Assembly: GCA_017467305.1 (NCBI GenBank)
Contig: JAFTSM010000042.1
Location: 1 to 63,686, forward strand
Source of the DNA: Candidatus Gastranaerophilales bacterium
GTDB taxonomy: Bacteria > Cyanobacteriota > Vampirovibrionia > Gastranaerophilales > Gastranaerophilaceae
Length of the DNA: 63,686 bases
Direction: 5' to 3'
Below, one piece after another: positions 1 through 63,686 of this stretch. Both the position numbers and the translations under genes were made by a program. The notes below the pieces were generated by a model that searched no databases, was not told where the DNA came from, and worked only from the letters and a program-made list of their open reading frames with translations. The number at the start of each line of letters is the position of its first letter. Position 1 is the first letter of the stretch.

Positions 1-160
1 CCGTTTCTATTTCACTAGCCTCAACTAGTGCTTCGCAAACTCGTGCTACGCACTCAAACAGTGCTCGCTTGTTGTTGTTTCAGCAAGTGAAATTACGAAA
101 CTCCATATATGGTTGCGAAATAGTTGGCACCTTACAGGTACTCATAACATTATTTATGTA
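1..160. repeat. structured intergenic repeat, copy A
   Basis: About 155 bp lying 3' of wecB that matches 2750-2906 in the same orientation. Shared blocks include the opening CCGTTTCTATTTCACTA, GCTTCGCAAACTCG, CTCAAACAGTGCTCG and ACGAAACTCCATATATGG. It can fold: an outer TTCACT/AGTGAA pairing encloses a small hairpin GTGC-TAC-GCAC, followed by CCATATATGG and ACCT-TAC-AGGT. The inner hairpin differs in sequence from copy B but still pairs. No coding potential is seen. The repeat may start before the window. Confidence 0.75.
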
Positions 161-164
161 AAAT

Positions 165-1277
165 TTATTTTTTAATCGATTTCAAAACTTCTACTATACG
201 TTTTGACGCTAAGCCGTCGCCATATGGATTTATAGCTTCTGACATCTTTTTATATTCATTATTGTCATGTAAAAGCTTTTCGATTTCAGAAACAATTTTA
301 TTCTTATCTGTTCCAACAAGTTTTACTGTACCATATTCAATAGCTTCGGGTCTTTCAGTAGTATCACGAAGAACTAGAACTGGTTTACCAAGTGAAGGTG
401 CTTCTTCTTGAACTCCACCAGAATCAGTTAATATAATATGTGCTTTTTTCATCAATGAACAGAACTGTGCATATTCTAGAGGTTGAATTAAATGTATTCT
501 ATCCTTACCATCTAATAATTCATATACTGGCTGACGAACATTTGGGTTCGGATGAACTGGATAAACAAATTCGATATCCTTATTATTTTCAACTAATTCC
601 AAAACTGCTTTACAGATTTCTCTAATAGGTTCACCAAAGTTTTCTCTTCTATGAGAAGTCATTAAAATAGTTTTTAATTCTGGATTTAAAGTCAAACCTT
701 CAACTTCTTCCTTATGATTTTCTACAGTATAAAGAAGTGCATCAATTACCGTATTACCAGTTTTATATATATGTTCTGTTGGAATTTGTGATTTCTTCAA
801 GTTTTCACAAGATTCATCTGTTGGCGCAAAATGATATGTACAAACTGCATCAGCAAAAACTCTATTGATTTCTTCTGGGAATGGATAATATTTATCAAAA
901 GTTCTAAGTCCAGCTTCAACATGACCTACAGGAACTTTTGCATAAAAAGCAGATAATGCTGCAGCCATCGAAGTTGTTGTATCACCATGCACAAGTACAA
1001 CATCTGGTTTTACTTCTTCAATAACTTCTTTAGTCTTTAAAAGAACATCACTAGTTAAAGACCAAAGATTTTGGTTATCTTTCATAATATCCAAATCATA
1101 ATCTGGTTTAATATCAAAAAGTTCTAGAACTTGGTCTAAGATTTGTCTATGTTGAGCAGTTACGCAAACAATACTTTCAAGAGTATCAGAATTTTTTTCA
1201 ATCTCTTTTACGAGTGGAGCCATTTTTATAGCTTCTGGTCTTGTTCCAAATATTGTTAAAACTTTTATTTTACTCAC
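165..1277 (-). CDS. wecB: UDP-N-acetylglucosamine 2-epimerase (non-hydrolysing)
   Basis: Interconverts UDP-GlcNAc and UDP-ManNAc in the cytoplasm, supplying ManNAc for surface polysaccharides. The 370 residues equal the usual family length. The N-terminus has GTRPEAIKMAPL, followed by HVEAGLRT, FPEEINR, TSHRRENFG and the nucleotide-binding stretch DSGGVQEEAPSLGKP; together these are diagnostic of WecB/MnaA. It starts 10 bp after the trpS stop, so it is probably co-transcribed with trpS although the two are functionally unrelated. No terminator is seen downstream; the structured repeat at 1-160 begins just after the stop. No other polysaccharide genes are adjacent in the window, so the polymer it serves cannot be named. 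Confidence 0.95.
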   Translation of the reverse strand: MSKIKVLTIFGTRPEAIKMAPLVKEIEKNSDTLESIVCVTAQHRQILDQVLELFDIKPDYDLDIMKDNQNLWSLTSDVLLKTKEVIEEVKPDVVLVHGDTTTSMAAALSAFYAKVPVGHVEAGLRTFDKYYPFPEEINRVFADAVCTYHFAPTDESCENLKKSQIPTEHIYKTGNTVIDALLYTVENHKEEVEGLTLNPELKTILMTSHRRENFGEPIREICKAVLELVENNKDIEFVYPVHPNPNVRQPVYELLDGKDRIHLIQPLEYAQFCSLMKKAHIILTDSGGVQEEAPSLGKPVLVLRDTTERPEAIEYGTVKLVGTDKNKIVSEIEKLLHDNNEYKKMSEAINPYGDGLASKRIVEVLKSIKK

Positions 1278-1287
1278 AATTTCTACC

Positions 1288-2304
1288 TTATATATTTACG
1301 GCATCTCTAACTTTTTGCATTACTTTTTCAGCTTCTGCAACGGCTTTTTTATTACCCTCATTAATAATGTCATAAACTTTATCTGTATCTTTTTGTAGTT
1401 CAATTCTCTTTTCACGAATTGGTGCGAATTTTTCGTTAATAATAGCACCTAATTGACGTTTACAATCCGCACAACCTCTTTGACCAGCCTTACACTCACA
1501 TTCTACTTGTTTTACAGTTTGTTCGTCAGCGAATGTTTGATAATATTTAAATGCAACTTCGCATTTATCTGGATGACCAGGGTCATCTTTTCTTGCACGA
1601 CTTCTATCTGTAATACATTGCATTACACGTTTTGCTGTTGTTGCTTCATCATCAGAAATTTTAATATCATTATTAAATGATTTACCCATTTTTTGACCGT
1701 CAACGCCACACAACAAAGGAACTTGAGTCAATTTTGGTTTTGGTTCATTGAACAAATCTGTTTTATATATATTATTAAATCTTCTAGCAATGTCACGTGT
1801 AATCTCTAAGTGAGCTAATTGGTCAACACCAACTGGAACAACACCACCATTTAATGCCATAATATCTGCTGACATTAAAACAGGATAACCAAGTAGACCA
1901 TAGCTCATTTGTGGAGCATTATCACTTGTATCACCGTCTTTATTCTTTAAGATTTTAACCATATCTTTTAAGGTTGGGTCACGTTCTACCCAGTTATTTG
2001 GTGTAATCATACTTAAAAGAACATGTAATTCTGCTATTTGAAGTACTTTTGATTGAAAATAAATAGTAGACTTATTTGGATCAATACCGCAAGCAAGCCA
2101 ATCAAGTACAACATCTAATTTATCTTGTCTTAGATTTTCTGTCTTATCGAATTTAGTAGTTAACGCGTGCCAATCAGCTACAAAATAAAAACAATTATAT
2201 TCTTCTTGAAGGTTAACCCAGTTTGTTAAAACCCCCATATAATGACCTAAATGCAACTTACCAGTTGAACGCATGCCTGATACTAAATTCATCTTTTCCA
2301 TCAT
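1288..2304 (-). CDS. trpS: tryptophanyl-tRNA synthetase, predicted 4Fe-4S type
   Basis: Class I aminoacyl-tRNA synthetase charging tRNA-Trp. The HIGH signature appears as HLGH (residues 18-21) and KMSKS as KMGKS (205-209); 338 residues is the normal bacterial size. Cys248, Cys271, Cys278 and Cys281 form C-x22-C-x6-C-x2-C, the same spacing as the cluster-binding cysteines I recall for Thermotoga maritima TrpRS, so a 4Fe-4S cluster near the anticodon-binding region is likely (inference by motif). Two adjacent ATGs follow an AAAGG; the second, three bases in, may be the true start. wecB follows after 10 bp. Confidence 0.96.
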   Translation of the reverse strand: MMEKMNLVSGMRSTGKLHLGHYMGVLTNWVNLQEEYNCFYFVADWHALTTKFDKTENLRQDKLDVVLDWLACGIDPNKSTIYFQSKVLQIAELHVLLSMITPNNWVERDPTLKDMVKILKNKDGDTSDNAPQMSYGLLGYPVLMSADIMALNGGVVPVGVDQLAHLEITRDIARRFNNIYKTDLFNEPKPKLTQVPLLCGVDGQKMGKSFNNDIKISDDEATTAKRVMQCITDRSRARKDDPGHPDKCEVAFKYYQTFADEQTVKQVECECKAGQRGCADCKRQLGAIINEKFAPIREKRIELQKDTDKVYDIINEGNKKAVAEAEKVMQKVRDAVNI

Positions 2305-2416
2305 AGACCTTTCTATAGTGCATTAGCTGTTTTTATTATACACAAAACAATTAAGTAGGGGGAAATAAATAATTGAATTAGTATTTGTTTTTTCATAAAT
2401 AATATTATCGGTACGT

Positions 2417-2456
2417 GTCATTCAAAAAAAATCTTTGATTTTTGTGGCAATCTAGA
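2417..2456. repeat. REP-like short repeat (GTCATT...GGCAATCTAG ends)
   Basis: This stretch begins GTCATT and ends GGCAATCTAG, like the repeat copies at 24298-24420, but the middle is an A/T hairpin (CAAAAAAAATC, TTTG loop, ATTTTTG). It lies upstream of trpS in a 630-bp stretch with no confident gene. Confidence 0.5.
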
Positions 2457-2469
2457 ATAATGAAATAAT

Positions 2470-2726
2470 AAACTTATAGCTTAATGTGCCATATGTGTAG
2501 TTGCGTAAAATCACTTATTGAAACATTTGCAAGCGAGGACTTGTTTGCGAGTTCCGCAGCTCTGGTTGAAATTAGAGATTTGAGCAACGAAACATCCGGC
2601 ACGAGTTTTGTGGAACTTTTGCGGAAAAAGTTCCCCCGTCTGGAAGACCCGTCGGAGACAAAAAGAATTAAAATAAAATTCAAATTACTTTTATTCTAAT
2701 GTACTTTTCTCATTGCAGAAAAGTAC
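2470..2726. other. GC-richer ORF-like segment ending in a 10-bp perfect hairpin
   Basis: Part of the gene-poor gap 2305-2936. Both strands are open here (plus 2484-2699, 71 codons; minus 2474-2683, 69 codons), and base composition is clearly richer in G+C than the neighbours. Neither reading has a convincing ribosome-binding site or a recognisable domain. A perfect stem GTACTTTTCT/AGAAAAGTAC with loop CATTGC (2701-2726) closes the segment, and repeat copy B starts 24 bp later. It looks like part of a composite interspersed element rather than a gene, but a small protein cannot be excluded. Confidence 0.4.
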
Positions 2727-2749
2727 CAAAAGGCTAGCAACCGGATATT

Positions 2750-2906
2750 CCGTTTCTATTTCACTAACTTCAACCAAAGCTTCGCAAACTCGCCACTTTG
2801 TGGCTCAAACAGTGCTCGTTCGACATTGTTTCAGTAAGTGAACTCACGAAACTCCATATATGGTTGCGAAAAAGTTTGTACCTTATAGGTACCTATAATA
2901 TTAATT
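2750..2906. repeat. structured intergenic repeat, copy B
   Basis: Second copy of the repeat at 1-160. The opening 17 bases and a 26-base block containing ACTCCATATATGGTTGCG are identical. The variable hairpin is GCCAC-TTT-GTGGC here versus GTGC-TAC-GCAC in copy A. The final hairpin GTACCT-TAT-AGGTAC is perfect in this copy. It sits 3' of the helicase gene, just beyond that gene's terminator. Confidence 0.75.
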
Positions 2907-2911
2907 ATGAA

Positions 2912-2938
2912 AAAAAGAGGGTTAAACCCTCTTTTTTT
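2912..2938 (-). terminator. Rho-independent terminator of the helicase gene
   Basis: GAGGG/CCCTC stem with flanking A and T runs. On the minus strand it overlaps the stop codon of the helicase gene and ends in a T tract. Confidence 0.85.
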
Positions 2939-5900
2939 ACATCATTTCTGTAAATATTGTTTTTATTCTTTCTATACATCCTTGTTGGCTTGTATACCAT
3001 TCACGATAAGAAATTCTTTCTACAAACATACCAGCTCTTTCCATTAAGGTTTGTTTTTTAATTTGAGTTTTATTACTTCTTACATTATCTTCAAGACCGT
3101 CACACTCAACAATCATTGCTCTACCAGTTGGGTCTTTTACAAATAAATCGGCACTTAAACCAGCAACTGTTTGACCAGCTGTAACTTCAAACCCTTCATC
3201 TCTCAAGAAAGAAGCCACTTCTTTTTCAAATACGTTTTTATACACATTTTCATCAAGCTTCATTTCTTCTTTTAAATTATCTCTTGCAACATAAGCTTGA
3301 ACATATTCAATATAATCCTTCAACAAGCCTTGAGGCAGTGTTTTAGGGTCTTTTGATAAGAATATAATTTGTTTCTTTCTTGCACGAGTAATTGCAACGT
3401 TAAACAAGTTAGGTATTTGTAAGAACGTTAAACTTTGGTTAAAGCTATTATTTGCAACCGCCCAAGATAACATAATAATATCTCTTTCATCACCTTGGAA
3501 TGTGTGCGCAGTACCTACTTCAATTTTGTGTTTTCTTAAAACAGTATCAGGATACAACTGTGCTAATGCTTTTTTAATTAGTTCAACTTGACCTCTAAAT
3601 GGTGAAATAATACCAACACTAACTGGTTCGTGGTCTGGGTCTGTATTTCTATCATCTTCTTGAATAATTTCTTGGAGTCTTTGCATAATTGCCTCAACCT
3701 CTGGCATATTACGAGTCATTTCTGCATCAACTTTACCATCTTCAACTTGAACTAATTCTAAGATTTTAGAATCACCAAGTTTTGACATTATTCTTATTCT
3801 ATCGCCATAAAATTCTTTATTACTAAAGTCGATAATAGGCGCAAAACTTCTAAAGTGTTCATCTAAAAGAACCGGCTTTGTAGAATAATAATTAGCCAAA
3901 TCAAACATAGAGTTAGTTCTAAATCTCCACATTAATTGATATTTATCTGGAATCTCATACTGACTCAAGAAAGATTGTTCTTTTGATTTTTCTAAGAAAG
4001 ATAAGTGTGGTAATTGTTTATCATCACCTACAATTACTGCCTTTTTACATCTGTATAAAATAGGAATACAACTTGCAATATCACATTGTGAAGCTTCATC
4101 AATAATTGCCACATCAAACATACCTGGTTTTAATGGCAATGAATTTGATACTGCATAAGTTGTTATACACCAACAAGGGAAGGCTTCTAATAATGGTTTA
4201 AAGTCTTCGTCTTCTAAAAGTCTATTTTGAAGATTTTTCTTTCTTGTAACCAATGCTTTTGTATGAACAATTAAACGTTGACGTTTAACTTGGTCACGCA
4301 ATAAACCTTTTAATGAATTTCTTCTTTTGCCTTTTAAAATTTCAATTGCTAGAGTTTTTTGTTTTCTCTTTAGCATTTTAATTTCTTCTAATAATTGGTG
4401 GATATTACCAATCTTATACATTTGAGTTTCTGTATATCTTGCTTTTGTTGATAATCTTGCAACTTCTAATTCCATTTTAATACGTTCAAGATTTTCAAAA
4501 TCTGGTTTAAAGTCTTTATTTTGAATTATTTTTTTCAACTGATGGTTAGCAAATTTAGTTGTAACATCAGCAAAGAAACCAGATTTTTCTGAATTCTTTT
4601 CTAAATTTTTGATAGCACCGTCAATATTATCAACTTCTTGCATAGTTAATTTACCAGTCAAGAATTGAAGTTTGCCTAGTTGTTTTTCTTTAGCATCACG
4701 TTCTTTAATTATTTCTTGCCATTGTTGTTCTAGTTTGATAATTTCTTCGCACTTGTTTTCTTTTTCTCTAATTGCAAGAACTAATTTATGCATATCTTCA
4801 ACATCAACAAGAATTGTATTTTCAAAATCAGTATCTAAATCAACTTTGTTTGAAATTAAATCTTGCAAGTCAAAAGATAATTGTTTTTGGTAGTTTTGAC
4901 GACCAGCACGGAGTGCTAAATATGGTGCTCCAAAATCATTTAATCTATCAGCAACAACGTCTGTTGCTTTATCCATTCTAGAAGCAACCAAAACTGTTTT
5001 ACCATTTGAAACCAAATGACAAATTAAGTTAACAATGGTTTGAGATTTACCAGTTCCAGGTGGTCCATATACTGATAAAATAGTGTTATCTTCTAAATTT
5101 TTAATAACATCTTCTTGAGAATCACTTAAAGATAAAGGAGTTACTGCAACAAAATCTTTTAGATTATTATCTTTAATAATCTTAGATGCCATTTTACCTT
5201 TGCCTTGAAGGTATTCTTCATTAACTACGTTTAGTGCAGTCTCACGAATAATGCCAGATGCTTCTTCTGATATTCTCATTAGTTCATACAATACCCCCGC
5301 AGTTACAAGTGGACGTTTTGTAAGAATAATCGCACTTTTATTTGTCAAAACAACTTTATCTACTTTTATAGTTTGTTTTGGCTTTTCATTTTCTGCTTCA
5401 TCAATTACTTCTTGTAGATTTTCAAAAGTAATTGGTTTATCCTTTTCATCATAAAATTCTTCTGCTAAATCTTTTACATTATTTTCAAGATTTTCATCTT
5501 GATTTAATTCAAACTCTAAATCTGGAATTAATGATTTTAAAGTAGTTAAGAATACATTTAAATCTTCTTCTTTTAATGGTAGTTTAGGAACAACACCTAA
5601 CAAACCATCTAACATATTATCAATTTCATCTTCTTCACCAGATAAATTCATCAAACTTGTTAGTGCCGCTGTATTTAAAGAAAGTCCTTCTTCTTGAATA
5701 GAACATTCAATGCTCATTCCAACACGTTCTAATCTACAAGTTGAATATAATAATGGTGTTAAAAACTCATTTTTACGTTTTGATTTTGCATTTTTACCAA
5801 CTAAAAACAAATAACCATAAATCAAATATTTATCTTTTTGGCTATTTTCACTCAATAACATTAACTCTGTTAAATAAGAGTCAGAACCATCTAATTTTAA

Positions 5901-6131
5901 GGGTTGTGGATAGTTAGTAAATAATTTTTCACTATCTAAAATTGACTGATTTTCTGCATTTAATTTCTCTGTTTCCAAGAAAATCCACTTGTTTTCTTTG
6001 TCTTGCTTTAAGTTTCTAAAAGTAGAACTTTGAACCTCTTCACGCACGCAATCGTGCAAATAAAGGCTTAATCTTTTAATAAAACTATTATGAAATGCTG
6101 AATTTAATATCTTTGTTGCTTCTTGAAGCAT
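2937..6131 (-). CDS. DNA2/NAM7-type SF1 helicase with C-terminal nuclease-like domain
   Basis: Large superfamily 1 helicase of about 1064 residues. Walker A is GPPGTGKS (about residue 355), Walker B is DEASQ (about 676), followed by GDDKQLPH, AHTFQGDERDII and NVAITRARKKQ, the motifs of the UPF1/DNA2 group. The C-terminal segment (VECDG..., KKQTLMERAG, ISYREWY) resembles the DUF559/MTES_1575 restriction-endonuclease-fold domain often fused to such helicases. The ATG at 6131 is preferred because AGGGGA lies just upstream; a longer reading to 6194 lacks such a site. The gene stands alone between two terminators. Its role in repair, RNA metabolism or defence cannot be settled from sequence, and no restriction-modification or known defence partner adjoins it. 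Confidence 0.85.
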   Translation of the reverse strand: MLQEATKILNSAFHNSFIKRLSLYLHDCVREEVQSSTFRNLKQDKENKWIFLETEKLNAENQSILDSEKLFTNYPQPLKLDGSDSYLTELMLLSENSQKDKYLIYGYLFLVGKNAKSKRKNEFLTPLLYSTCRLERVGMSIECSIQEEGLSLNTAALTSLMNLSGEEDEIDNMLDGLLGVVPKLPLKEEDLNVFLTTLKSLIPDLEFELNQDENLENNVKDLAEEFYDEKDKPITFENLQEVIDEAENEKPKQTIKVDKVVLTNKSAIILTKRPLVTAGVLYELMRISEEASGIIRETALNVVNEEYLQGKGKMASKIIKDNNLKDFVAVTPLSLSDSQEDVIKNLEDNTILSVYGPPGTGKSQTIVNLICHLVSNGKTVLVASRMDKATDVVADRLNDFGAPYLALRAGRQNYQKQLSFDLQDLISNKVDLDTDFENTILVDVEDMHKLVLAIREKENKCEEIIKLEQQWQEIIKERDAKEKQLGKLQFLTGKLTMQEVDNIDGAIKNLEKNSEKSGFFADVTTKFANHQLKKIIQNKDFKPDFENLERIKMELEVARLSTKARYTETQMYKIGNIHQLLEEIKMLKRKQKTLAIEILKGKRRNSLKGLLRDQVKRQRLIVHTKALVTRKKNLQNRLLEDEDFKPLLEAFPCWCITTYAVSNSLPLKPGMFDVAIIDEASQCDIASCIPILYRCKKAVIVGDDKQLPHLSFLEKSKEQSFLSQYEIPDKYQLMWRFRTNSMFDLANYYSTKPVLLDEHFRSFAPIIDFSNKEFYGDRIRIMSKLGDSKILELVQVEDGKVDAEMTRNMPEVEAIMQRLQEIIQEDDRNTDPDHEPVSVGIISPFRGQVELIKKALAQLYPDTVLRKHKIEVGTAHTFQGDERDIIMLSWAVANNSFNQSLTFLQIPNLFNVAITRARKKQIIFLSKDPKTLPQGLLKDYIEYVQAYVARDNLKEEMKLDENVYKNVFEKEVASFLRDEGFEVTAGQTVAGLSADLFVKDPTGRAMIVECDGLEDNVRSNKTQIKKQTLMERAGMFVERISYREWYTSQQGCIERIKTIFTEMM

Positions 6132-6235
6132 AACTTCCCCTAAAATTAAGTATATCAAGTAATTAATTATAGCATTTTTATTAGCATTATTCAAAAAAAA
6201 ACCTATTATTCATATAGAGGTAGGATTTTCTAATA

Positions 6236-6269
6236 AAAAAAGGACTGAGTATAAAACTCAGTCCTTTTT
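6236..6269 (-). terminator. Rho-independent terminator after rubrerythrin
   Basis: Stem AAAAGGACTGAGT/ACTCAGTCCTTTT with loop ATAAA and A/T tails on both sides; lies just 3' of the rubrerythrin stop. Confidence 0.9.
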
Positions 6270-6282
6270 AGCATATTTATTT

Positions 6283-6822
6283 TTAGTAATTTTTAGCCTT
6301 TTCCATGAAGTAGCTTTGTGGGTGGTTACATACAGGGCAAACTTCTATAGCGTCTTTTCCGTTGTATGAGAAACCACAATTTCCACATTCCCAAGTGATA
6401 TCATCATTTTTCTTGAATACTTCACCAGAGTTAATGCTAGCCCATAGTTTTCTATATCTGTATTCATGGTCTTTTTCAATTTTTGCTACATTCTCGAATA
6501 GAACAGCAATTTCATTAAATCCTTCTTCTCTAGCTTCTTTTGCAAATTTTGCATACATATCAGTCCATTCATAGTTTTCGCCGTTAGCAGCATCTTCTAA
6601 GTTAGCTAAAGTTGCTGGCACTTTGCCACCGTGTAATAATTTAAACCAAATTTTTGCGTGTTCTTTTTCGTTATTAGCTGTTTCTTCAAAAATTCTACTT
6701 ACTTGCACATAACCATCTTTTTTTGCTTGTGCAGCATAGTATGTATATTTATTTCTTGCTTGTGATTCACCAGCAAACGCTTCCATTAAATTCTTTTCTG
6801 TTTTTGATCCTTTTAATTCCAC
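6283..6822 (-). CDS. rubrerythrin
   Basis: Non-haem iron peroxidase that detoxifies hydrogen peroxide in anaerobes and microaerophiles. The 179 residues comprise a four-helix ferritin-like diiron domain ([12 protein letters not shown] and [10 protein letters not shown], later [12 protein letters not shown]) and a C-terminal rubredoxin-like domain with two Cys pairs (CGNCGF and CPVCNHP). All iron ligands of the family look intact. It is followed by a strong terminator, and the NarL-type regulator gene lies immediately upstream (16 bp) on the same strand, so it could be read from that operon as well as from its own promoter. It supports an anaerobic lifestyle. Confidence 0.95.
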
Positions 6823-6838
6823 ATGTCTCTCCTTTTCG

Positions 6839-7483
6839 TTATTTACTAAAACACTTAAAAGCTTTCACTACTACTTGTGTTCTATCCTCAACGCCAAGCT
6901 TTTGAATAATACTGCTAACATGTACTTTTACAGTATTAATACTTACATCTAAGATTTTAGAAATTTCTCCATTATTTAAACCTTCACAAACGTACTCTAA
7001 AACCTCTTTTTCTCTATCAGTTAAGTTATAATCTTCATCAAAATTGATAGTTTCTTTTTTTCTATCTGTTGAAAGTGCATTTAAAACAATATCAGAAATT
7101 TTAGGGTCAAACCAAACAGCACCTTCTATTACAGATTGAACAGTATCTGCCAATCTATCTGGATTAATATCTTTAGAACAATATGCACTAGCCCCAGCTT
7201 TTATTGAGTCTAAAACTTCTTGTTCTGTACTATGTGAAGTCAAAATTATAATTTTAATATCTTTATTAATATTTTTTATTTCTCGAGTCGCATCAATGCC
7301 ATTCATATTTGGTAAACCCAAATCCATAATAACGGCATCAATTTGGTTTGAATTCACAAGTTTTATAGCATCCTCAGCACTAGAAGCCTCATAAATTTCA
7401 TCAATAAAATTTTTAGACTCAAAAGCTGTTTTTAACCCGAATCTTATTAAAGCGTGATCTTCAACTATTAAAACTTTATACAT
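6839..7483 (-). CDS. NarL/FixJ-family response regulator
   Basis: A 214-residue two-domain regulator. The receiver domain has the acidic pair ED (residues 8-9), phosphoacceptor Asp54 in MDLGLP, and the conserved TS and K of LTSH and CSKD. The C-terminal LuxR-type helix-turn-helix reads [15 protein letters not shown] then [19 protein letters not shown]-like residues. SD AAGGG lies 7 bp before the ATG. It follows the HD-GYP gene by 13 bp, suggesting a single signalling operon. No histidine kinase is adjacent, so the phosphodonor is unknown. The regulator at 61126-61785 is a paralogue. Confidence 0.92.
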
Positions 7484-7496
7484 ACTCTAACCCTTA

Positions 7497-9386
7497 TTAA
7501 ACTATTGGTTCTTTTCTTATGTAATAAGAATTAAATGTTTCCACTAATTTTGTTTCTTTTGCAGTTGGTTCTTCTTTTTTCAAAATTCTAGCAAAATCAT
7601 CTAATGTTATTGTTGCTAATAACTTTCTATCTTTATCTTTCAAGTGCATTTCAAATTCGCTTAATAAAACTTCCATTAGAATATCGCAAGGAATACTCAA
7701 AAATGCGTCGACTATTTTACCGTCAAAATGCTTATTTTTACCTTCAAGCATAATATCTAAAACATTATTCATTGGCATCCTATCACGGTAGTGACGAACA
7801 GAAGTAATAGCATCAAATACATCACTTACAGCTAAAATCCTACCACCAAATGGAATTTCTTCACCTTTTAGACCTCTAAAATAGCCTGTTCCATCATATT
7901 TTTCGTGGTGTGAAGCTGCTATTTCTGCAATTTCCATAAAGGAAGTACTCATATTTGTTTGACGCAAAATATCATATGTTATTTTTACGTGTTCTTTAAT
8001 ATGTTCATACTCTTCTTTTGTTAAAGAACCTTTTTTCTGTAATACCGCGTCACGAATACCAATTTTACCTATATCATGAAGCATTGCAGCCCTTGCTATA
8101 ATTTGAGTTATATCTTGATTTAGCTTCAGCTGATTACAAATCAATTCTGAATACAAGCGAACACGCTTTGAATGACCTAATGTAATTTTATCACGAGCAT
8201 CTATTGAGGCAGCTAATGTATCAATAAACCCAGCAAATAACTTTTGTTGTTCATCAATCATTTGTTGTTGAATATTGAACAAAAGATTATTTTCAATAGC
8301 AATACCAGCATTTGTGCCGATTGCCAATAAAATTTCTTCATCAGCTTCTGTAAAATCACCGTCTTTTTTATTTAAAACTTGGAATACGCCAATAATTTCA
8401 AATTTGATGTTTCTTATCGGCATACAAATTAAATTATATGTTCTATAACCAGTATGTTTATCAATTTCTTTATTAAAGCGACTATCTTTATACGCATCTT
8501 GAATAATAATTGTTTCACCAGTATTAACAACGTGACCAGCAAATCCTTTATCCGAAGAAAAACGTATTTCTTCACTTTCCATACCCAACGCAACTTTAGA
8601 CCACAATTCATTCTTCTCTTTATCTAAAAGAAAAACAGTACATCTATCTGCATTAAGCACCAATTTTGTTTGTTCAGCAATAGTCATAAGAAGTTTATCA
8701 AGATTTGCCTCAGCGTTAACTGTTCTTGCAATCTTTGACAAAGCCAACAACAAGGTTGTTCCCTTATCTGGGTCTTGCTTTTTCTTTAATTGCTGTTTAT
8801 AACTACTATTCAATGTTGAATTTGTATTAATAAAATTCTCTGATATTTCAACAAGTCTATCTGTTAAAGCAACCAAACCTAATTCTTTTGATAAATTAAT
8901 CGCTTTTTCTAAATATTCATAAGCCAACTTAGCATTTTGTAAGCGAATATATGTTAAAGCCAACAATTCAAAAGCTCTAACTCTTATCAAAGGATATTCA
9001 TCTAAAGCAACTGCAGCATACGCCAAATAAAACACCGCTTCATTAAATTTATTCTCGTGAAAATATATTTCACCAAAAGCAAATTTATTTACAGCAAATA
9101 CATCTTTATCATTTGAACTCTCAGCTAAAAATTTAGAATCTTCTAACAACAATAAAGATTTATAATAACTTTCATCCTTATTAATATATTTAACCAATGC
9201 GGTCAAAGATAAACACACAGATACTTTTGAAATATCTTTATGGGCTAAAAATATCTTATGCGCTAACGATAAGCTAGCCACAGCTTGCTTATAATTACCA
9301 TTACAATACAGTTCTATTGCATCTCGCAAAAGGATTTTTGCGCTATCCACCGACTCATATAACATATCATTATGCTTTTTAGGCAT
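7497..9386 (-). CDS. TPR-GAF-HD-GYP protein, predicted c-di-GMP phosphodiesterase
   Basis: About 629 residues. The N-terminal 190 residues are helical TPR-like repeats, then a GAF domain (roughly 230-370) for ligand sensing, then an HD-GYP domain. The metal-binding HD motif is intact (MLHDIGKIGIRD), with HHEKYDGTGYF where the canonical motif reads GTGYP, so the final Pro is Phe. The catalytic centre looks competent to hydrolyse c-di-GMP (family knowledge). The ATG at 9386 is chosen because AAGGA lies 5-6 bp upstream; a longer reading to 9422 would need a TTG start. No signal peptide or membrane span is seen, so it is cytoplasmic. Co-oriented with the NarL-type regulator downstream. Confidence 0.88.
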   Translation of the reverse strand: MPKKHNDMLYESVDSAKILLRDAIELYCNGNYKQAVASLSLAHKIFLAHKDISKVSVCLSLTALVKYINKDESYYKSLLLLEDSKFLAESSNDKDVFAVNKFAFGEIYFHENKFNEAVFYLAYAAVALDEYPLIRVRAFELLALTYIRLQNAKLAYEYLEKAINLSKELGLVALTDRLVEISENFINTNSTLNSSYKQQLKKKQDPDKGTTLLLALSKIARTVNAEANLDKLLMTIAEQTKLVLNADRCTVFLLDKEKNELWSKVALGMESEEIRFSSDKGFAGHVVNTGETIIIQDAYKDSRFNKEIDKHTGYRTYNLICMPIRNIKFEIIGVFQVLNKKDGDFTEADEEILLAIGTNAGIAIENNLLFNIQQQMIDEQQKLFAGFIDTLAASIDARDKITLGHSKRVRLYSELICNQLKLNQDITQIIARAAMLHDIGKIGIRDAVLQKKGSLTKEEYEHIKEHVKITYDILRQTNMSTSFMEIAEIAASHHEKYDGTGYFRGLKGEEIPFGGRILAVSDVFDAITSVRHYRDRMPMNNVLDIMLEGKNKHFDGKIVDAFLSIPCDILMEVLLSEFEMHLKDKDRKLLATITLDDFARILKKEEPTAKETKLVETFNSYYIRKEPIV

Positions 9387-9457
9387 ATATATCCTTAACA
9401 AACTAACAAATTCATTATACAATATATTTTATATATTTTATAGAGAAGAGATAAAAA

Positions 9458-10150
9458 ATGAAAAAAATTAGTATTATTATCCCAGTTTTTAACGAAAAAG
9501 ACACATTTAAATTACTTTTAGAAAAGGTTGAACAAGCAAACTTTTGTGGCTTAGAAAAAGAAATTATTATGGTTGATGATTGTTCTACTGACGGAACAAC
9601 CGAAATCCTAAAAGAATTAAGTGCAAATTATAAAGTACTTTTCCACGAAAAAAATCAAGGTAAAGGTGCTGCAATTAAAACTGCAGTTAAAGAAGCAACT
9701 GGTGATTTTGTTTGTATTCAAGATGCTGATTTAGAATATTTGCCAGATGATTATGATAAATTACTTCCTCTTCTAATAAACAATGAAGCAGATGTTGTTT
9801 ATGGCTCAAGATTTAAAAACAAAGAAAATTTAAAAAACTTTATTTTAAAAAATAAAATAGCGAATAAATTTTTAACACTACTTACAAATATTTTATATGG
9901 TGCAGAAATCACGGATATGGAAACTTGCTACAAAGCATTTAAGCGTGAATTTATTCAAGGTATAACAATAAAATCAAATCGTTTTGATTTTGAGCCTGAA
10001 ATTACCGCTAAAGTAATGAAGAAAAAAGCAAGATTAAAAGAAGTACCTATTTCATATGTCGGACGCGGACATGAAGAAGGCAAAAAAATTAATTGGAAAG
10101 ACGGTATACACGCTATTTTAACTTTGATTAAGTTTCGATTTATAGACTAG
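9458..10150 (+). CDS. GT2 glycosyltransferase, polyprenyl-phosphate mannosyltransferase-like
   Basis: 230-residue GT-A-fold enzyme. The N-terminal nucleotide-sugar site reads IIPVFNEKDT, followed by DDCSTDGT and the metal-binding QDADLEY (the DxD-like motif). The C-terminal EPEITAKVMKK...EVPISYVGR...GKKINWKDG stretch is typical of soluble dolichyl/undecaprenyl-phosphate sugar synthases of the Dpm1 type, without the C-terminal membrane helices of larger members. It probably makes a lipid-linked sugar donor. It is transcribed divergently from the HD-GYP gene. The sugar cannot be told from sequence. Confidence 0.88.
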   Translation: MKKISIIIPVFNEKDTFKLLLEKVEQANFCGLEKEIIMVDDCSTDGTTEILKELSANYKVLFHEKNQGKGAAIKTAVKEATGDFVCIQDADLEYLPDDYDKLLPLLINNEADVVYGSRFKNKENLKNFILKNKIANKFLTLLTNILYGAEITDMETCYKAFKREFIQGITIKSNRFDFEPEITAKVMKKKARLKEVPISYVGRGHEEGKKINWKDGIHAILTLIKFRFID

Positions 10151-10185
10151 CAACAATTTTTTTTAGATATTTTAAAATTATTGCT

Positions 10186-10722
10186 ATGCGAGTAAATATG
10201 CCAAACATTAGACAAGTTGCCGCTACTTCGTTAGAAAAATTCTCTAAAAATGGTGGGGAAAAAGTTTCTAACTATGTTAACGCTGCGGGTAAAGCAGTTA
10301 TTGCACCATTAATTATTATGAATAACCCATTTACTCACGAGGATGAAGAAAGCAAACAATGGGCTGCAATAAAACAACCCGTTGAAGCAGTTATAACTAT
10401 TGCTATGCAAATAGCAACACTTTCTCTTCTATATAAAGGTATTGATAAATTAATTAAAAATGGTAAGGTTAATTTTAAATTTGTTGAAGAAGCAACTAAA
10501 GATATTTCTAAAATTCCAGAAAAAATAATGAAAGCTTGTAATGGTGATAAAGATAAAGCTCTTTCTACGTATAAAGAACAATACAATGAAATTTTCAAAG
10601 ATAGAGTTGGGGCCGTAGTTTCAGCAGCAACATACTTACCTGTACTTGCCATATCAAACAAAGTATATCCTAAAATAGCTCAGAAATTGGTAAATAAAAA
10701 TGAAGATAAATCCACTAAATAA
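10186..10722 (+). CDS. unknown helical protein, tandem relative of the next gene
   Basis: 178 residues with no recognised domain. A central hydrophobic stretch (PVEAVITIAMQIATLSLL) and a second one near the C-terminus (AVVSAATYLPVLAI) suggest membrane association; no cleavable signal is evident. The next gene has the same plan, with AMQI in its central helix, and the two overlap by 23 bp, so they are probably translationally coupled and distantly paralogous. The start is uncertain: ATG at 10186 or 10198, neither with a good ribosome-binding site. An imperfect inverted repeat TAGCAACAATTTT/AAAATTATTGCTA fills the gap from the GT2 gene. Confidence 0.6.
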   Translation: MRVNMPNIRQVAATSLEKFSKNGGEKVSNYVNAAGKAVIAPLIIMNNPFTHEDEESKQWAAIKQPVEAVITIAMQIATLSLLYKGIDKLIKNGKVNFKFVEEATKDISKIPEKIMKACNGDKDKALSTYKEQYNEIFKDRVGAVVSAATYLPVLAISNKVYPKIAQKLVNKNEDKSTK

Positions 10723-11290
10723 AATTACCAATTCTGAATTGGTAAATAAACATATAAAAAAAGCAATTGAAAACGATACATTTGCAGCAAAGACGCTTGT
10801 TACAATTAACGTTGCAAAAGATGTATTTGCCTATGGTGCAAGATTTGCGACAACAATGAACAACAAAGAAATTCCAGAAGAAAAAAGACCTTTTGTTGCT
10901 TCTATGGATTTAATGTCTGGGGTAGTCACCGCAGCAATGCAAATTGGTGTTGGTTTTAGTTTAGCAAACCCAAAATTCCAAGATAAAATTTGGGATAAGA
11001 CATTTAAAAATTGTAAGTTCAATGATGTAGTTGCAGCAAAAAAAGGATTTAGCCAAATATTAGCACTAATTGGCTCAACAATTTTAGCAGAAAGAATTTT
11101 AGTTCCCTTAATTGCAACACCAGCTGCGGAACAATTTGAAAAGAAAGTAATGCACCATAATCCCCAATCAAAACAGAAAAAGACACAAAGTGACTTTTAC
11201 AATGAGCTAAACAGAATTACATTTTCTGAATTTGAAGCCGATATCAAAGACGGTAGAAAAACAGCATATAAATTTGATACAACATACTAA
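10700..11290 (+). CDS. unknown lineage-type membrane-associated protein
   Basis: 196 residues. The order TLVTINVAKDVFAYG, then NNKEIPEEKRPFVASMDLMSG, then VVTAAMQIGVGFSL, then a second hydrophobic helix (ILALIGSTILAERILVP) resembles a family I recall only from gut Melainabacteria-like genomes; the recollection is not checkable here. The N-terminus MKINPLNKI is polar, without a signal peptide. It overlaps the preceding gene by 23 bp. No function can be assigned. Confidence 0.65.
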   Translation: MKINPLNKITNSELVNKHIKKAIENDTFAAKTLVTINVAKDVFAYGARFATTMNNKEIPEEKRPFVASMDLMSGVVTAAMQIGVGFSLANPKFQDKIWDKTFKNCKFNDVVAAKKGFSQILALIGSTILAERILVPLIATPAAEQFEKKVMHHNPQSKQKKTQSDFYNELNRITFSEFEADIKDGRKTAYKFDTTY

Positions 11291-11373
11291 TCATTATATT
11301 TTTTAGATAAATAGCTATAGAAACTTACGTTTAATCTTTTTAATATATATATGATTTAAACGGGAGGGAAAAT

Positions 11374-11502
11374 ATGTTTAGATTATTAGGTTTAGGTGCA
11401 ATGATTGGTCTTGGTATTGGTGCATATAAATTTTTTAAAAAGAAAAAAGAAACTCCACAAGTGCAAGAACCAACTGAACATTGTGAACAAGAAAATTGTT
11501 AA
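11374..11502 (+). CDS. 42-residue small membrane protein
   Basis: Short gene with an excellent ribosome-binding site (GGGAGGG, 5 bp before the ATG) and an immediate downstream terminator. The product has one glycine-rich hydrophobic segment (LLGLGAMIGLGIGAYKFF), then a lysine cluster KKKKE and an acidic tail containing two Cys, ending EHCEQENC. It looks like a single-pass inner-membrane peptide with its tail in the cytoplasm by the positive-inside rule. Function unknown. Confidence 0.7.
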   Translation: MFRLLGLGAMIGLGIGAYKFFKKKKETPQVQEPTEHCEQENC

Positions 11503-11503
11503 G

Positions 11504-11530
11504 AAAAAGAGGAACAATGTTCCTCTTTTT
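11504..11530. terminator. bidirectional Rho-independent terminator
   Basis: AAAAAGAGGAAC/GTTCCTCTTTTT with loop AAT between two convergent genes (the 42-residue peptide gene and the SFG-motif gene). Confidence 0.9.
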
Positions 11531-12063
11531 TACACTTCATATTTAAAAGTTTCTTTTTTGCCATTTCTATTACTTGTATAAGTTGCACTTGAAACTTCTT
11601 CGTATTCACCAAAAAATTGACTTTTAACTGTTCTTATCGCAATATCGAGTGTTGATTTCGGTTTGCAGTTAATACCATCCTCGACTAAGCTTCTAGTTTT
11701 ATAATTTGCATTATGTTGTATTCTATAATTTTCAACATCTACTTGAAGTTTACGTTTTTGTCTAACATCCCATAAAGGTATCATTTTGACTAAGTCATTA
11801 TTTTCTTTAATCTTTTTATTCGCATCAGAAAAAATAGCACGCTGTTTTTTCGCTTCTTCACCACTAAAAATGTATACTTCACCGGATGAAAGTTCTACCA
11901 CTGTTGCTGGTGAAATATTTGTGTCATCGAAAATACTCTTTGCAAATCTATGCAATCCTGTAGATGGATATTTGACATTTGCTGCATCAGATATCATTTT
12001 TGCAGAATCAACCGTTGCATTTACCTTTATAGCACGTCCAAATGATACAGGGTTTATATTCAT
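11530..12063 (-). CDS. unknown protein with N-terminal SFG motif
   Basis: 177 residues, no recognised domain. It begins MNINPVSFGRAIKVNA, sharing the Ser-Phe-Gly-basic start with the five tandem proteins at 13346-16242. The rest is soluble and basic, with no signal peptide or membrane span, and ends GKKETFKYEV. It converges on the 42-residue peptide gene across a shared terminator, and follows the acyltransferase gene by 65 bp on the same strand. Confidence 0.65.
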   Translation of the reverse strand: MNINPVSFGRAIKVNATVDSAKMISDAANVKYPSTGLHRFAKSIFDDTNISPATVVELSSGEVYIFSGEEAKKQRAIFSDANKKIKENNDLVKMIPLWDVRQKRKLQVDVENYRIQHNANYKTRSLVEDGINCKPKSTLDIAIRTVKSQFFGEYEEVSSATYTSNRNGKKETFKYEV

Positions 12064-12128
12064 ATAATATTTCCTTTAAGTCAATTTATACTTATTGAAA
12101 ACACATAAAAATATTTTTTGCGTATTTT

Positions 12129-13244
12129 TTACACACCTATAAATGTTCTAGTATTATCTATTTTCAATTTTTTCAAAATAGTTTTAATTAAGAATAAAGT
12201 CAAAAAGCTCATTCCTAATACAAATAAATATCTTAAACACGCAATGCCAGACGAAATTAAAAATTCGATAAAACTATTTACTGGCAATACTTTCGGAACA
12301 TCAAATAATCTATTAAATGCAAATACAAAATACCAATGTATAAAGAATAATCCAAAGCTATATTTTGCTGTTACGTCTAAAATATGATTTAATTTTTCAT
12401 TTGCTTTTATTTTCTCATCATAATGTTTTAAAAATGCTAAAACTAAAACCGTTAAAAAGATTTTAGAAACTGTTCCATTAAACATCATTCCATAATGGTT
12501 AAAATAGATATCTGCAATTGCAGTAACAATCATCAACCCAAAGAAAAATCTTCTTTTATCCCAAAATATATCAATTTTATCTTTATTTGCAGATAAAAAC
12601 ATACCAAACACATACATTGAAGCAAAATGAACAAAGCTAGAACCAATAAACTTTAAGTACTCAAAATATTTATGTAGATAATCAAAATTAGCGACCCACT
12701 CTGGCTCAATATCCATTCTTGGAACACAGAAGGTAATTATAAAAAGGAAAGGAAGTGCTTTGTATAAAATATTTTTCTTTTCTAAATACAAAAGTACCCA
12801 GCTAAACATAAAGAAAATAACAATCATAGGAATAAACCATGCTGGTACATTATGGACACGCCCAGTAGTCAAAAATACACCAATTTGCGCTAATGGATTT
12901 AATCCGTCAAAAGGGTTTCCATACAGTTGTGGAACTAAAAAGCAAAGAATAATACCAGGAATAGCAGTAAGCATATAAGGAATTATCACGTTAGTCCATT
13001 TTTTAGAAAGATAATTTTTATATTCAAATTTTGATGATAAATGTTGAAATAAAAATCCAGAAATAAAGATAAACAAAGCTGTTCCACCTGCCCAAACTTC
13101 AAACGAAATGTTATTAACCCAACTACCTTTTGCACCAATCTGCATTGTATGACCAGCCAAAATTAAAAGAATAGCAAGACCTCTAAATACATTTATATAA
13201 TTTAGCATTTCTCGTTTTGGTTTTGCCACAATATTTTCACTCAT
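12129..13244 (-). CDS. acyltransferase 3 family membrane protein
   Basis: 371 residues with about ten predicted membrane helices. The opening NYINVFRGLAILLILAGHTMQ carries the conserved Arg and His of the acyltransferase-3 (OafA/NodX-like) family, which transfers acyl groups such as acetate onto surface glycans. AAGGGG lies 6 bp before the ATG. No adjacent polysaccharide cluster is present, so the acceptor is unknown. Transcribed divergently from the tandem array that begins at 13346. Confidence 0.88.
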   Translation of the reverse strand: MSENIVAKPKREMLNYINVFRGLAILLILAGHTMQIGAKGSWVNNISFEVWAGGTALFIFISGFLFQHLSSKFEYKNYLSKKWTNVIIPYMLTAIPGIILCFLVPQLYGNPFDGLNPLAQIGVFLTTGRVHNVPAWFIPMIVIFFMFSWVLLYLEKKNILYKALPFLFIITFCVPRMDIEPEWVANFDYLHKYFEYLKFIGSSFVHFASMYVFGMFLSANKDKIDIFWDKRRFFFGLMIVTAIADIYFNHYGMMFNGTVSKIFLTVLVLAFLKHYDEKIKANEKLNHILDVTAKYSFGLFFIHWYFVFAFNRLFDVPKVLPVNSFIEFLISSGIACLRYLFVLGMSFLTLFLIKTILKKLKIDNTRTFIGV

Positions 13245-13345
13245 AATTTACCCCTTCACAAAATTATGATAACTAGCTAAAAATTTTTTTTCAAACAAGC
13301 AACTTATATTTTTAGAAGTTTTAATTTTATTGAAAGGAATAAAAA

Positions 13346-13924
13346 ATGAAAGTGTCTCAAATATCTTTTGGACGAAAAATTCCAAGATATACCTGTCAAA
13401 TACAAAACAAACAAACAGGAGAATATGTTCCAGCTACTTTTTATGAATACAATTGCAAAGATGAAAGTGATATTGATGAAGTAAGAAATCTGGATAGAAG
13501 ATGGGCTTTTAGAAATAACATTGCAAATAAAATGGATATTAAACATACTGTACAGACATACTTTAATCAAAAAAGCAATGATTCTTTCTACTCAATACAG
13601 GTAGGAAAAGAGATTATAGGGTTAACACATATAAGCACTTTCAATGGTGTTAGTAATGTTAACTACATTACAACTAAGCCAAGAAATGAATACAAATATG
13701 CTGGTCAAACAATGCTTGCTTGTGCAGGCAAGGAACTACTAAAGAAAAATGGTCATCAAATGACCGTAACAACTGCAATAGATGACGCATATCCTTTCTA
13801 TAGCAAAGTTGGGTTCCATGAACACGGAGACCACCTTTACAGAATGAACAGAGACGATATCTCAACATTAATAGAAAGAACTGAATTTGAAACAGATGCC
13901 CCAATATTAGATAAGAAAGCATAA
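13346..13924 (+). CDS. SFGRKIP-motif GNAT-like protein, array member 1
   Basis: First of five tandem paralogues, each 191-192 residues. The N-terminus MKVSQISFGRKIPR is three residues longer than in the others. The conserved first third includes CQIQNKQTGEYVPATFYEYNC and a Trp near residue 51. The C-terminal half looks like a GNAT acetyltransferase fold: SFYSIQVGKEIIGLTHI, then YKYAGQTMLACAGKELL (the acetyl-CoA loop position), then AYPFYSKVGF. It is the most divergent member with gene 5. GAAAGGAAT precedes the start. Substrate unknown; GNAT membership is from motif reading, not a search. Confidence 0.72.
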   Translation: MKVSQISFGRKIPRYTCQIQNKQTGEYVPATFYEYNCKDESDIDEVRNLDRRWAFRNNIANKMDIKHTVQTYFNQKSNDSFYSIQVGKEIIGLTHISTFNGVSNVNYITTKPRNEYKYAGQTMLACAGKELLKKNGHQMTVTTAIDDAYPFYSKVGFHEHGDHLYRMNRDDISTLIERTEFETDAPILDKKA

Positions 13925-13925
13925 T

Positions 13926-14501
13926 ATGAATATATCTTTTGGTAAAAAAATACCTATAATGCAAACACAAATTCAAAACTTACAAACTGGTGCTTTCGAA
14001 CCAGCAACAGTTTATGAACTTGATTGCACTGATGAAACAGATATCTTAGAAACAATTAAACCACAAAATTCTTGGACATACGCTAGGGATATTAATAGAA
14101 ATATGTGCGATAAATATATTCAGCAACAAATTGGAGAAGATAGTAATTTATCATTTTATATTTTACAAAACCAAAAAGGTGAAACTTTGGGAATGGCACA
14201 AACTGAAGAACAGATTAAAAATGCACATAATCTGTCTTTATTTGATACAAAAAAGAATAAACAATATAAATACGTTGGTCAGACATTACTTGCTTCTGTT
14301 TCTAAAGATATAATGAGCAAAGCAGGCGTTAGACTATCCGTTTTTGACCCACATCCCTCAGCAATTGCATTTTATGATAAAATTTGTGGATTTCAAAATT
14401 TTGGAAATATCTTTTTAAGTGCAGATAAAAAACAAATGAACAAATTTATTCAACAAACCGAACAACGCACAAATGCACAATTGGTTAACTTAAAGGGCTA
14501 A
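13926..14501 (+). CDS. SFGKKIP-motif GNAT-like protein, array member 2
   Basis: 191 residues starting one base after the previous stop. The opening is MNISFGKKIPI, then QIQNLQTGAFEPATVYELDC. The GNAT-like half has SFYILQNQKGETLGMAQTEE, YKYVGQTLLASVSKDIM and AIAFYDKICGF. It ends RTNAQLVNLKG. Very close to member 3 in the first 50 residues. It is probably translated by coupling, since there is only a weak ribosome-binding site upstream. Confidence 0.72.
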   Translation: MNISFGKKIPIMQTQIQNLQTGAFEPATVYELDCTDETDILETIKPQNSWTYARDINRNMCDKYIQQQIGEDSNLSFYILQNQKGETLGMAQTEEQIKNAHNLSLFDTKKNKQYKYVGQTLLASVSKDIMSKAGVRLSVFDPHPSAIAFYDKICGFQNFGNIFLSADKKQMNKFIQQTEQRTNAQLVNLKG

Positions 14502-14503
14502 AA

Positions 14504-15082
14504 ATGCAAATTTCTTTTGGTAAAAAAATTCCCATAGCACAATGTCAAATCCAGAATTTAAAAACCGGAAAATTTGAGCCAGCAACTGTTTATGAACTTG
14601 ATTGCACTGATGAAAGTGATTTATTAGAAGTTGTAAAACCGACACGAGAATGGCTATATGCAACATATATCCACGATAACATGTGCGATAGAATTGAACT
14701 TCAAAACGTATACAAAGAATATGATAATTCTTCATTTTATATTTTGCAAAACAAAGATGGTGAAACACTTGGGATGAGCCAAGTTGAAGAAATATATGAA
14801 GGAGCCTTTGACCTATCATACTTAGATACCAAAAAGAAAAAGCCATATAAATACGTAGGGCAAACACTATTGGCAACAGTAGCAAGAGAAGTTTACCAAA
14901 AAGCTACCGATGCTTTTTCGGTATATGGAGCTGTCGATTCTGCTAGAGATTTCTACGAAAAAATCTGCGGATTTAAAATTGGTGAATTTGATATGCCATA
15001 TCTTCCTTATGAAGAAATCCCAGCATTTATTGAACAAACTGAAAGTAGAACTCACGCTCCAATTATAGATTTGAAGGTATAA
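14504..15082 (+). CDS. SFGKKIP-motif GNAT-like protein, array member 3
   Basis: 192 residues. Opens MQISFGKKIPIAQCQIQN; shares the FEPATVYELDCTDES block with member 2. GNAT-like segments are SFYILQNKDGETLGMSQVEE, YKYVGQTLLATVAREVY and ARDFYEKICGF. It ends RTHAPIIDLKV. The ribosome-binding site AAAGGG lies inside the last codons of member 2, two bases separate stop and start, so the two are coupled. Confidence 0.72.
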   Translation: MQISFGKKIPIAQCQIQNLKTGKFEPATVYELDCTDESDLLEVVKPTREWLYATYIHDNMCDRIELQNVYKEYDNSSFYILQNKDGETLGMSQVEEIYEGAFDLSYLDTKKKKPYKYVGQTLLATVAREVYQKATDAFSVYGAVDSARDFYEKICGFKIGEFDMPYLPYEEIPAFIEQTESRTHAPIIDLKV

Positions 15083-15083
15083 G

Positions 15084-15662
15084 ATGAATATATCATTCGG
15101 TAAAAAAATCCCAATAGCCACAGGAAATATTCAAAATAGAAAAACTGGAGAATTTGAACGAGCAACTGTCTATGAACTGGACTGTAGAGATGAAAGCGAT
15201 TTTCAAGAAGTTCTATTATCAAGAAAAGATTGGAACTTCAACTGGGAAATTTATGATAATATGCAGCATAAATATAATGTTTTAGCTCATAGAATAAAAA
15301 TGAACCCAGACTTTTTCTATATTCTTCAAACAAAAGATAATGAAACTGTTGCAATGGCTGAAATATCCAAATGGGAAAATAATCTCTTTTCAATTGATTG
15401 GTTAGATACGAAGATTAATAACCCCTATAAATTTGTTGGACAAACATTTTTGGCTTGTCTTGCAAAAGAATCTCTGGCAAACGGAGGTTCAGCATTTGCT
15501 GTATTAGAATCAATGGAAGATGCAATTCCATTTTATACAGATGTATGTAAATTCACTGACTGTGGCAAAAGTGGCTTTCACATGGATAAAGAACAAATGA
15601 GAGAATTTATTTCTAGAACAGAAGAAAGAACTCAAGCTTCAATAATTGATTTAAAGGTGTAA
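15084..15662 (+). CDS. SFGKKIP-motif GNAT-like protein, array member 4
   Basis: 192 residues, one base after member 3. Opens MNISFGKKIPIATGNIQN, then RKTGEFERATVYELDC. GNAT-like segments are FFYILQTKDNETVAMAEI, YKFVGQTFLACLAKESL and AIPFYTDVCKF (Lys replaces the Gly of CGF). It ends RTQASIIDLKV. The ribosome-binding site GAAGGT is formed by the last codons of member 3. Confidence 0.72.
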   Translation: MNISFGKKIPIATGNIQNRKTGEFERATVYELDCRDESDFQEVLLSRKDWNFNWEIYDNMQHKYNVLAHRIKMNPDFFYILQTKDNETVAMAEISKWENNLFSIDWLDTKINNPYKFVGQTFLACLAKESLANGGSAFAVLESMEDAIPFYTDVCKFTDCGKSGFHMDKEQMREFISRTEERTQASIIDLKV

Positions 15663-15663
15663 T

Positions 15664-16242
15664 ATGAATATCTCTTTCGGTAAAAAAATCCCAATAACGT
15701 ATTGCCAAATCTTTGATAAGGAGGAAAAAAGATTTGTAGGAGCAACCTGCTACAAATACGATTGTAATGACAAAAGTGACTTAAAAGAAATTGAAAACCT
15801 TGGCGAAGAATGGAGATATATAAATGAAACCCTTGCAAATATGGAAAGAAAACTTACAAAGGTTCAGCGTGGTTTAAGCTGTGATGTCGCTGTATTCACA
15901 TTAGAAAAACAAAACGGAGAAACACTTGGTTTATGCTGCGCAGAAGATAGAGAAAAAAGTTTAGAAGTAAACTACATTGAATCAAAACAAGATAATAAAC
16001 ACAAATATGTAGGACAAGTATTATTAGCCTCTATGGGCAAAGAAGTACTAGATAATGATAGCCAAAGAAAATTTGTAATAAAAAATGCTGTATCAAGTGC
16101 TTACGGATTTTACGAAGATATTTGTGGTTTTATAGAGGACAAAAGTAGTTGTGATCTATTTATGCCACGAGAAAAAATTCATCAATTTTTAAAACAAACC
16201 AAACAAAGAACTCATTCCCCAATTATAAATTTAAAGGCATAA
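15664..16242 (+). CDS. SFGKKIP-motif GNAT-like protein, array member 5
   Basis: 192 residues, last of the array. Opens MNISFGKKIPITYCQIFD; the second block is diverged (ATCYKYDCNDKSD). GNAT-like segments are VFTLEKQNGETLGLCCAED, HKYVGQVLLASMGKEVL and AYGFYEDICGF. It ends RTHSPIINLKA. Its last codons (AAAGGCATAA), which correspond to the ribosome-binding site in upstream members, here form the left arm of the operon terminator. Unknown substrate. Confidence 0.72.
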   Translation: MNISFGKKIPITYCQIFDKEEKRFVGATCYKYDCNDKSDLKEIENLGEEWRYINETLANMERKLTKVQRGLSCDVAVFTLEKQNGETLGLCCAEDREKSLEVNYIESKQDNKHKYVGQVLLASMGKEVLDNDSQRKFVIKNAVSSAYGFYEDICGFIEDKSSCDLFMPREKIHQFLKQTKQRTHSPIINLKA

Positions 16243-16262
16243 CTTAAAAGTTATGCCTTTTT
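16233..16262. terminator. terminator closing the five-gene array
   Basis: AAAGGCATAACTT/AAGTTATGCCTTT hairpin followed by a T run; the left arm includes the stop codon of array member 5. It can also serve accC from the other side. Confidence 0.88.
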
Positions 16263-16268
16263 AAATTC

Positions 16269-17615
16269 TTATTTTTTGTCTTGTTTATATGTATTCATAA
16301 AGCCAGTATCAAATACACCACTTATAAATACTTCATCTTCAATAAGCTCTTGATAGAATGGAAGAGTTGTTTTTACACCAGTGATAACATACTCTTTTAA
16401 TGCACGGTACATTCTTCTTCTAGCTTCTTCTCTAGTAGGTGCCCAACACATTAGTTTACTGATTAAAGAATCATAATATGGTGGGATTTTATAACCAGAA
16501 TATACGTGAGAGTCAACCCTTACACCATAACCACCAGGAGTGATGTAACCATCAATTTTACCTGGAGCTGGCAAGAAGTTTCTATCTGGGTCTTCTGCAT
16601 TGATACGACATTCTATTGCGTGACCATATAATTTGATGTCTGATTGTTTGAATGATAATGGATTGCCAGCTGCAATATTGATTTGTTCTCTAACAATATC
16701 AACATTCGATATCATTTCTGTAATACCGTGTTCAACTTGTAAACGAGTATTCATTTCCATAAAGTAGAAGTTTTTATCTTTATCTAATAAGAACTCGATA
16801 GTACCAACACCTTCATAATTAGCAGCTTGAGCAGCTCTAACTGCAGCTTCACCAAGTTTTTTACGAACATCTTCACTAACAGCTGGAGATGGTGCTTCTT
16901 CTACTAATTTTTGGTGTCTTCTTTGGATTGAACAATCTCTTTCACCTAAGTGAACAACATTGCCAAATTTATCCGCAATAACTTGCACTTCGATATGTCT
17001 AGGGTTTACAAGGAATTTTTCCATATAAACATCTGGATTACCAAAGAATTTTTCAGCTTCTTGTCTACAAAGAACGATGTTTTGTTCTAATTCTTCATCA
17101 TTATTTGCAACTCTCATACCTTTACCGCCGCCACCAGCAGTAGCTTTAACAATAACTGGGTAGCCAAACTTTTTAGCTGCAGCTTTTGCTTCTTCAATAT
17201 CAGTAATAATTCCAGTACCAGGAGTAATTGGTACATTTTTAGACATCATTGTTTTTCTTGCTGTAGCTTTATCACCCATTAATTGCATTGATTCTGGTGA
17301 TGGACCAATAAATTTAATATTGTGTTCTGCACAAATTTGAGCGAAATCTGCTCTTTCTGACATAAAACCATATCCTGGGTGAATTGCATCAGCACCAGAT
17401 ATTAAAGCAGCAGATATAATTGCTGGAATATTCAAATAACTTTTTGCACTTTCATTTGGTCCAATACAATAAGCCTCTGTTGCTAAACTTACGTGTAGAG
17501 AATCTGCATCTGCTTCTGAATAAACAGCCACTGTAGGAATACCAATTTCTCTACAAGCTCTGATTATACGAAGAGCAACTTCCCCTCTATTTGCGATTAA
17601 TACTTTTTTAAACAT
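16269..17615 (-). CDS. accC: acetyl-CoA carboxylase, biotin carboxylase subunit
   Basis: ATP-dependent carboxylation of the biotin on AccB, the first step of fatty-acid synthesis. 448 residues, standard length. It begins MFKKVLIANRGEVALRIIRACRE; the ATP-grasp glycine-rich loop KATAGGGGKGMRVA and the catalytic region FLLDKDKNFYFMEMNTRLQVEH are intact. It is the second gene of an accB-accC operon (16-bp gap). accA and accD are not in the window. Confidence 0.97.
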   Translation of the reverse strand: MFKKVLIANRGEVALRIIRACREIGIPTVAVYSEADADSLHVSLATEAYCIGPNESAKSYLNIPAIISAALISGADAIHPGYGFMSERADFAQICAEHNIKFIGPSPESMQLMGDKATARKTMMSKNVPITPGTGIITDIEEAKAAAKKFGYPVIVKATAGGGGKGMRVANNDEELEQNIVLCRQEAEKFFGNPDVYMEKFLVNPRHIEVQVIADKFGNVVHLGERDCSIQRRHQKLVEEAPSPAVSEDVRKKLGEAAVRAAQAANYEGVGTIEFLLDKDKNFYFMEMNTRLQVEHGITEMISNVDIVREQINIAAGNPLSFKQSDIKLYGHAIECRINAEDPDRNFLPAPGKIDGYITPGGYGVRVDSHVYSGYKIPPYYDSLISKLMCWAPTREEARRRMYRALKEYVITGVKTTLPFYQELIEDEVFISGVFDTGFMNTYKQDKK

Positions 17616-17631
17616 ATCCCTTTACCATACA

Positions 17632-18075
17632 CTATTGTTCTACATACATAATTACTTGTCCGTATTCAACTGGTTTGCCATCTTCAATACAAATTTCAAC
17701 AACCTTACCAGATACATCGGAAGCAATTTTATTCATTAACTTAATTGTTTCTATGATACAAATAGTTTGTCCTTCTTTTATTTCATCACCAACTTGAACA
17801 AATGGTTTATCATTTGGAGATGGTTTAGCATAAAAAACACCAATCATATTCGATTTTATTGGAGTAAGATTTTTCTTCTCTTCTACAACTATCTCTTCTA
17901 CAACAGGTTCAGCAACAACTTCTTGTACCACTGTTTTTTCTTTTACAACTGGTTTATAACCATTACTTTTAATTAATAAAGAACAATCAGAATCTTCAAG
18001 AGTAACTTCTGTAAGTTCATTATTTTTCATAATATCTACTAATTTTTCAATATATTTTGCTTCTATGTTTTTCAT
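17632..18075 (-). CDS. accB: acetyl-CoA carboxylase, biotin carboxyl carrier protein
   Basis: 147 residues: a short N-terminal helix region, a Val/Glu-rich flexible linker (about residues 43-68) and a C-terminal biotinyl domain. The biotin-accepting lysine is Lys112, but the surrounding motif is ETIKLMN instead of the usual EAMKLMN or EAMKMMN, so both the Ala and the Met before the Lys are replaced. The codons GAA ACA ATT AAG read clearly. The operon with accC and the intact domain argue it is functional. The promoter should lie in 18076-18232, shared divergently with the next gene. Confidence 0.95.
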   Translation of the reverse strand: MKNIEAKYIEKLVDIMKNNELTEVTLEDSDCSLLIKSNGYKPVVKEKTVVQEVVAEPVVEEIVVEEKKNLTPIKSNMIGVFYAKPSPNDKPFVQVGDEIKEGQTICIIETIKLMNKIASDVSGKVVEICIEDGKPVEYGQVIMYVEQ

Positions 18076-18232
18076 AATATCCCTTTAAAATAAGACCTTA
18101 CTTATTTTAGCCCCTACAAGGTTATGAGTCAAGAAAAGTATATACTTTACATTAAGTCCACTTATTATATGATGAAATAATATGCTTTTTTCTTTATAAT
18201 TTGAAAATAATTACTATATAAAAGGCGAGAAT

Positions 18233-18490
18233 ATGCTTCCTATTATTACTCAAGAACAATCATCATTATGCTTTGCTGAAATATTCCAAGATGTACATTC
18301 TTGGAGAAAAAAGATGATTCACTATATAAAAGATGAAAACCCAGAAATAAATTCTGCAATTATTGAAGCTGCACAAAATACAGAATTAGACCCAAAAGCA
18401 GTTGCACTAGGCGCTTATATGACATACGTTCTTCTTGAAACTGCTATGAAAGAAGAAACCGGTCAACAAGTTTATACACTTGATGAATAA
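18233..18490 (+). CDS. unknown 85-residue protein
   Basis: Short soluble protein with a good ribosome-binding site (AAGGCGAG) and no recognised family. Helical, acidic; contains a segment rich in Ala and Leu (DPKAVALGAYMTYVLLETAM). It ends adjacent to, and convergent with, the 117-residue gene on the other strand without an obvious terminator hairpin between them. Confidence 0.6.
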   Translation: MLPIITQEQSSLCFAEIFQDVHSWRKKMIHYIKDENPEINSAIIEAAQNTELDPKAVALGAYMTYVLLETAMKEETGQQVYTLDE

Positions 18491-18844
18491 TTATCCTAAA
18501 AACTTAATTTTATAATTTTGAATTTGCTCTTGTTTAATCAATTTCTTTTGGTTTTCAAGAGTATTTTTTACAGCAAATGTCCAACCGTGTGTTGGATTTA
18601 CAAATAAAAAGAAAGCAGCTTCACTTTCCATTAATCGTGTAGGATTATCAATTAATAACTCCCCTTTATCCGAAAGTTCAAACACAGTAAAAGATAACGG
18701 GGAAGAAATTGTACTATCTATATAAGCATCAAATTTTATTTTGCTCAATCTAGTCGTATCTTTTAAAAGTGACATATCCTTTTTTGTTGTGATACTTTTA
18801 TACAAAAAGGTTATTAAATCTTCAAGATTATTGTATTGACTCAT
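18491..18844 (-). CDS. unknown 117-residue protein coupled to the GGDEF/HD-GYP gene
   Basis: No recognised domain. A mixed alpha/beta soluble protein with a hydrophobic core segment SEAAFFLFVNPTHGWTFAV. Its start lies inside the 3' end of the GGDEF/HD-GYP gene (17-bp overlap), so translation is probably coupled and a role in the same signalling circuit is likely (inference from context). Confidence 0.62.
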   Translation of the reverse strand: MSQYNNLEDLITFLYKSITTKKDMSLLKDTTRLSKIKFDAYIDSTISSPLSFTVFELSDKGELLIDNPTRLMESEAAFFLFVNPTHGWTFAVKNTLENQKKLIKQEQIQNYKIKFLG

Positions 18845-20738
18845 TTTTCACCACGTGAATAAAATCATCAACTAATTTTTTATTCCACCTTTTACCAGCT
18901 TCTTTTTTTATAATTTCAACAATTTCATCAATCGTATATGCTTGTCTGTATGGTCTATCTTGAGTCATAGCATAGAAAGCATCAACCAATAAAACTATTT
19001 GTGATGTAATCGGAATTTCAATACCAGATTTGTTTCCTGGATAGCCTTGACCATCCCAACTTTCGTGATGGCTTTCAATAATAGGGATAATATCTTGTAT
19101 ATTAGAAATTGGTTTTAAAATTTCTCTTGCTGCAATTACTGGATGTTGTTGAATAATATTCTTTTCATCATCAGTAAGCGGTTCTTTTTTGTTGAATATT
19201 TCTTCTGGAATCATAATATTACCAATATCATATAGAAGAATTGCTAATTTTAACTTATCAATCTCTTCTTTTGGTAAATCTAATTGTTTAGCAACCATCA
19301 CAGCCAAAAGTAATTTAGACTTTGTAGTACCAGTCTTATACATTTGATTATATGTTTGAGAAATCATATCAACAATTGAATACAAAATATCATTGGCATT
19401 AGTATCTTGTGTTTGAATTTTTTGCAATTTTCTCGTTATTGTTTGAGCAACATTTTCATCAACTGGAATTCTACGTTTAGCCAAAATGTCCATAAAGGTA
19501 TCAACTGCAATTTGTTGCCAATTAACATCATTTTGAGGCTGAGCTATTTGAACTTGGTTTCTGCCATTCAATTTAGCTTTATACATTGCTTGGTCAGCAA
19601 GTTCCATTAATTCATCAATTCTATCTGAGTGTTCCAAGAAAGTAGCAACACCAATACTCGCTGTAATACCACCAATTGTATCTAATATTTGATTTTCAAT
19701 AGATTTTCTAATTCTTTCTGCTGCAATTGAAGCACCTCGAGAATCCACACCGGGAAGAAGCAAGTTAAACTCTTCTCCACCAATTCTCGCTGGAATATCA
19801 ATAGAACGAGCTTCACGTTTTAAGACATTTGCGATTGTTTTAATTGCCAAGTCACCAAATTGGTGACCATAAGTATCATTAATCTTTTTAAGATAATCTA
19901 AGTCTAAAGAAACAAGTGAAAATGGTTGTTTTAACCTTAATGAACGTTCTGCTTCTTTTACAATGTTATCTTCAAAATATCTTCTGTTAAAAATACCAGT
20001 TAATGGGTCTGTAATCGCTTGTTTTTTAACTTCTTCGAACAAACCAGCAACTGTAATAGCTAATTCAATCTGATTTGCAAACAATGATAAAAAGTTAGTT
20101 TCAGTATCAGTCACACCTTCACGTTCAGAAGAAACTATTACACAACCAAAGTTTTCTTGTTCTTTGTGTAAAGGAACAATTGTACAAGATTTGGAATTCA
20201 TATTCTTAACTAAATCATTTAACTGTTCTTCTGTAAGATTTGGGAAAAACATTCTTATCATCCCTTTTATATCAGGAGTAGAATATATTTTTCTTTCCGT
20301 TATAGCTTTTACAACAATAGAATTAACAACATATGGAAGTTTATATGTTTCCATATTTGCTTGAGCAACATTTATTACTTTATTCATACTCATATTAGCA
20401 GAAGCTGCTTTTTCTGAGAAATAAAGGTTATTATTTTCATCAACTTCAATTTTTAGTATAGAAGCAAAATGATAATTCATATCTTCATACAAAATACTAA
20501 CAATTTTGGCTAACATACTAGATAATGGTTGAGAAGAATTCATCATCTCCCAAACACTATTTAATGTAAGAATTGTTTGATTAGCTTGTTCTAATTCTTT
20601 TGTACGTGCTGCAATTTCTTCTTCTAGGGCAATATTCTTTGCGTAAACATCCGCAAAGTCTTTACCTTTCATATATATAGAACCGTCAATTTTATTTATT
20701 TGTCCTAGTAAATCTTTAAAACCAGAAAATAAACTCAC
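18828..20738 (-). CDS. GAF-GGDEF-HD-GYP hybrid with degenerate HD motif
   Basis: 636 residues. A coiled coil (about 35-60) is followed by a GAF-like sensor region (about 70-235), a GGDEF domain with an intact GGEEF active site (residues 320-324; c-di-GMP synthesis) and an HD-GYP domain. In the latter the metal-binding HDIGK is YDIGN (503-507), so the key His and the Lys are lost, although HHESWDGQGYP (557-567) is kept. It is therefore likely a diguanylate cyclase with an inactive or altered phosphodiesterase domain. No signal peptide or membrane span. The small 117-residue gene overlaps its 3' end. Confidence 0.88.
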   Translation of the reverse strand: MSLFSGFKDLLGQINKIDGSIYMKGKDFADVYAKNIALEEEIAARTKELEQANQTILTLNSVWEMMNSSQPLSSMLAKIVSILYEDMNYHFASILKIEVDENNNLYFSEKAASANMSMNKVINVAQANMETYKLPYVVNSIVVKAITERKIYSTPDIKGMIRMFFPNLTEEQLNDLVKNMNSKSCTIVPLHKEQENFGCVIVSSEREGVTDTETNFLSLFANQIELAITVAGLFEEVKKQAITDPLTGIFNRRYFEDNIVKEAERSLRLKQPFSLVSLDLDYLKKINDTYGHQFGDLAIKTIANVLKREARSIDIPARIGGEEFNLLLPGVDSRGASIAAERIRKSIENQILDTIGGITASIGVATFLEHSDRIDELMELADQAMYKAKLNGRNQVQIAQPQNDVNWQQIAVDTFMDILAKRRIPVDENVAQTITRKLQKIQTQDTNANDILYSIVDMISQTYNQMYKTGTTKSKLLLAVMVAKQLDLPKEEIDKLKLAILLYDIGNIMIPEEIFNKKEPLTDDEKNIIQQHPVIAAREILKPISNIQDIIPIIESHHESWDGQGYPGNKSGIEIPITSQIVLLVDAFYAMTQDRPYRQAYTIDEIVEIIKKEAGKRWNKKLVDDFIHVVKNESIQ

Positions 20739-21033
20739 TATTAATTTCCAAAATAACTGTGTTACCTATTATATACCCTTTTTTCAATAATTGTAATACC
20801 TTTTATAAAATTATTATTAAAATGATACGTTCTCAACCTTTTCTAGTATAGATATTCAAAGATACATTTACATGGAGTATAAATTGCATTACAAAATACA
20901 ATAAAAGTTTACATTTGAAGAATTATTTTAAACTTTTTGGGGGAATGTTTTTAATACAAAATTTATTATTATTAATATGTCAGAAAGCAATGGTTATTTA
21001 TCTGCATATAAGAAAACTAGGACGAATTAATAT

Positions 21034-21279
21034 ATGAATATAAGACAACAAGAAGAAATAAAAAGTTCTATAAGAATGTGCAAATTACGTTTGCAAACTA
21101 TACAACCTCATTTAACAGAAGAAAAGTTATCGTTAAATGAATCTTTTAACCGTCTTTTAATCGAAAAGGCTGTTTTAAGAGATAAACTTTTGCACAAAGA
21201 ACCCTCTTTCCTATCAAGATTAGCAAGAAAAGTTAGAACTTATAATAAAAAAGAACTTATTTGTGATTATTTTAAATAA
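21034..21279 (+). CDS. unknown 81-residue basic protein
   Basis: Predicted mostly helical, basic, with a possible coiled coil in its first 55 residues (MNIRQQEEIKSSIRMCK through LIEKAVLRDKLL). No family recognised. It has a weak ribosome-binding site. The 295-bp region upstream contains no confident gene; a 30-codon reading from 20945 overlaps this start by ATGA but lacks a properly spaced ribosome-binding site. Confidence 0.5.
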   Translation: MNIRQQEEIKSSIRMCKLRLQTIQPHLTEEKLSLNESFNRLLIEKAVLRDKLLHKEPSFLSRLARKVRTYNKKELICDYFK

Positions 21280-21300
21280 AGTTTAGAAAACAATTTAAAA

Positions 21301-21978
21301 TTATTTTTTCATTTGTTTCAATTTTTCTTTGGCTTCTTTATCAATTTTTAAAGATTCACATATTTTTTGAATACTTTTATTAAAAGTCCAAATATCAAGT
21401 TTGGATTTTTTTAAATACCTTTCCGTCTTATTTGGATAGTTTATATAACAAATAGAAACTAGCCATGCAACTGCCATTCTTGAATAATATCTTTCATCTT
21501 TAAATTCATCAATAAGATTTAAAACCCTATCAATATATTCATCAGTTAGATAATAATTGAGCAACATTACATATGCAAAACGGATTTCAAATTCTTTATT
21601 CGATTTAAAATATGGCTCAATAAAATTCCACATTACTTCTAAATTATTTTTTGTAATTTTTAAACTACAACAAAAACAATCACAAACTCCCCAGTTATCA
21701 ATTGTTGGGACAAAATCTTTAATATACGGAAGCACTTCTTCTATTGGCTTTTTAAGTAGACCGATAACCATTCCTTTAAGCATATATTCTTCCATATACT
21801 TAAATTGATTAGTTTTTAAAAACTTTTCGCAATCTTTATCTTTTAAGATTTCTTTTGATAATTTACGCAAATTAGGAGTTCTAACCCCTAAAACATTATC
21901 AACATTAGGAATTAATGACGCAGAAAACTCTTGATATTTCTTTTCTGATAATATTTCTAGTTCTTTTCTTATATTCAT
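21301..21978 (-). CDS. AlkD-like DNA alkylation repair protein
   Basis: 225 residues of HEAT-like helical repeats matching the AlkD family of DNA glycosylases that remove bulky or cationic alkylated bases. Recognisable marks are LGVRTPNLRKLSKE near residue 30, the conserved Trp-x-x-Cys-Asp in TIDNWGVCD, and RMAVAWLVSICY. Start and the stop of the upstream YkgJ-like gene overlap by four bases (ATGA), so the two are co-translated. Confidence 0.85.
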   Translation of the reverse strand: MNIRKELEILSEKKYQEFSASLIPNVDNVLGVRTPNLRKLSKEILKDKDCEKFLKTNQFKYMEEYMLKGMVIGLLKKPIEEVLPYIKDFVPTIDNWGVCDCFCCSLKITKNNLEVMWNFIEPYFKSNKEFEIRFAYVMLLNYYLTDEYIDRVLNLIDEFKDERYYSRMAVAWLVSICYINYPNKTERYLKKSKLDIWTFNKSIQKICESLKIDKEAKEKLKQMKK

Positions 21979-22553
21979 TCACTAAACCAATCTATTAATG
22001 GCTTTTTATCGCCAAATTTAAAACCAAATTCTTGTTCAACCTTTTTACTTGTCAATAAATTATAATTAATATTGTATGCAAGTGGAAGATTTTCCTCATT
22101 TAAAGCTAAATATTTTTCTTGTGAAATGGTGTTTTTTTCTTTATCTACAACATTAGAATAATTTAATCCTTCTTCGTGACAAAATGGAATTTTTGCTTTA
22201 TCTCCATTTTCTTCAATCAATCCAAAGGTTCTACAAACAATTCCTCTATATTCATATACAGAACAAACATTATCAATCAGAAAAGGACAATCGTATTTAA
22301 ATGTCTCTCCGTTAAACTCTTTTTTATCTTTGATGACTTTGGCGATATTTTCTTCTATTTTGTTTTGTACTTCTTTTGATAAAGTTAATGAACCTTGAAT
22401 AAGATAATTAAATTCCATCTCGCTAAAAGGGAATTGTGCATTTTTACAGCACAAACAACAACCTCTTTGACAAGCAATATAAGGTGATTGCTGTTCATAA
22501 AATTTATTTAAATTATTTTGTAAAAAATTTAAATACCCAATAAATTTATCCAT
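21975..22553 (-). CDS. YkgJ-family cysteine-cluster protein
   Basis: 192 residues. The CxxGCCxCC-type cluster (ACQRGCCLCC) near residue 28 and downstream Cys in NVCSVYEYRGIVCRTFG define the YkgJ zinc- or iron-chelating domain family. Biochemical role unknown. Overlaps the AlkD-like gene by ATGA and is the promoter-proximal gene of the pair. Confidence 0.85.
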   Translation of the reverse strand: MDKFIGYLNFLQNNLNKFYEQQSPYIACQRGCCLCCKNAQFPFSEMEFNYLIQGSLTLSKEVQNKIEENIAKVIKDKKEFNGETFKYDCPFLIDNVCSVYEYRGIVCRTFGLIEENGDKAKIPFCHEEGLNYSNVVDKEKNTISQEKYLALNEENLPLAYNINYNLLTSKKVEQEFGFKFGDKKPLIDWFSE

Positions 22554-22606
22554 AAATATATAATACTATTTCTTGACTAAAAAAAATATATCATTATACA
22601 TAAAAT

Positions 22607-22984
22607 ATGTTATTCGATTTCCTATTAAAAAAACATGAGTGCCAACACAATAATGTGCCAATAGATGTAGATGAAGCATATTGCCCAGATTGTGGCGCGT
22701 ATGTTCAAAATAAATGGTTTTTAGTCCGTTGTAGTTGTTGCAATATAAAACGCTCTGCCCATACAAAATACAACGAAATAGTCCCAGATACAAAATTTTG
22801 CCCAAATTGTGGCTCAACTGAATTTTATGTAGAAGAGTTAGAAAAGGTTAATTTTATAGATGTTCACTATGCAATATTCAAAAAAATAGTTATCTCGCAA
22901 GAGAAACTTACCACACGTCAAATATGGATAGAACAGGAGGAAAGCTTAATAGAAGAGAAAAGATTAATCGAGAGTAGGAAATAA
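22607..22984 (+). CDS. zinc-ribbon protein
   Basis: 125 residues. At least two zinc-ribbon knuckle sets: CQH...YCPDCG and VRCSCC...FCPNCG, all in the first 75 residues, followed by a charged helical tail (EEQESLIEEKRLIE-like composition). No known partner domain. No clear ribosome-binding site before the ATG. A terminator follows immediately. Probably nucleic-acid or protein binding; function unknown. Confidence 0.65.
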   Translation: MLFDFLLKKHECQHNNVPIDVDEAYCPDCGAYVQNKWFLVRCSCCNIKRSAHTKYNEIVPDTKFCPNCGSTEFYVEELEKVNFIDVHYAIFKKIVISQEKLTTRQIWIEQEESLIEEKRLIESRK

Positions 22985-22989
22985 GAATA

Positions 22990-23020
22990 AAAAAACAGCC
23001 TCCAAGTTAGAGGCTGTTTC
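22990..23020. terminator. bidirectional Rho-independent terminator
   Basis: AAACAGCCTC/GAGGCTGTTT hairpin with loop CAAGTTA between convergent genes. Confidence 0.9.
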
Positions 23021-23032
23021 TATTTATAAATT

Positions 23033-23980
23033 TTATTCTGGCGAATTTTCAGCTTCTAAAACTTTAATTCTTTCTAAAATACTTGTTAAAGTTTCTTCTG
23101 CCTTGTCATTATCTACTTGGCAAGTACCAGCATTTATATGTCCACCACCAGCATATTCATACATCATTGCACCAACGTCGATAGGGCAAGAACGAGTAAC
23201 AACTGATTTACCTACAGCAAATACTGTATTTAAATTTTGTTTTCCAAGAAATACGTGAACAGATATATTACATTCTGGGAATAGCGCATAAACCATAAAT
23301 CTATTACCAACATGAATAACTTCTTCATTGCGAATATCTAGAATTGCAACTTTTCCTTCTACTCTTGTACAACGTTTAATTTGTTCTTTAAATTTTTCTT
23401 GTTCTTCGTTATAAAGAGCTATTCTTTCTCTAACATCTGGATCTTCCATGATTTCTGTAATTGATTTTTGTGAGCATAAATCAACCAACTTTAGCATTAA
23501 GTTGTAATTAGATATAGTAAAGTTTCTATATCTGCCCAAACCAGTTCTAGGATCCATTAGGTAATTTAATAATACCCAACCTTGAGGGTTTAGTATATCT
23601 TCTTCTGAAAAACTTGTGCAGTCAGCTCTGTCAACAGCTTCCATTAAGTCATAAAGTGTAGAAGAAAATCTATCTTCACCACCAAAATATTCATAAATTA
23701 TTCTAGCTGATGAAGGAGCAGCTGGTTCTATAACATAGTTTTCTTTTACATCTTTTGTTCTAACAGCTTCGCTTGAATGGTGGTCAAACGCCATATAAAC
23801 CCCACTTGAATATGGCAAACTTGCCGTAATATCATTTGGACCAAGCTGAATTTTTCCATCTTGTATATCTTTAGGATGTACAAACTTAACAGCATCAATT
23901 ATGCCTATTTCTTTTAACAATGCCGCACAAACTAGTCCATCAAAGTTTGAACGGGTGTATAGTGTATATGTCTCACTCAT
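23033..23980 (-). CDS. DHH-family phosphoesterase, exopolyphosphatase-related
   Basis: About 315 residues. N-terminal SNFDGLVCAALLKE and central AFDHHSSE are the metal-binding motifs of the DHH superfamily; the C-terminal GGGHINAGTCQVDND is the DHHA1-type Gly-rich substrate motif. The first motif has Asn-Phe-Asp in place of the usual His-x-Asp, as I recall for the exopolyphosphatase-related subgroup. The ATG at 23980 is preferred (GGAGG 10 bp upstream); a longer reading would need TTG. Substrate could be short RNA, cyclic dinucleotide product or polyphosphate. Confidence 0.82.
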   Translation of the reverse strand: MSETYTLYTRSNFDGLVCAALLKEIGIIDAVKFVHPKDIQDGKIQLGPNDITASLPYSSGVYMAFDHHSSEAVRTKDVKENYVIEPAAPSSARIIYEYFGGEDRFSSTLYDLMEAVDRADCTSFSEEDILNPQGWVLLNYLMDPRTGLGRYRNFTISNYNLMLKLVDLCSQKSITEIMEDPDVRERIALYNEEQEKFKEQIKRCTRVEGKVAILDIRNEEVIHVGNRFMVYALFPECNISVHVFLGKQNLNTVFAVGKSVVTRSCPIDVGAMMYEYAGGGHINAGTCQVDNDKAEETLTSILERIKVLEAENSPE

Positions 23981-24059
23981 AAATAATAGTCCTCCGTACA
24001 AATTGTACTATATCTGAACAACTAAGAAGTCATCTTATTAGATGAATTCCCACCTTTAT

Positions 24060-24535
24060 AAAATACCAAACTTTTCATTTTTTTTCAAATAGCGAAATTC
24101 CGGACGGATGAAGCGGATTGCGAGCAGAGGCTGAAGTGCTGTAAATGATGAAGTTTCAGCACGCAACGCCGTTTATTGCGAGCAACCAAGAGACAAATTT
24201 CCGGTAAGCGAGTGCGTAGTGAGGACAAACGAAGTGGCACGAACGACAGCAACGAGCGCAAAGGAATTTCAAGAGGCGATATTCCGAACAGTAAATTGTC
24301 ATTGCGAACGTAGTGAAGCAATCCAGAAAAAATACAACTAGACTGCCACGCCAACGACTCGCAGTGACAGGAAAGCAAAACAATCGTCATTGCGAGGAAC
24401 AAAGTGACGTGGCAATCTAGAAAAACGTTTGCTAGAAGAAAAAACGAAAGTCATTCTAAAGTGAAACCGAAGAATCAAAAGAACTAAAAACAAAGACAAT
24501 GAGATACTTCGCTAACGCTTAGTATGACAGAGAAA
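24060..24535. repeat. cluster of REP-like interspersed repeats in a gene-free region
   Basis: The gap 23981-24594 has no confident gene and is richer in G+C than flanking DNA. It holds two forward copies of a GTCATTGCGA...CAATC(C/T)AG repeat (24298-24326 and 24386-24420), one inverted copy between them (24338-24369), and a second family GTCATTCTAAAG...GAAGAATC at 24450-24476 with an inverted relative at 24500-24530. The part 24080-24297 is irregular repeat-like DNA with motifs such as AAATTCCGG/AAATTTCCGG. Open frames here are antisense accidents of this sequence. Confidence 0.75.
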
Positions 24536-24549
24536 AACAAATAAACAAC

Positions 24550-24579
24550 AAAAAGCACCCAATAAAATGGGTGCTTTTT
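24550..24579 (-). terminator. Rho-independent terminator of valS
   Basis: AAAAAGCACCC/GGGTGCTTTTT hairpin, loop AATAAAAT, just 3' of the valS stop. Confidence 0.9.
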
Positions 24580-24594
24580 AATATCATTTTTATT

Positions 24595-27243
24595 CTAATC
24601 TTTTAATGAATTTATTAATTCATTTATTGCATTTTCTTGAACAGTCAATTCTTCAATTCTATTTTTTGTTTGTTCAATCAATTCAGGTTTTGCATTAGCC
24701 ATAAATTTTTCATTATTTGTTCTTGCTAATAAGCTATTCTTTTCTGCTAAAAGTTTTTCTAGCTTTTTATTTTGGCGTTTAACTTCTTCGTTTAAATCAA
24801 TTAAACCTGCCAAAGGAATAATGATTTTTGAATTGCTTACAACGGCAGAAGCTGATTGTTTTAATGTTTTGTGATTTTCATCAACATATTTAATATCTTC
24901 AACTTTTGCTAGACGGTGTAAGTATGCTTCTACTTTTTTGAAGATAATCTCTTCTTGAGCATTTGCAATAACTTCAATATTAACCTTTGTTGAAACTGGA
25001 ATATTAAAGCTTTGTCTTACGTTCCTCAAGGATTTAATTGTCTCGAATACAAATTCCATTTGAGTATTTTCATCAGGAAATGCAAGTTTTTCTTCATATA
25101 CAGGATAATCAGAAAGCATAATTGCTTTAACATCCGCATTATTTGGCATTAATTGCCAGATGGATTCTGTAATATGAGGCATAATTGGGTGAATTAATCT
25201 CAAGGTCATATCAAGAACATATCTCAATACTCTTTGTGTATTTAATTTTAATGACTCATCTTGAAGTTGAATTTTAGCGATTTCAACATACCAATCGCAA
25301 TATGAATTCCAGAAGAAGTCATATAATGTATGAGCCATCTCACCAATTCTGTAGTTTTTAATATTGTCATTTGTTTCTTTTGCAGTTTCATTTAATTTAT
25401 TTAAAATCCACTTATCTGCAAGAGTTAGATTTGCAAAATCGATTTCTTTATTATCAACACCATCAAGGTTCATTAATACAAATCTTGAAGCATTCCAAAT
25501 CTTGTTTGCAAAGTTTCTACCATATTCAAACTTTTCATCACTAATTTTGATATCTTGACCGCCATATGTACAAAGTGATGTTAGTGTAAATCTTAAAGCA
25601 TCACAACCATATTTATCGATAATGCCAACTGGGTCGATTGTGTTACCTTTTGATTTAGACATCTTTTGACCATGTTCATCACGAATTAAACCGTGAATAT
25701 AAACAGTAGAGAATGGTGCTTTCTTTGTAAATTCTTCACCCATTGTAATCATTCTTGCAACCCAGAAGAAAATAATATCAAAACCGGTTACAAGAGTTGA
25801 TGTTGGATAGAATTTCTTAAAGTCTTCAGCATCTGTATTTGGCCAACCCATTGTAGAGAAAGGCCATAAACCAGATGAAAACCAAGTATCAAGAACATCT
25901 GATTCTTGAGTAAATTTAGTTGGGTCTGGATTTTCTTTTGCAACAACCATTTCACCAGTTTCGTTATTATAATAAGCTGGGATTTGGTGTCCCCACCATA
26001 ATTGACGAGAAATACACCAATCACGAATATTAGTCATCCAACCAAGGTAGTTTTTAGTCCATCTTTCTGGAACAAATTTAATATCACCATTTTCAACAGC
26101 AGCAATAGCCGCTTTTGCTAAAGGTTCCATTCTTACAAACCATTGTTCAGAAAGTAATGGTTCAATAGTTGTATTACATCTTTGGCATTTACCAACGTTG
26201 TGTTCAATAGGTTTAATTCTAACTAATCTACCTTTTTCTTGAAGCATTTCAACAGTTTTAACTCTTGCTTCTTCACGAGTTAAACCTTGAATAGCATAAT
26301 GAACCTCTTCACAAGATTTCATTTTGCCTTCTTCATCAATAACCCAAATTGGTTTTAAATTATGACGTTTACCAACTTCATAGTCGTTAGGGTCATGTGC
26401 TGGAGTAATTTTTAAAGCACCAGTACCAAAGTTTTTATCAACATATTCATCAGCAATAATTGGAATTTCTCTTCCAGTTAAAGGTATTAAAACAGTTTTA
26501 CCGATTAAATCTTTATATTTAAAATCATCTGGGTTAACTGCAACTGCAACGTCACCATAAATAGTTTCTGGACGAGATGTTGCAACAACGATAGCACCTT
26601 TTTCATCTTTTAATGGGTAACTAATTTCCCATAAGTTACTATTTTCTGTTTCATAATCAGTTTCGACATCAGAAATAGCACTTTGACAACGTGGGCACCA
26701 GTTAACGATATAAGCGCCTTTGTAGATTAAATCTTTTTCATAAAGTTTTACAAAAACTTCTTTTACTGCTTCAGAGCATCCTTTATCAAGAGTAAATCTC
26801 TCTCTTGAACGGTCAAAAGAAGCACCTAGACGTTTAAATTGGTTAAGAATAGCACTTTTATGTTCGTTAGCCCATTCCCAAGTTAAATCAACAAATTTTT
26901 CACGACCTAAATCAAAACGAGTTTTACCCTCACCACGTAATTTCTTTTCAACTACGTTTTGAGTTGCAATACCAGCGTGGTCTGTACCAGGCATCCATAG
27001 TGTTTCATAACCAGACATTCGGTGATATCTAACTAAAATATCTTGCAAAGTCCCATCTAAAGCGTGACCCATATGTAATACACCAGTTACGTTTGGTGGT
27101 GGAATTACAATAGAATATGGTCCTTTTTCAGATTTTGCATTAGCCTTAAAACATTCATTTTCTTCCCAAAATTTATAAATACTTTCTTCTGTTTCCTTTG
27201 CATTATAAACGGTAGGTAAATCTTCAATTTTAGTCAAACTCAT
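24595..27243 (-). CDS. valS: valyl-tRNA synthetase
   Basis: Class I synthetase charging tRNA-Val, with editing (CP1) domain. 882 residues from the ATG at 27243. The HIGH motif is in PPPNVTGVLHMGHAL, KMSKS is KMSKSKGN, and the C-terminal coiled-coil arm (EVKRQNKKLEKLLAEKNSLL region) is present. The inner ATG is preferred over the one at 27258 because AAGGGC lies 7 bp before it. Stands alone between a divergent SGNH gene and its terminator. Confidence 0.97.
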   Translation of the reverse strand: MSLTKIEDLPTVYNAKETEESIYKFWEENECFKANAKSEKGPYSIVIPPPNVTGVLHMGHALDGTLQDILVRYHRMSGYETLWMPGTDHAGIATQNVVEKKLRGEGKTRFDLGREKFVDLTWEWANEHKSAILNQFKRLGASFDRSRERFTLDKGCSEAVKEVFVKLYEKDLIYKGAYIVNWCPRCQSAISDVETDYETENSNLWEISYPLKDEKGAIVVATSRPETIYGDVAVAVNPDDFKYKDLIGKTVLIPLTGREIPIIADEYVDKNFGTGALKITPAHDPNDYEVGKRHNLKPIWVIDEEGKMKSCEEVHYAIQGLTREEARVKTVEMLQEKGRLVRIKPIEHNVGKCQRCNTTIEPLLSEQWFVRMEPLAKAAIAAVENGDIKFVPERWTKNYLGWMTNIRDWCISRQLWWGHQIPAYYNNETGEMVVAKENPDPTKFTQESDVLDTWFSSGLWPFSTMGWPNTDAEDFKKFYPTSTLVTGFDIIFFWVARMITMGEEFTKKAPFSTVYIHGLIRDEHGQKMSKSKGNTIDPVGIIDKYGCDALRFTLTSLCTYGGQDIKISDEKFEYGRNFANKIWNASRFVLMNLDGVDNKEIDFANLTLADKWILNKLNETAKETNDNIKNYRIGEMAHTLYDFFWNSYCDWYVEIAKIQLQDESLKLNTQRVLRYVLDMTLRLIHPIMPHITESIWQLMPNNADVKAIMLSDYPVYEEKLAFPDENTQMEFVFETIKSLRNVRQSFNIPVSTKVNIEVIANAQEEIIFKKVEAYLHRLAKVEDIKYVDENHKTLKQSASAVVSNSKIIIPLAGLIDLNEEVKRQNKKLEKLLAEKNSLLARTNNEKFMANAKPELIEQTKNRIEELTVQENAINELINSLKD

Positions 27244-27314
27244 TTTATTGCCCTTCATAAGTTAATTAATATATACTAATATCATACGATATAAATTTAA
27301 AACATAAAGGAATT

Positions 27315-28211
27315 ATGAAAAAGTTTTTCAAAATAACACTAGTCAATTTTTTAATAATCTTCTTATTACTGTTAGTTGCCGAATGTTATTGCATTTATAA
27401 AGAATATAAAACTTGTGCTTCTTCTACTTATACATTTAATTTTCACTTAGAATGTTTATTTAAATCGTACAAAAATTTTAATTACATCAATACCTCAAAC
27501 ATGCGAGGACCTTCATATCCACAAAATCAATCATCTAAGCCACCATTAGCAATTATGGGATGTTCTTTTGCATATGGATTAGGGTTAAAAGAAGATGATA
27601 CTCTAGCTGCTCAACTATCATCAAGCACAAATAGAATTGTTTATAATCTAGGTGTTATTGGTAGTTCTCCTAGAGAAATGCTATATATTTTACGAAATGA
27701 TAGCCTTAGAAACGAATTATTCGGGAATAGAACAGATTTTGAATATATAATTTATCCTTATATTTCTCACCATTTATTCAGACTATATAACCAGATAAAA
27801 TTATTCTCACTAAGTCCAACATTTAGAAAAGTTGGTAATTCATTAGAATTTTATGAAGTAAACAAAATTCTTTTAAACAGCCAATTATATCAAGAAATAG
27901 TAACAGCTTTATATGGCAAAATAGATAAAAATGAAACTTTCGATTTATTATGTTTATATTTTCAAGAAATTAATAAAGAAATAAATAAACACTTTCCAAA
28001 TGCAAAATTTGTTATTTTAGTTTATGAAAATCATCCAAAGAATGATTTTTCAGTAATTGATAATGAAAAAATAAAGGTAATAGATTTTAAAAAATTAACC
28101 GGAATAAATCTTTATGATGATAAATACAAAATTTCAAAAGAAGATAGTCACCCTAACGCAAAAGCTTGGGAAGTTATTGTTCCAGCACTTGTTAAGGAAT
28201 TGGATTTATAG
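27315..28211 (+). CDS. membrane-anchored SGNH-hydrolase-like protein 1
   Basis: 298 residues. One N-terminal membrane helix (about residues 7-27) should anchor it with the rest outside. The nucleophile elbow is likely MGCSFAYG (block I), followed by NLGVIGSSPREMLYIL (block II Gly) and the catalytic Asp-His pair DSHPNAKAWE near the C-terminus. These fit an SGNH-type esterase/acetyltransferase fold. A strong AAGGA ribosome-binding site. A paralogue follows after 32 bp. Possibly a glycan O-acetyl modifying enzyme (inference). Confidence 0.75.
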   Translation: MKKFFKITLVNFLIIFLLLLVAECYCIYKEYKTCASSTYTFNFHLECLFKSYKNFNYINTSNMRGPSYPQNQSSKPPLAIMGCSFAYGLGLKEDDTLAAQLSSSTNRIVYNLGVIGSSPREMLYILRNDSLRNELFGNRTDFEYIIYPYISHHLFRLYNQIKLFSLSPTFRKVGNSLEFYEVNKILLNSQLYQEIVTALYGKIDKNETFDLLCLYFQEINKEINKHFPNAKFVILVYENHPKNDFSVIDNEKIKVIDFKKLTGINLYDDKYKISKEDSHPNAKAWEVIVPALVKELDL

Positions 28212-28243
28212 ATAATAAAATAAGTTTATACGTTAGAGGAATT

Positions 28244-29173
28244 ATGAATAAAAAATTTAAAATAATGATAATAAATATACTTTTTATATTATTTTCCGTT
28301 TGTATCATTGAATTTATAGCCATACATACCTTCTACAGAGAAAAAGTCTTTCATATTGATAAGAAAAATTTACAACAAAGTACAGAATTCAAACATTTTT
28401 TCGAGCCGTTAATTAGTAAATATACGCAAAAAGAATATACTCCTTATGAAGAATTTAGACCAGCCGTTGGTACAGAATACAACAAACCAGCTATTTTATT
28501 ACTAGGTTGTTCTTTCACATACGGAAATAGTCTGTTATTGGAAGAAACGTTTCAATACAAGTTATCACTTGAAACCAAAAGACCTGTATATAATTTTGGA
28601 TTAGATGCCGCATCAGCAAAAGAAATGCTATACATCTTAAGAAATGATGAACTAAGAACTGAACTGCTACGAAACAATAACAATATTGAATATGTTATTT
28701 TCACATACATCACAGACCACATACCAAGATTATATGCACCAGTATATCGACAACCAAGTCCTACATTTATACCTATAGAAAATTTTACAAAACTTGAATT
28801 TAAAGAAAAACAAAGCTTGTTTTATCGTTCTTATTTTAATTTCTTTATTAGTAGACATTTTGCATTTAAAAAAGAAAAATTTGAAAATTCATTTGATTTG
28901 ATTCGATTATACTTGAGGGAAATTAAAAGAGAAGTTGATAAACATTTTAATAATAATGGGAAAACTCCCAAGTTTGTAGTTATGATTTACAATGATTATT
29001 ATAGTTATCCTTGGAAAGAGTTAGAAAATGACGAGATAAATGTACTTTATGCAAAGGAAATAACAAAAACAAATTTAGATGATCGGATTTATAGACTTCC
29101 TAACGACCATCATCCGAATGAAAAAGCTTGGGATATTATTGTTCCAGCACTTATTAAAAAATTAAATTTATAA
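28244..29173 (+). CDS. membrane-anchored SGNH-hydrolase-like protein 2
   Basis: 309 residues, tandem paralogue of the previous gene: N-terminal membrane helix, LLGCSFTYGNSLLLEE as nucleophile block, NFGLDAASAKEMLYILRNDELR, and catalytic DHHPNEKAWDIIVPALI at the C-terminus. AGAGGA precedes the ATG. Same operon, ended by a terminator. Substrates unknown. Confidence 0.75.
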   Translation: MNKKFKIMIINILFILFSVCIIEFIAIHTFYREKVFHIDKKNLQQSTEFKHFFEPLISKYTQKEYTPYEEFRPAVGTEYNKPAILLLGCSFTYGNSLLLEETFQYKLSLETKRPVYNFGLDAASAKEMLYILRNDELRTELLRNNNNIEYVIFTYITDHIPRLYAPVYRQPSPTFIPIENFTKLEFKEKQSLFYRSYFNFFISRHFAFKKEKFENSFDLIRLYLREIKREVDKHFNNNGKTPKFVVMIYNDYYSYPWKELENDEINVLYAKEITKTNLDDRIYRLPNDHHPNEKAWDIIVPALIKKLNL

Positions 29174-29178
29174 AAATA

Positions 29179-29204
29179 AAAAGCCACTTTATTAAGTGGC
29201 TTTT
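29179..29204. terminator. bidirectional Rho-independent terminator
   Basis: AAAAGCCACTT/AAGTGGCTTTT with loop TATT between the SGNH pair and the convergent gpmI. Confidence 0.9.
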
Positions 29205-29220
29205 CTTTTAGTAAGTTTAA

Positions 29221-30756
29221 TTATTTATTGCTTGAAACAAGTTCTTTTATTAATGAATTACCATCCATTTCAGCTGGTTTTTCAATACCCATTAATTCTA
29301 AAACTGTTGGCGCAATATCACACAAAGCACCTGTTTCTTTTAATTCAACACCAGCATTCATTACAAATAATGGAACCGGATTTGTTGTGTGTGCAGTATA
29401 TGGAGCACCTGTTTCAACATTTAACATACATTCAGCGTTACCGTGGTCTGCAGTTAAAACTACTGCAACATCATTTTCTTTTGCTTTTGCAACAATCTTA
29501 CCAACACAAGTATCAACTGTTTCACAAGCCTTAACTGCTGCTTCCATAACACCAGTATGACCAACCATATCTGGATTTGCAAAGTTAACTAAAATAAATC
29601 CATATTCTTCATTATCCAAAGCTTTTAGAACTTCTTCGCAAACTGCTGGAGCACTCATTTCTGGTTGCAAGTCGTATGTTGCAACTTTTGGTGAGTTGAT
29701 TAATACACGAGTTTCTAATTTATTTGGTTCATCAATACCACCATTAAAGAAGAATGTTACGTGTGCATATTTTTCAGTTTCTGCTGTTCTAAATTGTTTT
29801 ACACCATTTTGGTCTAGAACTTCACCAAGCAAGTTTACTAATGGTTGTGGTTCGAATGCTACTGGGAATGGGAAGCTAGCATCATATTGTTTGAAAGTTA
29901 CATAGTATAGATTCTTTCTAACTGCTTTTCTTTCAAAACCGTCAAAGTCTTCGAACATAACTGCTTTAGAAATTTCTCTTGCTCTATCTGGTCTAAAGTT
30001 GAAGAAAATAATTGCATCATTATCTTCAATTCTAGAATTTGGAACATTAATAACTGTTGGTTCAACAAACTCATCATTTACGCCAGCTGCATAAGAAGCT
30101 TTAACTGCTTCAACTGCTGATTCTGCTTTATTGCCTTCACCAAGAACTAACATATCATAAGCTCTTTGAACTCTATCCCAACGGTTATCTCTATCCATTG
30201 CATAGTATCTACCAGATACAGAAGCAACAGGTGGAAGTCCAGCTTCTTTTAACTTAGCTTCTAATTGTTCTAAATATTCAACAGCACTTTGTGGAGGTGT
30301 ATCACGACCATCTAAAAATGCGTGGAAATATACTTTTGTAAGTTCTTGTTTTTTAGCGAAATCAACTAATGCTAAAATATGTTCTAATGATGAGTGAACG
30401 CCACCAGTTGAAACAAGACCATACATATGAAGTGATGAATTGTTTTCCTTTACGTGTTTTACAGCGTTCAAGAATTTTTCGTTAGTAAAGAAATCACCAT
30501 CTTTGATTGATTTGTTGATTCTTGTTAAATCTTGGTAAACAACTCTACCAGCACCAATATTTAAGTGACCAACTTCAGAATTACCCATTTGACCATCTGG
30601 TAAACCAACATGTTCACCGTCAGCATAAATTTGAATATTTTTTTCTTCCTTATAGAATTTATCCATGTTTGGAGTGTTTGCTGTTAAAGTTGCATCTAAA
30701 GGGCAGTCTTTATTTATACCCCAACCGTCCATAATACAAAGTAATACTCTTTTCAT
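29221..30756 (-). CDS. gpmI: 2,3-bisphosphoglycerate-independent phosphoglycerate mutase
   Basis: Glycolytic interconversion of 3- and 2-phosphoglycerate, manganese-dependent. 511 residues, typical length. It opens MKRVLLCIMDGWG and continues ANTPNMDKFY and MGNSEVGHLNIGAGR, which holds the phosphorylated Ser; the C-terminal VVLTADHGNAECM provides metal ligands. AGGGGA precedes the ATG. Downstream of the AsmA-like gene by 85 bp without an obvious terminator, so co-transcription is possible. Confidence 0.97.
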   Translation of the reverse strand: MKRVLLCIMDGWGINKDCPLDATLTANTPNMDKFYKEEKNIQIYADGEHVGLPDGQMGNSEVGHLNIGAGRVVYQDLTRINKSIKDGDFFTNEKFLNAVKHVKENNSSLHMYGLVSTGGVHSSLEHILALVDFAKKQELTKVYFHAFLDGRDTPPQSAVEYLEQLEAKLKEAGLPPVASVSGRYYAMDRDNRWDRVQRAYDMLVLGEGNKAESAVEAVKASYAAGVNDEFVEPTVINVPNSRIEDNDAIIFFNFRPDRAREISKAVMFEDFDGFERKAVRKNLYYVTFKQYDASFPFPVAFEPQPLVNLLGEVLDQNGVKQFRTAETEKYAHVTFFFNGGIDEPNKLETRVLINSPKVATYDLQPEMSAPAVCEEVLKALDNEEYGFILVNFANPDMVGHTGVMEAAVKACETVDTCVGKIVAKAKENDVAVVLTADHGNAECMLNVETGAPYTAHTTNPVPLFVMNAGVELKETGALCDIAPTVLELMGIEKPAEMDGNSLIKELVSSNK

Positions 30757-30841
30757 AATATTCCCCTTTTTTACCTTATGAGAATATTATCTAATATAAA
30801 AATTTTTTTTAAACAATTGATGAAGAAAATATACTTAAATT

Positions 30842-33800
30842 TTATTGTACCCATTTAAAGCTTTGTACATAATTAGAATCGTTAATATCACCATTAATTA
30901 TAGCTTGGAATACTTTTGCTTCATAATCTCCATTTGTAAATGTTGGAATTTTTTCTACATCTTCTATAAAATCTTTCCTACTAAAATCAAGCATTGAAAT
31001 ACCAGGAATAAGTTTAAAGAAAGTATTCAATGAAGCATTACCAACTGTTCCAAATACAGTTGAAATTTTTCTTGATAATCTTCCTAGAATTTCCATATCT
31101 GCGTGGGTTTTACTAATATCATAAGTTCCATGAATATATAAACTCAAATTTTCACCTTTTGAGAATATTTCAATATCTTTCGCAACACCATTTTCAATTT
31201 TGCAACTGCCATTAATGTTTGAAAAATAACCAGTTTTAACCAAATTTAAAATTTCTAAAATACTATTCAAAGTAAAACCAGTAATACCGCTTTTAATTAT
31301 ATTGCTTGCTCTTAAAAGATATTCTAAAGAGCCAAGTTTTGGCATTTTACCGTCAGAAATATCAAAATAAACAAAGCCTTGAAGATTTTTAATTATCTCT
31401 TCATCCGTTGTACCTTGTGATTCTAAGTATACTTTTCCATTTGCATTACCATATACTTGGTTTTTACTATAGAACAATGTTTCCGCTACATAGTTAGAAT
31501 CCACATTTGCAAGCTCAAAGTCACCATTAAATTTATTATTCATTAAGTCATATTGGATGTGACCTTTAATATTACCTTGACCAACTTTCAAGTTAATATC
31601 ATCAGCTTTAAATATACCTTTTTCATCAATTGTAAAATGACTATTAACATCATCCGCAATCAATGATTTTACAATCAATTTTTTAACTTCAATAATACCA
31701 TTGCATAAATGGAACCCAGTAAAATCAACATTTTTAATTTCATTATTTGTATTCATTGCTTGACGTGCTTTTGATAAACTTCTCAACAACTTATCGTTAT
31801 CTAATTGGTCAGCACTAATCTTTAATAAATGAACTTCTGGTTTAGAAATCAAATTGTTTTCAATAATAGATTCTATCTTAATTTTAGAATCATTCAAGAA
31901 ACCAAATAAACTCAAATCAATATCTTTATCAGCATTTATTTTTACATTTTTCACAACAGTATCAAATAATGGAATATCAAGATTTCTTGCATCCAAAGTT
32001 CCTTTTAATTGTTGATTGTTGTATTTCATATCACAACTAAATGAACCTTGTTTTAGTATTGGTTTTTTCAAAAGAATATTTAAAATTCTTGCTGATATAT
32101 TTTTATGTGTTTTTACATTTACTTCTATTGGTTCAATTATATTATCTTGTTTAACAGCTAAAAGTCCATTAATCGTTGCAAAAACAATCGGATTTATTTT
32201 GTTATTTTGTGAAGCTATATATTTAATATAATCTAGTTTTCTTACATTTATTTTATCTTTTGTTATATTGATATCTGCATCAAATTCTCTTTTGTCAGAA
32301 ATTTCACCTAAGCTTGTTCCGTCAATCGTAATATCAGCATCTGGGAAAAAAGTGATTTTAGGCATAATAGTTAAATTATCACTAGTTCCACTAAGTTTTG
32401 AAGATAAATTAATATCCCCAACAAGCTTAATTTTGTCAGAAATATTTTTTGGAACATATTTTTGTAAGAAATCATCAGTTATTTTAGAAGTGAAATACCC
32501 GTTTATTCTTGGTGATTTTGTTATTTCAGAGATTGAAATATCACCGAAAAATGGCATATCTGCAATTTGTGCCACCATATCATTAATATGGATTATTCCG
32601 TTATTAAAATAAATATTGAAATTATCAAAATTAAATGGAATATTTGATTTTGTATGTATAAATTGTGGCTTATTGAATTTAATATTTCCCACCAACAAGT
32701 TTTTATTTAATCCAAAGTTAACATCAGCATAACCCTTATAGTTTCCAAATTGAGCAAATAAATCTTGCATTTCTTTTGGTAAAACTTCTATTTTTTGTGA
32801 ATTATTCAAGTTCTCCAAATTAAACTTATTTGTATTAACCATTAAATTATATATTGGAGTTAATGTATCAACTCTTTCAACATTACCATTAATTCCAAAT
32901 TTAGAATCAAAGAAATCAGCAACTACATTATTTACTGTTACAGTTGCTTTATCCATTACAACTTGTCCTTTTTCAGCTTTAAGAACACTATCAGTTGTAT
33001 CTGGAACAAAGTTCATTACAGCATATGCCTTATCTGTAAGAAAGTCTATAGATTTAGCTTTGTATTTAAAATATAAATCATGTTTAGAAGCAATATTATA
33101 TAGTGGAGAAAGGTCAGGTGAACCCGCTGGATACAAGTAAGATTCACATAAAAATCTTACAGTATCTTTTAAATTCACGCTTTTACTTGTCACTAATAAA
33201 TCAACATCTGGAATTCTTGTTTCTAAATCATTTAAAACAGTTCCACTTAAAGTAATAGGTGAAGTTCCAACAACACCAGTAATATCGTGGATTGTTGTTT
33301 TTGTTTCAGTAAAATCAATAACCCCTTTAATGTTTTCTATTGGAGTTTTAAATCCTTCAATGTAACATTTATCACCAAACATATAAAGCGAACCATTTAC
33401 CTTCATATCAGCAAAAGCTTCTTCTGGTGGTAATGGTGGATGTCCCATTGGTACTGGAACTATGCTAGAACGCATATTTATATCTATTTTAGTTGAGCCA
33501 CTTGCATCTGTAATTATTGCTAAACCTTCTTTTACATCTTTTAAAAGAGTACTCTTATTAATTATTTCAAGAAGGTCTTTTGCTTCTGCTTTATTTGATG
33601 AAATATTAAAGTTTAAATCCTTATTTATTCGAACTCGACCATCAACACTTAATGGATTATTTTTTACAAAAGCACGTTCTGATTTAAAAGAGACAACATC
33701 ACCATTAAAATCTAATCTTCCTTTACCATCTAGAACTTCACCATATAATCCGTTATATGTAAGTTGTGCTTTATCAAAAGAACTGTATCCATTAATATTT

Positions 33801-35341
33801 ACAAAATCAACAGAGCCTTGAATATTAACATCAATAATACCCTTACCAGATGTAATATCCATTTCTGGAATTGGTCCAAGTTGAAAATTAAATACTTTAC
33901 TAACTGGAACTACTATTTTTTGCGCCAAAGGAAAGTCAATATTATCAGTAGTTTTAATGGTTACATTATTTACACCGTCCCTAAACATATAAGTGTAACC
34001 CTTAACAGTTGCTCTTTGATTATCAAACATTTCAACAAGAATATCCATATTCAATATTCTTTTATCAAAAGTAATATCAACAGTTCCCTTATGTAATGGA
34101 TGAAGTGATTTATCTAAAACATGAACATTTCTACCTTTAACATAACCAGTAATATTGGGTTGTGGAATTTTTCCTTGAACTTTTACCTTACCTTCAATAT
34201 CACCAAAAACGCCATAGCTTTTTACTTTTTCAATAGTTCTATATTGTTTTGGAATTGCTGGTGGTAACAATGGTGCAATATTTTCTGTTCTTGAATTAGT
34301 TACTTCAATATTCAAATCAATTTCCGGTTTTTTATCAAAAATAACCTTGCCATCACCTTTAATGTTTACTTTATCTGCTTTATATTTTAGTGACTTAACA
34401 TCAAGAATATTTTCATATAGCTCAACACGAGTATCAAATTTATTTTCGCCCTTAGCAACTATTTTATTTTTCCAATCAGATTTATTAAAAATAACATCTT
34501 TAAATTGAGTATTTAAAATAATCTTATTTTTATTATCTTCATCTTTTTCCGCAGAAAACTGAATAAAATCAACTAGCCCTTCTAATTGAGTAACTTCTTT
34601 ATTCAAATAATTTTGTACATAAGGAAATAAAGGCGCCAAATCAACGTTATATAAATAACATTTACCATTAATAAAATTTGAATTTAGATTTTTTATAGAG
34701 AATGGGAATTTTGTTGTTAAATCTATATCAAATTCACTAGTCTTTTCATTTGCAATAATAGACCCCTTAGATATAAGTTTTAAATTATTTTTTTCTGTAT
34801 TCAAATTAAATGGAGAAGCATTAAAGCTTATAGCTGTTGCTAATTGTTCATTATTTGTATTAATTGATAAATTTTTAACTGTAAAATCTGAATTTTTAAG
34901 TTTAAAGCTAAAAGAAGATTCGCCTTCTTTTTTATTGAATAGCTTTTTAAAATTCAAATTCCCCTCTTTATCTACATCAATATTAGAGATAATAGTATCT
35001 GCATAAAATTCTTGTACATTGATTTTTTTGCAAATCAAAGAAAATAATGAAAGCTTTGCTTGAGCTGATTTTACATCAATAACAGGAGTTTCTTTGCCCT
35101 TTTCTTTCAATATAAATTCATCAGCACTAATGTAAACTCTAGGAGTAATATGCGTTTTAACTTTTGCGTTTTTATAGGTTACTTCTGCATTTGTATTATT
35201 TTCAAAAATATTATTTATAAAATCAGAATTAAGTATACTATTTATTGCAATGGGAAATGCGAACAGATATATACACTCAAACAATGAAATTGTTATAAGT
35301 AGTTTAAATAATGTTTTTATACGTGCGTTTTTGATTTGCAT
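30842..35341 (-). CDS. AsmA/TamB-like large envelope protein
   Basis: About 1499 residues with one N-terminal membrane helix (ITISLFECIYLFAFPIAI) and a long beta-rich body of repeated amphipathic strands. The early segment IDVKSAQAKLSLFSLICKKINVQEFYAD, with NIDVDKEGNLNFKKLF shortly after, is typical of AsmA-family proteins, and the C-terminal YIHGTYDISKTHADMEILGRLS of AsmA-like domains. Such proteins are thought to form hydrophobic grooves bridging inner and outer membranes for phospholipid transport (family knowledge). Its presence supports an outer membrane. ATG at 35341 chosen; a longer reading uses TTG. Divergent from pgpH. Confidence 0.82.
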   Translation of the reverse strand: MQIKNARIKTLFKLLITISLFECIYLFAFPIAINSILNSDFINNIFENNTNAEVTYKNAKVKTHITPRVYISADEFILKEKGKETPVIDVKSAQAKLSLFSLICKKINVQEFYADTIISNIDVDKEGNLNFKKLFNKKEGESSFSFKLKNSDFTVKNLSINTNNEQLATAISFNASPFNLNTEKNNLKLISKGSIIANEKTSEFDIDLTTKFPFSIKNLNSNFINGKCYLYNVDLAPLFPYVQNYLNKEVTQLEGLVDFIQFSAEKDEDNKNKIILNTQFKDVIFNKSDWKNKIVAKGENKFDTRVELYENILDVKSLKYKADKVNIKGDGKVIFDKKPEIDLNIEVTNSRTENIAPLLPPAIPKQYRTIEKVKSYGVFGDIEGKVKVQGKIPQPNITGYVKGRNVHVLDKSLHPLHKGTVDITFDKRILNMDILVEMFDNQRATVKGYTYMFRDGVNNVTIKTTDNIDFPLAQKIVVPVSKVFNFQLGPIPEMDITSGKGIIDVNIQGSVDFVNINGYSSFDKAQLTYNGLYGEVLDGKGRLDFNGDVVSFKSERAFVKNNPLSVDGRVRINKDLNFNISSNKAEAKDLLEIINKSTLLKDVKEGLAIITDASGSTKIDINMRSSIVPVPMGHPPLPPEEAFADMKVNGSLYMFGDKCYIEGFKTPIENIKGVIDFTETKTTIHDITGVVGTSPITLSGTVLNDLETRIPDVDLLVTSKSVNLKDTVRFLCESYLYPAGSPDLSPLYNIASKHDLYFKYKAKSIDFLTDKAYAVMNFVPDTTDSVLKAEKGQVVMDKATVTVNNVVADFFDSKFGINGNVERVDTLTPIYNLMVNTNKFNLENLNNSQKIEVLPKEMQDLFAQFGNYKGYADVNFGLNKNLLVGNIKFNKPQFIHTKSNIPFNFDNFNIYFNNGIIHINDMVAQIADMPFFGDISISEITKSPRINGYFTSKITDDFLQKYVPKNISDKIKLVGDINLSSKLSGTSDNLTIMPKITFFPDADITIDGTSLGEISDKREFDADINITKDKINVRKLDYIKYIASQNNKINPIVFATINGLLAVKQDNIIEPIEVNVKTHKNISARILNILLKKPILKQGSFSCDMKYNNQQLKGTLDARNLDIPLFDTVVKNVKINADKDIDLSLFGFLNDSKIKIESIIENNLISKPEVHLLKISADQLDNDKLLRSLSKARQAMNTNNEIKNVDFTGFHLCNGIIEVKKLIVKSLIADDVNSHFTIDEKGIFKADDINLKVGQGNIKGHIQYDLMNNKFNGDFELANVDSNYVAETLFYSKNQVYGNANGKVYLESQGTTDEEIIKNLQGFVYFDISDGKMPKLGSLEYLLRASNIIKSGITGFTLNSILEILNLVKTGYFSNINGSCKIENGVAKDIEIFSKGENLSLYIHGTYDISKTHADMEILGRLSRKISTVFGTVGNASLNTFFKLIPGISMLDFSRKDFIEDVEKIPTFTNGDYEAKVFQAIINGDINDSNYVQSFKWVQ

Positions 35342-35485
35342 CCGAAAGTCTACCAAAGCAATATTATAAGAAAACTATATGGATAATTATATTATTCACA
35401 AATTAAAAGTTCAAATATTTAATTAATTTTGCAAAATGTATTAATTGTTGTAAAATTAAATATCACAATTAGGTTAGGGAATTTT

Positions 35486-37597
35486 ATGAAAAAATTTGAT
35501 ATTAAAAAAAAGTTATCTTGGCTAAAATCGCCTAAATTTATAATTAATAGCTCTTTAATATTATTGTTTGCAATATTATTTACAGCAATATTAGTTTCTA
35601 AATATTTCTTTTTCCAAACAATACTAGGAACTGACAATACAAGTAAAGTATTAGTAACAGCACCAAAAGATATTGAAGTTGTAGATGTATTCAAAACAGA
35701 AAAAAGAAAAAGAGAAGTCGCACAAAAAGTAAACGCAATATACTCTCCAGCTGATGATATATATATTAAAAATAACTTAAACGAAATTATAGAAGAAGTT
35801 AAAACTATTCGTTCAAGTAACGATGATGAAAAAATAAAACAACGCAATATGGATGTTTTGTTAGATATCTCTGACCCTTATTCTAAAACTTCAGTTGTAT
35901 ATTACTTCTTAAACGCAAGTGATGAAACTTTAAATAAAATATTCACTTTGTCTGAAAATACTTTAGATTCTGTTCTTAAAGAAGGAATTACAGAGAAAGA
36001 TTTTGAAGAAAATTCTCTTTCCAAAATAGTACGTAGAAACCTTGAAACAACAATAACAAATAGCCAAGCTAAAATCATAACAGCACTTTTAGAGCAAGTT
36101 ATTGTTCCTAATATGATTGTAGATGAAGAAGCAACAGCTCTTGCACGCAAAAATGCAAGAGATATGGTAACACCAATAAAAGTAAAATTTGAAAAAGGTG
36201 ATGTAATTGTAAATGTTGGGGAACCAATTACTCAAGTAAAAAAAGAAGCTTTAAGCAAAGCTGGATATAATATACTTAGAATTAATTATTTAGGTATTAT
36301 CGGTATTTTATGCTTAGTATGTATCGGAATTTTTTCTGTTTACTACTATTTAAAAATATTCGAACCTAAATATATAAACAGAAGACATCTTTCTATTGTT
36401 GCAACATTAAGCTTATTTGTATCATTATTAGCAGTGTTAGTTCCAGCAACTTGGTCAGTATTTGTATTACCTTTCCCATTCCTAGCAATAACATTATCTG
36501 TATTTTTGAATCCTAGAACGTCATTTTTTATAACAGTTACTCTTTTGACAATTATTACTTTATCATTACAATTCTCAGCATTAGCTATGTCTATATTTAT
36601 TCTTTCAGTAATTGTTTCTACAATTGGAATGACAACAATTAAATATTCAAGAAGATTTGATTTAATTAAAGTTGGTTTATATACATCTGGTGCTATGGCA
36701 CTGATTATCCTATGCGTATATTATGATTTGGGTCTAGTACGTTTAGGACAAGATATTGGAACTGGTATTTTAAATGGTTTCTTCTCTGGAGTATTTGCTC
36801 TTGGTATGATTCCAATCCTAGAAAATACATTCAAAGTAATTACAACATTTGGACTTGCAGAACTTGGTGATTATAATCAACCATTACTTAAAAAATTGCA
36901 TGAAGCTGCACCTGGCACATTTGAACATAGCTTAAGAGTTTCAAACTTAGCTGAGTCTGCTGCTGAAGCAATTGGTGCTGACCCAATATTAGCAAGAGTT
37001 GGTTCTTTATATCACGACGTTGGTAAAATTGTTAGACCATTATTCTTTGTAGAAAACCAAACATATAGTGGTATTGAAAACCCACACGAAAAATTAACAC
37101 CACGCTCTAGTAAAATGGTTATTACTTCTCACACAAAGGACGGTATTGCGTTAGCAAAAGAATACAATATCCCAGAAGTTATACAAGACTTTATGCTTCA
37201 ACACCACGGAGACTCTTTAGCTAGCTACTTCTATAATCAAGCAGTAGCACAAGAAGGTGCTGAAAATGTAAAAGAAGAACAATTCCGTTATACTGGTCCA
37301 AGACCTGCTTCTAAAGAAACAGCTATTCTTATGATTGCAGATGCTGTTGAATCAGCTTCTAGAACACTTAAAGACCATTCTCAAGAAGAACTTGAAGCAC
37401 TTATTAATAAAATTATTCAAGATAGACTAAATGATAACCAATTATCAGATAGCCCATTAACACTTAAAGATATTAAAATTATTTCAGCAACATTATCTAG
37501 AGTTCTTAGAAGTGTATTCCATAAGCGAATTAAATACCAAGAATCTATTGAAGAAATAAGAAACAAAGAACAACAAGCACAGGAGAAAAATGACTAA
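35486..37597 (+). CDS. pgpH: PgpH-like 7TM-HD phosphohydrolase (c-di-AMP phosphodiesterase type)
   Basis: About 703 residues. One N-terminal membrane helix, a large extracytoplasmic domain (about 45-270), a block of seven membrane helices, then a cytoplasmic HD domain with FEHSLRVSNLAE, YHDVGKI and LQHHGDS as metal-binding motifs. This is the architecture of PgpH/YqfF, which cleaves c-di-AMP. ATG at 35486 chosen (TTAGGG 6 bp upstream). It overlaps ybeY by eight bases. The pgpH-ybeY-dgkA order resembles the conserved phoH-yqfF-ybeY-dgkA-era neighbourhood of Firmicutes; phoH is absent here. Confidence 0.9.
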   Translation: MKKFDIKKKLSWLKSPKFIINSSLILLFAILFTAILVSKYFFFQTILGTDNTSKVLVTAPKDIEVVDVFKTEKRKREVAQKVNAIYSPADDIYIKNNLNEIIEEVKTIRSSNDDEKIKQRNMDVLLDISDPYSKTSVVYYFLNASDETLNKIFTLSENTLDSVLKEGITEKDFEENSLSKIVRRNLETTITNSQAKIITALLEQVIVPNMIVDEEATALARKNARDMVTPIKVKFEKGDVIVNVGEPITQVKKEALSKAGYNILRINYLGIIGILCLVCIGIFSVYYYLKIFEPKYINRRHLSIVATLSLFVSLLAVLVPATWSVFVLPFPFLAITLSVFLNPRTSFFITVTLLTIITLSLQFSALAMSIFILSVIVSTIGMTTIKYSRRFDLIKVGLYTSGAMALIILCVYYDLGLVRLGQDIGTGILNGFFSGVFALGMIPILENTFKVITTFGLAELGDYNQPLLKKLHEAAPGTFEHSLRVSNLAESAAEAIGADPILARVGSLYHDVGKIVRPLFFVENQTYSGIENPHEKLTPRSSKMVITSHTKDGIALAKEYNIPEVIQDFMLQHHGDSLASYFYNQAVAQEGAENVKEEQFRYTGPRPASKETAILMIADAVESASRTLKDHSQEELEALINKIIQDRLNDNQLSDSPLTLKDIKIISATLSRVLRSVFHKRIKYQESIEEIRNKEQQAQEKND

Positions 37598-38090
37598 TTT
37601 AAATATTTTTCTTGAAAACACTTATGAAGGCTACAATATTGATGATGTAGCAATACACAAACAAGTTGTAAAAATGACAGAACATATTTTTAAAGATACC
37701 GATGTAATGTCAAAATCTTGTCTTGAAGGACGTGAATACGATACTATCAGCTTTGATGTTGTGTTTGTTGATAATGAAGAAATTCATAGAATAAATAAAG
37801 AATATCGCCAAAAAGATAGACCAACTGATGTCATAACTTTTGCTATTTTTGCAGACTCACCAGAAGAAGAAAAATATATTTTTGATGGCGAAGTTTCTCT
37901 CGGCGAAATTATTGTTTCTCTGGATAAAATAGAAGAACAAGCAAAAGAAAATAATGTATCCTTTGAAGATGAATTGTATTTTCTTGTATCTCACGGTATT
38001 CTTCACCTACTTGGTTTTGACCATATGACGGATGAAGAATATAAATATATGGTTGATAAACAAAAAGAAGCAAAGGCAATTGTTTTATGA
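37590..38090 (+). CDS. ybeY: endoribonuclease YbeY
   Basis: Metal-dependent endoribonuclease for 16S rRNA maturation and ribosome quality control. 166 residues, normal size; the zinc-binding signature is SHGILHLLGFDH near residue 135, preceded by the family block RPTDVITFAIF. AGGAG precedes the ATG within the pgpH 3' end; it overlaps dgkA by ATGA. Middle gene of the three-gene operon. Confidence 0.95.
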   Translation: MTNLNIFLENTYEGYNIDDVAIHKQVVKMTEHIFKDTDVMSKSCLEGREYDTISFDVVFVDNEEIHRINKEYRQKDRPTDVITFAIFADSPEEEKYIFDGEVSLGEIIVSLDKIEEQAKENNVSFEDELYFLVSHGILHLLGFDHMTDEEYKYMVDKQKEAKAIVL

Positions 38091-38464
38091 CAAAATTCAA
38101 ATCTTCTGGGTTTAGAGAAAGTATTTCAAATGCAATTCACGGGTTAAAGTTAGCATTTTTTTCGCAACGAAATTTTGTTATTGAGGTAATAATTTCAGTT
38201 GCTGTTTTAATACTCGCACTACTTTTAAGATTTTCAGCGACAGATTTTTGTATGGTAATCCTTATGATTGCAATAGTTTTAGTTTGCGAGTTATTAAACT
38301 CAATAATTGAATTTACGCTAGATGCTGTTTATAAAAACAACTATTCTAGATTAGTCGAAATGGCAAAAGATATGTCTGCAGGAATGGTGCTTTTAGTAGC
38401 CGGAATAAGTGTTATCTTTGGTTCTATCCTTTATGGCTCTTATATTTTAAAATTGGTATTTTAA
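38087..38464 (+). CDS. dgkA: diacylglycerol/undecaprenol kinase family protein
   Basis: 125-residue integral membrane kinase with three predicted helices. The family signature ELLNSIIEFTLDAV is followed by VEMAKDMSAGMVLLVA. In this genomic position the family usually phosphorylates undecaprenol for cell-wall carrier recycling (family knowledge). ATGA overlap with ybeY; no hairpin seen after the stop, only four bases before the convergent gene. Confidence 0.93.
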   Translation: MTKFKSSGFRESISNAIHGLKLAFFSQRNFVIEVIISVAVLILALLLRFSATDFCMVILMIAIVLVCELLNSIIEFTLDAVYKNNYSRLVEMAKDMSAGMVLLVAGISVIFGSILYGSYILKLVF

Positions 38465-38467
38465 TTA

Positions 38468-39046
38468 TTAATCACCAAAGACAAAAAATAACAAATCATT
38501 TTGTTTTGCATAGTCTTTTAAATAATCCTTTTGTTTATCTACAAAAGCAATTGTATCTAAATGTTTACTTGAGTTTCCTGTTGTGGAATAACAAGCTTGG
38601 ATTTTTGCATTGGAAACATAAATTTCATTATAATCACCAAGAGAATCATTTGTATAAACCGAAGAATACGCACGAATTAATAAATTTCTTACTTCTTCTG
38701 GTTGTATTTCAGACATAGATTTGTTTGAATTTTCTTTAAGAAACTTTCTATATTCATCGTCACTATATCCCAAAGTTTCTTTTACTAGTTTTGCAAAAAA
38801 TTCTCTATCATATCCAGAATAATGTTCTTCAAATACTTTCTTTTTAAAATTAGTTAGTGTTTTTTCACAACCAGAATAAGAATCACCATTATAACCGCCA
38901 TGTATATTTTCTGTTGCAACATCTAATAAAAGTCCCGATTTCAAAGCCTTAGATTCTGGGCTATATAAATAGCTTGCAGACAATAATACATCTGAATCGG
39001 GCAACGCAAATTCTTGAAAATTGATAATTGAATTAATATCATGCAC
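38468..39046 (-). CDS. C-terminal fragment of the interrupted repeat/HD protein
   Basis: 192 codons homologous to the C-terminal part of the protein at 41327-44425: ALPDSDVLLSASY against TLPDSDALLSVSY, NKSMSEIQPEEVRN against NKSMNEIEPTEVRE, and the same ending YLKDYAKQND...FFVFGD. It is in the same reading frame as the gene just upstream (39086-41302), separated only by a TAG at 39086-39088 plus 13 sense codons. Those codons (KKETGTIKFISHWV) also match the intact paralogue. It is therefore the tail of a gene broken by a nonsense change, or of one read through. It lacks a proper ribosome-binding site of its own. Confidence 0.7.
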   Translation of the reverse strand: MHDINSIINFQEFALPDSDVLLSASYLYSPESKALKSGLLLDVATENIHGGYNGDSYSGCEKTLTNFKKKVFEEHYSGYDREFFAKLVKETLGYSDDEYRKFLKENSNKSMSEIQPEEVRNLLIRAYSSVYTNDSLGDYNEIYVSNAKIQACYSTTGNSSKHLDTIAFVDKQKDYLKDYAKQNDLLFFVFGD

Positions 39047-39085
39047 CCAATGAGAAATAAATTTTATTGTGCCTGTTTCTTTTTT

Positions 39086-41302
39086 CTAATAACCAGATTT
39101 TTTTATCCCTGACGAAATAGAACCTTTTGGAAAACCTAATGATCCCCAATCTTCAACTTCGTTATATCGAATAATTGTTAATCCATCTTTTTGGTAAACA
39201 CCTTTTAAATTTGTTGAATAATCCTCGTTAACAGTTGTAATTTTAGTATTTACATCACTTGCTTTAGGCAACTTTGTTATTGGCAAAATTGGTTTTGTTG
39301 CTTGTAATTCTTCAACATACACTTCAATCATTTCAGAATGTTCAGCTAAGGAGTCTATAGATTTTTGATACACATAGTCGACTGTTTTTTCTGATTCCAA
39401 ACTTGCTTTTTTAAACATTTTTGCAAGTTCAAATGTATTACCATTTTGCATATCGTAAGCAATATTTTGGTATCTAGCTATCATTTCTTGATTTGAAATA
39501 TATCTTGCATCAACTTCTTCTAACCAATTTTGATTTTTTATCAATTTATATAATTTTATTTGTTCAGAATCTGTTAAATTAATTTTTTTAGAAATCAAAT
39601 ATGCATCAAAAGCCGAATCGCTTGTTGTACCTAGTTTTCTTATATTATGAAATAAAGAAGTTAATAACATAACTCTTTTATCCGAGTCACTTAAACCTTC
39701 AAATTGGGGATTTTGGACAATTTTTTGTATTACCTTTAGTGAATACTTTAATGCTTCATTTCCTTTAATTTCAGCTTGTTGTTTTGAAATCATTGTATGA
39801 ATTTCTGGAAATGCTTTTTGCATTTCATTTAATAATGCACCTATTTTTTCATTATTAGATGTTATTGAATTTTTTTCACTATACTCAATAACATTTTCTC
39901 TTAAAGCTTGTATAACTTGTAATGTTCGTTCATCTGTAATCTGAAGTTTTTTCTCTGGAGATTCTATATTTATAGGATAACCAACAAGAGAATAACCATT
40001 AGGCTTCTTATCGTTTTCTTTAAACTCAAAACCAAAATAATCAAATACTTTTGATTTTTCACTTTCAGAAAGTTCTGCAATTATTTCAAGGGTATCTAAA
40101 ATAAAATCATCAGTTGAATATTTTTGAGAAAACTCAAGTCCTTCAATTTCTTCATCAGAAAGTTTTGCAACATCTAAAGATAGCTCTCTCAAATTAATAT
40201 TGAACTCATTTATTTGATTGGAAGTTAATTGTTTTGTTTCAACTCCAATTGCAGTTGCTAATTTGGGCAAAAAGGCACAATATTCTTCTTGTGATTGAGG
40301 AATTAATGGAAAATATTTCTTTAAAACATCGGTTGTCTTAAACAATCTACTATTTAACTTTATAAGTCCTTTCAATACTTCATTTCTCTGAGTTATAGGT
40401 ATTTCACCAATAGAAGATTTATTATACAAAGGAACTATCCTTGAAGCAGCAATAATATCATTTCTATCAACAGAAAGTTCTGAGTATACATCTGGCTCAA
40501 TTGCATTTTTTAATTTTTTGAAATTTTCTGGTTCTATTTTGAACTCATTATATTTAACCAATTGAATAGCTAATTGAGGAGATACAATACCTTGTTCTAT
40601 ATAGTCTAAAACTTCATAAGCAAAGTTTTCTTGTGCACCATTTGTTGGTGTTTTTAGATAGTCTATAATAGTCGCCTGCATTTCTTTATTTTTATACAAT
40701 GCTTCTCTTCTTAAAAATTTGTTCAATATTTTTTCTTTTTCTAAGCCATTTGATATACAATCAAGTTCATCAATATTTTGAGTAAACTCTTCACTTGAAT
40801 ATAGTTCTGGTGTAGAAAGAATTATATCTGCCATTGTTGCTTTATTCATATTTGTAGCAAAAGAAATCAAATTACCAATTTGAGATGACATTACTTCATT
40901 TTCATAAAGTGCTGGTGTAGACAAATATTTATCAAGTAGTGAATTTCTTAATTCTGTATTCTTACTATATGCAGTGTATAAAATCAGATATAGAGAATTT
41001 AAAACATTTTGATTTTGATATAATTGTGGACTAGATAATAATTTATATGCTTGTGCAATCTGATAATCCTCTTTTGCATATTTTTCTATCTTAGCTTTAG
41101 ACTCTTCTGGAATATCAACTTCTTTAAGTTTTGATAAAAGTTGTTCTTTTGTTGGTTTTTGCTCTGTTTGCTGTTGTTTAGTTGTAGAAACAAATGTATC
41201 CTTCCCATCAGTATACATAGCAGGAATATATGGGGTTGTCTTTTTTAACAATCCATTAAATAACGTTGAAATTTTATCAGTTTTACCTTTACCAATATTC
41301 AA
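39086..41302 (-). CDS. LYxNE-repeat/HD-like protein, truncated by in-frame TAG
   Basis: 738 residues, paralogue of 41327-44425. The N-terminal TTPYIPAMYTDGKDTFVS and about four helical repeats with a (S/T)xPxLYxNE-type core (about residues 70-200) are shared, then the HD-like region. There the HD pair is degenerate: KYSLKV for KHSLKV and FHNIRK for FHDITK, so metal binding is probably lost. It ends GIKKSGY at a TAG where the paralogue continues for about 210 residues. The missing tail is encoded in frame downstream at 38468-39046. Likely a decaying duplicate. Function unknown. Confidence 0.68.
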   Translation of the reverse strand: MNIGKGKTDKISTLFNGLLKKTTPYIPAMYTDGKDTFVSTTKQQQTEQKPTKEQLLSKLKEVDIPEESKAKIEKYAKEDYQIAQAYKLLSSPQLYQNQNVLNSLYLILYTAYSKNTELRNSLLDKYLSTPALYENEVMSSQIGNLISFATNMNKATMADIILSTPELYSSEEFTQNIDELDCISNGLEKEKILNKFLRREALYKNKEMQATIIDYLKTPTNGAQENFAYEVLDYIEQGIVSPQLAIQLVKYNEFKIEPENFKKLKNAIEPDVYSELSVDRNDIIAASRIVPLYNKSSIGEIPITQRNEVLKGLIKLNSRLFKTTDVLKKYFPLIPQSQEEYCAFLPKLATAIGVETKQLTSNQINEFNINLRELSLDVAKLSDEEIEGLEFSQKYSTDDFILDTLEIIAELSESEKSKVFDYFGFEFKENDKKPNGYSLVGYPINIESPEKKLQITDERTLQVIQALRENVIEYSEKNSITSNNEKIGALLNEMQKAFPEIHTMISKQQAEIKGNEALKYSLKVIQKIVQNPQFEGLSDSDKRVMLLTSLFHNIRKLGTTSDSAFDAYLISKKINLTDSEQIKLYKLIKNQNWLEEVDARYISNQEMIARYQNIAYDMQNGNTFELAKMFKKASLESEKTVDYVYQKSIDSLAEHSEMIEVYVEELQATKPILPITKLPKASDVNTKITTVNEDYSTNLKGVYQKDGLTIIRYNEVEDWGSLGFPKGSISSGIKKSGY

Positions 41303-41326
41303 TTTTTATATATTCCTTTTTTATTT

Positions 41327-44300
41327 CTAATCGCCAAATACAAAAAATGGTATGTCGTTTTGTTTTGCATAGTCTTTTAAATACTGTGGCTGATTATCTA
41401 CAAAACTTGAAATATTACAAATACAATCTTCTGGGCTATAGGCATATACACCTTGCACCTTAGGATTAGAAACGTACATCTCATTATATTCACGGTTACC
41501 TTGACGGACATTTGAATTTATCAATGCAAAACCTTTTATGAGTTTTTCTCTTACTTCAGTTGGTTCTATCTCATTCATTGATTTATTTGCATTTTTCTTA
41601 ATAAAATCAATATATTCTTCATCATTTAAGCAAAGTGTTTCTTTTATCAAATTGGAGATATAACTTCTATCTTCTTGACGTTCTCCACCAAATATGTAAT
41701 TCAGTTTAAAGTCAGAAATTTTCTTTTTATAGCCAGAACCAGAGTCGCTCTCACCACCACCATAAATGTTATTTGGTGCAACATCAAGTAAAACACCTTG
41801 TATTCTATACAATCTGTACTTACTTTCTGGACGTTCCATATAACTAACCGATAACAACGCATCAGAATCTGGGAGTGTAAATGCATTAAAGTTACTTAAT
41901 TGCTCTGCATCATCAAACCCGTGGGCTATAAATTTTATAGTCCCAGTGTTTATTGATTTTTCTTCTATTGGATTTGTTACTTGTATGCCGTGCGAAACAT
42001 TGCCTTTGGCAAAACCTAATTCTTCCCAATTTTCTACTTCATTGTATTTTATAACGATTAAATCATCTTTTTTATAAACACCCTTTATGTTTGTAGAAGA
42101 ATCAGAGTTTACGGTCGTTATTTTATCTGCAATTACACTTGCTTTAGGGAGTTTTGTTGTTGGTAGAATTGGTTTTGTTTTTTGCAATTCTTTAATATAT
42201 TCTTCTACTAATGGTGCATATTTCTTCAAAGCAGGACCAAATGTATGGAATAGTCCATTATCCTTTTTAATTGCTTTTAAGTCAGCTTCTGTGAATATTT
42301 TTGACATTTCAAACAAATTGCCATTTTGCATATCAAAAGCAACAGATTGTAGTCTTTGAACCCTCTCTTCTGGTGTAATATCCTTTTGATTAACGTGTTT
42401 TAACCACTCGTGTGTATCAATCAGTGTGAACAATTTTGTTTGTTCTTCTTCTGATAAATTGAACTTTTTTGAAATATAAAAAGCGTCAAAAGAACATTCA
42501 TTTGCGTGATTTGGGTCTGGTTGTGCTTCTGCCTTTGTAATATCGTGGAAAATAGAAGCTAATAGCATTACTTTTTTATCAGAATCATTAAAAGTTTCAA
42601 ATTGGGGATTTTGAACGATTTTTTGCATTACCTTTAGCGAGTGCTTAAATACACAATATTCATGTGCACCGTGTTGAGGACGGTTAATCGTTGTATTTAA
42701 TTCTGGTAACACGTCTAAAATACTATTTAATAATTTCTCTACTTCTTTATTATTTGAGCTTAATTGATTATTTTCACTATATTCAATAACTTTAGGTTTC
42801 AAATGTTCAATTACTTCTTTTGTTCTATCATCAGTTATTTGTGTTAATTTTTCCCCATTATTGATATTAATAGGATAACCATATAATGAATAACCAGTTG
42901 GATTTTTATCATTTGGTTTAATATCAAAGCCAAAATAATCAAATACTTTTTGTCTTTCCTCCTTTGATAAATCTTTAACGCTATCAAGGGTATCTTTTAT
43001 AAATTCATTTTTATCATATGCAAGCGTTACTGATAAATTACTGAATTCATTATCAGATAATTTTTTAAGTGAAAGAGATAATGAATTTAAATCATTTTCA
43101 AATTCTGATATTTGAGTTTCAGTAAGCTGTTTTGTCTCAATACCTAATGATTTTACTAGTTCTGGCAATAATGAACAGTACTCTTCCCTATTTTTAGGAA
43201 TTAAAGGAAAAGCAGCTCTTAAATCATTACTTACAACGAATAAATCTGCATTATTTGCAATTAATCCTCTTAAAACATTTCTTTTATCAGTAAGCGGTAT
43301 TTCACTAATATTGGATTTCTCATACATTGGTAATAAAGTTGAAGCTATTACTATATCGTGTTGAGAATCAGCAATTTTAGAAAATAACTCTGGCGAAATA
43401 GTTTCTCTAAGCTTACGTACTTGTTTATATCTAATCTTTTCTGAATTTTTAACCAAATTTACCGCTAATTGCGGTGAAACCTCTCCTTGTTGAATAAAAT
43501 CAAATAATCTTGAAGAATAAGTTAAAGACTCCGGACTTGAAACATTAAAGAGTATGCTTTCAATAGTTTCTTGTAAAACCTCATTTTCATATAAATCAGG
43601 TGAAGCAAAAAATCCATTTATCACATCAGCTTTTCCTTCAGTAGTTGCAGAAGAAATAATATTAGGAATATTTTTTTGTAAACCTTCATTTTGATACAAT
43701 TGAGGAGAAGACAAAAATTGTATTGCAATTCTACTAGACCAAACACCATTCGCTTTTTGGATTATTTTACCAATAATATTTTGTATATTTTCATTTCCAT
43801 ATAAATCTGGATTAGACAAATATTCCTCGATAATAGAAAGCTTACCCTCGGCAACTTCTTCCTGATTTGACCAAGAATTTATAGAAGAGAAATTTTGCTC
43901 AATACTATCATTTTCATACAATCTAGGGTCAGATAAAATTCTATCAACTACTTTTACCCCACTCTCTTTTTTTGTAAAAATAAGTGCAGTTCTAACGATG
44001 CTTTGTGCATTTGGACTATTTTCTAAATTCTCATCAGATAAATATTTATCCATTATATCTAGTTTTGATTTTATAGCTTCTTCGTCATCATATTTTGAAA
44101 ACAAACTAGAAACATTTTTTTGAAACACTTCATTTCCATATAAGCGAAAATCTGATAAAAATTTATTTACAAGAGCAATTTGCCCTTGAGTTTCTATATT
44201 TGAAGTGATTTTTTCCTTCACTTCATCTGGAATATCAACAGCCTTTAACTTAGATAATACATCTTCTTTTTTTACAGCATTACCTTTAAAACTAACTTGT

Positions 44301-44425
44301 TTTGTTCTACTTTCAAAAGTATCTACTGAGTTTTTGTGCATAGCAGGAATATAAGTATTCGATTTACCAATTAATTTATCAAATACTTTAGGTATGCTAT
44401 TAACTTTATTTTTATTGATATCCAT
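41327..44425 (-). CDS. large LYxNE-repeat protein with HD domain (unknown family)
   Basis: 1032 residues, no signal peptide. The N-terminus has NTYIPAMHKNSVDTFES and then KQVSFKGNA, a Ser-Phe-(Lys)-Gly element like that at the start of other proteins here. About six helical repeats follow (residues 45-290) with a core such as SDPRLYEND, SNPDLYGNE, SSPQLYQNE and SPDLYENE, spaced about 36-46 residues, suggesting a solenoid. An HD-type domain lies near residues 580-680 (FKHSLKV, FHDITKAE about 625). The last 230 residues are an unknown domain (TLPDSDALLSVSYMERPES to FFVFGD). Neighbours give no pathway. The adjacent copy is degenerate. Confidence 0.7.
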   Translation of the reverse strand: MDINKNKVNSIPKVFDKLIGKSNTYIPAMHKNSVDTFESRTKQVSFKGNAVKKEDVLSKLKAVDIPDEVKEKITSNIETQGQIALVNKFLSDFRLYGNEVFQKNVSSLFSKYDDEEAIKSKLDIMDKYLSDENLENSPNAQSIVRTALIFTKKESGVKVVDRILSDPRLYENDSIEQNFSSINSWSNQEEVAEGKLSIIEEYLSNPDLYGNENIQNIIGKIIQKANGVWSSRIAIQFLSSPQLYQNEGLQKNIPNIISSATTEGKADVINGFFASPDLYENEVLQETIESILFNVSSPESLTYSSRLFDFIQQGEVSPQLAVNLVKNSEKIRYKQVRKLRETISPELFSKIADSQHDIVIASTLLPMYEKSNISEIPLTDKRNVLRGLIANNADLFVVSNDLRAAFPLIPKNREEYCSLLPELVKSLGIETKQLTETQISEFENDLNSLSLSLKKLSDNEFSNLSVTLAYDKNEFIKDTLDSVKDLSKEERQKVFDYFGFDIKPNDKNPTGYSLYGYPININNGEKLTQITDDRTKEVIEHLKPKVIEYSENNQLSSNNKEVEKLLNSILDVLPELNTTINRPQHGAHEYCVFKHSLKVMQKIVQNPQFETFNDSDKKVMLLASIFHDITKAEAQPDPNHANECSFDAFYISKKFNLSEEEQTKLFTLIDTHEWLKHVNQKDITPEERVQRLQSVAFDMQNGNLFEMSKIFTEADLKAIKKDNGLFHTFGPALKKYAPLVEEYIKELQKTKPILPTTKLPKASVIADKITTVNSDSSTNIKGVYKKDDLIVIKYNEVENWEELGFAKGNVSHGIQVTNPIEEKSINTGTIKFIAHGFDDAEQLSNFNAFTLPDSDALLSVSYMERPESKYRLYRIQGVLLDVAPNNIYGGGESDSGSGYKKKISDFKLNYIFGGERQEDRSYISNLIKETLCLNDEEYIDFIKKNANKSMNEIEPTEVREKLIKGFALINSNVRQGNREYNEMYVSNPKVQGVYAYSPEDCICNISSFVDNQPQYLKDYAKQNDIPFFVFGD

Positions 44426-44627
44426 ACAAGAATCTTACATTACATTCCACTTATATTAACGGAAGAGATAATTTTTTCTTTATAGGAAAAACCACCTAAA
44501 TTTACAATTTGTTATTCTATTGCCATATTTTTCATTTTTAGTATAATTATGGATGTAGAATGTATCATATGTTACTGCTCAACATAAATATGTTTTTTTG
44601 CAGAGAGAGAACTACAAAAGAGATTGA

Positions 44628-47600
44628 ATGACGATATTTAACTTTAAGTATTTAAAAGAAAATTCAACACCAGGAAGTTGGAGAAGAGGCTATGAATACC
44701 ACCAAAAGGAGCAAGTGGCTTCATTTGAGGTAGGTAAAACAGGTGTAAAAGCCCAAGTTAAAGGTAACTATAAGTCACACTACGATGTTGAATTAAAGTT
44801 TAAAAAGGGTAGCGTAGAACCCACTTGTTCTTGTCCATTAAAAGAAAAATGGTGCAAACACGCAATCGCAGTTGGTTTAAAAGCCATTGATGATAAGGTT
44901 TATGATGAGTTTGCAGAACGTCGATTTAAAATACCACAAGATTTTTCTGATACTCAAACAGAAATGAACACTAATCCACAAGGTGGTTATGTATTCCACT
45001 TTAACGCAAAACGTCGTCAAAACTTTTTCTCTATCCTTGTTATGGATAGAAATACAAATAAAGTTATCCGTGATATTGAAGCTGTTTTAAAAGCATTTAT
45101 TGCCGCACAAAAAGCTGATGCAAGTTTTGAATTAAATAATTCTCAAAAAGTTGAACTTGAATTATTTAAGCTATTATTAAAAACTTCAAGATTAGATAAA
45201 AAAGCTGGTTGGTATGATATCCCTATCGCAAAATTTGATGGATTCTTCCAACTTTTATCAATGGCAGATGATGTTATTGACGGAAAATCTAAACATAAAT
45301 TAGTTTTTGGTAATGATGAATGGGATTTATCTCTAGCTGTTAATTTTTCTATGGTGGGAAATGTACTATTATCTTTATATTGGAAACGTCCAGATAAAGA
45401 CGATATTATTCCATTTGAAGAAGTTAGATATTTTTCTCGTCAATTAAAATGGGGTAGATACAAAAATAGAGTGTTCCCAATTAATGTTGCATTATCTTCA
45501 CTGCCCCAAAACTTAATTAAAGCAACCTTTACAGACGTAAAAGATGCTGAGGGTGCTAAGTTTTTGTACGAAGAATTACCCAAAATAAGAGAGATTATTC
45601 CTTGTGAAGTTGCAGAAGTTATTGATAGATTAACTCTGGAACAAAAACCACCACTAAATGTTGTAACAATGGGACTAGATTATGACGGTGCTTTAAAGGC
45701 AGAACTTGAATTTGATTACGATGGAACAAGAGTTGCATATTCAAAAAATGCAGCAAAAAGCCCTTATGTAACAATCAAAAAACCAAGAGAAGATTTATTA
45801 TATTGGGTTAGAAGAAATGTTGCACACGAAGAACGTGCCTATCAAATGCTTTTAGCTTGTAAATTTGCACCTATGCAAACAAACAACTTGGCTATTGAAA
45901 AAGAAAATGCGATTGATTTTTATAACTATTATTTAAAACAAGCTGGCGAAGGCTGGAAGTTTGAAGAAAAAGATGATATGTCTTTCTTTAAATTATCTCC
46001 TAAACCATTTGAACTTGTTGCAGATATTGACTTCTCACTTGATTCAACTGATAGCTTTGAAGTTTCTCTTTATGGAAGAGTTGGCGATGAAGAAATTGAT
46101 TTTGAAGAAATTTATGACCTAATTATTGAAGGCGATAAATATTTAAGAGTTAAAGGCTATGGATTTGTTGAAGTCCCTGGGGCTGATATTTTCTCACTTT
46201 TAAAATCATTCAATACATTTGATGTTTATAAAAATGAAGATAATAGATATTTAGTAAAAACATATCGTGCAGGTTTGCTATCAGAAATGCAAAATTTAGG
46301 CTTTAAATTAAAAATGAGCCGTCGTTTTTCAGCGTTCTGGAAACAAATTTCTACCTTCTCAACAATGGATAATGCACCACTTCCCAAAGGTGTAAATGCA
46401 GAATTAAGAGAATACCAATATAAAGGCTTTAGCTGGTTATGGTTCTTATATAAGTATGGCTTAAATGGTATCTTGGCTGATGATATGGGGCTTGGTAAAA
46501 CACTTCAAGCACTTACGCTTTTACAAAAGGCTAAAGAAAAAGATAAAAAAGCACCTAGCTTAGTTGTTTGTCCAACATCTGTTGTATTTAACTGGGAATC
46601 AGAAGTTCAAAAATTCATTCCAACTTTAAAATGTTTAAAACTATCTGGCGTTGAAAGAAAAGAGTTATTTAAGGAAATTCCTAAACACGATATCATTATT
46701 ACTAGTTATGCATTAATTAGACGTGATATTGAAAAACTTAAAAAATATGAGTTTAGATATATCATTTTGGATGAATCTCAAAATATCAAAAATCCAGAAT
46801 CAATGACCGCTAAATGTATTAAAATGCTAAATGGTCAACATAAATTGGCTCTATCTGGTACACCTATTGAAAATAAACTAGAAGAACTATGGTCAGTATT
46901 TGATTTCTTAATGCCAGGTTTCTTGTTGAACTTAAATGAATTCAACTATAGATATGTAACACCAATCGTTGATAGAGGTGAAAAGATTGTTGAAAAACGT
47001 TTGAAATCACAAATCTATCCATTCATTTTAAGACGCATGAAACGAGATGTTGCGAAAGACCTACCAGATAAAGTAGAAAACATTGCATACTGCGAATTAA
47101 CTCCAGAACAAAAAGATTTCTACTTGGAAGTTTTAGATTCAACAAAAGAAGAACTATTCAAATCCATTGCAGAAAACGGATTAGAAAAGAGCAGAATGAG
47201 CATCTTCTCAGCATTATTGAGATTACGTCAAATCTGTTGTCACCCACGTTTATACGACAAAGAAAACAAAAAAGGTATCCAAACATCTGGTAAATTTGAA
47301 CAACTTAAATCAATGCTTGAAGAAATCATTTCAGAAGGCCATAGAATACTTCTATTCTCTCAATTCGTTGATATGCTTGATTTAGTAAAAGAATGGCTTG
47401 TTAAAGAAGGTATTAAGCACGAATACTTAACTGGTTCTACGAAGAATAGACAAGAGGTTGTTGAAAGATTTAATACAGATACATCAATCCCAATTTTCTT
47501 GGTAAGTTTAAAAGCTGGTGGTACTGGTTTGAACTTAACTGGTGCTGATTATGTTATCCATTATGACCCATGGTGGAACCCAGCTGTAGAAGACCAAGCT

Positions 47601-47798
47601 ACAGACCGTGCATACCGTATAGGTCAAACAAAGAAAGTATTTGTATATAGATTAATTACAAAGAACACAGTAGAAGAAAAAATCCAAAAGTTAAAAATGG
47701 ATAAACGTAACCTTGTAGATTCTGTAATTTCTGTAGATAGGAATATTGGTAAGACCCTAACTTACGCAGATTTACAAGACATCTTTACTTTGGATTAG
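44628..47798 (+). CDS. SWIM-domain SNF2-family helicase
   Basis: 1056 residues. The N-terminal SWIM zinc finger reads Cys67-x-Cys69-x6-Cys76-x-His78 (TCSCP...WCKHA). The C-terminal SNF2 ATPase has LADDMGLGKT (about residue 620), DESQN (about 714), ALSGTPIENKLEELWS and DRAYRIGQTKKVFVYRL. Bacterial SWIM-SNF2 proteins of this HepA-like type are thought to remodel protein-nucleic acid complexes. Ribosome-binding site AAGAG. Single-gene unit ended by a strong terminator. Confidence 0.93.
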   Translation: MTIFNFKYLKENSTPGSWRRGYEYHQKEQVASFEVGKTGVKAQVKGNYKSHYDVELKFKKGSVEPTCSCPLKEKWCKHAIAVGLKAIDDKVYDEFAERRFKIPQDFSDTQTEMNTNPQGGYVFHFNAKRRQNFFSILVMDRNTNKVIRDIEAVLKAFIAAQKADASFELNNSQKVELELFKLLLKTSRLDKKAGWYDIPIAKFDGFFQLLSMADDVIDGKSKHKLVFGNDEWDLSLAVNFSMVGNVLLSLYWKRPDKDDIIPFEEVRYFSRQLKWGRYKNRVFPINVALSSLPQNLIKATFTDVKDAEGAKFLYEELPKIREIIPCEVAEVIDRLTLEQKPPLNVVTMGLDYDGALKAELEFDYDGTRVAYSKNAAKSPYVTIKKPREDLLYWVRRNVAHEERAYQMLLACKFAPMQTNNLAIEKENAIDFYNYYLKQAGEGWKFEEKDDMSFFKLSPKPFELVADIDFSLDSTDSFEVSLYGRVGDEEIDFEEIYDLIIEGDKYLRVKGYGFVEVPGADIFSLLKSFNTFDVYKNEDNRYLVKTYRAGLLSEMQNLGFKLKMSRRFSAFWKQISTFSTMDNAPLPKGVNAELREYQYKGFSWLWFLYKYGLNGILADDMGLGKTLQALTLLQKAKEKDKKAPSLVVCPTSVVFNWESEVQKFIPTLKCLKLSGVERKELFKEIPKHDIIITSYALIRRDIEKLKKYEFRYIILDESQNIKNPESMTAKCIKMLNGQHKLALSGTPIENKLEELWSVFDFLMPGFLLNLNEFNYRYVTPIVDRGEKIVEKRLKSQIYPFILRRMKRDVAKDLPDKVENIAYCELTPEQKDFYLEVLDSTKEELFKSIAENGLEKSRMSIFSALLRLRQICCHPRLYDKENKKGIQTSGKFEQLKSMLEEIISEGHRILLFSQFVDMLDLVKEWLVKEGIKHEYLTGSTKNRQEVVERFNTDTSIPIFLVSLKAGGTGLNLTGADYVIHYDPWWNPAVEDQATDRAYRIGQTKKVFVYRLITKNTVEEKIQKLKMDKRNLVDSVISVDRNIGKTLTYADLQDIFTLD

Positions 47799-47814
47799 AA
47801 ATATTTGTTATACA

Positions 47815-47852
47815 GAAAAGTCTCTATCTATTGATAGAGACTTTCGCTTTTT
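47815..47852. terminator. bidirectional Rho-independent terminator
   Basis: AAAGTCTCTATC/GATAGAGACTTT hairpin with loop TATT and a T-rich tail, between the SNF2 gene and the convergent glycosyltransferase gene. Confidence 0.9.
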
Positions 47853-47857
47853 AATGC

Positions 47858-48586
47858 TTATTTGTGTTCCCAGTATTTATCTAGCCATTTTGTAGGTTTA
47901 ACGTATCTTAAACCGCCTTTACCCATAAAGCCTTCATAAGCTTGTTCTGGGTTTGGTCTACCGTGGAATACTAATATTTTTGCTTCCACTGGTTCCTTTG
48001 GAACTTGGAAGAAGTTTAAAGGAAATGGTCTTAAACAATTTCTTTTAAAACTTACACACCAGCTTTTATCCCAATATGAAAGAATACCTTTGTTCTTCAT
48101 TTGATGAGATAAGAATGCTTGTTCATTTTTATATCTTTTTCTAATATCTTTACCTTCTTTGTAGAAGTTTTCGATAATATCTTTGTGTTTATTTACTTCA
48201 AAACGAAATACTGATGAGTTACCAATAATATCATCTTCAAAATCCCAATCTTTAATAATTACAAATTCACCTGGAACTTCAAAAAACTCATCAATATTTT
48301 TCATAATAACAACATCAAGGTCTAAAAATAATGCTCTACCTTTTAAATCAGCTAATTGGTCAGTGAATAAACCTAGCTTTTTCCAAGCTTTTTCTGGTAA
48401 TCCAGAATCATCAAGTTTATTAAAAGGTCTAATTTCAACACCTTCTACAATGCCTTCTGGTTCATCTGTAAAACAAACAAATCTATGTGGAACAGTAATA
48501 TTTTTTTCAACCATTTTATATAAACGGTTAACATATTCTGGACCAAACTTTGTTCCCCATTTCACACAAATTACGTTATTTTCCAT
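47858..48586 (-). CDS. predicted GT-A-fold glycosyltransferase
   Basis: 242 residues. The N-terminus VICVKWGTKFGPEYVNRLY and VPHRFVCFTDEP, plus the metal-binding RALFLDLDVVIMKNIDEFF (DxD), resemble GT8-like nucleotide-diphospho-sugar transferases; the C-terminal ILVFHGRPNPEQA is a conserved block of this group. It lies 59 bp downstream of fliR on the same strand with no terminator between them, so it may be the last gene of the export operon and could modify an exported protein (inference). Confidence 0.78.
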   Translation of the reverse strand: MENNVICVKWGTKFGPEYVNRLYKMVEKNITVPHRFVCFTDEPEGIVEGVEIRPFNKLDDSGLPEKAWKKLGLFTDQLADLKGRALFLDLDVVIMKNIDEFFEVPGEFVIIKDWDFEDDIIGNSSVFRFEVNKHKDIIENFYKEGKDIRKRYKNEQAFLSHQMKNKGILSYWDKSWCVSFKRNCLRPFPLNFFQVPKEPVEAKILVFHGRPNPEQAYEGFMGKGGLRYVKPTKWLDKYWEHK

Positions 48587-48645
48587 ACGAACACCTCTTC
48601 ACTTCTCTTGTTAGTTTTACCATAAAAAAAGCAAAAATGGAATGA

Positions 48646-49428
48646 TTAAAAGATATTTGCAAAAGACATAAAAAAGTCTTCTATAACATTTAATAGAGAA
48701 GGAAGTACAACAATTAAAATTGCAGAACCTAAACAAGGCTTAAATAAGAAGCTCATTGTAAATACGTTAACTTGAGGTGCTGTTTTAGAAATAATACCAA
48801 GAATAATATCTTGCCCTAACGTAGCAAGTAATACTGGACCTGCAATTTGTAAGCCCACATACAATACGTTGGAAGTGACTTTTATCAAATAAGTCATATT
48901 AACAATTTCATCTAATGGAACAAATGTTCCATATACTGGAAATATTTCAAAACTTCTAATTAAAGCATTAAAAGTCCAATAGGCACCACCTATTTTTAGA
49001 AAAATAATCAATCCAAACAAACTAAATAATCTACCCATAATAGAGATTTGAGTTGATGTGGTTGGGTCCATAATCATTGCAGAAGAAACACCTTGTTGCA
49101 TGTTAATCATGTCACCACCGCTTTCAACTGCTCTTAAAATACAGTTAACAATAAATCCAATTAAAGCACCGCATAAAAAGTTTATTACAATTGAATATAT
49201 TATAGAAACACCAACTTCTGGTGGAGCTGGCTTTAGAACCATAGAAAGAATAACTGTAAAAATAAGCGTAAATCCTACTTTTGCAATCATTGGAATTTCA
49301 CTTCTTTGTAAAAACGGAGCAACCCTCATGAGCCCAGCAATTCTTGCAAATATTGGAACACCAGCAGCTAAAATATTATTTACCTCTGGAAAATATTTTG
49401 GAAATTCATTAATAATTAAATCTAACAT
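48646..49428 (-). CDS. fliR: export-apparatus membrane protein FliR
   Basis: 260 residues with about six membrane helices; FARIAGLMRVAPFLQRSEIP near the N-terminus and GGDMINMQQGVSSAMIMDP in the middle are characteristic of FliR (SctT). It is a core gate component of the flagellar or type III export channel together with FliP and FliQ. Its ATG shares a base with the stop of the preceding gene (TAATG), so translation is coupled. flhB and flhA are not in the window. Confidence 0.93.
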   Translation of the reverse strand: MLDLIINEFPKYFPEVNNILAAGVPIFARIAGLMRVAPFLQRSEIPMIAKVGFTLIFTVILSMVLKPAPPEVGVSIIYSIVINFLCGALIGFIVNCILRAVESGGDMINMQQGVSSAMIMDPTTSTQISIMGRLFSLFGLIIFLKIGGAYWTFNALIRSFEIFPVYGTFVPLDEIVNMTYLIKVTSNVLYVGLQIAGPVLLATLGQDIILGIISKTAPQVNVFTMSFLFKPCLGSAILIVVLPSLLNVIEDFFMSFANIF

Positions 49429-49799
49429 TATTTACCACCAATCAATGTAGCTGGTAAATCAATCATAATCAAATCATCAGATTCATCTTGAAAATCTGGG
49501 CCAACAACAAATCTTACTTGATATAAGTTTTCTTCTGTTCTAATACTAACATCACTAACTCCACCTTGTTTTGCTTCAATTAAAAGCATTCTTTTCTCAT
49601 TAGCAAGAGTAGTCATTGTTGAAACATTAACCGATTTTTCATTTACAACATTATATTCAAGAACCTTTGAAGGAACTGTTAAGATATAAATATTATTTTC
49701 TTTTAGATTTAGCAAATTCACATTTGTTTCAGAAAGCTTACAAAAACCATTTGAAACACTGAAAAATAATGCTAAAAATAAAAGAAAATACTTTTTCAT
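49428..49799 (-). CDS. secreted secretin-N/pilus-formation-type domain protein
   Basis: 123 residues with a clear Sec signal peptide (KKYFLLFLALFFSVSNGFC, ending with a Cys at about residue 20 that could even be a lipobox-like site, though the preceding residues are not ideal). The mature part (IYILTVPSKVLEYNVVNEKSVNVS, later LLIEAKQGGVSDVSI) resembles the pilus-formation/secretin N-terminal domain (Pfam T2SS-T3SS_pil_N type) found in CpaC/PilQ-like secretins. It is wedged between fliQ and fliR in a tightly packed operon, an unusual place for such a domain. Confidence 0.72.
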   Translation of the reverse strand: MKKYFLLFLALFFSVSNGFCKLSETNVNLLNLKENNIYILTVPSKVLEYNVVNEKSVNVSTMTTLANEKRMLLIEAKQGGVSDVSIRTEENLYQVRFVVGPDFQDESDDLIMIDLPATLIGGK

Positions 49800-50303
49800 C
49801 TACCTTCTATTCTCCATTATCTTTTTTCTTTCAACAAGGTTTGGAGTAGGAACTTCTGTAGCGCCATTTCTCAAAAAGTTAAATTTATCTTTTTGAGCAG
49901 TGCCTTGAGGTCTGGTTGTATTCTTTAAAATATGAGACATTGGAGTCATATCTTTTTTAACATCTGTTTTAATTTCATCTATAAAAGGTTTTGTATAGTT
50001 GTAATAATCAGAAGGAAGAACAAAACTATCTTCTTTTGGAACAACTTCAAAAGCAAGATTTGCACCTTCTATAAAATAATTAGTAAGCATTTTTACATAA
50101 GTAGAACCAAGTAAAATAATTACAAGGAATACTGTAAAAATCTTAGGTGCAGCTGCAATAGTTTGTTCTTGAACTTGAGTTACAGCTTGCAAAATACCAA
50201 CAACAAGACCAATAGCTGCCGCTGTTAATACGCAAGGCATAGCTATCATAAGCATTGTCATTAAACCTTTTGCAAAATATTCCATTAATATTTCCATACT
50301 CAA
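49800..50303 (-). CDS. fliQ: export-apparatus protein FliQ with long C-terminal extension
   Basis: The first 88 or so residues are a standard FliQ: two membrane helices, AIGLVVGILQAVTQVQEQTIAAAPK in the first half, and ILLGSTYVKMLTNYF. FliQ is normally about 90 residues; here another 80 polar residues follow (YYNYTKPFIDEIKTD..., rich in Lys, Asn, Pro), predicted disordered. The codons run on without a stop, so it is not two genes. Adjacent to fliP (5 bp). Confidence 0.9.
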   Translation of the reverse strand: MSMEILMEYFAKGLMTMLMIAMPCVLTAAAIGLVVGILQAVTQVQEQTIAAAPKIFTVFLVIILLGSTYVKMLTNYFIEGANLAFEVVPKEDSFVLPSDYYNYTKPFIDEIKTDVKKDMTPMSHILKNTTRPQGTAQKDKFNFLRNGATEVPTPNLVERKKIMENRR

Positions 50304-50308
50304 GCCCC

Positions 50309-50950
50309 TTAATTAAAGCTTCCTACAAGTCCGTTAACTATTAATCCCCAACCGTCTACGGCAATGAATATCAATAGTTTAAATGGCAACGAAACAATAG
50401 TTGGCGATAACATAAACATCCCGAGTGCTAACAGTACGTTCGCAACAACCAAGTCTAGTACAATAAATGGAATAAATATAATAAAACTTATTTCAAAAGC
50501 TGTTTTTAATTCACTTAAAATATAAGCTGGAGCAACTTCCCAAATAGTTACATCTTCAATGGCTGGTGGTGCTTCTTTTCTTGTTAATTGCACAAAGAAA
50601 GCTAAATCACTTTCTCTTGTTTGTTTTAACATAAACTCTTTTAATGGCTTTGAACCTTCACTCAAGGCAAGGACAATTGAACCATTTTTCTCGTAAGGTT
50701 TTGAGCCAAGTTCATACATTTGTTGAAAAACTGGTCCCATTGTATAGAAGGTTAAAATAACAGAAAGTCCAACTAAAACAATTGGTGGGGGAATTTGTTG
50801 TGCACCCAAGGCTTGTTTTAAGAAACCAAAAACAATTGCATATCTTAAAAAGCTAGTCATACAAACAAACATAAATGGTAAAAGCGAAAAAGTTGCCATT
50901 ACCATCAATAGTTGTAATACAGGACTTAAATCCTTTAAAACTGTATCCAT
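50309..50950 (-). CDS. fliP: export-apparatus protein FliP
   Basis: 213 residues with four membrane helices. FMFVCMTSFLRYAIVFGFLKQALG and QIPPPIVLVGLSVILTFYTM are the FliP/SctR signature regions; the C-terminal VLLALGMFMLSPTIVSLPFKL is also diagnostic. It is shorter than flagellar FliP of E. coli because the cleavable N-terminal signal segment is missing, as in many SctR proteins. Together with FliQ and FliR it forms the export gate. Confidence 0.93.
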   Translation of the reverse strand: MDTVLKDLSPVLQLLMVMATFSLLPFMFVCMTSFLRYAIVFGFLKQALGAQQIPPPIVLVGLSVILTFYTMGPVFQQMYELGSKPYEKNGSIVLALSEGSKPLKEFMLKQTRESDLAFFVQLTRKEAPPAIEDVTIWEVAPAYILSELKTAFEISFIIFIPFIVLDLVVANVLLALGMFMLSPTIVSLPFKLLIFIAVDGWGLIVNGLVGSFN

Positions 50951-50952
50951 TA

Positions 50953-51312
50953 TTAACCTCTACCTAGTTTTTGTAATATTTTAGAATCTATAGAAAACCC
51001 AGTCATTTTATTTTTAACATTATTTTCTTCAACTTTCATATCTTCTTCTTCCAATTTAACGTCATTTTCTAATTTTGCTAACATTGTTGTATTAGCGGTA
51101 TCTCCAGCAATTAAAAACTTTTCATTACCAGCTTTTATTACATAAACTGTTTTTGTTGCAGATAAACGCAAAGTATTTTCCACTTTCAAAAAATCTTTAT
51201 TCGGAGTATTTGCTGTTGAATAAACAGTCTTTTTATATACATAAATTGCAAGGGCTAAAAAACCAACCATTGCAAGTGTATAAACAGCAAAATTAACTAA
51301 ATAACCGTTCAT
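50953..51312 (-). CDS. FliO-like single-pass membrane protein
   Basis: 119 residues: one N-terminal membrane helix (VNFAVYTLAMVGFLALAIYVY) and a small basic domain with LRLSATKTVYVIKAGNEKFLIAGDT, matching the FliO domain that assists FliP assembly. Position between fliN-like and fliP supports the call. A short acidic coiled tail follows. Confidence 0.8.
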   Translation of the reverse strand: MNGYLVNFAVYTLAMVGFLALAIYVYKKTVYSTANTPNKDFLKVENTLRLSATKTVYVIKAGNEKFLIAGDTANTTMLAKLENDVKLEEEDMKVEENNVKNKMTGFSIDSKILQKLGRG

Positions 51313-51321
51313 AAACTTCCT

Positions 51322-52518
51322 CTAAATACTTTCATCTTCTATCTCAAAGTCACTGTAGTCAAAGTTTTCATCACCTTCTGCCGGTTGTTTTTCTGCGCCA
51401 GCTTGCTTAGGTGCTACATTTTTCACTTGTGGTGCTTGTTTTTCCGCAGAAATTGGTGTTCTAGAATTTGAAGTTTCATCTGTTCCTAAGTCTTTTGCTT
51501 TTTTAACCTCATTAATTCTTACACCATATCTATCATTTAATATAATGAGTTCACCAGTCGCAACCACTTGATTTTCAACACGTAATTTAATCTTGTTTTC
51601 ATAAACTGAACCAACATCAATAACCAAACCTTCAGAGATTTGTTTTAGTTCTCCAAGTGTTAATTTAACATTATCAAATTCTGCAACGACGTCTACAAGA
51701 ATCGAATCCCACATATTCTGTGATTTCAAACTTGTTTCTTCTTCCATTTCATTGCCTCCATTATTATCAATACTTACTATTAAAGATGGATTAGGATTTA
51801 TTCTAAATTTAATCTTATTTCTTTGCCATAAAACAGCCATTTCATTGATATTACTATTTTCAAGAACAATAATATCGCCATCTTCAATTTCTTTTATATC
51901 ATTCAAAGCTAGTCTTGTTGAACCAACACTAAGAGTTAACTCTGTACGAGAACGTTTAAAATCTTCTATTCCAAAAGTATCTTTTCTTTTTTCCTTAGGT
52001 ATTTCTCCAAACATATACTCTGGAACAGAAACAATAATTTTCCCTTTATGTTTTTTTCTATTTTGAACATAAAAAGTAAAACTACAATCTTTAGAAGAAT
52101 CTATAACTTTTTTATTAACCTCTGTTTTTACTAATGAAGGTTCAATTTTTTTGTATAAAAATGATATAAACGATTTTATCAATCTTGCTTCGATATCGGA
52201 AAGTTCTTTTAGCTTGAATGGCTTATTGTTTACACCTAAAGAATCGTCTAATAATGCAGAAACCAAAGTCGATGAAATTTTAACTGTTACACCAGAATCT
52301 TTAATTACTGGAATTTTATTTACAAAATACTCATCACCGTAAAATAAAATATTATCATCTAAAGAGATGCCCATAAATCTGAGGCTAAAATCTTTTTGAA
52401 AGAACTCAGTAATTGCATCTTGAATTTTTTGATAAACGTTAGTGCTAAACCAACTGTAGTTATCAAATAGGATATTATCTTTAGTTTTTTCAGCTTTTAT
52501 TGTCTTTAATGTTGCCAT
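51322..52518 (-). CDS. FliN/SctQ-like protein with two SpoA domains
   Basis: 398 residues. After an N-terminal FliM/SctQ-like region come two SpoA domains: roughly residues 190-255 (VGSTRLALNDIKEIEDGDIIVLE) and 275-345 (LDVVAEFDNVKLTLGELKQISEGLVIDVG, then NDRYGVRINEV), with an acidic disordered tail to the end. Two SpoA domains in one chain recall SctQ or FliY; it is the C-ring/sorting platform component of the export machine. AGGG lies 7 bp before the ATG. First gene of the operon. Whether the system is flagellar cannot be told, since flagellin, hook and motor genes are not in the window. Confidence 0.8.
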   Translation of the reverse strand: MATLKTIKAEKTKDNILFDNYSWFSTNVYQKIQDAITEFFQKDFSLRFMGISLDDNILFYGDEYFVNKIPVIKDSGVTVKISSTLVSALLDDSLGVNNKPFKLKELSDIEARLIKSFISFLYKKIEPSLVKTEVNKKVIDSSKDCSFTFYVQNRKKHKGKIIVSVPEYMFGEIPKEKRKDTFGIEDFKRSRTELTLSVGSTRLALNDIKEIEDGDIIVLENSNINEMAVLWQRNKIKFRINPNPSLIVSIDNNGGNEMEEETSLKSQNMWDSILVDVVAEFDNVKLTLGELKQISEGLVIDVGSVYENKIKLRVENQVVATGELIILNDRYGVRINEVKKAKDLGTDETSNSRTPISAEKQAPQVKNVAPKQAGAEKQPAEGDENFDYSDFEIEDESI

Positions 52519-52712
52519 TATTAACCCTAATCCTTATCCCTCAAGAATACAATATATTTTTTAGATAAAATAATACCAAAGCAATATACTGTCCTTTAAT
52601 TTATTTTAAGGTTTTTTGGATTTTTATCAAGTTTGTATCCTTGTTCGTAACAAATGGCTGTATAAAGTAAAATTAATGTAGAAATATAAAAAATGAAAAT
52701 TATAATTTTGCA

Positions 52713-54386
52713 CTAAAAATCAAAATATTGTTGGAATATCATTTGGTCTGGAATATTTTCTTTATATAACTGTTGAAGAGTTTTTCTTATTTTTTTTATG
52801 ATGTTATTGTACTCTTCTGTGTTGTCTTTTTCTGTTAGTATTTCCTTGATTACTTCTATCGATAATTTATTAATAAATTTATGGAAAAATGCAACATCTG
52901 ACTCAGTATAAGTTTCCATTAATTTACTATTTATTTTATTATCTAGTGAACCTTTTTGTTTTTGATAAGAGTATTCTTTTATCATGTTGATAATATTTTC
53001 TCGTTTTATAGGATATTTATCTATCAGAATATCTGCATATTTTATGGCTTTATTGTAATCATTTAAAATAAGAGAACATAAAATTAGAATATATTCAATT
53101 GGAAATTTGTTAGTTATAGAAAATTGTAATATAGGATGTTTACATAAAAATTCAAGTAAATTTTGTAATTCTATAATATTTTTATTGGACAAATTGACAT
53201 CTTTTTTTAAATGAATCCACTTATTCATCAAATAAAATTGGGATGCATTTAGATAAATATGCTTTGACATATTGGGTATATAAATAGAAATAGTAGGAAA
53301 TCCCAAAAAAGAAACATTTCTAATATATATTTGCCTATTTGTTATTTGCTCTATATTATTTATTATAAATTTTAGTAATTCTTTGTTTGATGTTTTTGGG
53401 GAAGGAATGATCCAAGCACCATAATTAAATTCAAAAGACGCTTTGTTTAAAATAAATTGGTTTAACAAGTCCTCATTATCCTTGAAAAAAATGCTACAAA
53501 GAATGAGCTGTTCATACAAAGTAATCGGATTATTTTTTATATATTTATCATAGTATTCTTTTGTTATGTATATTCTTTTATCTTTTTTATTTTTTTCATT
53601 TTCTGAAAGATTTCTTCCTTGAAAGAGTTCTGTTAATGCCCTTTCTACTGCTACTGGTAAAGTTGGGTGAGATCCCATAGAGAAAATTAATAAATTTTCT
53701 TGTCTTTTTATAGCAACAACACATACAACAGGTAGATTAAGTCCAATTGAGGCATCTTTTATATAAACTTCGTATCCATTTGTTTCATAGTAATTAATAA
53801 TTTCTTTTATATTTTTATAATTTTCATATAATTCTTTTGGAATATTGGGAAGAGAATATTTGTTTGTTAAAACTTCTTTTATAGCATAACGTTCGCAAAT
53901 TTCAGAAAGTCCTTGTACTATCGCTTCTTCAAATGTATTTCCAGCGGCTAGTCCAGTTGTTGTTTCAAATAAATATAGTGGTACATCAACAACTGTTGAG
54001 TTTTTAACACTATAAAAAGGAATGGTTTCAATATTTTTTGATTCTATATCTATTTTGGTATTACACAAAAGATTTTTTTGGATTTTTTTTATATTAACAA
54101 GGGTTGTGTCAGGATACTTAAATGGTATAAGTTCTAAATTTTGTAATCTTTCCATAAATTCGCCATATGCACTTGCTAATGAATTTTCAACGCAAGTTCC
54201 CTTGCCGTTTGATCCAATTCTTGTATTTACAATATTAATTCTAGTGGAAGGACATAATTTAAGTTTTTCTTTATCATTTGAAGTAAATTCTTCTTCAATC
54301 TCAATTTTATTTCTTCTAAGTATTTCTTTTATTTTGGTTATTGTAACTTGTGGTTTTTCGTCTTTATATATGCTATATTTTGTCAT
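52713..54386 (-). CDS. ycaO: E. coli-type YcaO protein in a RiPP operon
   Basis: 557 residues. The YcaO ATP-binding blocks are clear: GSNGKGTCVENSLASAYGEF (59-78), AAGNTFEEAIVQGLSEICER (around 150-168) and SHPTLPVAVERALTELFQGR. These, and the helical repeat tail (NDYNKAIKYADILIDKYPI), match the E. coli YcaO subtype better than cyclodehydratases with the PxPxP end; here the chain ends in QQYFDF. YcaO enzymes activate peptide amides with ATP to make azolines or thioamides. It is the last gene of the five-gene operon, 20 bp after the U32-like gene, so it probably acts on the precursor encoded at 56779-56922. Confidence 0.88.
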   Translation of the reverse strand: MTKYSIYKDEKPQVTITKIKEILRRNKIEIEEEFTSNDKEKLKLCPSTRINIVNTRIGSNGKGTCVENSLASAYGEFMERLQNLELIPFKYPDTTLVNIKKIQKNLLCNTKIDIESKNIETIPFYSVKNSTVVDVPLYLFETTTGLAAGNTFEEAIVQGLSEICERYAIKEVLTNKYSLPNIPKELYENYKNIKEIINYYETNGYEVYIKDASIGLNLPVVCVVAIKRQENLLIFSMGSHPTLPVAVERALTELFQGRNLSENEKNKKDKRIYITKEYYDKYIKNNPITLYEQLILCSIFFKDNEDLLNQFILNKASFEFNYGAWIIPSPKTSNKELLKFIINNIEQITNRQIYIRNVSFLGFPTISIYIPNMSKHIYLNASQFYLMNKWIHLKKDVNLSNKNIIELQNLLEFLCKHPILQFSITNKFPIEYILILCSLILNDYNKAIKYADILIDKYPIKRENIINMIKEYSYQKQKGSLDNKINSKLMETYTESDVAFFHKFINKLSIEVIKEILTEKDNTEEYNNIIKKIRKTLQQLYKENIPDQMIFQQYFDF

Positions 54387-54406
54387 ATTTACTTTCTAAA
54401 GAGTAT

Positions 54407-55369
54407 TTAGGGATTTATAAACAGTGCTGTTTTTCTATCATTTTGTATTATTTCAGCGCATATTTTATCTATTTTATTTCTAATTTCCTCTTTTGAGTAT
54501 TCGTTATTGAAGAAATTTTTATAAAGCTCATCAAATAACCAGTAAAATGGTAAAGAACGACCTTGTATTTTAATCTTTTTTACCCCTTGTTCAATAGCTT
54601 TTTCAACTTGTGCGGAAGTTAAATATACACTACGATAATAATTGCTATCTTTAGGACATAAACTGAAGTGTTCATTATTATTATTTGTATGATGTTTTAC
54701 GGTTTCTATTTTTTCACATTTTTCAATTTCTTCTACAAAATTGTAATGAGTTCTATGATGAGGACAGTTATAATGACAATTTTGATTGATTAAAATTTCA
54801 ACTCTTGATATATCTGAAATTAAATTATTAAGTTTATCAATATTATCCATAACATATTCTGGACGAATTACTACAACTTCACATTTATCAAGCATTTTGT
54901 TATAAAATTTTGTTTCATCAAAGTTTTTTTCTTCAACTATTTTCGTGCTAGGTATTATAACAGAACTGTGAATTTTTGCATTTGGATAACGAGATTTAAT
55001 GTGTGAGTATAGTTCTTTTGTAGATATAATAATTCTGCATTCTAATGAGCACGCTATATCAAGTAAATTATTTGAATATTCATCATTTAATTTATTTTTT
55101 GCATTTAAATTTGTAAATGTAAAAGTTGGGATAACATTGTATTTTGTTTTTAATTTCTGTAAATATCTTTCGACAAAATTTAAATTATCTAGTCTGAAAA
55201 CCGATAATCGTGCACCTATTCCCCATTCGCAAAAAGGTGTACCATAAACATATTTGATTGGATTTACCTCATCTTCAAAAAGTTTATATAATGTAGGTAT
55301 AAATAAATCATTACAAAATAAAAATGGCATAAAATATTCTATGTTGTTATATTTTGCTAAATTTTTCAT
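54407..55369 (-). CDS. U32-like protein in a RiPP operon
   Basis: About 320 residues, no close relative recognised. Four cysteines (198, 202, 218, 238; C-x3-C-x15-C-x19-C, in NQNCHYNCPHHRTHYN, EKCE and SLCPKD) and the C-terminal KIKIQGRSLPFYWLFDELYK recall the U32 'peptidase' family, whose UbiU/UbiV/TrhP/RlhA members carry an iron-sulfur cluster and support oxygen-independent hydroxylation. A TIM-barrel-like N-terminal half is plausible. The ATG at 55369 lies two bases after the radical SAM stop; a TTG 24 bp earlier gives a longer reading. Likely a tailoring enzyme or peptidase for the precursor. Confidence 0.68.
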   Translation of the reverse strand: MKNLAKYNNIEYFMPFLFCNDLFIPTLYKLFEDEVNPIKYVYGTPFCEWGIGARLSVFRLDNLNFVERYLQKLKTKYNVIPTFTFTNLNAKNKLNDEYSNNLLDIACSLECRIIISTKELYSHIKSRYPNAKIHSSVIIPSTKIVEEKNFDETKFYNKMLDKCEVVVIRPEYVMDNIDKLNNLISDISRVEILINQNCHYNCPHHRTHYNFVEEIEKCEKIETVKHHTNNNNEHFSLCPKDSNYYRSVYLTSAQVEKAIEQGVKKIKIQGRSLPFYWLFDELYKNFFNNEYSKEEIRNKIDKICAEIIQNDRKTALFINP

Positions 55370-55371
55370 TG

Positions 55372-56706
55372 CTATTTCTCGTTTTCTGGGCAAACAAGTG
55401 CGTTATAATACGCTTTTGCATTTTCACATAATATAGGGTGCTTCTTCATAAAATTTTTCTCAAATACAGATGAATCGGGGCAATAATGGCAATAACTACA
55501 GTATTCCTCGTTGAAACATTCTGTTAGATTTTTTCTAATAAATATCTTTTTAAAATCTTCAAGGGTTGTTTCTTTGATTTTCTCAAGAGTTGTAGAATTT
55601 AAATTTCCTAAAATATATTCAAATGCGACACATGGAATAACGTCTAGTTTTGGTGTAATACATAATCTATCATATCCAGCTTCACATATAGAATATTCAT
55701 CTTTAAAAAATCGTGGTTTAATTTGATTTACGCCAAACTTATCAATATAAAATTGCTTAATTTCTTTGTAAGAAAGTTTTGAATTTAAATTACTATTTTC
55801 TGGATTATTAGTAAAAACACAGTTATCACGATATTCAACACCAATTGAAGTCGCGTATTTTTGAACTTCTTTATAACAATCTTTATTATAAGATAAAACT
55901 GGAGTTGCAATATCTATGAAAATACTTGTCTCTTTTAATTTTTGTATAACATTGAGTGTTTTTTGCAGTGAACCTTTTACGCCAGTTATATAATCGTGAA
56001 TATTTTCTTCCATACTATATATACTAAATTGTATACGTGTTGGATATAGTTCTATAACTTTATTTAATAATTCTTTATTATCATTAAAAATTTGCCCATT
56101 TGTATATATACAAAGTTCCAATCTTTTACTTCTTATGTATTCACATATTTTAAGAAAATCTTTGTTAAGAGTACACTCCCCTCCTGTTAATCTTACACAA
56201 AGAATCCCTAAGTCATAAGCTTCATCTATAGCTTTTTTCGCTTCTGCAAATGTTATGCTATACTTTTCCATATCTTTATGGTTAAAACAGTGTTTACATT
56301 TTAAGTTGCATTTATAATTTAGCTCTAAAATTAAAGTGTCAATAAGTCCTAAACTAGTTGTTAATTTTTTCCATTTATCTAAAAAATAATAAACATTGGA
56401 ACTTTTGCGGTTTAAAGGTTTTGAGAGAAAATTAAAATTCGTTTTTTTAAAATTTTTATCTGTTTTTATTATTCTTCTTTCTTTTAATTCAGATAAAAAA
56501 GAATTGAATTCATCACCTAAGTTTTTGTCTAAAGCAAATGATTTTATTTTATTATAATTTTTGTATTCAACAATTACATCCCACAGATATGAAGAAATAC
56601 CTTTTAGAAAATAATATAAATTATGCCTTGCATCATAGATTAAACTGAACGAGTTCTTATCATCAATATGATGTGTTCTTGTACATATATATGAATATAT
56701 TTCCAT
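55372..56706 (-). CDS. radical SAM/SPASM peptide maturase with N-terminal PqqD-like domain
   Basis: 444 residues from the ATG at 56706 (AAAGGG 7 bp upstream). Residues 15-85 fit a PqqD-like RiPP recognition element (FSLIYDARHNLYYFLKGISSYLW, then FNSFLSELKERRII). The radical SAM core has Cys133-x3-Cys137-x2-Cys140 (CNLKCKHC) and RLTGGECTLNKDF. The C-terminal SPASM-type region is Cys-rich (ICEAGYDRLC, then FNEEYCSYCHYCPDSS). This is the architecture of peptide-modifying maturases such as PqqE and sactisynthases. It follows the precursor gene by 72 bp. Confidence 0.9.
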   Translation of the reverse strand: MEIYSYICTRTHHIDDKNSFSLIYDARHNLYYFLKGISSYLWDVIVEYKNYNKIKSFALDKNLGDEFNSFLSELKERRIIKTDKNFKKTNFNFLSKPLNRKSSNVYYFLDKWKKLTTSLGLIDTLILELNYKCNLKCKHCFNHKDMEKYSITFAEAKKAIDEAYDLGILCVRLTGGECTLNKDFLKICEYIRSKRLELCIYTNGQIFNDNKELLNKVIELYPTRIQFSIYSMEENIHDYITGVKGSLQKTLNVIQKLKETSIFIDIATPVLSYNKDCYKEVQKYATSIGVEYRDNCVFTNNPENSNLNSKLSYKEIKQFYIDKFGVNQIKPRFFKDEYSICEAGYDRLCITPKLDVIPCVAFEYILGNLNSTTLEKIKETTLEDFKKIFIRKNLTECFNEEYCSYCHYCPDSSVFEKNFMKKHPILCENAKAYYNALVCPENEK

Positions 56707-56778
56707 CGCATATCCCTTTATAAATGTAGTGTATATTTGCAAAATGTAACAAGCGTCTATAACAAAATGCGATTATAG

Positions 56779-56922
56779 TTACCTATGTTCTGCTGCGTAT
56801 ACTTTTGGTAATCCACAAACTGTTGCAATTAAGGGCTCTGGCATTTCAATAACATCTTTATATAGCTCATTAATATCTTCAATTGAAAGATCATTAATAT
56901 CATCATCATTAAATTCTTTCAT
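56779..56922 (-). CDS. RiPP precursor peptide, 47 residues
   Basis: Small gene with a textbook ribosome-binding site (AAAGGAG, 7 bp before the ATG) that overlaps the stop codon of the ATP-grasp gene. The N-terminal 26 residues are acidic and helical (FNDDDIND, LSIEDINELYKDV), like a leader peptide; then comes MPEPLI and a short basic C-terminus ATVCGLPKVYAAEHR with one Cys at position 36 and two Tyr/Pro sites. There is no signal peptide. Its place directly before a maturase with a PqqD-like domain makes it the likely substrate of the operon's enzymes. The core boundary is inference. Confidence 0.8.
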   Translation of the reverse strand: MKEFNDDDINDLSIEDINELYKDVIEMPEPLIATVCGLPKVYAAEHR

Positions 56923-56934
56923 GATAATTCTCCT

Positions 56935-57837
56935 TTATTTTAACGTTAAATTTTTAAATAATTCTTTATAGAAAGCTTGATATTGCATTTCGTCGGGTAT
57001 GAAACCAGATAGTGGAGTAAAAGTCATTTCACCAAAATATAATTGGTTATTATATATCATCCAATCCACACGAACAAATTTAAATCCTTGAGAAAGAATT
57101 TTACTTAAATGCTTTGATTCTTCTCGAAATTTTTTACTTTCTGTGTAAGGTACTGAATCTACACACCATACCCAAAATTCTTCGCCGATTTCATTTATAT
57201 TTTCACGCAAGAGTGGTTCAATAAGAATCTTAGGTTTGATATTTATATACTGTGCTTCAAAATCACTAAAGCCAAAGAAGTTCTGACCAAGCCAATTATC
57301 AAATCTGGCTTTACTATAGTTATAAAGTTTTTTGTTTGAAAGATACTCCTCTTTATTTTTAACTATGATATGCCATTTACATCCGTGATTTGCCTTTATA
57401 ACAAAAGAATTTGGAAGTGTATCAAATGGAATCTCCTCAAATCTTTCACCAATCCATAAAATTGGCTTTAAGTATCTTGAACCAATTTTACTTTCTACAT
57501 AATCGCGAACTTTTATTTTATCCGTTAAGTTACTTTTTATTGGACTATTATCATACAACTTAAGCCATTGGATTTTTTGGCTAAGATTTTTAGGCCATTT
57601 TAAATTTAATTTTTCACCAGTTTTATTGTAATAGGCTTCTTTTAAATATTTTGGATAATCTTTTTTTTGTAAAGACATCATAAACTCATAACAAAAAAAT
57701 GCGGAATCTTTATTCTTTAGCCTTCCTTGATTAATATCTGAAGAATCGTAGATTACACCATTTATTCTTTTGGAAGCTTTTTCAACAAAAGTTTTTATAT
57801 AATTTAATAAGTCATTCATATTTTCATTGTACTTCAT
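56935..57837 (-). CDS. TupA-like ATP-grasp protein, first gene of the RiPP operon
   Basis: About 300 residues. KVRDYVESKIGSRYLKPILWIGERFEEIPFD, FVIKANHGCKWHIIV and FRVDWMIYNNQLYFGEMTF with TPLSGF closely fit the TupA-like ATP-grasp family, some members of which act in teichuronopeptide or polysaccharide synthesis. ATP-grasp enzymes form amide or ester bonds on carboxylates. Only 12 bases separate it from the precursor gene, so it is in the same transcript, but its involvement with the peptide is inference. The ATG at 57837 follows an A-run without a clear ribosome-binding site; an ATG six codons later is an alternative. Confidence 0.8.
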   Translation of the reverse strand: MKYNENMNDLLNYIKTFVEKASKRINGVIYDSSDINQGRLKNKDSAFFCYEFMMSLQKKDYPKYLKEAYYNKTGEKLNLKWPKNLSQKIQWLKLYDNSPIKSNLTDKIKVRDYVESKIGSRYLKPILWIGERFEEIPFDTLPNSFVIKANHGCKWHIIVKNKEEYLSNKKLYNYSKARFDNWLGQNFFGFSDFEAQYINIKPKILIEPLLRENINEIGEEFWVWCVDSVPYTESKKFREESKHLSKILSQGFKFVRVDWMIYNNQLYFGEMTFTPLSGFIPDEMQYQAFYKELFKNLTLK

Positions 57838-57932
57838 TTTTTTTTTCAAGTTGAAATCGTCAATTTGTACGATATCAAATCATTCAAATTTTAATATACT
57901 AAACAAACAGATATAGTATTTATTGAGGGATT

Positions 57933-58808
57933 ATGGCAAGAGCAATTAACACCAAAAAGGTTAAAATACAAGAACAAAAACCCGATTTGCGAGTTGTAAA
58001 AGAGGTTAAAACAAAGCCTTATAGTGATATTGATTTAAACAATTGGAAAGAATATTCACACATTAAAACTGATACTTGGTGGGAATTTGACTCTAGAGAT
58101 AAATCTCACGGTCATTCAAACGACTATCACGGAAACTATATTCCACAATTAGCACAACAACTTTATGAGAGATTTACTCAAAAAGGTGATGTTGTTCTTG
58201 ATATGTTTTTAGGTTCCGGCACAAGTGCTATCGAAGCTTTAAATATGGGCAGAAGATGTATTGGTGTTGAATTAAAACCAGAACAAGTTGAAATTGTTAG
58301 CAACAAATTCTCTCAAAAAGAATTAGTAACAGATGTAAATATCATTTGTAACGATAGTGCTGATGAAGGTGTTAAAGAAAAAATTCAAGCAAGACTTGAT
58401 ATTATGAGAAGAGATAAGGCTCAATTTTTAGTACTTCATCCACCTTATGATGATATTATTAAGTTCTCAGACAGAAAAGAAGATTTATCAAACTGTGCAA
58501 CTACAGAAGAGTTTTATGATTTATTCCAAAAGGTTGCCAAAAACGGTTACGATATGCTTGAAAAAGGTAGATTTGCAGCGTTAATCATTGGTGATAAATA
58601 TGCAAATGGCGAAATAGTTCCACTTGGTGCAGATTGTGCCGCAAAAATGAGAGAATTAGGCTTTAAAATGAAAGCTGTTATCGTAAAAAATATGGAAGGT
58701 AACGAAAGAGCAAAAGGTAAGACCGCTAATCTATGGCGTTATCGTGCATTAAATGGTGGCTTCTATATCTTCAAACATGAGTATATTTATGTCTTCCAAA
58801 AAGTTTAG
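57933..58808 (+). CDS. N4/N6-type DNA methyltransferase-like protein
   Basis: 291 residues. SAM-binding motif I is DMFLGSGTSAIEA (90-102) with VELKPEQVEI following, and the catalytic motif IV is HPPYDDI near residue 171, placed after motif I (beta-like order). The usual first residue of motif IV (D, N or S) is His here. No restriction enzyme is adjacent, so it is an orphan; the target sequence is unknown. GAGGG precedes the ATG. The DUF1653-like small gene overlaps its 3' end. Confidence 0.82.
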   Translation: MARAINTKKVKIQEQKPDLRVVKEVKTKPYSDIDLNNWKEYSHIKTDTWWEFDSRDKSHGHSNDYHGNYIPQLAQQLYERFTQKGDVVLDMFLGSGTSAIEALNMGRRCIGVELKPEQVEIVSNKFSQKELVTDVNIICNDSADEGVKEKIQARLDIMRRDKAQFLVLHPPYDDIIKFSDRKEDLSNCATTEEFYDLFQKVAKNGYDMLEKGRFAALIIGDKYANGEIVPLGADCAAKMRELGFKMKAVIVKNMEGNERAKGKTANLWRYRALNGGFYIFKHEYIYVFQKV

Positions 58809-58974
58809 AAATATAAAAAACGGAAATATTTACGAAGTAGTTCGTGAAGATGTTATCAATTGCACAAATGCAAATGATAACCAAGTTATGGTTTTATATA
58901 AGAGCGAAAAGCATCCTGAGATGCTCTTTGTTCGTGAAAAATCAGAGTTTTACATTAAGTTTGTAGAAGTTTAG
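58789..58974 (+). CDS. DUF1653-like small protein
   Basis: About 61 residues (FRNIKNGNIYEVVRE..., VMVLYKSEKHPEMLFVREKSEF) resembling the DUF1653 pattern of a short beta-rich domain with a conserved Tyr and a VR-x-x-x-x-F end. It starts inside the methyltransferase 3' end, at 58777 or 58789. No function known. Confidence 0.6.
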   Translation: MSSKKFRNIKNGNIYEVVREDVINCTNANDNQVMVLYKSEKHPEMLFVREKSEFYIKFVEV

Positions 58975-58975
58975 A

Positions 58976-59557
58976 CTACCATTTATGTACAAATTCCATT
59001 GGTTTATAAGTTTTGATATATTCAAAAACTTCATCAACTGTATTTGCAATAAAATAGAGTGATTTCATTTCTTCTTTTGCAAATTTATTTTCATATAAAG
59101 TATCAAACATCTTTAGCATATTATCGTAATAGCCATCAAAGTTTAAAAAGATAACTGGTTTATCGTGATAACCAAGTTGTTTTGCAACAAGAATTTCAAA
59201 AACTTCTTCAAAAGTACCAAACCCACCTGGTGCAGATACAAATACGTCTGCATATTGTTCCATTGTAGCTTTACGTTCACGCATATCCTTTGTTACAACA
59301 ACTTTTGCTAGTGCTGGATGTTTCAAACCGAAGGATTCAATACGTTCTGGAATTACCCCAATAACCTCTGCGCCATTTTCAAGAGCATTATTTGCAATAA
59401 CCCCCATCATGCCAACAGTTGTACCACCATAGACCATATTGTAGCTATTTTTGCCAATTTTTTCTCCAAGTTCTTTTGACATAATATAAAACTTTTCTGG
59501 CAAATTATTGCTTGATGAACAATATACACAAATTACTTTTTTCTTATTTTCAGACAT
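58976..59557 (-). CDS. LOG-family protein (nucleotide 5'-monophosphate phosphoribohydrolase type)
   Basis: 193 residues. VYGGTTVGMMGVIANNAL and the signature PGGFGTFEEVFE define the LOG/TIGR00730 family, which hydrolyses the N-glycosidic bond of nucleoside 5'-monophosphates (cytokinin activation in plants; a nucleotide-salvage or stress role in bacteria). Catalytic Arg and Glu are in the expected places (MRERKATMEQ, GTFEE). Converges with the DUF1653-like gene with only one base between stops. Confidence 0.92.
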   Translation of the reverse strand: MSENKKKVICVYCSSSNNLPEKFYIMSKELGEKIGKNSYNMVYGGTTVGMMGVIANNALENGAEVIGVIPERIESFGLKHPALAKVVVTKDMRERKATMEQYADVFVSAPGGFGTFEEVFEILVAKQLGYHDKPVIFLNFDGYYDNMLKMFDTLYENKFAKEEMKSLYFIANTVDEVFEYIKTYKPMEFVHKW

Positions 59558-59619
59558 ATATATTTCCCAATTAACTATATAATAACTATTATATGCTTAT
59601 TTTTCTTTTACGCTAGTTA

Positions 59620-59971
59620 TTACATAAGAAATATTATGAGTATGAAAATAAAACAAAACTAAAAATATTTAATTTCTCAACCGGTGTTTTCTACTACGTG
59701 AAAACAATGGTCTCGAAATAAAATATTTTTTAGTTTTGAATGAAAAAATGTAATAAAAAATAAAATATGATAGCATATATTTTTTTCTGTAAGAATACTT
59801 AGCGAAGCAATTACATAGCGGAGCGGTTACTAAGTAACTTTAGCGTAGCTTTGGGCTGAGTTTAGTATTATAAGAAAACAATATCTAGCAGAATATTTTA
59901 TTTTTTATTATTTTACTCATCGAGTTTGCCACATCGTTCGCAAAGATATAACAATAATATTTCTTATGTAA
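59620..59971. repeat. inverted-repeat element (candidate MITE) in a 478-bp gap
   Basis: The gap 59558-60035 holds no gene. It is bracketed by a perfect 18-bp inverted repeat, TTACATAAGAAATATTAT at 59620-59637 and its complement at 59954-59971. Inside are a long imperfect hairpin (59654-59738, arms of about 38 nt) and three spaced octamers AGCGAAGC, AGCGGAGC, AGCGTAGC (59801, 59817, 59842). No target-site duplication is evident, so mobility is unproven. The kinase promoter should lie near its right edge. Confidence 0.6.
59654..59738. other. long imperfect hairpin
   Basis: Arms CAAAACTAAAAATATTT...GTGTTTTC and GAAAACAATGG...TAGTTTTG pair over about 38 nt with a short loop CTACTACG. It could act as a bidirectional structure or be part of the enclosing inverted-repeat element. 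There is no typical T-run terminator. Confidence 0.6.
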
Positions 59972-60035
59972 AATCAAATCTTATATCAATTTATTTCTAA
60001 TTGTAGAAAACCCCAATATAGAATATAATTGAGCT

Positions 60036-61139
60036 ATGTGGAAGTTTATCTTAAAATTCTATTGCTTATTTATCATAACAATATCTGTTATGTTTTTCTC
60101 ATTAGTCTTTTTTCAAAAACAAGGTATGCAACCTAATGCGCCTCAAATGATGCCACAACAAGAAGATTTTATGTTTGATTATCCACATCATCAACCATCA
60201 ATGCCACCAATACAACAAAATAATCAACAAGAACCTCCAATCGCAATTCCTTTATTGTTTATTCTTGGTGTTAGTTCTATTTTCATATTGTGCTTCTTAA
60301 AATATATTGATAAATCTTTTGTAACCCCATTAACTTTAATTCAAGAAAATTTAAAAGAGATTAAAGAAGGAAGGTTAGAAACAAAATTTGAAAACAATAG
60401 TGAAAATAAAGCAATAAATGAAACATTTAATACTTTAAATGATATGGTAGATGGCTTAAAAGAAAAAGAAAAATTACAAAATAACTTTATTCAAACAATA
60501 GCTCACGATTTAAGAGCACCTATTGTTGCCCAAGAAAGAGCTATTTCAATCCTACAAGATGAGTTTAATAACCACGAGCTTTTAGAAGGAATGATGGCTA
60601 ATAATGAAACCTATTTAAAAATGATTAATCTTATTCTTGAAGCTTATAACGAAAAGAAAATAAATATTGATAAAACAGAAATCAATTTATATAAAATTAC
60701 AAATTCAATTATTAAAGAATTGAAACCAATGGCAGACAAAAAAAATATCACAATTAAAAATAGAATCAATGATAATTTTATTGTCTATGCAGATTTTATT
60801 TCAATTAATAGAATAATGATGAATTTAATTTCTAATTCAATAGAAAATATTGAAAACAATAAAACAATTAGTATAAAAGGAATTATTGGTTCAAATAAAA
60901 CAAGAATTTTAATTGAAGACAACGGTGCTGGTATCGATGAAGAGACAATAAAACATATATTTGAGAAATATTCTTCTTCAAATAAATCAAGAAAAAAAAT
61001 TGTTTCTGGACTAGGACTTTATATAGTAAAAGATTTAATAACTCAAAATGGTGGTACTATCCAGATTGAGAGTGAACTAGATAAATATACAAAATTTATA
61101 ATTGAACTACCAACAAGGGATAAAAATGAAAAAATATAA
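60036..61139 (+). CDS. sensor histidine kinase with Met/His/Gln/Pro-rich sensor loop
   Basis: 367 residues. One membrane helix (about 4-26), an extracytoplasmic loop of about 40 residues rich in Met, Gln, Pro and His (MQPNAPQMMPQQ, DYPHHQPSMPP), a second helix (70-88), a HAMP-like linker, then a HisKA-type dimerisation domain with His157 (AHDLRAP) and an ATPase domain with NSIENIENN, EDNGAGID and GLGLYIVKDL. It overlaps the NarL-type regulator by 14 bp. The loop composition suggests metal sensing (inference). Confidence 0.9.
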   Translation: MWKFILKFYCLFIITISVMFFSLVFFQKQGMQPNAPQMMPQQEDFMFDYPHHQPSMPPIQQNNQQEPPIAIPLLFILGVSSIFILCFLKYIDKSFVTPLTLIQENLKEIKEGRLETKFENNSENKAINETFNTLNDMVDGLKEKEKLQNNFIQTIAHDLRAPIVAQERAISILQDEFNNHELLEGMMANNETYLKMINLILEAYNEKKINIDKTEINLYKITNSIIKELKPMADKKNITIKNRINDNFIVYADFISINRIMMNLISNSIENIENNKTISIKGIIGSNKTRILIEDNGAGIDEETIKHIFEKYSSSNKSRKKIVSGLGLYIVKDLITQNGGTIQIESELDKYTKFIIELPTRDKNEKI

Positions 61140-61785
61140 TTTATTATTGGTTGAAGATGATCCATTTACAAAACAAACTCTTTCTTATGAGTTAAAAAGA
61201 CGTGAAGAAATAAACTTTTTAGGCGCATTTGATAACGGTAAAGAGGCAGTTGAATACGTTAAAACTAATACTCCAGATATTATTTTGATGGATATCGATA
61301 TGCCTATAATGAATGGTTTAGAAGCAACTAAAGAAATAAAAAAATTCAATCCTAATATATTAATAACAATACTTTCTAATCACGACCAGAAAGATAAAGT
61401 TTTAGATGCTTTTTCTTTCGGTGCAAATGCATATTGCGTAAAACAAATCAAAATGAATGAACTTATAAAAGTATTCAATATTGTTTCTGACGGTGGTATT
61501 TGGATTGATAGCCAAATTGCTGGTTATATTTTTGATGTCTTAAAAAATATAGATAAAAAACAAGAAGAAACAAAGAAAACAACAGAAGATTACAATATAA
61601 CAGAACGTGAAAGAAATGTTTTAAAACTTGTTGCAGACGGACATTCGAATACAGAGATTGCAGAACAATTGATTATTTCTCAAAATACTGTAAAAAACCA
61701 TATTGCAAGCCTTTTAACAAAACTAGCAGTAAAAGATAGAACACAAATCGCAGTTTTTGCACTAAAAAATAATTTGTTAGATTAA
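61126..61785 (+). CDS. NarL/FixJ-family response regulator
   Basis: 219 residues from the ATG at 61126 (AAGGG, 6 bp upstream). The receiver has VEDD (9-12), phosphoacceptor Asp56 in LMDIDMP and the conserved Lys in CVKQIK; the HTH reads ITERERNVLKLVADGHSN then SQNTVKNHIASLLTKLAV. It is paired by overlap with the preceding kinase, although HisKA-type kinases more often partner OmpR-type regulators. It is a paralogue of 6839-7483. The identical boxes at 61795 and 62444 are candidate binding sites. Confidence 0.92.
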   Translation: MKKYNLLLVEDDPFTKQTLSYELKRREEINFLGAFDNGKEAVEYVKTNTPDIILMDIDMPIMNGLEATKEIKKFNPNILITILSNHDQKDKVLDAFSFGANAYCVKQIKMNELIKVFNIVSDGGIWIDSQIAGYIFDVLKNIDKKQEETKKTTEDYNITERERNVLKLVADGHSNTEIAEQLIISQNTVKNHIASLLTKLAVKDRTQIAVFALKNNLLD

Positions 61786-61794
61786 AAATAAAAG

Positions 61795-61818
61795 TTAGTT
61801 CTCTAGGACTATTATTTC
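61795..61818 (+). promoter_or_regulatory. 24-bp upstream box, copy 1
   Basis: TTAGTTCTCTAGGACTATTA plus TTTC, identical to 62444-62467 and at a similar distance (about 55 bp) from the start codon of its gene. The core AGTTC-TCTA-GGACT is an imperfect dyad. A TTTATAT-type -10-like stretch and an AGAGGAG ribosome-binding site follow. Candidate operator or promoter element. Confidence 0.65.
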
Positions 61819-61873
61819 TCCTTTTTAAAATTCTTTTATATAGAAGAGGATAAACAAAAAGAGGAGATTTAAA

Positions 61874-62431
61874 ATGTTTAATTTAGTTAATGGTTTCGGC
61901 GGACAAACACAACAAGTAAGACAAAATCCAGATGATTATGCAAAACAATATGCAGAACAAAATGGTCTTTCATTTGAAGAAGCAAAAGCAGAGTTAAAAG
62001 CTAAATATGGTGACCCACAACAACAAAATTCTTCATCAAATATTTTTTCATGTGGAAATTTTGGAAGTACTTGTACTGTAGATTTCACAAGTTTACAAGA
62101 AGAAATCGCAAGTTTAAAAGATGAAATTGCTAGCTTAGAGGAAATTTTATTCGGCAAACCAGAATCAACAGAAACAACTAATTCTTCAAACACATCAACA
62201 ACTACTGCTGAAACAACAACAGAAAATGATGAAACAGATTCTGAGAATACATCAACAAACACTGAAGAAAAAACCACTAACAGAATCAAAGAATACTCTG
62301 ATAAAACTTTATATAAATTTCTAAAAAATGAATTCAAACTTTCAGATGAAAAAATTGCAGCTTTGACAAAAGAAGAAGAACTAGAGTATATCAATCGTTT
62401 GAACGAAAAAATTGCACAACATCAACAATAA
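61874..62431 (+). CDS. SFGGQ-type protein 1 with Ser/Thr-rich linker
   Basis: 185 residues. The first 45 residues (GFGGQTQQVRQNPDDYAKQY, then EQNG.S.EEAKAELKAKYGDPQ) are nearly shared with the next gene. A possible coiled coil follows (LQEEIASLKDEIASLEE), then a Thr/Ser/Glu/Asn-rich linker (about 103-140) and a helical C-terminal part (ALTKEEELEYINRLNEKIAQ). No signal peptide. Strong ribosome-binding site AGAGGAG. Immediately downstream of the two-component pair and a box shared with its neighbour. Function unknown. Confidence 0.7.
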   Translation: MFNLVNGFGGQTQQVRQNPDDYAKQYAEQNGLSFEEAKAELKAKYGDPQQQNSSSNIFSCGNFGSTCTVDFTSLQEEIASLKDEIASLEEILFGKPESTETTNSSNTSTTTAETTTENDETDSENTSTNTEEKTTNRIKEYSDKTLYKFLKNEFKLSDEKIAALTKEEELEYINRLNEKIAQHQQ

Positions 62432-62443
62432 TGTAATTCAAAT

Positions 62444-62467
62444 TTAGTTCTCTAGGACTATTATTTC
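62444..62467 (+). promoter_or_regulatory. 24-bp upstream box, copy 2
   Basis: Identical to 61795-61818; lies 54 bp before the start of the second SFGGQ-type gene and 13 bp after the first gene's stop. Confidence 0.65.
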
Positions 62468-62520
62468 ACTAAAAATAAAATCGTTTATATAAATGTAGAT
62501 AAACAAAAGAGGAAATTAAA

Positions 62521-63036
62521 ATGATTAATTCAATTAACAGTTTCGGCGGACAAACACAACAAGTAAGACAAAATCCAGATGAATATGCAAAAGTATATGC
62601 AGAACAAAATGGAATTTCAGTAGAAGAGGCAAAAGCAGAGTTAAAATCGAAATATGGTGACCCACAAGCACAAAGTGAAATATCTTCAATCGGTTCATTT
62701 GGTGGATATAACAACAGAGAAACACAAGATATATCAAGTATTCAATCAGAAATAAGTGATTTAGAAGCAAAATTATTTGGTGGTCAAACTGATAGTAACA
62801 ACTCATTTTTAAGTTCAATTATGAACTTCTTCAGAGGCAATGAAGGTTCTAACCAAGAAATGAATATGCAAAACTTAATTAATCCAGAAACTGGTACTAT
62901 GACTGGCCCACAAAAAGAAGGCGACCCTCAATTCCACTTACATCCAACAACAGGATTAGAATCTGGTCCTCAACAAGAAGGTGATTTTCAACATCCAAAT
63001 CAAGAGGATAAAAGATATTTAAATATGTTTCAATAA
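62521..63036 (+). CDS. SFGGQ-type protein 2 with internal TG-x-x-GPQ repeats
   Basis: 171 residues. N-terminal SFGGQTQQVRQNPDEYAKVY then EQNG.S.EEAKAELKSKYGDPQ as in the previous gene, then SIQSEISDLEAKLFGGQ and a tail with two imperfect repeats of TGTMTGPQKEGDPQFH and TGLESGPQQEGDFQHP. No signal peptide or membrane span. Strong ribosome-binding site AGAGGA. Terminator follows. Function unknown; presumably co-regulated with its paralogue. Confidence 0.7.
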   Translation: MINSINSFGGQTQQVRQNPDEYAKVYAEQNGISVEEAKAELKSKYGDPQAQSEISSIGSFGGYNNRETQDISSIQSEISDLEAKLFGGQTDSNNSFLSSIMNFFRGNEGSNQEMNMQNLINPETGTMTGPQKEGDPQFHLHPTTGLESGPQQEGDFQHPNQEDKRYLNMFQ

Positions 63037-63042
63037 CACATA

Positions 63043-63072
63043 AAAAGAGCCACTCAGTTGAGTGGCTCTTTT
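63043..63072. terminator. bidirectional Rho-independent terminator
   Basis: AAAAGAGCCACTCA/TGAGTGGCTCTTTT with a GT loop between the SFGGQ gene and the convergent acyl-CoA synthetase gene. Confidence 0.9.
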
Positions 63073-63088
63073 ACTTTATAGCTTTTAA

Positions 63089-63686
63089 TTAGCAGTGGCA
63101 GTTACAACCACAAGTACAGCAATCTTTTAATGCTTCTTGTGCTTCAGCCATTCTAACTTTAATTCTACCGTCTACTGCGATACCTTCACCAGTTTTTTCT
63201 GAAATTAATAATGGGTTGATATCTAGTTCATCAATAAATTTAAAGTCAGTTACCAATTGAGATAATCTCAATAATGTTTCTTGGATTTGTTCCATTTGTG
63301 CTGGTTTTGTACCTCTCGCACCTTGTAATAATTTATAAGCTTTAACAGATTCAATCATTTCTTTAGCATCAATGTCTGTTAAAGGAGCAATTCTGAATGT
63401 TACGTCTTTAAGTGCTTCAACGAATACACCACCAAGACCAAACATCATCATTGGACCATATTGTGGGTCTGTAGCAATACCACAAACCATTTCACGGTTA
63501 CCTTTAACCATTTCTTGAATGATTACACCTTCTAAACCATCAATTAAGCCTTTTTCTGTTAATTTTGCAATTAAGTCAGCATATTCAGCTCTTAATTGTT
63601 CTTCTGATTGAATGTTAACTCTTACACCGCCAACATCAGTTTTGTGAGATGTTGTTTTAGAAGTCATTTTCATTACTACAGGGTAG
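63089..63686 (-). CDS. ADP-forming acyl-CoA synthetase, ATP-grasp part (5' truncated by window edge)
   Basis: The last 198 codons of a longer gene whose start lies beyond the window; the reading runs on upstream as YPVVMKM. SHKTDVGGV, IQEMVKGNREMVCG, MMMFGLGGVFVEALKD and the C-terminal FIDELDINPLL are typical of the beta/ATP-grasp domain of acetate-CoA ligase (ADP-forming), which conserves energy by substrate-level phosphorylation from acetyl-CoA in anaerobes. The C-terminus carries an unusual cysteine tail, CCTCGCNCHC. Confidence 0.88.
   Translation of the reverse strand, partial: YPVVMKMTSKTTSHKTDVGGVRVNIQSEEQLRAEYADLIAKLTEKGLIDGLEGVIIQEMVKGNREMVCGIATDPQYGPMMMFGLGGVFVEALKDVTFRIAPLTDIDAKEMIESVKAYKLLQGARGTKPAQMEQIQETLLRLSQLVTDFKFIDELDINPLLISEKTGEGIAVDGRIKVRMAEAQEALKDCCTCGCNCHC

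Follow-up and report, generated by a model that had tools for sequence, protein, structure and literature searches.

An apparently undescribed modular RiPP family in Gastranaerophilales with a TupA-like ATP-grasp, hypervariable cores and optional YcaO and U32-like genes

Introduction

Do five neighbouring genes of a gut bacterium encode one pathway in which four types of enzyme act on a single small peptide? The genes lie in a 63,686-nucleotide stretch of Candidatus Gastranaerophilales DNA (contig JAFTSM010000042.1 of assembly GCA_017467305.1), referred to here in its entirety as the window, and an earlier note had read them as a RiPP operon comprising an ATP-grasp, a precursor, a radical SAM/SPASM enzyme, a U32-like protein and a YcaO protein. 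The RiPP reading is strongly supported by a conserved leader, a hypervariable Cys-containing core, an RRE-SPASM enzyme and the co-insertion of the genes. Rather than the isolated system that the note had taken it to be, the operon belongs to a modular family whose most constant enzyme is the ATP-grasp, of which the note had made little use.

Results

The five genes fill an insert of ~5.2 kb (52637..57853, no strand assigned) in which no further gene is plausible. Homology with the unoccupied site ends near 52636 and starts again near 57854, TCAAGTT is present at each end, and in 32 of the 33 relatives with both flanks on one contig the flank genes are 190-326 bases apart, which corresponds to the empty site. 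All five genes are on the minus strand, and the gaps of 12, 72, 2 and 20 bases reported earlier agree exactly with the open reading frame coordinates. The insert shows no evident promoter of its own, its edge being ~16 bases from the ATG of the ATP-grasp gene, and the cassette contains no transporter, protease or immunity gene. A search of viral contigs returned a single weak match (28%, 157 residues), and phage carriage is therefore unsupported. The insertion is evidence of common history, not of common chemistry.

Relatives were collected by searching genome contigs with the radical SAM alignment and taking the best 80 of 187; the 75-row maturase tree is built from radical SAM proteins of at least 350 aa and 190 bits. 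The RRE-radical SAM family occurs mainly in the source genus, with the maturase also found in three genomes of other genera (G108, G110 and G162), and its core set consists of a TupA-like ATP-grasp, a precursor with an acidic leader and a hypervariable core, and an RRE-radical SAM/SPASM enzyme. The window precursor (47 aa; 56779..56922, minus strand) has AAGGAG ahead of its ATG, in keeping with the strong ribosome-binding site described for it before, and matches the leader model at 6.5e-13, the window sequence being among the ten seeds. This model predicts a boundary that separates an acidic, Cys-free leader (residues 1-29; 56836..56922, minus strand) from a core with one Cys (residues 30-47, PLIATVCGLPKVYAAEHR), which with the stop codon occupies 56779..56835 on the same strand. 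Thioether and azoline chemistry would compete for this one residue.

A leader-model search brought together 31 precursors, the ten seeds included, that share one leader family. Median identity was 0.45 in the leader and 0.19 in the core, against 0.17 for shuffled cores. Cysteine accounts for 1 of 884 leader residues and 58 of 731 core residues, and 29 of the 31 cores contain it (10.2 expected) while two do not. Short precursors of this kind, with a conserved leader and a separate core, adjoin 38 of the 42 clade maturases, 28 of them identified by the leader model and ten (L093 and nine basal rows) by eye. The four exceptions are L044 (contig end), L032 (leader with an in-frame stop), L042 (none seen) and L037 (second tandem copy).

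The maturase (55372..56706, minus strand; 444 aa from ATG) matches PF04055 at 7.6e-21 and the SPASM family PF13186 at 1.2e-5. Its radical SAM CxxxCxxC motif (C134/C138/C141 in model numbering; 56287..56310, minus strand) and SPASM cysteines (C342 to C428; 55426..55686, minus strand) are accompanied by a PqqD-like RRE at about model residues 5-85 (56455..56697, minus strand), where three strands and three helices precede the barrel in a structure model of high confidence (pLDDT 93, pTM 0.93). The window protein itself has no PF05402 match at E up to 1, whereas 5 of 45 homologues do (best 0.003), so that the PqqD-like N-terminal domain claimed earlier is supported by the fold model and weakly by these homologues. 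The RRE fold of the model supplies a predicted leader-binding element. The best solved matches of the model are CteB (5why/5wgg), SkfB (6efn) and SuiB (5v1t), each at TM about 0.5, and by fold and sequence the window maturase resembles the thioether-forming CteB and SkfB, as well as SuiB, in combining an N-terminal RRE, a radical SAM core and SPASM cysteines with Cys-containing cores. Its RRE-radical SAM-SPASM architecture and the cysteines in 29/31 cores are features of sactipeptide and ranthipeptide systems. It differs from these enzymes in its TupA-like ATP-grasp partner and hypervariable cores, and it is not of their subfamily, the listed NCBIfam maturase models scoring far below their cut-offs (best 25 of 45).

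The ATP-grasp (56935..57837, minus strand; 300 aa from ATG, in a reading frame opening at TTG 57849) matches PF14305 (TupA-like) at 4.9e-21 as its sole Pfam match at E up to 1, and Lys, Glu, Arg and Asp residues are invariant in an alignment of 30 sequences. Its profile gave zero matches to all solved chains at E up to 1, and hence none to a solved graspetide ligase. Such a gene lies within 3.2 kb of 36 of the 42 clade radical SAM genes, which, together with the five genes filling one insertion, shows that the grouping is non-random; among these 42 loci it is absent at L031 and L057. Distances among radical SAM enzymes correlate with those among ATP-grasps across 29 pairs (Mantel 0.76, p 0.001; pairs restricted to maturases of at least 380 aa and ATP-grasps longer than 240 aa, L093 excluded), but the correlation is weak among acidic-leader members (0.25, p 0.019, n=21). 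Distances between leaders track the catalytic part of the maturase (0.23, p 0.014) but not clearly its RRE part (0.10, p 0.17), where leader-RRE coevolution would predict otherwise, and the maturases of L043, L045, L048, L052 and L066 have a shortened RRE region yet the same leader. Core distances track neither the radical SAM enzyme (0.01) nor the ATP-grasp (-0.05).

The family leader also adjoins a TupA-like ATP-grasp alongside other maturases, at L269 (4.5e-6 and 5.6e-6) and L208 (0.0023; best shuffled control 0.16), where the partner is another kind of radical SAM enzyme or an additional ATP-grasp; for GARS-like ATP-grasps, contexts were read on 11 of 15 contigs. At Clostridia-type loci (leader MLKITKVV) a protein of ~300 aa that lacks a Pfam match replaces the ATP-grasp, so that the latter is not a general partner across the maturase superfamily. 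The constant enzyme of the family may be the TupA-like ATP-grasp rather than the radical SAM enzyme.

The U32-like protein (54407..55369, minus strand; 320 aa from ATG) is a candidate O2-independent hydroxylase. It has no U32 Pfam match of its own, and its assignment draws on 10 of the 23 sequences in its alignment, which match PF01136 at E up to 1 (L216 gives the best value, 4.6e-5, just above the family cut-off), and on a structure model whose first solved match is the U32 protein 5d88 (E 4.6e-5, TM 0.49), with other barrel proteins close behind; the profile matched no solved chain at E up to 1. The protein had been described as having four cysteines. Three are indeed invariant in the 23 sequences, an alignment that omits the L229 fragments and the distant L231 row, but only 18 have the candidate fourth, which lies in a C-x-W close to the N-terminus. 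Of 28 U32-like rows in all, 26 had their surroundings read, the G037 and G006 contexts being left out, and 21 of these do not adjoin an RRE-radical SAM maturase. A K-[V/I]-Y motif is common to the window core and that of L023 and could, speculatively, be a U32 target, but 21/31 cores have Tyr anyway. Known U32 oxidases include TrhP, UbiU/UbiV and RlhA. As described, UbiU/UbiV and RlhA act on a quinone precursor and on RNA, and they share the barrel fold and conserved cysteines with the window protein (PMC6747719, PMC11574389). The window protein, with three invariant cysteines and a frequent upstream fourth, does not show the CX6CX15CX3/4C pattern of U32 oxidases.

The last gene encodes, as proposed before, a YcaO protein (52713..54386, minus strand; 557 aa; PF02624 1.4e-44), which was also placed in a tree and is extended at its C-terminus like E. 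coli YcaO (4q84, 3e-62). Its best NCBIfam model is YcaO_for_S12, well under cut-off (174 of 700 bits). The protein ends NIPDQMIFQQYFDF, so the PxPxP C-terminus is absent, and the five-gene insert has no E1/ThiF-type partner; azoline formation, an option raised in the earlier note, is disfavoured on these grounds. TfuA (PF07812) was not found in the window genome, which is 89% complete; any thioamidation may be of a TfuA-independent kind.

YcaO genes occur in 17 of 42 genomes, and 20 of the 25 are not beside an RRE-radical SAM maturase, one sitting between nrdDG and gltX by Pfam; the 17-row YcaO alignment omits eight of the 25 rows. Besides the window, YcaO adjoins radical SAM/ATP-grasp/precursor loci at L049, L050, L053 and L056, where 0.14 genes near a maturase would be expected under a rough uniform model (P about 4e-7). 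By profile and hand count, a TupA-like ATP-grasp lies within 3.2 kb of 7/25, namely the five maturase-linked genes, L201 (12 bases away) and L203, and both YcaO genes of the window genome are in RiPP loci. When genome contigs were searched with YcaO alone, no relative was recovered. Near 20 YcaO loci, a strict screen for small genes preceded by ribosome-binding sites gave candidates at three (L197, L198 and L207), none convincing as a family leader, although this screen is not exhaustive because it missed the L049 precursor.

YcaO genes lie near 5/42 and U32-like genes near 4/42 clade maturases, which is above chance, and both are optional add-ons to the family core. The nearest relatives form an enzyme series in which L073 has the ATP-grasp and radical SAM enzyme (only ~490 bases of contig follow), L023 adds U32, and the window adds both U32 and YcaO, making it the most elaborate member seen. 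The proposal that all four enzyme types act on one precursor is favoured by the common insertion and by a second locus, L049, where an ATP-grasp, a U32-like protein, a radical SAM enzyme and a divergent YcaO surround another precursor; against it, YcaO is missing from L023 and L073, U32 from L073, and most YcaO and U32 genes are elsewhere. Loss of the peptide gene or scattering of the enzymes in relatives, which the earlier note had named as evidence against an operon, is not seen for the ATP-grasp, precursor and radical SAM core and is partly seen for YcaO and U32.

Discussion

Taken together, we judge this modular RiPP family to be real and apparently undescribed; a description of the enzyme combination was not found in the open-access literature, which leaves most subscription journals aside. 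The window cassette probably makes a RiPP from the 47-residue precursor by stepwise multi-enzyme tailoring, for which we infer the following chemistry. The radical SAM enzyme, through its RRE, and the TupA-like ATP-grasp would both bind leader residues 1-29. Like CteB and SkfB, the radical SAM enzyme would form a thioether (-2 Da), here between Cys36 and the carbon of a residue close by. The ATP-grasp would most likely ligate an amino acid or a small acid or amine to a peptide terminus, a constant feature being its expected target because partner cores share no sequence. The U32-like protein would then hydroxylate a side chain by an O2-independent route (+16 Da), YcaO would phosphorylate and alter one backbone amide to give a thioamide or amidine rather than an azoline, and a protease encoded elsewhere would remove the leader. 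Across related cassettes the leader and ATP-grasp are retained as the core changes and maturases are gained or lost, a pattern suggestive of diversifying selection, through microbial antagonism or signalling, rather than of a cofactor.

The main challenge to this pathway is that the ATP-grasp and radical SAM enzyme alone make the RiPP, with YcaO helping RimO on S12 as in E. coli and U32 modifying RNA or a quinone. We regard such passenger roles as unlikely, if worth weighing: the closest solved protein is E. coli YcaO, the best NCBIfam model is the S12 one even if far below cut-off, YcaO is missing from the nearest relatives, and most YcaO genes lie away from a maturase, with no peptide gene seen near the majority in the non-exhaustive screen. 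RimO is above its model cut-off in 40/42 genomes, although the match in the window genome contains TAA, and this near-universality fits poorly with a YcaO restricted to 17 of them. The five YcaO genes within 3.2 kb of a maturase and the seven that lie as close to a TupA-like ATP-grasp, the placement of both YcaO genes of the window genome in RiPP loci and the presence of YcaO and U32 in the same insertion also argue against passengers.

The constancy of the ATP-grasp (36/42) might instead indicate a graspetide, in which lactone or lactam rings join core acids to Ser/Thr/Lys, with the radical SAM enzyme in a secondary role. Cores do contain Asp/Glu (28/31) and Ser/Thr/Lys (29/31), but the ligase is of the TupA-like type, which the profile links to no solved graspetide ligase, the cores are unrelated, an acid remains in 25/31 and is lost in 6/31 once the first three core residues are set aside, and no fixed spacing of acid and nucleophile was seen by eye, all of which makes ring formation of this kind improbable. 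TupA is named after teichuronopeptide synthesis, and some loci (L025, L034) have glycosyltransferase genes nearby, as would suit a ligase that attaches the modified peptide to a cell-surface polymer and cores that serve as variable epitopes at the surface instead of being secreted; the inserted unit has no glycosyltransferase and neighbouring genes vary from locus to locus, and we hold this reading to be quite improbable. That the small ORF is not a precursor at all and the maturase acts on another protein is very improbable: no peptide product is known, yet the conserved leader, the ribosome-binding site, the Cys-enriched cores, the precursors at 38/42 maturases and the RRE fold speak against it.

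The family has partial parallels in known systems. Prochlorosins and Nif11-type leaders, also from the cyanobacterial phylum, likewise show hypervariable cores behind a leader that is conserved. A single lanthionine enzyme handles many prochlorosin precursors, whereas the window family has its own radical SAM enzyme for nearly each precursor. The 'branch 6' graspetide loci, whose ATP-grasp is distantly related to the peptide ligase PGM1 and associated with TfuA, also combine an ATP-grasp, a SPASM enzyme and YcaO in complex loci; the precursor was unidentified in most of them and the authors place the products possibly outside graspetides (PMC8939145). As described they are set apart by the TfuA link, and the main text contains neither the term Tup nor peptidase U32 (PMC8939145). 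The YcaO-TfuA thioamidated RiPP clusters, as presented in PMC8120280, pair YcaO and a SPASM enzyme with a Cys-containing precursor; the window cassette has no TfuA, a fused rather than standalone RRE, and an additional ATP-grasp and U32.

More broadly and more tentatively, these loci could belong to a Gastranaerophilales RiPP superfamily defined by the TupA-like ATP-grasp and shared leader, with hypervariable cores, exchangeable maturases (RRE-radical SAM, another radical SAM, a second ATP-grasp, U32 and YcaO) and mobility of whole cassettes, in which U32 would be the first known peptide hydroxylase of its family and would work oxygen-free. With one leader, varied cores and varied enzyme sets, the family is a natural combinatorial series, and the progression from L073 through L023 to the window means that the role of each enzyme can be tested by subtraction. 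The family would give the TupA-like ATP-grasp, and possibly the U32 enzyme, a function in peptide modification, and would provide an uncultured gut lineage of the cyanobacterial phylum with a natural-product family.

Results

The earlier note had proposed an undescribed RiPP operon of five co-oriented genes, and both its gene positions, here placed on the minus strand, and its gaps of 12, 72, 2 and 20 bases were confirmed. Pfam assigns the ATP-grasp (56935..57837) to the TupA-like family PF14305 (4.9e-21), finds radical SAM and SPASM domains in the maturase (55372..56706) and matches the YcaO protein (52713..54386) at 1.4e-44, while returning nothing significant for the U32-like protein (54407..55369) or the precursor peptide (56779..56922). 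For the maturase, the predicted structure has high confidence (pLDDT 93) and begins with three strands and three helices on the PqqD/RRE plan; its best solved matches are CteB, SkfB and SuiB (E 3e-15 to 6e-14, whole-chain TM about 0.5), and a profile search of solved structures concurs (SkfB, 9.9e-24). The putative U32 identity of the fourth protein rests on homologues, since PF01136 turns up with E no higher than 1 in 10 of the 23 sequences aligned (best 4.6e-5), and on a model built from five sequences only (pLDDT 78), whose first solved match is the U32 protein 5d88 (4.6e-5, TM 0.49) with unrelated barrel enzymes scoring close behind.

The five genes fill a single insertion. In relatives of this genome (assembly 1.85 Mb, 75 contigs, 89% complete), the genes flanking the cassette, a FliN-like gene (52518) and a gene named methyltransferase-like from its sequence (57933), adjoin each other: by gaps worked out by hand from listed positions, 190-326 bases separate them in 32 of the 33 relatives that carry both on one contig, against 5,414 bases in the window. 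The exception, genome G025, has 1,287 bases and a different gene there; outside the 33, six relatives have the flank genes on separate contigs and two lack one of them. Compared with the closest empty site (L252), homology ends near 52636 and restarts near 57854, and TCAAGTT stands at each end of the insert, which holds the five cassette genes and no other plausible gene. Beside the insertion, the FliO, FliP, FliQ (Bac_export_3), FliR (Bac_export_1) and FliN-type genes at 48649-52518 encode an export apparatus of the flagellar or type III kind.

Within the genus, 20 of 42 genomes carry a maturase homologue at E below 1e-40; among 146 sampled genomes of the family 5 do, three of these five belonging to other genera. 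In a maturase tree of 75 rows, the clade of interest comprises 42, and in 36 of these the TupA-like ATP-grasp lies no more than 3.2 kb away; of the six exceptions, four stand at contig ends (L034, L035, L044, L045) and the other two, L031 and L057, lack it. YcaO lies near five clade maturases (the window, L049, L050, L053 and L056) and U32 near four (the window, L023, L028 and L049). Among the nearest relatives the cassettes form a series, from ATP-grasp, precursor and maturase in L073, through the addition of U32 in L023, to U32 plus YcaO in the window. L073 and L093, close maturase relatives on small contigs binned as Bacilli or Clostridia, are probably mis-binned Gastranaerophilales DNA or a recent transfer. 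A tandem maturase pair at L037:7460-10282, identical across much of the N-terminal part and differing before it, suggests gene conversion.

More remote relatives, found in Clostridia and other gut bacteria, carry a different precursor type, MLKITKVV...SGCGK..D..CGI, lying upstream as a 33-residue peptide in L122, L128 and L135, and no match to the cassette ATP-grasp was found at their loci. A comparison of the L122 peptide with NCBIfam gave no match. In L121, L122, L128, L131 and L135 (Clostridia and Erysipelotrichaceae bins) a protein of ~300 residues immediately precedes the maturase; five such proteins (L117, L119, L122, L130 and L131) had no Pfam match at 0.01.

Across maturase-clade loci, a leader model detected 31 precursors, ten of them its own seeds. 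Their leaders are acidic (consensus LSxxEINELFxDIIExP) and hold one Cys in 884 residues, against 58 in 731 core residues, and 29 of the 31 cores contain at least one Cys where 10.2 would be expected. Pairs of leaders have a median identity of 0.45 and pairs of cores one of 0.19, with shuffled cores at 0.17, and even in the 17 pairs whose leaders are at least 70% identical the core median is only 0.28. Core distances track neither maturase nor ATP-grasp distances; leader distances correlate modestly with both (0.29 and 0.34). Since leader distances track the maturase's catalytic part (0.23, p 0.014) and not clearly the RRE part (0.10, p 0.17), simple leader-RRE coevolution is disfavored. Inspection by eye of the nine basal clade members, to which four of the five YcaO loci belong, shows a basic, KLKIxK-like leader and Cys-rich cores. 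At L032:8300-8560 a stop codon falls within the leader of the precursor reading frame.

Cassettes with differing cores and maturase subclades also occupy what is apparently one chromosomal site, with both flanks present in L026, L042, L048 and L068 and one flank before a contig end in L027, L030, L039 and L069. A response regulator lies on one side and an H+-pyrophosphatase on the other, Pfam having been run on L048 only; it is as if alleles were exchanged.

YcaO and U32 could instead be passengers, with the RiPP made by the ATP-grasp and maturase alone, YcaO aiding RimO on S12 and U32 acting on RNA or a quinone; a quinone precursor and RNA are the U32 substrates described in the parts of PMC6747719 and PMC11574389 covered here. 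The main evidence for this is that most copies of both genes do not lie beside the maturase. When the surroundings of all 25 YcaO matches, from 17 of 42 genomes, were examined, five lay within 3.2 kb of a maturase (the L049 copy being divergent) and seven, by hand count, within 3.2 kb of a TupA-like ATP-grasp, namely the same five plus L201 and L203; for U32, with 28 match rows across 19 of 42 genomes, five of the 26 rows examined lay beside a maturase, two of them in L028. A rough uniform model expects 0.14 YcaO and 0.15 U32 genes near a maturase. RimO exceeds the cut-off in 40 of 42 genomes while YcaO is patchy, so YcaO does not simply follow the S12 pathway. That YcaO and U32 belong with the other cassette genes is best supported by their common insertion, which establishes a shared history and not a shared chemistry. 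No TfuA was found in the window genome (89% complete) and the cassette YcaO lacks a PxPxP end, which together count against the best-known YcaO chemistries.

A TAA codon lies inside the window genome's RimO match (contig C54, 10517-11800). At L201:5662-8331, a YcaO gene sits 12 bases from a TupA-like ATP-grasp and is surrounded by other CxxxCxxC proteins; none of this clade's maturases lies close to it. A standalone YcaO lies between nrdD/nrdG and gltX at L193:879-10446, and gene sizes suggest the same placement in several other genomes. In L224, L225 and L228, U32-like genes adjoin other CxxxCxxC-motif proteins or proteins weakly similar to the maturase.

The leader family recurs outside the maturase clade beside TupA-like ATP-grasps, here assigned by a profile built in this analysis, and other enzymes. 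At L269:1449-5752, two precursors (leader model 4.5e-6 and 5.6e-6; best shuffled sequence 0.16) lie between GARS-like ATP-grasps with a TupA-like one near, and no radical SAM gene was seen along the 6.7-kb contig; L208:5627-7845 pairs a Cys-rich acidic-leader peptide (0.0023) and a TupA-like ATP-grasp with a different, 334-residue radical SAM enzyme. GARS-like ATP-grasps occur on 15 contigs of the genus, and the TupA-like enzyme adjoins or is near one in nine of 11 contigs read (not in L271 or L275). From these arrangements, leader and TupA-like ATP-grasp look like the fixed partners, and the maturases like the part that varies. On contig C28 of the window genome (L230:4354-7653), a TupA-like ATP-grasp, a GARS-like ATP-grasp, a 47-residue acidic peptide gene and a U32-like gene stand in a row that includes no radical SAM gene; the peptide, which does not match the leader model, is a candidate for modification by U32 only.

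Discussion

Three of the four enzyme types have precedent together: in the parts of PMC8939145 covered here, SPASM enzymes and YcaO/TfuA accompany an ATP-grasp that may or may not be related to the present one, and those of PMC8120280 describe YcaO-TfuA clusters holding SPASM enzymes. Neither PMC12710340 nor PMC10352776 uses the term U32 in its main text. Among the entries listed from open-access literature, with most subscription journals outside its scope, none on U32 with a RiPP, on Gastranaerophilales RiPPs or on the enzyme combination described this system, and none combined peptidase U32, radical SAM and a precursor peptide.

We propose that the maturase probably forms a thioether at Cys36, the single core Cys; that the YcaO protein, at roughly even chances, alters a backbone amide; that the TupA-like ATP-grasp may, at slightly less than even chances, act on a terminus; and, more tentatively, that the U32-like protein could hydroxylate a side chain. 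Free variation of the cores makes a PQQ-like cofactor role unlikely, and antagonism or signalling fits better, though the insert carries neither immunity nor export gene.

The leader/core split, the maturase architecture and the co-insertion uphold the earlier note's RiPP cassette as real. What changes is its standing as a single operon, since it is rather one member of a modular, hypervariable family, and as such it is more interesting than as a lone odd operon.
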